Below are positions 1 through 22,946 of a stretch of DNA of 22,946 bases, in pieces. Below the pieces are notes generated by a model that searched no databases, was not told the origin of the DNA, and worked only from the letters and a program-made list of their open reading frames with translations. The first letter of the stretch is position 1; every line of letters starts with the position of its first letter. The DNA is from a virus. The stretch lies in IMG/VR virus record IMGVR_UViG_3300027734_000329, positions 1-22,946 of that record; one strand, 5' to 3'. Made by a program: the position numbers and the translations under genes.

Positions 1-22
1 GTCTATTGCTGATATATGTCAT
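1..22 (-). CDS. Start of next tail gene, cut by left edge
   Basis: An ATG at 22-20 overlaps the tape measure stop codon by one base (TAATG), the junction used repeatedly in this module. Seven codons are visible (MTYISNR) before the window ends. A purine stretch, AGGGGA, about 11 bases upstream could serve as an SD. In siphoviruses the gene after the tape measure is usually the distal tail protein, so that is the likely identity by position only. Seven residues cannot confirm a family. Confidence 0.5.
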
Positions 23-3000
23 TAAAGTCTATTTCCCCTAAGTCTTGTTCCGTCTACCTGCTTGATTTTGGTCATTACTGCTCGTGCAATATCGTCTGCA
101 TTTGCATTACCACCAGCATTAACGGTTACATTATAAGTATACACTGAACCATCGGCAGATTGTCCACTATTGATTGCTTCAAGATTCTTTACCCCAAAAC
201 TTTGTACAGCAGGACGCTTAACTACAAATTCTCCAGGGGTAAGCATAGCAGGAATTGTGTCTGAACCAAGTGGACTTCCTCCATTAGCAAGATATCTACT
301 TGCAACTTTTCCACCCATTGAATATCCCATCAAGCCTCCATTTGCAGAATAGGTGGTTCCTTGTTTCCAAACATCATAAATATTGTCCCAGATCCAACCT
401 GCTCCTCCTGGTTTTGGCATATTTTTAATTTTATAGCCTTCTGATGGGTAGTCCCAAACGTATTTTTCTCCAATACCAGAAGGAGATGGTGGCATTGCAA
501 CAGGTTGTTTAATCCACATCCACTCTTTTGCATTCCATACCCACTTATGTCCAAAAATATGTGTTGGTTTTTTGGGTTGTTTTCGTGGTGGGTCTGCTCC
601 TCCATTGCCACTGCCATTGTTACCAGATCCACTACCAGATCCACTACCAGATCCACTACCAGATCCACCGCTACCAGAAGAACTTGATCCAAGTGCTATA
701 GCAAGTTCACGCTCTGCAATCTTTAAGTTAAGTCGTGCAATTTCAGCTTCATAAGCTTCTCTTGTTCTACCATTAACAATAATTCCGTCAAGTTCTGCCT
801 GTCGTTTTGCCTCAAGAGCTCTCATTTGTTCTTCTTGTGCATACCCTGCAGCCTTGACTCTTTGATTTTGTACCGCACGAGCAGCAGCAGAAATATCTCC
901 AGAAGTCAAAGCAATGGCTACGTCAAGCTGATCTTTTTGTTGTTCAGCAATTTGAGAATTAATTTTTGCAATGTCTTCAAGTGCTTTCTTACGCTTATCG
1001 TATATCTTATTGATTGCCTCTTCTTTAAGTGCAATGACATTAAGTGCTTTTTGCTGCTTGTCTTTTTTCTTATTTAATTTTGCAAGTTTTTTATCTTCTT
1101 TAGTACCACTACCGCTGCCGCTAGGATTTGGATCTGGATTTGGATCGGTAGTTATTATTGGTGGTAACGCTGCATCAACAGTTGCATCTAACTTTCCATT
1201 TTTCTGAAGTCTATCCATATAATTAGCAAGTTGATAAACACTTGAAAGGGTGTTTTTAATAGCTCCTGCAGCAAACTGTGCATATCTTTGTGTTTTTGCA
1301 AGAATAGCCCAAGTAGCCTGAAAGCCTACAGTATTTACAGACATTGTATATCTTGATTGAAGAGTTTTATGTGTTAACAAATATTCAGCCATTGATGCAC
1401 TAATTTGACCACTTGTAAATTGTGCAGTAACAAGAGTTTTAAACTCTCCATCTTCAATTGTGTCGCCCTCTAATAGAGATAAAATGTTTTGTGCTGCAGG
1501 ATCATCTGGATACATAAACTCAACTTGTGTTCTAACTTGACTATTAAATTCTGAATCTGATGTTTCAGCTTTATATTGAATAATTTTATCAATAGCCTCT
1601 TGTTGTTTTGCTAAACTAAGATCCATTGCATCTTTTCGTTCTGCCTCAGTTAAGTTTAGATCTGCAGTTGCAACATCAGCCATACCAACAGCTTGAGCAT
1701 AATTATTCATTTCTTGTATAGCAAGACCAGTAATTGCCATATCATTAGATCCAGCTGCATTTGGACCATAGTCACCACCTGCAAATCCACCACCACTACT
1801 AGTATTTGAAGTATTTCCCATTAATCTTTGAAATTCTCCACTTGTATTTTTTTGTTGAGTAAGATTATTAAAAATATCTGTAGAAGTATTTCCAGTAAGT
1901 GCTGACACTTGTTGGTTTGCAATACTACCAATTTGTGAATTTCCAGCTTTTTGAGCAATTGCACTTATAAGAGTTGATGCATCTGCCTTACTTAATATTC
2001 CTTGTAAAACTGCAGTTGTCATTGTTTGACCAAGATTTTCACCAATTGAAGATATAGTTTGATCTGATTCAATTCGTCTTTGAACATCTGCTAAAATTTG
2101 TTGTGCTCCACCACTTTGTTCTAACATTTTTTCACCAGCAGAAAGCTGTTCAGCTGTCGTTCCAAGCATTCCAGCTTCTCTTGTTGCTTTAGCACTTTCT
2201 GAAGCAGATACTGTTCCAAAATCTTCTGCAAGAGCTTTAAGTGCAGAATTATTTACTGTTGCCGCATTTGCCATCTCAACAGTCTTTTTTCTATTAGCTT
2301 CTGTTGCGGCATTGGCAGACATTACAACTCCAACTAAACCTACCAGTGCTGCAGCAACTAGTGCAATTGGTGCAGGTAACATCATAAATAGTGGACCAAT
2401 CATAGCAAGGGTTGATCCAAGACCTTCAAGACCAGGAACCATAGCAACAGCTCCACCAGCCATAGCAAGTCCCATACCAACGCCCATACCGCCCATACCC
2501 TTAACTCCACTAGCAATACGTGAACCTATGCCTGGTTTTTGTGGTGCTGGAGCAACAGCAGATTTTTGTGCAGCATACTGTTCTCTACGTTGTGCATTAC
2601 GTTGGTCACGTTTTTCTTGTGCAGACATTGCTTGCTGCCCTGCTGCATTTGAAAGTCTTGTTTTTTTGCCAGTCGTTGGGTCAGTTGAATAAAATTGATT
2701 TCCAGATCTAGAAACAACTCCCCTGGAGTTTCTTGCAGCCTGTCCAGTTTTGCTTGCACGTGGCTTGCTTGATGTTCTTCTTGTATCTGACTTTATTCTA
2801 CCTGCAGAAGTTTTTGCTTCTTTACTTTCTTTTGCATCTATAAGTCTAAGAACGCTATCTGATGGCTTAAGTTTATTTTGAGCTAAATACTGCTTTATTT
2901 CAGCAGAAGTCATTTTTTTCATTTCAGTAAGGTGTGCTCTTGCAAGTCCAGTATCTGTAAATGATTGATTACCAGATATTTCACGACCCATAGCAACATC

Positions 3001-5655
3001 TCGTTTTCTTTGTGTTGCTCCAGCTCCATACCAAGGCATTCCGCTAATTAATGATTTTCTATTTCCAACTCCCTCTTGTGCAAAAGAAGTTTTTCTTGTC
3101 ATAACTGTTTTTGCAGCTGCCGCAAATTTTGTTCCAGTTGTTGCCTTAGTTACCTCTCTTTGAGAAATCCTAGCTAGGTCCGAGTCGCTTATTCTTCCGC
3201 CTTGCTGTGCAACTGCACCTGCAATTCCACCAGTAATGTTTTGAGCAAGTGCTCTAATGTTTTTGCCTTCTGGACCCTTCATTAATTTTTGAATATCTTT
3301 TTCAGTTGTAGCAAGACCCATTTCTGTAACAATTTGTCTAACTATTGGTGAGGCAAATGCTCCCTTTCCTCCTCCAACTGTTCTAATTTCTGAAGCTAAA
3401 GCTTTAGCATCTACCCCAGAATTCTTACCCTCTGCTGTAAGTTGTTTATTTGTTCTTTGTGATAAGAATCCAGTTGCATTTGAGAATACATTAAATGCTC
3501 CACCTGCAAATCCAGGAATATTTCCAGCAACCATACCTTTAATAAGTGGGGCATATTTCTTTGTCATTGCTGCAGGAATTATAGATTCTCCTGGAGAAAG
3601 CATTGCAGGAATAACATCTCCAGCACCCTTTGGACCACCAACAGAAACTACACCACTTGCAAACTTGCCTGGCTTTGGTCTACGTCCTACTGCTCCACCA
3701 GCCCCTGCACCCTTTTGAGCAGCAATGTTTCTTTGGTATGCAGTTGTTAGTGCATCTACTGCAGCCTTTTCAGCTGTAAATGTTTGATGTAGTTTAGAGT
3801 GAACTTGATCAAGGGAAGCTGCGGCAGCGGCTGCGTGAATTTCGCTTTGTGTCATATATTCAAATTGATTACCAAGAATACTAGCATCACCAGATGTTTT
3901 TCTAAACATCATACTGGCAGCACCAACAAGCTTAAGAATGTTAGCAATACCGTTAGCAAATAGACCAACAGTCATAAGTAGTGCTGGGAATATTCCACCA
4001 AGAACTACTGTAAGTCCAACAACAAACTGCTTGACACCAGCATCCATACCATTAAACTGTTGAAGAAGTTTTGTTCCAAACTCAATAACAGGGGTAATCA
4101 ATTTAAGGAACTCTTCCCCTACTGGGGCAATTGCTGCCTGGAAGTCTGCAAATGCTTTTTCAAATTTATAAGTTGTAGTGTTTTCAATCTTACTAAGTTC
4201 TCGCTTAGATAGGATTGCAAGCTCTTGTGTGGTTGCTGAGGTTAGCTCTAAGACTCTTTGAGCCTGTGTACCCTCGCCAATTACGTTTTGGAATAGTGTG
4301 GATAAACGTGAGAACTGGAACTTACCAAATAGTTGCTCAATGGCACGAGCACGATTAAGTGGGTCAAGGGTATCGAGTGCTGATGCAAAATCAATAACAA
4401 GCCCCTTGATATCTCCTTTATTTGAATTAACAATATTTTCAATATTAATACCAAACCCAGCAAGCATTTCTTTTGCTTTGCCAGTTGGATTAATGAGGGC
4501 AGCAAGACCTGATTTAAGTGCGTTAGCACCTTCTGAAGCATTAATACCACCTTCCTTCATTGCTGTAAGGAAGAAGGCTAGATCTTCAACATCTCCACCA
4601 AGTTGCTGAACTACTGGACCAGCCTTTGGAATAGCTATTGTAAGATCCTCAATAGATGTTACTGACTGGTTTTCAACTGCGTTAAGGAAGTCAATTTTTC
4701 TAGCAAGTTTGTCGGTTGCAGTACCAAATGTATTTGTAAGGGATACCGTTGTTTCAAGAGCTTGTGTTTGCTCTACGTTACCAAGAACTGCAAGACGAGT
4801 TGCCTGTGCAACTTGTCCAAGAAGATCTGCACCAGTCTTACCCATAGCTGCAGCTTCTGATGCAAGGTTTAGAGTATCCTTAACAGCAACGCCATACTTT
4901 GTGTACTCTCCTGCAAGAGACCTAATAGATTCAATCATTGTGTCTGTTTCTTCAACAGTTGTGCCAAAGTCACCATAAACACGTCGGATCTTGATAATCT
5001 GTTTTTCAATATCCATAAAAGATTTAGCGGCAGCAGCTGCAAACATTGTAAGTGGAATTGTAAAACCAACCATAAGCTGACGACCAGCCCATTGTGTATT
5101 CTTACCCCAGTTAAGAAGTTGTGTAGAACCCTGCTTGACTAGCTGATTCATTATCTGCATTTTTTGTGCAGAAACCATTGTTTTTGTAGCAAAGTCTTGC
5201 ATATCAAGAGCAAGAGGTCTAATCTTAATAGCCTTTAATGCACCGTTAGCATCACGACCCATAGATATGTATTGTGTTTGCAAGTCTTTAACACGTTCAA
5301 TTGCTACCTTTTGAATTGTGCTAAATTCTTTTTTAAAGAAGTTTCCAAATGTGCGAGTTGATCCCATTGAATAACGGAAATACTGCCCCATAGAAAGCTT
5401 GTTCTTTTCAAGAGCAGTTGAGAATGCTTCTGTAGAGGACTTAATATTCGTCATAGATGCAGCAAACTTGCCAGTGGAATTAACCGAGTTAATTAACTCT
5501 TGGTTTAGATTTGCAGCTTTATTTGCTGCAGTCTTACTTCCATTGGCAAGTTGTGCATTGAAAACTGCAATTTCTCGTTGCAGTCTTTTGATTGATGAAA
5601 TGGCATCCGACGTATTTACATTTACGCCAATATTAGCAGTTACATCGTCAGCCAT
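22..5655 (-). CDS. Tail tape measure protein (TP901-type), 1877 aa
   Basis: This protein sets tail length and occupies the lumen of the tail tube until DNA ejection. The N-terminal third is helical and contains a TP901-like core (about residues 195-480, with GKTGADLLGQVAQATRLAV and the EGGINASEGANALKSG segment). Hydrophobic stretches lie near residues 542-564 and 1058-1115. A motif of the form D-x-IPAML-[ST]-PGE occurs twice, near 678-697 and 1797-1812. The C-terminal part has a Gly-Ser linker (about 1655-1685) followed by three W-x-W units. At the usual rule of about 0.15 nm of tail per residue, the length predicts a tail approaching 280 nm. The start ATG has AGAGGTG seven bases upstream. 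The gene follows the chaperone pair, the standard siphovirus order, and its stop overlaps the next start. Confidence 0.95.
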   Translation of the reverse strand: MADDVTANIGVNVNTSDAISSIKRLQREIAVFNAQLANGSKTAANKAANLNQELINSVNSTGKFAASMTNIKSSTEAFSTALEKNKLSMGQYFRYSMGSTRTFGNFFKKEFSTIQKVAIERVKDLQTQYISMGRDANGALKAIKIRPLALDMQDFATKTMVSAQKMQIMNQLVKQGSTQLLNWGKNTQWAGRQLMVGFTIPLTMFAAAAAKSFMDIEKQIIKIRRVYGDFGTTVEETDTMIESIRSLAGEYTKYGVAVKDTLNLASEAAAMGKTGADLLGQVAQATRLAVLGNVEQTQALETTVSLTNTFGTATDKLARKIDFLNAVENQSVTSIEDLTIAIPKAGPVVQQLGGDVEDLAFFLTAMKEGGINASEGANALKSGLAALINPTGKAKEMLAGFGINIENIVNSNKGDIKGLVIDFASALDTLDPLNRARAIEQLFGKFQFSRLSTLFQNVIGEGTQAQRVLELTSATTQELAILSKRELSKIENTTTYKFEKAFADFQAAIAPVGEEFLKLITPVIEFGTKLLQQFNGMDAGVKQFVVGLTVVLGGIFPALLMTVGLFANGIANILKLVGAASMMFRKTSGDASILGNQFEYMTQSEIHAAAAAASLDQVHSKLHQTFTAEKAAVDALTTAYQRNIAAQKGAGAGGAVGRRPKPGKFASGVVSVGGPKGAGDVIPAMLSPGESIIPAAMTKKYAPLIKGMVAGNIPGFAGGAFNVFSNATGFLSQRTNKQLTAEGKNSGVDAKALASEIRTVGGGKGAFASPIVRQIVTEMGLATTEKDIQKLMKGPEGKNIRALAQNITGGIAGAVAQQGGRISDSDLARISQREVTKATTGTKFAAAAKTVMTRKTSFAQEGVGNRKSLISGMPWYGAGATQRKRDVAMGREISGNQSFTDTGLARAHLTEMKKMTSAEIKQYLAQNKLKPSDSVLRLIDAKESKEAKTSAGRIKSDTRRTSSKPRASKTGQAARNSRGVVSRSGNQFYSTDPTTGKKTRLSNAAGQQAMSAQEKRDQRNAQRREQYAAQKSAVAPAPQKPGIGSRIASGVKGMGGMGVGMGLAMAGGAVAMVPGLEGLGSTLAMIGPLFMMLPAPIALVAAALVGLVGVVMSANAATEANRKKTVEMANAATVNNSALKALAEDFGTVSASESAKATREAGMLGTTAEQLSAGEKMLEQSGGAQQILADVQRRIESDQTISSIGENLGQTMTTAVLQGILSKADASTLISAIAQKAGNSQIGSIANQQVSALTGNTSTDIFNNLTQQKNTSGEFQRLMGNTSNTSSGGGFAGGDYGPNAAGSNDMAITGLAIQEMNNYAQAVGMADVATADLNLTEAERKDAMDLSLAKQQEAIDKIIQYKAETSDSEFNSQVRTQVEFMYPDDPAAQNILSLLEGDTIEDGEFKTLVTAQFTSGQISASMAEYLLTHKTLQSRYTMSVNTVGFQATWAILAKTQRYAQFAAGAIKNTLSSVYQLANYMDRLQKNGKLDATVDAALPPIITTDPNPDPNPSGSGSGTKEDKKLAKLNKKKDKQQKALNVIALKEEAINKIYDKRKKALEDIAKINSQIAEQQKDQLDVAIALTSGDISAAARAVQNQRVKAAGYAQEEQMRALEAKRQAELDGIIVNGRTREAYEAEIARLNLKIAERELAIALGSSSSGSGGSGSGSGSGSGSGSGNNGSGNGGADPPRKQPKKPTHIFGHKWVWNAKEWMWIKQPVAMPPSPSGIGEKYVWDYPSEGYKIKNMPKPGGAGWIWDNIYDVWKQGTTYSANGGLMGYSMGGKVASRYLANGGSPLGSDTIPAMLTPGEFVVKRPAVQSFGVKNLEAINSGQSADGSVYTYNVTVNAGGNANADDIARAVMTKIKQVDGTRLRGNRL
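622..669. repeat. Four tandem 12-bp units in the tape measure gene
   Basis: The unit ACCAGATCCAC[TC] (plus strand) is repeated head to tail at 622-633, 634-645, 646-657 and 658-669. Read on the coding strand each unit encodes Ser-Gly-Ser-Gly, producing the low-complexity linker before the W-rich C-terminal part. Gain or loss of a unit by slippage would keep the reading frame and change linker length by four residues. Confidence 0.9.
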
Positions 5656-5678
5656 TCATTTACACCTCTATTTTAAAT

Positions 5679-5990
5679 TTAGCTAACGCCAAGTGCATCT
5701 GAGAGTTTGACTCCTGATGCGGCTTCCACAACTTGATAAACTGTTGGTAAATCAATGTTGTCTTCAAGAGCAGCTATATCTCCTGAAATTTCTGGCTTGT
5801 ACTGCTTCATTGCAATCTGTACACATTCCATAAGAAGATTCATTGACTTCTCATTATCTTCTGCTACCTTTGCAATGCCTTCAAACTTTTTCATAAATTC
5901 ACGAAGTAGTGAAATCTTGAGTGGGCGAACGGTAATAGTTGTACCGTCAATTAGTACAATGTCTGTTGCTTCATTAATTGTTGTTGCCAT
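5679..5990 (-). CDS. Tail assembly chaperone, short form (G-like), 103 aa
   Basis: A small protein between the tail tube and tape measure genes, where siphoviruses encode the chaperones that keep the tape measure soluble and recruit tube subunits. It aligns end to end with the N-terminal 95 or so residues of the neighbouring 229-residue protein: shared blocks are LIDGT, PLK, LREFMK, FE, MKQ, LED and LP, about 40-45% identity by eye. It lacks the C-terminal extension of that neighbour, so it resembles lambda G alone. The start has a strong SD (AAGGAGG, five bases upstream) and a candidate extended -10 at 6017-6025. Only 23 bases separate its stop from the tape measure start, leaving no room for a frameshifted extension. 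Confidence 0.82.
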   Translation of the reverse strand: MATTINEATDIVLIDGTTITVRPLKISLLREFMKKFEGIAKVAEDNEKSMNLLMECVQIAMKQYKPEISGDIAALEDNIDLPTVYQVVEAASGVKLSDALGVS

Positions 5991-6016
5991 TTTTTCCTCC
6001 TTGTTAGGCTTATTAA

Positions 6017-6025
6017 ATTATATCA
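6017..6025 (-). promoter_or_regulatory. Extended -10 promoter before the short chaperone
   Basis: The minus strand reads TGATATAAT (TG at 6025-6024, TATAAT at 6022-6017) in the 45-base gap upstream of the 5990 start. The same nine bases stand before the 10669 gene. Transcription would begin near 6010, giving a leader of about 20 bases that keeps the AAGGAGG site. No good -35 box is visible, which extended -10 promoters can tolerate. Confidence 0.5.
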
Positions 6026-6035
6026 CAGAAGGCGT

Positions 6036-6725
6036 TTAGTTTTCGACTAGTTTTTCATAACTTAAGCCCATACCAATTCCAAAACCTGCATTTGCAGCGT
6101 TAGGTCCTTGGAGAGCCACTACATCATTTGAATCACTAGTCATTCCACCACTAAAGAACTTTGCTTTCTTTTCTTCCCATAGGTCCTGACTACCACTTTC
6201 TTTATCAAGGTCTACTCCCTGGATACCTGCAAAAAATCTTTTTTCTTCATAATCAAGATCTCTTTTTATGTTTAAAATAGATACTAGTTCTGGCATTGAT
6301 ATTGATGACTCAAGTTCTTCAAAATCTTTCCATATTCCCAAAAGAAATACTTCTGCTTCTAGTTTTGCTAAGTCAAGGCTGTCCCAAGTGGATCCGCTTT
6401 CTACTGCTTGATCTTTTACTGGCTCTTCTTCATCATCGCCATTAATTTTAATTCCAGCTGAAATATCTAATACTTCATAAATAGCTGGTAGGTTAAGACT
6501 ATCTTCTAAGTCTTCTATTGTTTTTATAGATGGATAAAATTGTTTCATACATACTTTTGCACATTCTGCTAATGCAGAGATTGCCTCCATATCATTTTTT
6601 GCTACCTTGACCTTTTCAAATACTTTCATAAACTCTCTAAGGTATTTTAACTTTAATGGTGTTATGTATAGTTCTGTACCATCTATTAAATGTATCGTTC
6701 CTGATTCATAAATTTCTGTTGCCAT
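6036..6725 (-). CDS. Tail assembly chaperone, long form (GT-like), 229 aa
   Basis: The N-terminal domain (residues 1 to about 97) is paralogous to the adjacent 103-residue chaperone. An acidic linker (GDDEEEP) leads into a second domain with LEAEVFLLGIWKDFEELE and a region ending VDLDKE. That is the kind of T-domain extension which in lambda-type phages is added by a programmed ribosomal frameshift and which binds the tape measure. Here both domains are in one continuous frame. The start ATG at 6725 has no SD, but a TGGTACAAT element ends six bases before it, suggesting a leaderless mRNA. A strong terminator separates it from the major tail gene, so it is probably transcribed independently of that gene's high output. 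Confidence 0.82.
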   Translation of the reverse strand: MATEIYESGTIHLIDGTELYITPLKLKYLREFMKVFEKVKVAKNDMEAISALAECAKVCMKQFYPSIKTIEDLEDSLNLPAIYEVLDISAGIKINGDDEEEPVKDQAVESGSTWDSLDLAKLEAEVFLLGIWKDFEELESSISMPELVSILNIKRDLDYEEKRFFAGIQGVDLDKESGSQDLWEEKKAKFFSGGMTSDSNDVVALQGPNAANAGFGIGMGLSYEKLVEN

Positions 6726-6731
6726 ACATCT

Positions 6732-6740
6732 ATTGTACCA
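6732..6740 (-). promoter_or_regulatory. Extended -10 promoter, probably leaderless start
   Basis: The minus strand reads TGGTACAAT, with the hexamer at 6737-6732. Six bases follow, then the ATG at 6725, so the expected transcription start coincides with the A of the start codon. The element directly abuts the T-tract of the terminator at 6748-6777. There is no SD in front of this ATG, which supports the leaderless reading. Confidence 0.55.
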
Positions 6741-6777
6741 AAAACAAAACTGCCCAGAGCCGAAACCCTGAGCAGTT
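6736..6777 (-). terminator. Rho-independent terminator after the major tail gene
   Basis: On the minus strand AACTGC (6777-6772) pairs with GCAGTT (6753-6748). A T-G wobble and a CAG/CTG extension give a stem of at least ten pairs around a loop containing TTTCGG. The run TTTTGTTTTT follows at once. It starts 15 bases after the stop of the major tail protein gene. Such a site would keep the very high tail tube expression from running into the chaperones and tape measure. Confidence 0.85.
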
Positions 6778-6791
6778 CTGATTGTATTAAA

Positions 6792-7517
6792 TTATGATGC
6801 TAGTGTGCGGTCTACAATCTTACCGTATGACGCATTGTCATTGGGAAGAAGTCTGAATGATACCTCAAACATTGTAGCTTCATCACGCTTGGCTGATACT
6901 GTAACACTTTCAATTGAAAGAGCACGGTATGCAACATAGACACGTTCGATGGATGAACCAGCTGCACAGTCTCCTGTACCTGGACCAACAGCAACGAGAC
7001 CACGCTCAACTGGACACTCACCAATGTTTCCTGCACTAAGGTTTAGTACACGGTCACCCTTGTAACCGTATGCACCAAATGCACCGAAACCTGAAGCACT
7101 GTTGTCAAAACCATTATCTGGAGTTAATCCACCTTTTAGATCGGTTGCTTGACCAGCAATAGCGAACAATAGATTGTCAAGTGTTGCTTCAGCGAATGCA
7201 GTGTTAAGATTAACCTGCATACCCTGCTTGTAAAGCTTGGCAACGTCAAGAACTTGATCAACCTGTACTTCACCGAAGTCAGGCTGGAATACAATTTCAA
7301 GACCATTCATTGTGTAACCAACATTGCGGAAATCAACATCGTTTGTGAGTGTTGTATTATATGCAACGTTCTTTACAAAGTCGGGCATATCGATTTCAGC
7401 TTGAGCGTTGGTAATACCACCACTTGTGTTCTGACCGATTGGACCGTCTTCGAATGTGAAAAGTGCTGCTGCACCAACGATGATGTTAGCACTTGTACCT
7501 CTTTTATAATCTGCCAT
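6792..7517 (-). CDS. Major tail (tube) protein, 241 aa
   Basis: This is the subunit that would polymerise into the tail tube. I assign it mainly by position: it follows the tail terminator candidate and precedes the chaperones and tape measure. Length (241) and sequence character fit a beta-rich tube protein with many short polar and glycine turns and an IVGAAALFTF opening. The N-terminal MADYKRGTSANIIVGAA and the C-terminal segment VSFRLLPND resemble the termini of tube proteins. It has its own candidate -10 (7573-7578), an SD (AGAGGTGA at 7532-7525) and a terminator immediately downstream, as expected for one of the most abundant virion proteins. I see no added Ig-like domain. Confidence 0.8.
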   Translation of the reverse strand: MADYKRGTSANIIVGAAALFTFEDGPIGQNTSGGITNAQAEIDMPDFVKNVAYNTTLTNDVDFRNVGYTMNGLEIVFQPDFGEVQVDQVLDVAKLYKQGMQVNLNTAFAEATLDNLLFAIAGQATDLKGGLTPDNGFDNSASGFGAFGAYGYKGDRVLNLSAGNIGECPVERGLVAVGPGTGDCAAGSSIERVYVAYRALSIESVTVSAKRDEATMFEVSFRLLPNDNASYGKIVDRTLAS

Positions 7518-7572
7518 AATTATTTCACCTCTTTCTTTTTATAGAATAGTAGGGCGAAGTTTCCTCTTTATA

Positions 7573-7578
7573 ATTATA
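7573..7578 (-). promoter_or_regulatory. -10 element of the major tail protein gene
   Basis: TATAAT on the minus strand lies within GTATATAAT in the gap between the tail terminator gene and the major tail gene. Transcription would start near 7566, giving a leader of about 49 bases that carries the AGAGGTGA site before the ATG at 7517. The same GTATATAAT string precedes the protease-scaffold gene. With the terminator at 6748-6777 it would define a single-gene transcript. Confidence 0.5.
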
Positions 7579-7586
7579 TACGGTTA

Positions 7587-8171
7587 TTATGCAAATGAAT
7601 CAGATTTGTGCCAGTCATAGTCAATAATTATTTTATTTCCTGCATAAGTGCGAGCTGTTCCAAAATCTATAATATCACGAGTTTCTTCAAGCTGATAAAT
7701 TTTAATTGAATGAAAATATGGCATAAGAAAATCTGTTCCATCAAAGGTAACTTTATTGTGAGTAACACCATCAACAGTTACTGTTCCATTTGCTTTTAAA
7801 GCAATCCAAGCATTTAAGTCTTTTGCTGAATCATCTCCGCTATCAAGAAGATCTTGAATCTCTTGTGTCATTTCAATCAAATTAACTACAGCTGTTTCTG
7901 TAAGTGCATAGAAGTAGTATAGTAGCTGTTCGCACTTAATGTATGGGAATGGTGTTCTACGCATCTTGAACATCCTATCAAATACCGCAGCTTGTCCCTG
8001 AAAGTTATATCTTGAAGTACCACCAGATGTTAAAACATCAAGACTGAAGTTTTCTGCAACACTAAAATCACTTGGATATGTTGGAAACATTGGAACAGCC
8101 CCAAATCCTCTACTTGCAAGTTTTTCTTGTAAGTATTTATTAATAAAAATTGGTGGATAATATATTGCCAT
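7587..8171 (-). CDS. Probable tail terminator protein, 194 aa
   Basis: The last gene of the head-tail joining block, directly before the major tail gene, where siphoviruses encode the ring protein that caps the tail tube and sets its final length. I do not recognise a diagnostic motif. The protein has aromatic and proline-rich stretches near its N-terminus (YYPPIFINKYL), a central FPYIKCEQLLYYFYALTE segment and a hydrophobic-acidic helix after it. It ends IIIDYDWHKSDSFA. Its start overlaps the stop of the preceding gene by one base (TAATG), implying translational coupling. The role is assigned by order; another neck component is the alternative. Confidence 0.6.
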   Translation of the reverse strand: MAIYYPPIFINKYLQEKLASRGFGAVPMFPTYPSDFSVAENFSLDVLTSGGTSRYNFQGQAAVFDRMFKMRRTPFPYIKCEQLLYYFYALTETAVVNLIEMTQEIQDLLDSGDDSAKDLNAWIALKANGTVTVDGVTHNKVTFDGTDFLMPYFHSIKIYQLEETRDIIDFGTARTYAGNKIIIDYDWHKSDSFA

Positions 8172-8845
8172 TATGCTTTAGCTCCTAAGTTTGCTACCCA
8201 AGTATAGCCAGTTGAAATTCCTACTGATCTTCCTCCACGTTTCCCAGCACCTAAATTCTTTTTATATGTAGTTGGATTTTCTAAATACTTTATTATTCCA
8301 CTAGATCTAATAAAGGCTTGGGTAAAATAATTATTAAAAAATGAATCAAAGATTTTATTAAATCCACCTTGTGCTGCTAGACCACCTGGATTATCCACAA
8401 CAATTGGATTTTTTGTAAAAACCTGTTCTCCACCATCATTAAAAGTAAGCACTGAAGACTTCCTTGGTTTTATTACTACTGAAATTCCATTTTCAATAAT
8501 TCTTGCCTTGTCATAAAATGGTGTAGTTGATCCTTCTTTAACAGATGTTGACTGTCTAAATGTGGATTTAATAGAAAGTCCTAGACCTGAAACAGTATAA
8601 TCAATGTCATATAGTCTGGCTGCTGGACTCCCAACCTGGTTCCATTCATAGACGTGATGAAGCACTGCAGGGTTTGTTCGTGCTGATGAATCAATATATC
8701 GTTTAATAAGCTCTATTGCTTCTTTACCTATTGATGTTAGTATTTGCTTTTTGCCTCTTTGAATACCTTCGGCAAACCCAATTGAATACTCCATAATGTT
8801 ATTGATCTCTTTTTCAAATGTTTTATTATCAAATGTTACTCTCAC
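8171..8845 (-). CDS. HK97 gp10-like tail completion/neck protein, 224 aa
   Basis: Position (after the head-closure candidate, before the tail terminator candidate) and sequence fit the HK97 gp10-like tail completion group. The N-terminal helix region contains GKEAIELIKRYID, the usual place where these proteins carry a long helix followed by a conserved basic-aromatic strand. A mid-region with YDKARIIENG and a basic C-terminal part (KRGGRSVG) follow. The start is GTG at 8845, sharing one base with the upstream TAG (TAGTG). AGGGGGCGG about seven bases upstream could act as SD. It is longer than the common 120-150 residue members. Identity rests on weak sequence character plus synteny. Confidence 0.55.
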   Translation of the reverse strand: MRVTFDNKTFEKEINNIMEYSIGFAEGIQRGKKQILTSIGKEAIELIKRYIDSSARTNPAVLHHVYEWNQVGSPAARLYDIDYTVSGLGLSIKSTFRQSTSVKEGSTTPFYDKARIIENGISVVIKPRKSSVLTFNDGGEQVFTKNPIVVDNPGGLAAQGGFNKIFDSFFNNYFTQAFIRSSGIIKYLENPTTYKKNLGAGKRGGRSVGISTGYTWVANLGAKA

Positions 8846-9294
8846 TATACATCCGCCCCCTGGTTTTCAGAGCGGCGTAGGACTACCTTGTAGTACTCTA
8901 CTGTCCCAAATGGATTAACAAATGGTGCTTGAGTTGCAATTTCAAAAAGTGTTGATTTACCATTTCTTGGTCCAGACGTTTCTAGATAAATTGGATTACC
9001 AGATTGATCACGAATGTTACTTATAACAATATTTGTTGCTGCATTCTTTGCATTAAGGCTTGAGATACGTATATCTTTTTTTACTCTACCAAGTAGTAGC
9101 ATATCAGTTTTAATGTCTGGATCTGGTTTAATATCTTCTTTATATGAAACTCCAGCTTCATTAAATGAACAAACAATTGTTTTGTCTAATACCCAACTTT
9201 TAGTAATATTTCCATAAGCAGTTGTATCCATAATTGGATAAAAAACATCTGCCATCATAGGGAACATAAAGTCTGGGGTTTCGCAAATAGACAT
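8845..9294 (-). CDS. Probable head-closure (stopper) protein, 149 aa
   Basis: A compact protein between the adaptor candidate and the gp10-like protein, the slot of the head-closure ring that seals the portal after packaging. The sequence suggests a small beta barrel: alternating strands such as DMLLLGRVKKDIRI and TNIVISNIRD, with a C-terminal strand EYYKVVLRR that recalls the closing strand of stopper proteins. The ATG at 9294 overlaps the upstream stop by one base (TAATG). The assignment is mostly by order, and I see no unique signature. Confidence 0.5.
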   Translation of the reverse strand: MSICETPDFMFPMMADVFYPIMDTTAYGNITKSWVLDKTIVCSFNEAGVSYKEDIKPDPDIKTDMLLLGRVKKDIRISSLNAKNAATNIVISNIRDQSGNPIYLETSGPRNGKSTLFEIATQAPFVNPFGTVEYYKVVLRRSENQGADV

Positions 9295-10205
9295 TACAGC
9301 ACCCCTAGTCTTGTAATTGACTTAGCATACTTAGAAAGTATTTTGTCTACAAGAATATTACCTGTTCCTTCAAATGACTGCTTATCAAACTGTAGCTTAT
9401 ACTGGTCTGTATTATAGGCTGTTACATAACGCTTATAGTAATCAAGCTGTCCACATTCGATATCAGTGATTAGTAGTTTTGTTGCACGAGCAATATCTGA
9501 TGGAACAAACTTGTGTCCAAACTCTACCTCAAATTTATAGTCAAATGTGGTTGAGAATATACCAAAATAAGTTGTATCATTGCTAATATAGTCTGTACCG
9601 CCAGCAGGTAGAATAAGTGCAGCACCTTCGTACCTATTTAATGTTCCAACATATGTTTGAGTTATAGCTGTACCGTCTGCTGTTATTTCAAAGTTTTTTT
9701 CATATGCTGTTGGATTTGATGAATTATAAATAAGCACATTGTTTTCGTATACTTTAAGAACTTTTTTAACATCATCCCACACTGGAACATAGTCTGCACC
9801 AAGTCCAACAACCTCTAGCGTTTTCTTTTCGTAGTAAAATCCTTGAGGAATTACTGCATCAATAACTGCTCTTGCAAGTTCTTCGTGTTCTGTTTTAGTA
9901 GCAATGTCTGTTGCTGTATCTGCAAGAGTGTTTGGATCAACATATGGTCTGCGTACTTGATAAGATTCATCTTGTAAAATATCTCCAGATGCATCCTTAA
10001 TAACTACATTATAATCATTGTCATACTTTGCTGGAAGAGTGATGCTCCAAACATACGCAGCTTTATTTGTAACGGTTTGTGTAGAAACTGAGTTATCTAC
10101 CAGGTCAGTAATAGTTGCTGTAAACACCTCATTACTGGTATAAGTCGCTGGGATAGTATATGTAAACCCAACGCTAATATATGGTGATAATCTCAATAGT
10201 TCCAT
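9294..10205 (-). CDS. Head-tail connector with N-terminal Ig-like domain, 303 aa
   Basis: The first gene of the coupled joining block. About residues 1-85 look like a beta-sandwich: FTYTIPATYTSNEVFTATI, a central AAYVWSITLPA strand and a closing DILQDESYQVRRPYV. A mainly helical segment follows (TATDIATKTEHEELARAVID), typical of connector proteins that dock on the portal, then a beta-rich region with VPVWDDVKKVLKVYEN. The C-terminal part contains YKRYVTAYNTDQYKLQFDKQ, suggesting a helix-hairpin. The start ATG overlaps the previous stop by one base, with GGAG eight bases upstream. The Ig-like part is inferred from strand pattern, not from a recognised profile. Confidence 0.55.
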   Translation of the reverse strand: MELLRLSPYISVGFTYTIPATYTSNEVFTATITDLVDNSVSTQTVTNKAAYVWSITLPAKYDNDYNVVIKDASGDILQDESYQVRRPYVDPNTLADTATDIATKTEHEELARAVIDAVIPQGFYYEKKTLEVVGLGADYVPVWDDVKKVLKVYENNVLIYNSSNPTAYEKNFEITADGTAITQTYVGTLNRYEGAALILPAGGTDYISNDTTYFGIFSTTFDYKFEVEFGHKFVPSDIARATKLLITDIECGQLDYYKRYVTAYNTDQYKLQFDKQSFEGTGNILVDKILSKYAKSITRLGVL

Positions 10206-10669
10206 TAAACTCCGTACTCCTCTGCAACCTCTTCTGGGGTTGCGGTACGCACGTGATCACGCTTAAGCCATTGTACAGACTCTGCTTTGTCTACGATATT
10301 GTACCCTTTTTTAATTTCCCCTACGCCTTCCCACAAGACATTTCGTGTAGAGAATAGTGCTACTGTTTCTTTTTTAACAACTTTAGGTTCTACTGCTTTT
10401 ACTTTTGGCGATCTAGCCGCAGCTCCTGAGCCAATAGCTCCATTGTCTGTTTCTGTAATTGATCCAGATTTTTTGCCACCTTTGGCAGTTGTGCGAGATG
10501 ATCCAATTATATTTTCATCATCTGTTTCTGGAATGCCCTTTGATTTTTGTTTTAAGTTTGAAATTGATTCTTCTACCGCTTCAACAGAATTATCTGTTAT
10601 TTGTTCAATTGTTTCTGATGCTTCTTCGACTGTCTCTTCGACTGTTTCGATAATTGTTTCATTTGACAT
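10205..10669 (-). CDS. Acidic capsid-region protein of unknown function, 154 aa
   Basis: I do not recognise a named family. The protein has three parts: an acidic N-terminal helix (residues 1-40, repeating V-E-E and E-T-x-E units), a disordered Gly/Ser/Lys-rich middle, and a compact C-terminal domain of about 50 residues starting at VALFSTRNVLWEGVGEIKKGYN. It follows the major capsid gene across a terminator and a candidate extended -10, and its SD (AAGGAGG) is strong. Its stop overlaps the connector start. Its place could suit a decoration or minor head protein. The acidic segment resembles that of the scaffold in composition. Confidence 0.6.
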   Translation of the reverse strand: MSNETIIETVEETVEEASETIEQITDNSVEAVEESISNLKQKSKGIPETDDENIIGSSRTTAKGGKKSGSITETDNGAIGSGAAARSPKVKAVEPKVVKKETVALFSTRNVLWEGVGEIKKGYNIVDKAESVQWLKRDHVRTATPEEVAEEYGV

Positions 10670-10687
10670 TTGAAACCTCCTTAAATA

Positions 10688-10696
10688 ATTATATCA
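10688..10696 (-). promoter_or_regulatory. Extended -10 promoter after the capsid terminator
   Basis: The minus strand reads TGATATAAT (TG at 10696-10695, hexamer at 10693-10688), just past the terminator hairpin at 10709-10730. The ATG at 10669 lies 18 bases downstream of the hexamer. The expected leader of about 12 bases retains the AAGGAGG site. It would restart transcription of the head-tail joining genes. Confidence 0.55.
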
Positions 10697-10699
10697 GAT

Positions 10700-10730
10700 A
10701 GTAAGAAAGGCAGGGACCGAAATCCCTGCC
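10700..10730 (-). terminator. Rho-independent terminator after the major capsid gene
   Basis: A perfect eight-pair stem: GGCAGGGA (minus strand 10730-10723) pairs with TCCCTGCC (10716-10709) around a TTTCGG loop, the same six bases found in the loop of the other minus-strand terminator. TTTCTTAC follows. It lies 20 bases after the capsid stop codon. Confidence 0.82.
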
Positions 10731-10749
10731 TCCCTAATTCGAACCCAAA

Positions 10750-11838
10750 TTATGAACTTGAATCCTGGCTGTCGCTATCAACCCAAGCTACAGCATCCTC
10801 TTCTTCCCACTGAAGTCCGAAACGAACGAATACGGTGTATTCGATTGTATCCTTCTTGGGAACGTACTGACGGTTTACAGTGATATCTCTCTGGAAACCC
10901 CAAATACGGTTTGAAGGGAATGTGAGGTCAATATACCCTGTTGGGTAGTAAGGAACCTCCATTACAGGAACGCCAAGTACACGAGTGGTACGAGCAGATC
11001 CTAGAACCTGATCAGTTCCATCAAGATATGTATTCTTGTAGTTTTCTGACCAGATGTTGGTTCCAATTGTTCCATTCTTTGCAACGATGCCCTGGAAAGC
11101 CTCAGTTCCTGTGTAGAACTTAAGACCTGTCTTGAGAGCACGGTACTTGCGAGGGAGTGCATTAATTACTCCCTGAAGAACCTCTGGAGTCCAGTTGTTG
11201 CTTGTAACAGTTGCAGAATACTCGTGAGCATCTCCACCGAAACGAACCTTGCGAACGAAGCCTTCCATAATGTTAAGGAATGCGTTACCTCCAGTACCTG
11301 TACCATTGATGGCAAGGTCTTCAATATCGTTTGCGAATGCGTTGGTCATTAGACGAACAAGGTGGTCCTCAAGGGCTGCACCTTCAATGTTGTCTTCTAA
11401 TGCCTCAGCAGAAACTTCCCAGTCAAGGCGAAGCTTCTTTGTTGTTAGTTCAACCTTAGCAAAGGTTGCACCTGCGTTTGTGTATGTCGCGTTAGCCTGA
11501 TTTGCAGCACGAATAACTCGTTCTCCAACATTGACCTTTTCGAGCTCCATTGTATTGGCTCTCATTGTGACACGACGACCATCTTTAGCGAGAACAGTTC
11601 CGTCCCAAACATAGTCGATAAATCTACGAGCCTGTTCAGGCTGTAGAATACCGCCACCAGCATCACCCGAAGGAGTTACGGCGTTTGGACCAGTTGTAAC
11701 ACCAAAGTTTGCGGTTGGGATGTTTCCTGCTGCTGTTGCACCAGGGTTTGTAACACCACCAACTCCTCCAGATGCGAATGCTCCTTCACCGTTTACTGGT
11801 GTTGCACCTGGATAATTTTTAATAATCTCTTCCGACAT
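10750..11838 (-). CDS. Major capsid protein, HK97 fold, 362 aa
   Basis: This subunit would build the icosahedral shell. The first 70 residues are Gly/Ala/Pro-rich and flexible. The body has features of HK97-type capsid proteins: QPEQARRFIDYVWDGTVLA at the start of the N-arm/E-loop region, a spine-helix segment EDHLVRLMTNAFANDIEDLA, and VMEVPYYP followed by a C-terminal beta region. I start it at ATG 11838 rather than the in-frame GTG at 11847, because the GTG lies inside the SD (AGGAGGTGA) that serves the ATG. It follows the protease-scaffold gene and has a strong terminator behind it. There is no long N-terminal delta domain, consistent with a separate scaffold. Confidence 0.93.
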   Translation of the reverse strand: MSEEIIKNYPGATPVNGEGAFASGGVGGVTNPGATAAGNIPTANFGVTTGPNAVTPSGDAGGGILQPEQARRFIDYVWDGTVLAKDGRRVTMRANTMELEKVNVGERVIRAANQANATYTNAGATFAKVELTTKKLRLDWEVSAEALEDNIEGAALEDHLVRLMTNAFANDIEDLAINGTGTGGNAFLNIMEGFVRKVRFGGDAHEYSATVTSNNWTPEVLQGVINALPRKYRALKTGLKFYTGTEAFQGIVAKNGTIGTNIWSENYKNTYLDGTDQVLGSARTTRVLGVPVMEVPYYPTGYIDLTFPSNRIWGFQRDITVNRQYVPKKDTIEYTVFVRFGLQWEEEDAVAWVDSDSQDSSS

Positions 11839-11843
11839 TTTTG

Positions 11844-11852
11844 TCACCTCCT
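11844..11852 (-). promoter_or_regulatory. Ribosome binding site fixing the capsid start
   Basis: The minus strand reads AGGAGGTGA, a near-perfect anti-SD match, with its end six bases before ATG 11838. The upstream candidate start GTG 11847 is part of this site and so cannot use it, which settles the start choice. Confidence 0.85.
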
Positions 11853-11862
11853 AAGTGATTTT

Positions 11863-12357
11863 TTATTTGAATAGATCGGCAGTTTTGAGGAAACGTCCGT
11901 CCCATAGGGATTTCTCAATCTTATCTGATTGATTTTCCTGTACGATCTCGCCAAGATCGCCAGACTTGCGGAAAGCGGTATCTGCCTCAACAGCGTCAAC
12001 TCTCTTTCCAAACTCGTTAAACTCGCCCTTTGCCTCTGTTACCTCATTTTTTACAGAGTCAATTGACTTGCTTAATTGTGCAATTTGTTCGGCTTGTGCC
12101 TGAACAACTGCTGTTAGATCGCTAAAGGCTTTTGTAACGGTATCCTTGATTTCAGCAACTGCTTCTACAAGAACCTCGTCTGATGTTGATACTGAATCAA
12201 CTTTTTCAGCAACTTCTTCGTCGATTACAGTTTCTTCAACTGCAACCTCTTCTGTTGCCTCTTCTGCTACTTCAACATCTGCCTCTGGAGCGACCTCAGC
12301 TTCGACAGCGACTTCTTCTACTGTCTCAGCGACTGTTTCATTTACTTCATCAGTCAT
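11863..12357 (-). CDS. Nested scaffold protein from an internal start, 164 aa
   Basis: An in-frame ATG at codon 254 of the protease-scaffold gene (MTDEVNETVAETVEE) has the best SD in the window, AAGGAGG at 12372-12366, eight bases upstream. This would yield free scaffold without the protease. The layout is that of lambda C/Nu3. The product has a Val-Glu-Ala-rich acidic N-terminal part, a predicted coiled coil (about 80-125: VVQAQAEQIAQLSKSIDSV), and a short C-terminal segment that, as in other scaffolds, could bind the capsid protein. The reading is supported by sequence only; its translation is inferred. Confidence 0.75.
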   Translation of the reverse strand: MTDEVNETVAETVEEVAVEAEVAPEADVEVAEEATEEVAVEETVIDEEVAEKVDSVSTSDEVLVEAVAEIKDTVTKAFSDLTAVVQAQAEQIAQLSKSIDSVKNEVTEAKGEFNEFGKRVDAVEADTAFRKSGDLGEIVQENQSDKIEKSLWDGRFLKTADLFK

Positions 12358-13116
12358 AGGACTTACCTCCTTAGTTATCTTAGAAGTATTAATGCCTTTA
12401 GCACTATCTACTAAGAACTTCACCATTTCTGGTTTTTCTGCATCTGACTTTTCTACAAAGCCGATGTTTTTCATCTCAGCACCAGTTGTAGGGCTGAGTT
12501 CTGATTCATTCTCTGAAAGCATAACAATACCGTTTGCTTCATCCCAGAAAACATTTTCAATTTCTAGGTCCACGCTATCTCCCTTGATTACGTCAATACC
12601 GTCTACCTTTTCGACAGACAAAACATTTGCGAACTGATTTGCAGGGGTATCAACTAGTGATAGTTCTACAAGGTCATAGTCTTTAATAATACGTATAGTG
12701 GTATCCATCTTCTCATCAAAGGCATCGTCCCACTTATTCATTTTGCCACCAATTGAGAAGCCTGAGAGTGTTCCATCAAGAACTTTTTCCCAAGTATCCT
12801 GAGCACCCTTTGAAATATATGTTGAGACATAGATACCTGAATAGAACTTCTTTGTTTCTGGATCAAAGTACTTGTCTTCTTTGAATGATACCATTTTGCC
12901 TACAGCTTTTGGTTGGTGCATTTCACGAATGTTACCACGGAACTTTTCAAAAGCTTTAACCGATGCCTCTGGAACAACAATGTCGTTTTGCTTATCTAGA
13001 TTATCTAATGTAGCAAAACCAGAAACGATGCGACGTTCTGCATCTACTTTTGAGAACGGCATTGATAGGCGAACGTTGTCGCCTTCAGAATGCCACTGGG
13101 CTTTAGAAATAGTCAT
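11863..13116 (-). CDS. XkdF-like prohead protease fused to scaffold, 417 aa
   Basis: Residues 1 to about 170 match the XkdF-like/HK97-type prohead serine protease pattern: REMHQPKAVGK with candidate catalytic His67, LSGFSIGGK with candidate Ser118 or Ser121, and VELSLVDTPAN closing the core. This enzyme cleaves scaffold and capsid proteins during head maturation. After a linker (about 170-250), residues 254-417 form an acidic, coiled-coil-rich scaffold domain ending in a compact basic-aromatic tail (SLWDGRFLKTADLF). The start ATG has no SD. A TATAAT lies eight bases upstream, so it may be near-leaderless. Portal is upstream and capsid downstream, the classic head-gene order. Confidence 0.85.
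   Translation of the reverse strand: MTISKAQWHSEGDNVRLSMPFSKVDAERRIVSGFATLDNLDKQNDIVVPEASVKAFEKFRGNIREMHQPKAVGKMVSFKEDKYFDPETKKFYSGIYVSTYISKGAQDTWEKVLDGTLSGFSIGGKMNKWDDAFDEKMDTTIRIIKDYDLVELSLVDTPANQFANVLSVEKVDGIDVIKGDSVDLEIENVFWDEANGIVMLSENESELSPTTGAEMKNIGFVEKSDAEKPEMVKFLVDSAKGINTSKITKEVSPMTDEVNETVAETVEEVAVEAEVAPEADVEVAEEATEEVAVEETVIDEEVAEKVDSVSTSDEVLVEAVAEIKDTVTKAFSDLTAVVQAQAEQIAQLSKSIDSVKNEVTEAKGEFNEFGKRVDAVEADTAFRKSGDLGEIVQENQSDKIEKSLWDGRFLKTADLFK
12358..12373 (-). promoter_or_regulatory. Internal ribosome binding site for the scaffold
   Basis: AAGGAGG on the minus strand at 12372-12366 lies inside the protease-scaffold reading frame, where it encodes the residues just before VSPM. The eight-base gap to the ATG at 12357 is optimal. 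Seven-base matches this well placed before an in-frame ATG are rare by chance within a gene. Confidence 0.75.
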
Positions 13117-13124
13117 ATTAATTA

Positions 13125-13130
13125 ATTATA
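13125..13130 (-). promoter_or_regulatory. -10 element before the protease-scaffold gene
   Basis: TATAAT on the minus strand lies within GTATATAAT, eight bases before the ATG at 13116. The intervening sequence is only A and T with no SD, so a transcript from here would have a leader of zero to two bases. A second candidate, TGTTATACT, lies upstream at 13178-13170. Its transcript would contain the hairpin at 13142-13162. Confidence 0.5.
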
Positions 13131-13141
13131 TACCGTTTTTT

Positions 13142-13162
13142 ACAACAATGTTATATTGTTGT
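13142..13162. repeat. Perfect 8-bp inverted repeat upstream of protease
   Basis: ACAACAAT (13142-13149) and ATTGTTGT (13155-13162) are exact reverse complements separated by five bases. It stands in the 64-base gap between portal and protease, between two candidate -10 elements and over the -35 area of the proximal one. On the minus strand it is followed by an A-run, not a T-run, so it does not look like a terminator. An operator or a 5'-leader hairpin is possible. Confidence 0.6.
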
Positions 13163-13180
13163 TACATTTAGTATAACATA

Positions 13181-14785
13181 TTATTGAGACGCTCTTCCTT
13201 CGCCCTGTGCATTTCTTCCAGTGTTAGTTGATGGGCTATCGGAATTATTATTTGTACGTTGTACATCACGCTGTCTGTTCTGTGATGTGTTTGCACGAGC
13301 ATCAGTTGCCTGACGTGAAGTCATTTGAAAAACTGCATCGCCATCCTGTCGCTGACTAAGACCAAGTTTCTCACGAGCCTCATTAGGAGTAAGAATTTGC
13401 ATTTTAACGTAACGCTCTAGAATTTGTGACTGTGCAATTTCATCTGTAAGTGTTAGCTCATTAAACTTAAGCTCAAGAATATCTGTCTTCTCTTTGATAA
13501 TTTTACCAAGAACTTTTTCAAGATTAGTTTGTGCAGGTCGTGCAACCTGTTCCTTAAATGTGCGATCTTGAGCAAGAGCAGCAGCAATACTTGCACCATC
13601 TCCGCCACCAATCTTTGACAAAGGAACTTGATGAGCAACAAGAATATCATCACGATTACGAACACGATACTGATTAAAGGATGCCTCCTGTACGCCATTT
13701 TCAATTGGCTCCATCTTAAACTCTACTTTATTTGTTTCTGAGTCTCCAGGTAGAGGAATATAAAGTGTTCGGTGTGACTGACCTTTTAGACCTGTTTGCA
13801 AGAAGCGGAACATCTTATCTTCCGCATCATCTGATAGCTTTGCACCTTTAAGGGTTACAACGTAACGAGGAACAGCCTTATTGCTAAAGTAGTCAATGTT
13901 GTATTGTGAGGCAAGCTGATCTCCGTGAAGAGAAGAGATTGCAGACATAATGTCTGGGATTCCGTAGTATGTGTTGAGTGGAGAATATTCCTTATAGTGG
14001 ATAATCTCATTTGGACGAGGATCGTCAGTTACTGGGTTTGGGTTAACTGCCCCGAAATTTCTGAAGTAGACAACCTTGTTACCGATAATCTGAACGTAGC
14101 CATCCTTTAGTCTACGGACACGCATTGTTGTTGCAGGGATATGACCAATATAACCAATCTCACCCTTTACGGTGCGACCAATTTCAAGGTATCCATTTCC
14201 TGTAGCTTGAACATCTGTATAAAACTTCATCATAGTGTTTGTAAAAGAATCATCATCATTGAGATCTTCTAGCCATTCACGCATTGCAATTCTTGCACGT
14301 TCAATTCGTTTACGTGCTTTTTCTGCAGCTGAATCTGTTGAGCCTTCAATTGCAAACATAGTACTCTTTGTTGGTTGGAAGTCATAGCCAAGACCAACAA
14401 TGTTTTCTACCTTTGCATCAATTGCAGCGTGATTAGCAAATGATGTATCATAGTAATTTGCAAGCTCATAAAGATTCCAGGGTGGCGTGATAACATCAAA
14501 GAGTCCGTAGCCATTATGGTATACAGTTCCAGGATTAATTTCTTTTGAACGTGCTCCGTCTATACCAGAACTTGTAGCCATTGCACTGTCAAGGTATGCT
14601 GGTGTTACATCTACAGCTTTTGCCATTCTTGTAGCACGACGCTTAAAGTTTGCATTTAAACCAGCAAGCGACTTGATACCGTCCCAATCTTTAATAAATG
14701 GATCTTGTGCTTTAAAAGTATTTTCTTCTTCTGCAAGACTATCCATCTTGGCACGAATAATATATTCCATAGGCTCTTCACTCAT
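13181..14785 (-). CDS. Phage portal protein, 534 aa
   Basis: The dodecameric vertex through which DNA enters and leaves the head. The sequence fits the large portal family of HK97-like phages. An N-terminal part contains the YELANYYDTSFANHAAIDAKVENIVGLG region (helices preceding the wing). A conserved central region has LGNGYLEIG-like spacing (QATGNGYLEIGR), then EIIHYKEYSPLNTYYGIPDI. The stem and clip follow, and then RNRDDILVAHQVPLSKIG. After about residue 470 the tail becomes polar and disordered (Asn, Gln, Arg and Thr-rich). The start ATG shares one base with the previous stop (TAATG). Length is normal for the family. Confidence 0.93.
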   Translation of the reverse strand: MSEEPMEYIIRAKMDSLAEEENTFKAQDPFIKDWDGIKSLAGLNANFKRRATRMAKAVDVTPAYLDSAMATSSGIDGARSKEINPGTVYHNGYGLFDVITPPWNLYELANYYDTSFANHAAIDAKVENIVGLGYDFQPTKSTMFAIEGSTDSAAEKARKRIERARIAMREWLEDLNDDDSFTNTMMKFYTDVQATGNGYLEIGRTVKGEIGYIGHIPATTMRVRRLKDGYVQIIGNKVVYFRNFGAVNPNPVTDDPRPNEIIHYKEYSPLNTYYGIPDIMSAISSLHGDQLASQYNIDYFSNKAVPRYVVTLKGAKLSDDAEDKMFRFLQTGLKGQSHRTLYIPLPGDSETNKVEFKMEPIENGVQEASFNQYRVRNRDDILVAHQVPLSKIGGGDGASIAAALAQDRTFKEQVARPAQTNLEKVLGKIIKEKTDILELKFNELTLTDEIAQSQILERYVKMQILTPNEAREKLGLSQRQDGDAVFQMTSRQATDARANTSQNRQRDVQRTNNNSDSPSTNTGRNAQGEGRASQ

Positions 14786-15168
14786 TAGTCTTCATCTCCG
14801 TAAAGATCTAGAGTTTGTTTTGCCGCAATTACTGCTCCAAGGTCATTCATATTTGGAATGAATCCCTGCTTCATACGATCAATTTGTTCTGAATGTGTTT
14901 CATCTGAAATCTGTCGTGTATTTGGATAAAAGATTGCTTGTCCTTCTGCCTCACCGTAGTATGCAGCAGCATCCATAAGTTTCTTTACACGTTCGTGGTC
15001 ATTCTTCATTGACTCAATAGATAAAACATTGTTATCTCCGTCAGTGAATGGCTTGCCGTTTGCCTTTACCCAAATATATGTACCAAAATCTGAATAGTCT
15101 TCTTTGACTATTGTTAGTCTTGCTTTGCCAAGGGCTTCCTCAATTGGATCTATTTTTTCCTGTTCCAT
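14785..15168 (-). CDS. Conserved-looking unknown protein before portal, 127 aa
   Basis: I do not recognise a family. The protein is acidic and mixed alpha/beta, with an N-terminal helix (IEEALGKARLTIV), a strand pair (GTYIWVKANGKPF), a helical stretch with VKKLMDAAAYYGE, and a C-terminal helix (LGAVIAAKQTLDLYG) ending in acidic residues. It is translationally coupled to portal by a one-base overlap, so a role in portal or packaging is plausible. I choose ATG 15168 over the in-frame GTG at 15174. A TGGTATACT element ends seven bases before the ATG, and neither codon has a usable SD; the GTG would lie upstream of the expected transcription start. Confidence 0.7.
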   Translation of the reverse strand: MEQEKIDPIEEALGKARLTIVKEDYSDFGTYIWVKANGKPFTDGDNNVLSIESMKNDHERVKKLMDAAAYYGEAEGQAIFYPNTRQISDETHSEQIDRMKQGFIPNMNDLGAVIAAKQTLDLYGDED

Positions 15169-15175
15169 AACCACC

Positions 15176-15184
15176 AGTATACCA
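15176..15184 (-). promoter_or_regulatory. Extended -10 promoter, probably leaderless start
   Basis: The minus strand reads TGGTATACT (hexamer at 15181-15176), followed by seven bases and the ATG at 15168. Transcription would begin at or one base before the start codon. This element should drive the portal-coupled pair. A further TATAAT is present at 15191-15186. Confidence 0.55.
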
Positions 15185-15186
15185 TA

Positions 15187-18100
15187 TTATAGAGGATTGA
15201 CCCTAATTATTGACGACCTAATGCCACTATAAACAGAATAGTCTTGTTGATCAATATTAAGGATATAGCTATCATCACTTCCAGATATCCTGCTATTTCC
15301 AAGATATGAATTATAAATAGCGGCGGCATCTAGTTTAATTACCTCTGCACTAGTACTACTAATGCGTACATTATCCCAAGTTCCAAGAGCTTTTGTTTGT
15401 GTCCAGGTTTTTGTTTTAATAGTTGACCAATAATTAAAGCTATAGTTATTATTTTCTGCTGCTTCATCAATTTGATAATCTGAAATATTATTCACAATAA
15501 ATGAGCCAGTTATATCTATTCTATGTTTAAGATTTCCAGTAGAAGCACCACTAAAATTTAATAGATTTTTAAATAGAATACCGATCATATTCCACTCACC
15601 ATATCTGATTGTTGAATCTTGTACACCATTAACAAAAAACTCAACAGTTGGTGTTAATCCTGTACTAAGGGGTTCATTGTCGCTTAATCTCTTTGCTGTT
15701 AATTCTGCATAGTTTGAACTAGTATAAGCTGCATAAATAATAATGGTATCGCCTTTATATTTAATTCTAAAAAGCTCTACATCAGTATTAAGGGTAAATG
15801 GTTTTTCATACATAACAGATGCCTCAATAACACTAACCTTATAGTAACTTCTTCCAAATGGATTAATTGGAATTTCAATTCCTCTGGTGGCATCTGGTGT
15901 AGCACCAACTAGCTTAATACCACTATATTTTGTAAGGTATAGATATGGTGTTGTATTTTTATATATTGTATAAGGATTCTTTTTGGAATAGTCTCTAACG
16001 CTGCTGGTTGTTCCAAATGAATAAATATCTTTTCCAAATCTTGTACCAATAGGGGTACTCACTCCAGAATAGTTTAGAGCTTGTGACGCAATATGAAGCA
16101 TTTTAATTTTTGCTGGATTTCTAATAATTCCAGGAATATAAAATTCTATATGTGTAACTAATCCAAGATCTGAATAACTATTAAATCCTACAGTTGGTAA
16201 ATAAACAACAGTATTATTAACTAGTTCATATTTTTTATTTACCCAGCTATCATCTGCATCTGGTTGTATTTCATAGTCTGTTTGAACAGCATTTGTTGTT
16301 TTTGTTATTTGATTTGCAGATACAACAGAGGTTGCTATTTCTGAAAACTCTACATATGTTCTTATTGGTGAATTTGTAACATCTGCAAGTTCTGGAACAT
16401 CTATATTAAACTGAATAAAATCTAGAGAAGATGCCATACTTCCATTAGAATCTCTAATAGTTTGTTTATCAAGTTGACTTAGTGATATGTAATCTTTCCA
16501 AGTTCCATTTACAGCTATATCAAGGCTGAATGAGTTTAGAGTGTTTACTCCAATGAGGGTATAGCTTGCAAAATGAATGTCAAATGTTGCAGGAATATTA
16601 TCATTATCTGCAAGACCATCGGTAAATTCTGCTAACAGTTTATTAAGATTATTTTGATTCATAAAACCAAATTTATAAATATTTCCACGAAAAAGTTTTG
16701 GAGTACTATTATCTCTTGCATTAAAGTTTCCTGGACCTCCAAGAAAAACTTTTAGATCTGCTGAGTTATTAAAAAATCTAGAAATTTGTTGATTATTCTG
16801 TTGTGCAATAAAAGCGTCTATATTAATACCAGCAACAAACTTTATATTAGCCGTAACAACATTTTCTTTGCTAATGGTAATATTTCCTGTTGGAGAAACA
16901 AAACGATAAATAATGTCATTAGCATTTATCACTGCCTCAAAATATTCATTAGAGGAGTTTGTAATTCTAAAAAGTAGTTCATCATAATATGGTGGTGTGT
17001 CAATTGTTGCAGTTACAGAAGATACAGAGAATACTCCATAAATTGCTTTAGTTGGATCTTGTAAAACATTAAAGCTATCGAAATATAAATACCCTCCATA
17101 GTTATATGCTGTAGATGTATTGTCTATATTATCTGGGGCTATTCTAAAAAATACCTCATTATCCATTACCTCACCAGTTGACAGTGTTGTTGTATCTGAT
17201 TGTCCGACTAACTCTCTTTGTAGTCTATTCCAGGTTGATAGTGTTTGGTATCCATCTTCAAGAACTAGTTCTGGTAACTTATAGTTTGGTGCAGATAAAA
17301 CATTATTTTCTGTAGATAAATTATTTATTATGCCGTTCTTCCATCTACCATTTCCAGGATAAATATAGTTGTTTGCATACTTTGACATTTGATAATCAAC
17401 AACCATAGGAACGTCAAAGTACGATGTATTTTTAACTTCTGGAGACTCTACAGATTGTCCTTTTACAAAATGCAATTTTGCTTTATCTACTGAGATTTGA
17501 TATGGATATAAAGAAACACAGTCTACCTGCATTGGCACAACATCGTCGTATGCATAAAAGCCAATCCAGTCTTGATCTTTTGATGATCCATTAAGCTTTG
17601 TTGGAAACTCTATGTCCCTATAATCATAGTCAATTGAAATAACTGATTCTCCATTTAAAAGAACTCCAGCAGAAGTTCCTGTGTAATAAATGTGAATAAG
17701 CATTGGTCTTCCCCATTCACCAACATAATGAGAACCAATTTTATCGCCAATTTTTAATGACATAAACTGACCATTTATGTATAAACCATTATCTCCAGTA
17801 ATTGGACCAATAATTCTTCTTGGGATATGTGCAGATGCTGATGCTTTTAGCCATACTTCAAGACTTAATCTTTTATTTTTACCGTCTTCATTTAAAAATC
17901 CAAGTCCAGGAATAATTAATGATGGCTTTGTTGAGTTGGTGTCAAGGCTAGTGATGTTAGTTGCACCATAAACCATTGGCACTCCAGATGCCCTAGCCTT
18001 TAAAGTATTGGTGGCTGAAGATGTTCCAATATAGTAACCTTGGTTTCTTTCGGACCCATAAACATATGCTGGTGTTCCATATGCACTAAGTGCAATTGTT

Positions 18101-18201
18101 CCAGAAATATCTGAAAGGGATGCAACAGAAAGATTATCATCTAATGCCCACAGTGCTGTAGGATTTTCTGAAAAGATTGCATCTGCATATAAATTAGTCA
18201 T
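15187..18201 (-). CDS. Large LamG-like virion adhesin, 1004 aa
   Basis: A long beta-rich protein with at least three segments patterned like LamG/concanavalin-like jellyrolls. The first is near residues 112-235 (SLEVWLKA, then GLYINGQFMSLKIG and VGEWGRPMLIHIYY). The second is near 345-515 (EVFFRIAPD to LFRGNIYKFGFMNQ). The third is near 790-910 (DVELFRIKYKGDTIIIYA to YGEWNMIGILFKN). Such modules bind glycans, so a tail-tip or virion-surface adhesin is likely. Its N-terminus (LYADAIFSENPTALWALDDN) matches the usual opening of these proteins. I start it at ATG 18201, which has AGGAG five to six bases upstream. A longer reading to 18276 begins inside the divergent gene's start. No catalytic site is visible. 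Confidence 0.75.
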   Translation of the reverse strand: MTNLYADAIFSENPTALWALDDNLSVASLSDISGTIALSAYGTPAYVYGSERNQGYYIGTSSATNTLKARASGVPMVYGATNITSLDTNSTKPSLIIPGLGFLNEDGKNKRLSLEVWLKASASAHIPRRIIGPITGDNGLYINGQFMSLKIGDKIGSHYVGEWGRPMLIHIYYTGTSAGVLLNGESVISIDYDYRDIEFPTKLNGSSKDQDWIGFYAYDDVVPMQVDCVSLYPYQISVDKAKLHFVKGQSVESPEVKNTSYFDVPMVVDYQMSKYANNYIYPGNGRWKNGIINNLSTENNVLSAPNYKLPELVLEDGYQTLSTWNRLQRELVGQSDTTTLSTGEVMDNEVFFRIAPDNIDNTSTAYNYGGYLYFDSFNVLQDPTKAIYGVFSVSSVTATIDTPPYYDELLFRITNSSNEYFEAVINANDIIYRFVSPTGNITISKENVVTANIKFVAGINIDAFIAQQNNQQISRFFNNSADLKVFLGGPGNFNARDNSTPKLFRGNIYKFGFMNQNNLNKLLAEFTDGLADNDNIPATFDIHFASYTLIGVNTLNSFSLDIAVNGTWKDYISLSQLDKQTIRDSNGSMASSLDFIQFNIDVPELADVTNSPIRTYVEFSEIATSVVSANQITKTTNAVQTDYEIQPDADDSWVNKKYELVNNTVVYLPTVGFNSYSDLGLVTHIEFYIPGIIRNPAKIKMLHIASQALNYSGVSTPIGTRFGKDIYSFGTTSSVRDYSKKNPYTIYKNTTPYLYLTKYSGIKLVGATPDATRGIEIPINPFGRSYYKVSVIEASVMYEKPFTLNTDVELFRIKYKGDTIIIYAAYTSSNYAELTAKRLSDNEPLSTGLTPTVEFFVNGVQDSTIRYGEWNMIGILFKNLLNFSGASTGNLKHRIDITGSFIVNNISDYQIDEAAENNNYSFNYWSTIKTKTWTQTKALGTWDNVRISSTSAEVIKLDAAAIYNSYLGNSRISGSDDSYILNIDQQDYSVYSGIRSSIIRVNPL

Positions 18202-18218
18202 TTTTCTCCTAACTAAGT

Positions 18219-18247
18219 TTATCATACTGGGAGTTTTCTGGTATAAT
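18219..18247 (+). promoter_or_regulatory. Promoter of the plus-strand glycosyltransferase gene
   Basis: TGGTATAAT at 18239-18247 is a perfect extended -10. TTATCA at 18219-18224 is a four-of-six -35 match at the ideal 17-base spacing. Transcription would start near 18254, leaving a leader of about 22 bases with GGAG six bases before the ATG at 18276. This is the best complete promoter in the window. Confidence 0.7.
18221..18226 (-). promoter_or_regulatory. Possible divergent -10 for the LamG gene
   Basis: TATGAT on the minus strand, 19 bases before ATG 18201, overlaps the -35 box of the plus-strand promoter. No good -35 is visible for it. If real, the two promoters would compete for polymerase. 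Confidence 0.3.
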
Positions 18248-18275
18248 AATATTACATACAACAGATGGAGAGACA

Positions 18276-19064
18276 ATGCATTTACATATTGCTACCCCAA
18301 TGTATGGGGGAAACTGCAAAGGTGTTTACGTTGACGGTCTAATGGCTCTAACCTTTGAGCTTGCACGAAAGGGGTATCAAGTATCCTTTTCAAAGATCTA
18401 CAACGAAAGCCTTATTACTCGTGCTAGAAATAACCTAGTTTACGAGTTTGAAAAATCTGGTGCTGACGCACTACTATTCATTGATGCCGATGAAGGATTT
18501 AATCATATGGATGTTATTGGGATGATTGAGTCTGACAAAAAAGTTATTGGTGCTATCTACCCAATGAAAAACATTAACTGGGAACAGGTACGACAGGCTG
18601 CCATTGGCGGTAAAGAGAATCTTGCAGATTACTCTGGATTCTTTGCAATGAATATGCTGCCTGGCGAAACTACGTTTAAACTTAATGAGCCAGTTCCTGT
18701 AACTGAAGTTGGTACTGGAATGCTATTCATCAAGAAGGAGGTCTTTGAGATGATGAAGCCACACTGTCCACAGTATATGCTTAATACATCTACTGGTGCA
18801 TTTGATGCTTCTCAAATGGTGACTGAGTACTTTGCTACTAGCATTACTGAAGATGGTATCTTGCTTTCAGAGGATTATCACTTCTGCCGTAAATACCGTG
18901 AACTTGGTGGAGAAGTGTTTGCTGCACCTTGGGTACAAATTGTTCACGCAGGAGAGTACATCTTTAATGGTAAGTTTGCTCACCAAATTATGCTAACTGC
19001 AGATAAGGTTGAAGTAGAAGAACCAGAAAGCCCTAAGCCGAAGCCTAGAGCTAAAAAGAAATAA
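18276..19064 (+). CDS. GT-A type glycosyltransferase-like protein, 262 aa
   Basis: The only convincing plus-strand gene. Its N-terminal half has the Rossmann-like nucleotide-sugar fold pattern: LHIATPMYGG at the first strand, then ALLFIDADEGF with a D-x-D motif at Asp70-Asp72 that would bind metal and the sugar nucleotide. VGTGMLFIKKEVF (146-158) and LLSEDYHFCRKYRELGG (196-212, with a possible catalytic-base acid) follow, then AAPWVQIVHAGEY. It ends in a Pro-Lys-rich basic tail. It has its own promoter and terminator and stands against the surrounding transcription. It may glycosylate a virion protein or modify host surface sugars; the substrate cannot be read. There is no signal peptide or membrane segment, so it is probably cytoplasmic. 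Confidence 0.8.
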   Translation: MHLHIATPMYGGNCKGVYVDGLMALTFELARKGYQVSFSKIYNESLITRARNNLVYEFEKSGADALLFIDADEGFNHMDVIGMIESDKKVIGAIYPMKNINWEQVRQAAIGGKENLADYSGFFAMNMLPGETTFKLNEPVPVTEVGTGMLFIKKEVFEMMKPHCPQYMLNTSTGAFDASQMVTEYFATSITEDGILLSEDYHFCRKYRELGGEVFAAPWVQIVHAGEYIFNGKFAHQIMLTADKVEVEEPESPKPKPRAKKK

Positions 19065-19067
19065 AAG

Positions 19068-19100
19068 AGAAGCCAGGATTAATTTCCTGGCTTTTTCTTT
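19068..19100 (+). terminator. Rho-independent terminator, possibly bidirectional
   Basis: AGCCAGGA (19071-19078) pairs with TCCTGGCT (19085-19092) in an eight-pair perfect stem with a six-base loop. It is followed on the plus strand by TTTTCTTT, six bases past the glycosyltransferase stop. On the minus strand the same hairpin follows the stop of the 64-residue gene and leads into TCTCTTTTAT, so it could also end the fibre transcript. Confidence 0.85.
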
Positions 19101-19293
19101 ATTTGTATTTTGTGCCTGTCTCTGGATTTATAAACTCAGATCCATTCCAAGTAAATCCAATACCTGCTTGTCCAGTTTCTTCTGTAACTTCAATTACAGT
19201 TTCTGGATCTTCGTTAATGTCTTCTATTATATTTGCTACATAAACAGCTCTTACAATAGAGTCATTTTTACTAATTACCGCAAAATTTGTCAT
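19099..19293 (-). CDS. Small fibre-associated protein, 64 aa
   Basis: A short protein at the end of the fibre block. The opening MTNFAVISKNDSIVRAVYV and the closing AGIGFTWNGSEFINP are characteristic of small proteins that accompany tail fibres in many aquatic phages. They are usually annotated as virion or tail-fibre accessory proteins, sometimes as assembly chaperones. It is near the lower end of their length range. The start has AGGAG five bases upstream. Nine bases separate it from the stop of the second glycine-rich fibre. Exact function is unknown. Confidence 0.65.
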   Translation of the reverse strand: MTNFAVISKNDSIVRAVYVANIIEDINEDPETVIEVTEETGQAGIGFTWNGSEFINPETGTKYK

Positions 19294-19301
19294 ATTATCT
19301 C

Positions 19302-20216
19302 CTAATAGTATATTAGCACAGCTCCAACTCCACCAGCTCCACCAACTCCAGTACCAGCTCCAGCACCTCCGCCGCCGCCGCCACCACCGCCTCCGCCGAG
19401 TCCACCAGCTCCACCGTTACGTGAAGTTGCAGTTACTCCAACATCTAAAACTCCACCTCCTCCTGAACCACCTGCTGACTTATATCCAGAACCAGATACT
19501 GTATTATATCCTCCTCCAGCATATATGCCATTACCACCAGGATAATTATCGCAAGCACTACCAACACCTGCACTTGCACTTGACGTTACTGATCCACCAG
19601 TTCCACCGCCAGTAAAAGTTCCATTCCCACCTGGACCACCAATTACAACAGTTGATGAAGTACCTGCAGATATAGCCGCTCCTCCACCCCCACCAGAAGT
19701 TACTGTTTGATAAAAATCAACATTTCCATATCCACCTTGTATCAATGCACCAGCTGTTGCGGTATAGAATCCTTGACCACCTCGACCACCAATGCTATAC
19801 ATAAAACTTGTTGATGGAGAAAATGTTACGTTTGCGGTAGTAACACCAGATCCTCCAGACCCTGATCCATTAGTTCCAGAATTACCAATTGTATTTCCAA
19901 TACCACCAGTACCACCACCACTAGCAATTAATGTAGAGTATGTTGTTTGTCCACCACTAGAAGCTCCTGGAATTCCGTAAATACCAACTGATCCAGAAGT
20001 GCTAAATGGGACCATTCCAAAAACAACAGCACCACCACCGCCACCGCCACCTGCGGTTGTACCAGTAGCATTTGCTCCTGCTCCACCTCCACCAACAAGA
20101 ATAGCAAAAACATATTCTGGTGCAGGAGATGTAGCAGCAGTAACCGTAAAGTTTCCAGCGGTAGAAATAGTATGGCGGAGTGTCATACCTTTGGGTACAA
20201 TTTGTGCTTTGTGCAT
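19302..20216 (-). CDS. Glycine-rich tail fibre/receptor-binding protein, 304 aa
   Basis: After a short N-terminal segment (about 35 residues, QIVPKGMTLRHTI), nearly the whole protein is a Gly-rich domain of GG-x-G repeats interrupted by short strands such as TYSTLIASGG and SFMYSIGG, ending GAVLIYY. Gly-rich domains of this kind in phage adhesins can form packed polyglycine-II helices that display receptor-binding loops. The domain is clearly related to the C-terminus of the upstream fibre (shared FA-x-LVG, TTYSTL, YSIGG and LIY ends). It includes a run of 11 glycines. The ATG at 20216 lacks an SD. A TGATATACT element ends six bases before it, suggesting a leaderless mRNA. One base separates it from the previous stop. 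Confidence 0.75.
   Translation of the reverse strand: MHKAQIVPKGMTLRHTISTAGNFTVTAATSPAPEYVFAILVGGGGAGANATGTTAGGGGGGGAVVFGMVPFSTSGSVGIYGIPGASSGGQTTYSTLIASGGGTGGIGNTIGNSGTNGSGSGGSGVTTANVTFSPSTSFMYSIGGRGGQGFYTATAGALIQGGYGNVDFYQTVTSGGGGGAAISAGTSSTVVIGGPGGNGTFTGGGTGGSVTSSASAGVGSACDNYPGGNGIYAGGGYNTVSGSGYKSAGGSGGGGVLDVGVTATSRNGGAGGLGGGGGGGGGGGAGAGTGVGGAGGVGAVLIYY
19365..19397. repeat. Polyglycine triplet tract
   Basis: Eleven consecutive glycine codons, on the plus strand mainly CCG and CCA repeats. It is a GC-rich patch in an AT-rich genome. Length changes by slippage would stay in frame and alter the Gly-rich domain. Similar shorter runs occur near 20279-20300 and 20990-21007. Confidence 0.8.
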
Positions 20217-20217
20217 A

Positions 20218-22946
20218 TTACCAGTATATCAGGAGAGCACCAGCTCCACCAGCTCCACCATTAGAAACACCAGCTCCACCACCGCCGCCGCCACCGCCAA
20301 GACCACCATTCCCACCGTCTTGACGAGTAATTGTGCTTCCTATTCCATTAGTTCCAGCACCCAAAATTCCTGCACCACCGCCACCACTAGCCCATTTTGC
20401 AGCGTTTGTGGTTGTAGCTACAGCTCCGCCTGTGCCACCAGAATACGCATAACTTGAACCTCCATTACCTGCAGTTGCTGCACCGTCATTTGCGGTAGAA
20501 GTGATTAGTGCTGCTCCACCTCCACCACCAACTGCACCAGAACCTCCAGCACCAGCTGTTGCACTTCCAGCTGCGGCGTTTGAACTAAATATTCCACCAC
20601 CGCCTCCACCAGATGTAGCATTTACAGCACTAGTCAATGAACTTGTAACTGAAACACCAGCTCCAGAACCTCCAGCACCACCAATTGAATATACAAAAGT
20701 GGATGTAGCTCCACCAGCTTGAGTTGTTGTAGATGCTCCAGCACCACCACTAGCACCTGCACCGTATGAAGATGCAACACCTAAAATGTCTGGACTACTA
20801 CCATTTCCACCTCCACCAGATCCTCCATAAGCCATCAGAGTGGAGTATGTTGTTGTAGCTCCATTGCTACCAGCAGTTCCAGGACCACCAGCTCCACCTG
20901 CTGCCACATACGCTCCAGTTACATAAGGAACCCATCCAGAAACTATAGCTCCTGCTCCACCTCCACCTCCAGCAACTGAAGTAACTCCTCCACCACCGCC
21001 TCCTCCAGCACCTACAAGTACAGCAAAAACAAGACCAGGAGGATTAGATAAACTAAGAGTTTTGCTTCCAGCAACGGCATTTGAATATCTAAGTTGTAGA
21101 CCTGCTGAATCAACGTAAGCTGTTGAAGCTAAAAGATTATTATTTGTTCCAGCAGTATGTGTTTTATATGTTACGTTTCCAGAAAGTGTAATTCCATCTA
21201 CCGCCTCAAGATACATAGGATATGCAGTACTAATAATATTTAGTTGAGCACCATTATTTACAAAGTTTACTGCTGAAATATTTTCACCTGCAGTAACATT
21301 GCTACTTGCTGTTAGGTATCCAGCACTCAGGGCATTTGTAGCTGGAGTCCATTTTAAACCAGTATCTGTGTAAACAGTCTGAGTAGAAGAAGTGTTTGCA
21401 GTTACAAAAGTTAAATATCCGACACCACCGCCTGAATTATTAGCGGTAGTACTTATTTGAGTTGCAACCTGTGCAGTAAGGTTTGGAACCATTGTTGTAG
21501 ATGTAACTGATAGTGGGGCTGTTCCTGTTGCTACCGTTGAAATTAGTTGACCTGTAACATTTACTGTAGTAGCATTAATGGTTGTAGCTGCAATATTTGT
21601 TGTTGTCAAAGTATTTGTAGATGGATTAAAACTAAGACCTGCTCCAGTATAAACATTTTCTACCGCAGTTGTTCCATTGTTTGCATCAACAAAGGTGGGG
21701 TAGAAGGTTGCAGCCGTAGTATTAGCAATAGTATTTACTTGAGTTGCTGATGTAGCAGTTGCAGCAGTAACTGAAGTTAAACTAGCTCCATTACCATAAA
21801 ATTTTGTTGCTCCAGTACCACTACCAAAAGTATCTGTTACTGAATCATAAATTTTATTGTTAGTTCCAACATCATAAATTGAATAAACTGTTATCGTATT
21901 TGCATTTACATTACCATTAACTGTTGCAGCATTAACATTTGATACCGCTGTTAAATTACCAAGTTTAAGTGTGTCATATACTGCATTTGCAAAATTAACT
22001 GTTCCTGTTGGTTGAGCAACATTACTAAATAAGTTCCAAACCTTATCACTTGCATCTCTTACAAGTCCTGTATGATAATCAACTGTTGAAACCTTGTAGC
22101 CAGCATAGAATCCAATATCTGAAGTATCTGCAGGATTACTGTCTGAAAGAGATATCAAAGTGTCATCAACCTGAATGGTTGTAGAACTTAATTCACTGGC
22201 TCCGTTATTAAAAGTAATGTTTCCGTACACAACAAGGTCATTATTAACTGTTACGTTTCCTGCGTGAGTTATGTTTCCAAGAGTAACATTGGCTGCATTG
22301 CCAATGTGTACTGTGGTTGCTGTTGTATTATAAAGTGTGGCGGTAGTTTGATTAGTTGTAATATCTCCACCATTTACCGCAATGTCTCCAGATGTAATAA
22401 TAGTTGTAGCATTAACATTTGTTGCAGCAACATTTGTAGCATTAAGAGTTACTACTGTATTTGAATTAAGTTTGGATGCATCAAGTGTGCTTGTTGAGTC
22501 AAGCAGTGTTGCAGCACTTGGAATAGTTGTGCCATTTACAGAGGTAACATTTGGAAGAGACGTGGTAGTTGTATAAACACCATTAGTAACTGTTCCAGCA
22601 TTACCATCAATGGATACGCCTGTTAGTGTTTGTGATGCAGTAGTTCTATTAAGTGCTACGGCTGTTGTTCCAACATATACCGTTGAATTTCCAAGGATTC
22701 CAGATGGAATAGTTCCTGTTGTTATTGTAGAAGCATTGGTGTTTCCAATCAGGGTGGTTGCATTGACAGTAGCAGCATTAACATTGCCAGAAAGACTTAT
22801 ATTAGTACCAGCAACATTGCCAGTAAATGTAGCACCTGAAAGATTGGCTACCCCAGCTTCTTCAGCTGTTTGATTAATCCAAAGATTTGTTGCTAAATTG
22901 TAAGCTAAAAATTCATTATCTCCTGGTATTGAATTAGCTGTATAGT
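20218..22946 (-). CDS. Large tail fibre with glycine-rich tip, N-terminus off the window
   Basis: The frame is open from its stop (20220-20218) to the right edge, at least 908 residues. A GTG at 22230 is therefore not the gene start. The visible part has a long shaft built of Asn/Ala/Thr/Val-rich repeats (NAATVNATT type), which suits a beta-helical trimer. It includes VYVGTTAVALNRTTASQTLTG, common in fibre shafts of aquatic phages, and two copies of a module with VYT-x-x-GL-x-[FW]-x-P-x-TN-x-L (about 21617-21706 and 21340-21420). From about 21050 to the stop a Gly-rich domain follows, ending GALLIYW and paralogous to the next gene. It is a likely receptor-binding side or tip fibre. Confidence 0.85.
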   Translation of the reverse strand, partial: YTANSIPGDNEFLAYNLATNLWINQTAEEAGVANLSGATFTGNVAGTNISLSGNVNAATVNATTLIGNTNASTITTGTIPSGILGNSTVYVGTTAVALNRTTASQTLTGVSIDGNAGTVTNGVYTTTTSLPNVTSVNGTTIPSAATLLDSTSTLDASKLNSNTVVTLNATNVAATNVNATTIITSGDIAVNGGDITTNQTTATLYNTTATTVHIGNAANVTLGNITHAGNVTVNNDLVVYGNITFNNGASELSSTTIQVDDTLISLSDSNPADTSDIGFYAGYKVSTVDYHTGLVRDASDKVWNLFSNVAQPTGTVNFANAVYDTLKLGNLTAVSNVNAATVNGNVNANTITVYSIYDVGTNNKIYDSVTDTFGSGTGATKFYGNGASLTSVTAATATSATQVNTIANTTAATFYPTFVDANNGTTAVENVYTGAGLSFNPSTNTLTTTNIAATTINATTVNVTGQLISTVATGTAPLSVTSTTMVPNLTAQVATQISTTANNSGGGVGYLTFVTANTSSTQTVYTDTGLKWTPATNALSAGYLTASSNVTAGENISAVNFVNNGAQLNIISTAYPMYLEAVDGITLSGNVTYKTHTAGTNNNLLASTAYVDSAGLQLRYSNAVAGSKTLSLSNPPGLVFAVLVGAGGGGGGGVTSVAGGGGGAGAIVSGWVPYVTGAYVAAGGAGGPGTAGSNGATTTYSTLMAYGGSGGGGNGSSPDILGVASSYGAGASGGAGASTTTQAGGATSTFVYSIGGAGGSGAGVSVTSSLTSAVNATSGGGGGGIFSSNAAAGSATAGAGGSGAVGGGGGAALITSTANDGAATAGNGGSSYAYSGGTGGAVATTTNAAKWASGGGGAGILGAGTNGIGSTITRQDGGNGGLGGGGGGGGAGVSNGGAGGAGALLIYW
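20223..20231 (-). promoter_or_regulatory. Extended -10 promoter inside the end of the fibre gene
   Basis: The minus strand reads TGATATACT (hexamer at 20228-20223), formed by the codons for the last residues LIYW of the large fibre. GGTAAT, holding the stop codon, separates it from the ATG at 20216 by six bases. This is the same spacing as at 6732-6725, and no SD is present. Confidence 0.5.

Follow-up and report, generated by a model that had tools for sequence, protein, structure and literature searches.

The window considered here, that is, the entire stretch of DNA that was analyzed, is a virus record of 22,946 bp in which two intact open reading frames (ORFs), one long and one short, lie between the genes for the major tail protein and the tape measure protein (Table 1). 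As the initial annotation had proposed, the long ORF encodes a protein with two domains, G-like and T-like, in one uninterrupted frame (hereinafter GT), and the short ORF encodes a protein that consists of a G-like domain only (hereinafter G or separate G). Extended -10 boxes are present at both sites where promoters had been predicted, upstream of GT and upstream of G, and an intrinsic terminator hairpin is located downstream of the major tail protein gene. In the window alone, the promoter and terminator patterns do not exceed the chance expectation, and their significance comes from conservation across relatives.

Table 1. Features of the tail module in the window
Feature	Positions	Strand	Remark
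Major tail protein gene	6792..7517	-	context
Intrinsic terminator hairpin 3' of the major tail protein gene	6745..6780	-	U-tract runs into the GT promoter
Extended -10 box TGGTACAAT of GT	6732..6740	-	ends 6 nt upstream of the GT ATG; start predicted to be leaderless
Long chaperone gene GT (TAC-NC), 229 aa	6036..6725	-	G-like and T-like domains in one frame
G-like domain of GT	6441..6725	-	paralogous to the short gene
T-like domain of GT	6039..6389	-	-1 frame in relatives that frameshift
Extended -10 box TGATATAAT of the short G gene	6017..6025	-	-35-like hexamer ends at 6041
Shine-Dalgarno sequence AAGGAGG of the short G gene	5996..6002	-	
Short chaperone gene G (TAC-N), 103 aa	5679..5990	-	
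Tape measure protein gene	22..5655	-	context

Elsewhere in the window, two adjacent ORFs on the minus strand (304 and 670 aa; positions 19302-22230) that have similar glycine-rich ends (LIYY or LIYW) look like paralogous tail-fibre-type proteins. An ORF of 262 aa on the plus strand, opposite to the structural genes (18276-19064), is glycosyltransferase-like by eye and adjoins a 1029 aa ORF on the minus strand (15187-18276).

The N-terminal 97 residues of GT and the short protein share 43 identical residues (44%; BLASTP, E 5e-27), in agreement with the 40-45% identity previously estimated by eye. Both of these sequences match phrog_10504, and the C-terminal part of GT matches phrog_10474. Structure prediction for the two N-terminal domains had been suggested as a check in the initial annotation: in the AlphaFold models of GT and G, which were compared by the order of the structural elements alone, this order is the same, two strands and then the same main helices.

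Proteins of Streptomyces phages that show about 40% identity are annotated as tail assembly chaperones, an assignment that comes from annotation, not experiment. The closest annotated relatives belong to Stanwilliamsviridae, which infect Streptomyces, and Trinavirus, which infect Rhodococcus, and encode G and T as two ORFs; some of these proteins are annotated as tail assembly chaperones, and in Sham and NiceHouse, they are annotated as frameshift joins. The best viral structural match of the short protein is a BFVD entry annotated as a tail assembly chaperone (E 8e-8), and the top re-aligned chain is the HK97 chaperone 2ob9, with weak similarity (Z 4.6, rmsd 5.7 over 83 residues). A Pfam scan gave only sub-threshold chance matches, the profile search of PDB sequences with both alignments gave nothing credible (weak matches to prion and farnesyl synthase were discarded as noise), and the Foldseek search of PDB with the GT model gave no match (best E 0.95). 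No record of the cultured-phage collection spans 80% of the long protein at a single locus.

Very probably, GT and G are the long and short tail assembly chaperones of a long-tailed actinobacteriophage, a predicted function that forms part of the overall explanation developed below. Besides homology, the assignment draws on the location of the two genes, which is that of G and G-T genes in other long-tailed phages, namely between the major tail protein and tape measure genes. The matches to phrog_10504 and phrog_10474, both of which are listed with unknown function, suggest that these families are the G-like and the T-like chaperone domain, respectively. A WhiB gene is present in 15 of the 18 contigs of related phages, most of these contigs being long, which points to actinobacterial hosts; a scan of genome contigs with the GT alignment identified no relative and hence no prophage or named host genome.

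Two architectures among related phages

About 380 loci from IMG/VR and phage records were sorted by profile classification into two designs, with no mixed form; because similarity to G or T was the criterion for retrieving them, the proportions of the types are no census of nature. In type I, which is represented by 97 loci plus two Rhodococcus loci, G is a single gene and T lies in the -1 frame relative to it; this type includes Streptomyces and Rhodococcus phages along with many metagenomic phages. In type II, to which the window belongs, the in-frame GT gene is followed by a separate G gene; this order is complete in 249 loci, and there are additional cases at contig ends. The set contains many near-duplicates, and the removal of identical chaperone regions and truncated cases left 174 unique type II loci and 92 unique type I loci.

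Throughout type II, GT precedes G, and the two genes are always found together where the contig is long enough. The two-gene design is thus not a peculiarity of one phage but is shared by a large group of aquatic viruses of actinobacteria. The description of this gene order as reversed is only half meaningful: the long-first order is indeed constant in the group, but phages that frameshift begin both forms at the same start and therefore have no order that could be reversed. In one type II locus (L033, 6729-7800), two unrelated genes (204 and 154 aa) are inserted between GT and the short G, the sole insertion of this kind that we noticed, which implies that GT and G can be independent cistrons. 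A remnant of T located 3' of the short gene was considered and rejected, the median gap to the tape measure gene being 22 nt, which leaves no space for it.

The initial annotation held that the window lacks a slippery heptamer at the junction of the two GT domains, and we likewise found no in-frame X XXY YYZ heptamer there. Among the unique type I loci, such an in-frame heptamer (CCCAAAC, GGGAAAC, AAATTTG, CCCAAAT or GGGAAAA) is present in 89 of the 92, nearly always 3 or 6 nt past the G domain, and the remaining three, all from Boydwoodruffvirinae (L135, L376 and L379), carry an imperfect heptamer, CCCGGAA, at the end of G. When representatives are compared with codon shuffles, the heptamer is found in 22 of the 24 type I phages against 3.0 expected (maximum of 7 in 300 shuffles), and in nine of the 49 type II phages against 10.4 expected, which is no excess over chance. 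The sister group of type II (L049, L218, L222, L235, L237, L266 and L269) retains GGGAAAC or CCCAAAT. As judged from the motifs, the slippery site is lost in type II; a frameshift at a non-canonical site, invisible to a motif search, may occur. For annotators, this case indicates that the absence of a slippery site can be real. The records of the phages Coruscant, Jay2Jay and Wofford list T as a gene of its own, not joined to G, and probably overlook a frameshift.

Start signals and codon usage

In type I phages, the sister group of type II among them, the chaperone gene is preceded by a terminator, an extended -10 box (TGnTAnnnT) and a leader of a few tens of bases that contains a Shine-Dalgarno sequence and ends at the G start. 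The separate G of type II has retained this arrangement: the -10 box is present in 174 of 174 loci, its end lying most frequently 24-30 nt upstream of the start, and the Shine-Dalgarno sequence is present in 173 of 174. For GT, 163 of 172 loci have a -10 box that ends 5-9 nt before the ATG (117 of them at 6 nt; mean of 2.5 and maximum of 7 in shuffles), and a Shine-Dalgarno sequence was found in none of 173 loci. As controls in type II, we examined other starts in the same module, and a -10 box within 60 nt was found at 16 of 159 major tail protein starts and at 2 of 169 tape measure starts. The start codon of GT is ATG in all 173 loci, compared to what appears to be TTG for the type I G gene in 63 of 81 loci outside the sister group (for example, L051 and L295).

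Transcription usually starts about 7 nt downstream of the -10 box. Given the position of the box relative to the ATG, the GT mRNA should be leaderless. The gap between the major tail protein gene and the chaperone gene is 71 nt in type II versus about 103 nt in type I, as if a leader of about 30 nt had been lost before GT. The upstream terminator and the promoter that follows it are kept in both type II and the frameshifting relatives, which suggests that in all of these phages, the chaperone and tape measure genes are transcribed as a unit of their own. No terminator was detected between GT and G in any of 49 type II representatives, and therefore every GT message should also yield G.

Codon adaptation was measured with the major tail protein as the reference. 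The type II values are 0.62 (separate G), 0.42 (G domain of GT) and 0.47 (T), and the G domain of GT scores lower than the separate G in 49 of 49 phages; the type I values are 0.61 (G) and 0.47 (T). Whichever the design, codons are poor in the part that is specific to the long form, which is independent evidence of GT being a minor product, such that GT would be rarer than G. The proposal in the initial annotation that separate promoters set the ratio of the two forms is supported by the conserved and distinct arrangements of promoters and ribosome-binding sites, from which we infer the protein ratio itself. Beyond their promoters, GT and G would differ to an equal degree in how translation is initiated and in their codon usage.

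Origin and control of the two forms

In the tree of tape measure proteins, which is independent of the chaperone sequences, a single branch (SH-aLRT 93) sets type II apart, and type II lies inside a paraphyletic type I: the Rhodococcus phages, the Streptomyces phages and two metagenomic groups all frameshift. The tree of T domains agrees with this topology, with weak support (79). Together with the existence of relatives that have a single G and a -1 heptamer, this single branch bears out the earlier suggestion that duplication replaced frameshifting. Derivation of the frameshifting sisters from the duplicated type is not favored, given that one change suffices on the tape measure tree and all outgroups frameshift.

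We consider it highly likely that the GT and G pair replaces the single frameshifted G~T unit of the relatives, control of the ratio included. Under this explanation, a G~T unit together with its promoter would have been duplicated in tandem in the ancestor of type II. The upstream copy would have become the in-frame GT and lost its leader, so that its promoter fires at or beside the start codon, and the downstream copy would have lost T while keeping the ancestral promoter, leader and Shine-Dalgarno sequence; the order of duplication, fusion and loss is one that we infer. By analogy with lambda, the tape measure protein would be coated by many copies of G and few of GT, whose T domain would recruit the tail tube protein. 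GT would be kept low by a leaderless message, the lack of a Shine-Dalgarno sequence and poor codons, and G would be kept high by a strong Shine-Dalgarno sequence and good codons, being made from the GT messages as well as from its own promoter.

The tree of G domains admits a different history. The separate G sequences all cluster together, and so do the G domains of GT; the single G of the sister phages is placed with the former (98/95), and the GT copy lies outside both. This topology could mean that the extra G domain did not originate on the type II stem but stems from an older duplication followed by loss in the sister group, or that the N-terminus of GT was acquired by recombination, a history that we view as possible but not probable. 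A tree in which both type II copies are constrained together is not rejected (AU p 0.69 and 0.36), and the G-domain trees are built from fewer than 100 columns. Furthermore, the GT copy evolves faster than the separate G in 95 of 126 pairs and may for this reason be pulled outwards in the tree. Both copies are subject to purifying selection (dN/dS about 0.1), with dN about twice as high in the GT copy. Going by these alignments, a tandem duplication on the type II stem combined with faster change of GT is the simplest account.

The same two-gene design could also be controlled mainly at the level of transcription, with a weak promoter and a partial terminator keeping GT low and the absence of a Shine-Dalgarno sequence being secondary. 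The GT promoter is indeed squeezed onto the U-tract of the terminator, its -35 region lying inside the hairpin, and leaderless initiation may be efficient in the host: in Mycolicibacterium smegmatis, leaderless reporters show lower predicted transcript production than leadered ones, with a similar, not clearly lower, translation efficiency (PMC7148126). Thus, leaderless status alone need not make GT rare, and its low level need not be purely translational. Nevertheless, the terminator and the -10 box are equally conserved in the frameshifting relatives, where G is the abundant form, and the change specific to the type II GT is the loss of the leader and the Shine-Dalgarno sequence, which makes predominantly transcriptional control rather unlikely. 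It is far less probable that the short gene encodes a diverged protein with another role, with GT working alone or frameshifting unseen. The two G-domain copies, which differ by about 60%, do fall into separate groups, and A-rich heptamers occur at some type II junctions, but heptamers in type II are not above chance, the separate G is the slower copy, codon-optimized, equipped with the ancestral start signals and nearest to the single G of the frameshifting sisters, and GT and G always co-occur where the contig is long enough. Metagenomic contigs often contain single-base indels, so that the fused frame could in principle be an assembly or sequencing artifact in a frameshifting phage. This can be practically dismissed, being refuted by recurrence: the same open frame is seen in 174 unique loci from many metagenomes, always accompanied by a second G and without a slippery site.

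Comparison with known chaperone systems

The replacement of G~T by GT and G, which is the reading preferred here, can be compared with several known systems. In lambda, GT is produced by a -1 frameshift of one gene, with a G:GT ratio of 30:1 (PMC5009743, a review). Type II shares with lambda gpG and gpGT the position of the genes and the combination of a short N-terminal form, expected to be in excess, with a long form that includes the T domain, but employs two genes and no slippery site. Phages of Stanwilliamsviridae (Jay2Jay, BillNye, Sham and others) and Trinavirus (Trina and NiceHouse) encode homologous major tail protein, G, T and tape measure protein in the same order; in contrast to type II, they have a single G with T in the -1 frame, and the Streptomyces phages among them carry CCCAAAT or CCCGGAA at the end of G. 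In some Microbacterium phages of cluster EA, two chaperone ORFs are apparently expressed separately (PMC7302621). With respect to design, these phages resemble type II in lacking an evident frameshift but are described as having two separate ORFs, for which no duplicated N-terminal domain is reported in that paper.

The closest parallel in design comes from some T4-like phages which, as stated by the authors of PRFect citing Vladimirov and colleagues 2022 (PMC10885494), have one short gene and one longer fusion gene and do not frameshift; the separate chaperone genes of T4-like phages (Vladimirov, Gautam and Davidson 2022, Virology 566:9) are also cited in PMC12859696. As far as these citing accounts go, the design is the same, with the long gene fusing the short domain to a C-terminal part, and the principle of separate genes is already known from T4-like phages. 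These phages belong to an apparently different lineage, type II being related to Stanwilliamsviridae and Trinavirus, and we claim a likeness of design alone, which is probably convergent. Relative to the T4-like case as described in these sources, type II adds a known frameshifting sister, a switch located on one branch, and documented start signals and codon usage. Our search of the literature, which was incomplete, found no paper on the arrangement of a leaderless GT with a G that has a Shine-Dalgarno sequence. What appears to be new is this arrangement, together with a second, apparently independent lineage with separate genes and a frameshifting sister that places the switch.

Few recoding events in phages are as conserved as the frameshift from G to G-T, and the reason for its persistence is not obvious. 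The group described here amounts to a natural experiment: it seemingly lost the frameshift once, its sisters kept it, and the substitute can be read from the genome. On balance, we are inclined to think that this lineage swapped a near-universal recoding signal for gene duplication and control of stoichiometry through leaderless versus Shine-Dalgarno initiation. With one sequence no longer serving both forms, the G domain of GT, the minor one, would have been freed to specialize. Comparison of these phages with their frameshifting sisters thus makes it testable whether the ratio of the two forms alone matters or the shared N-terminal sequence matters as well.
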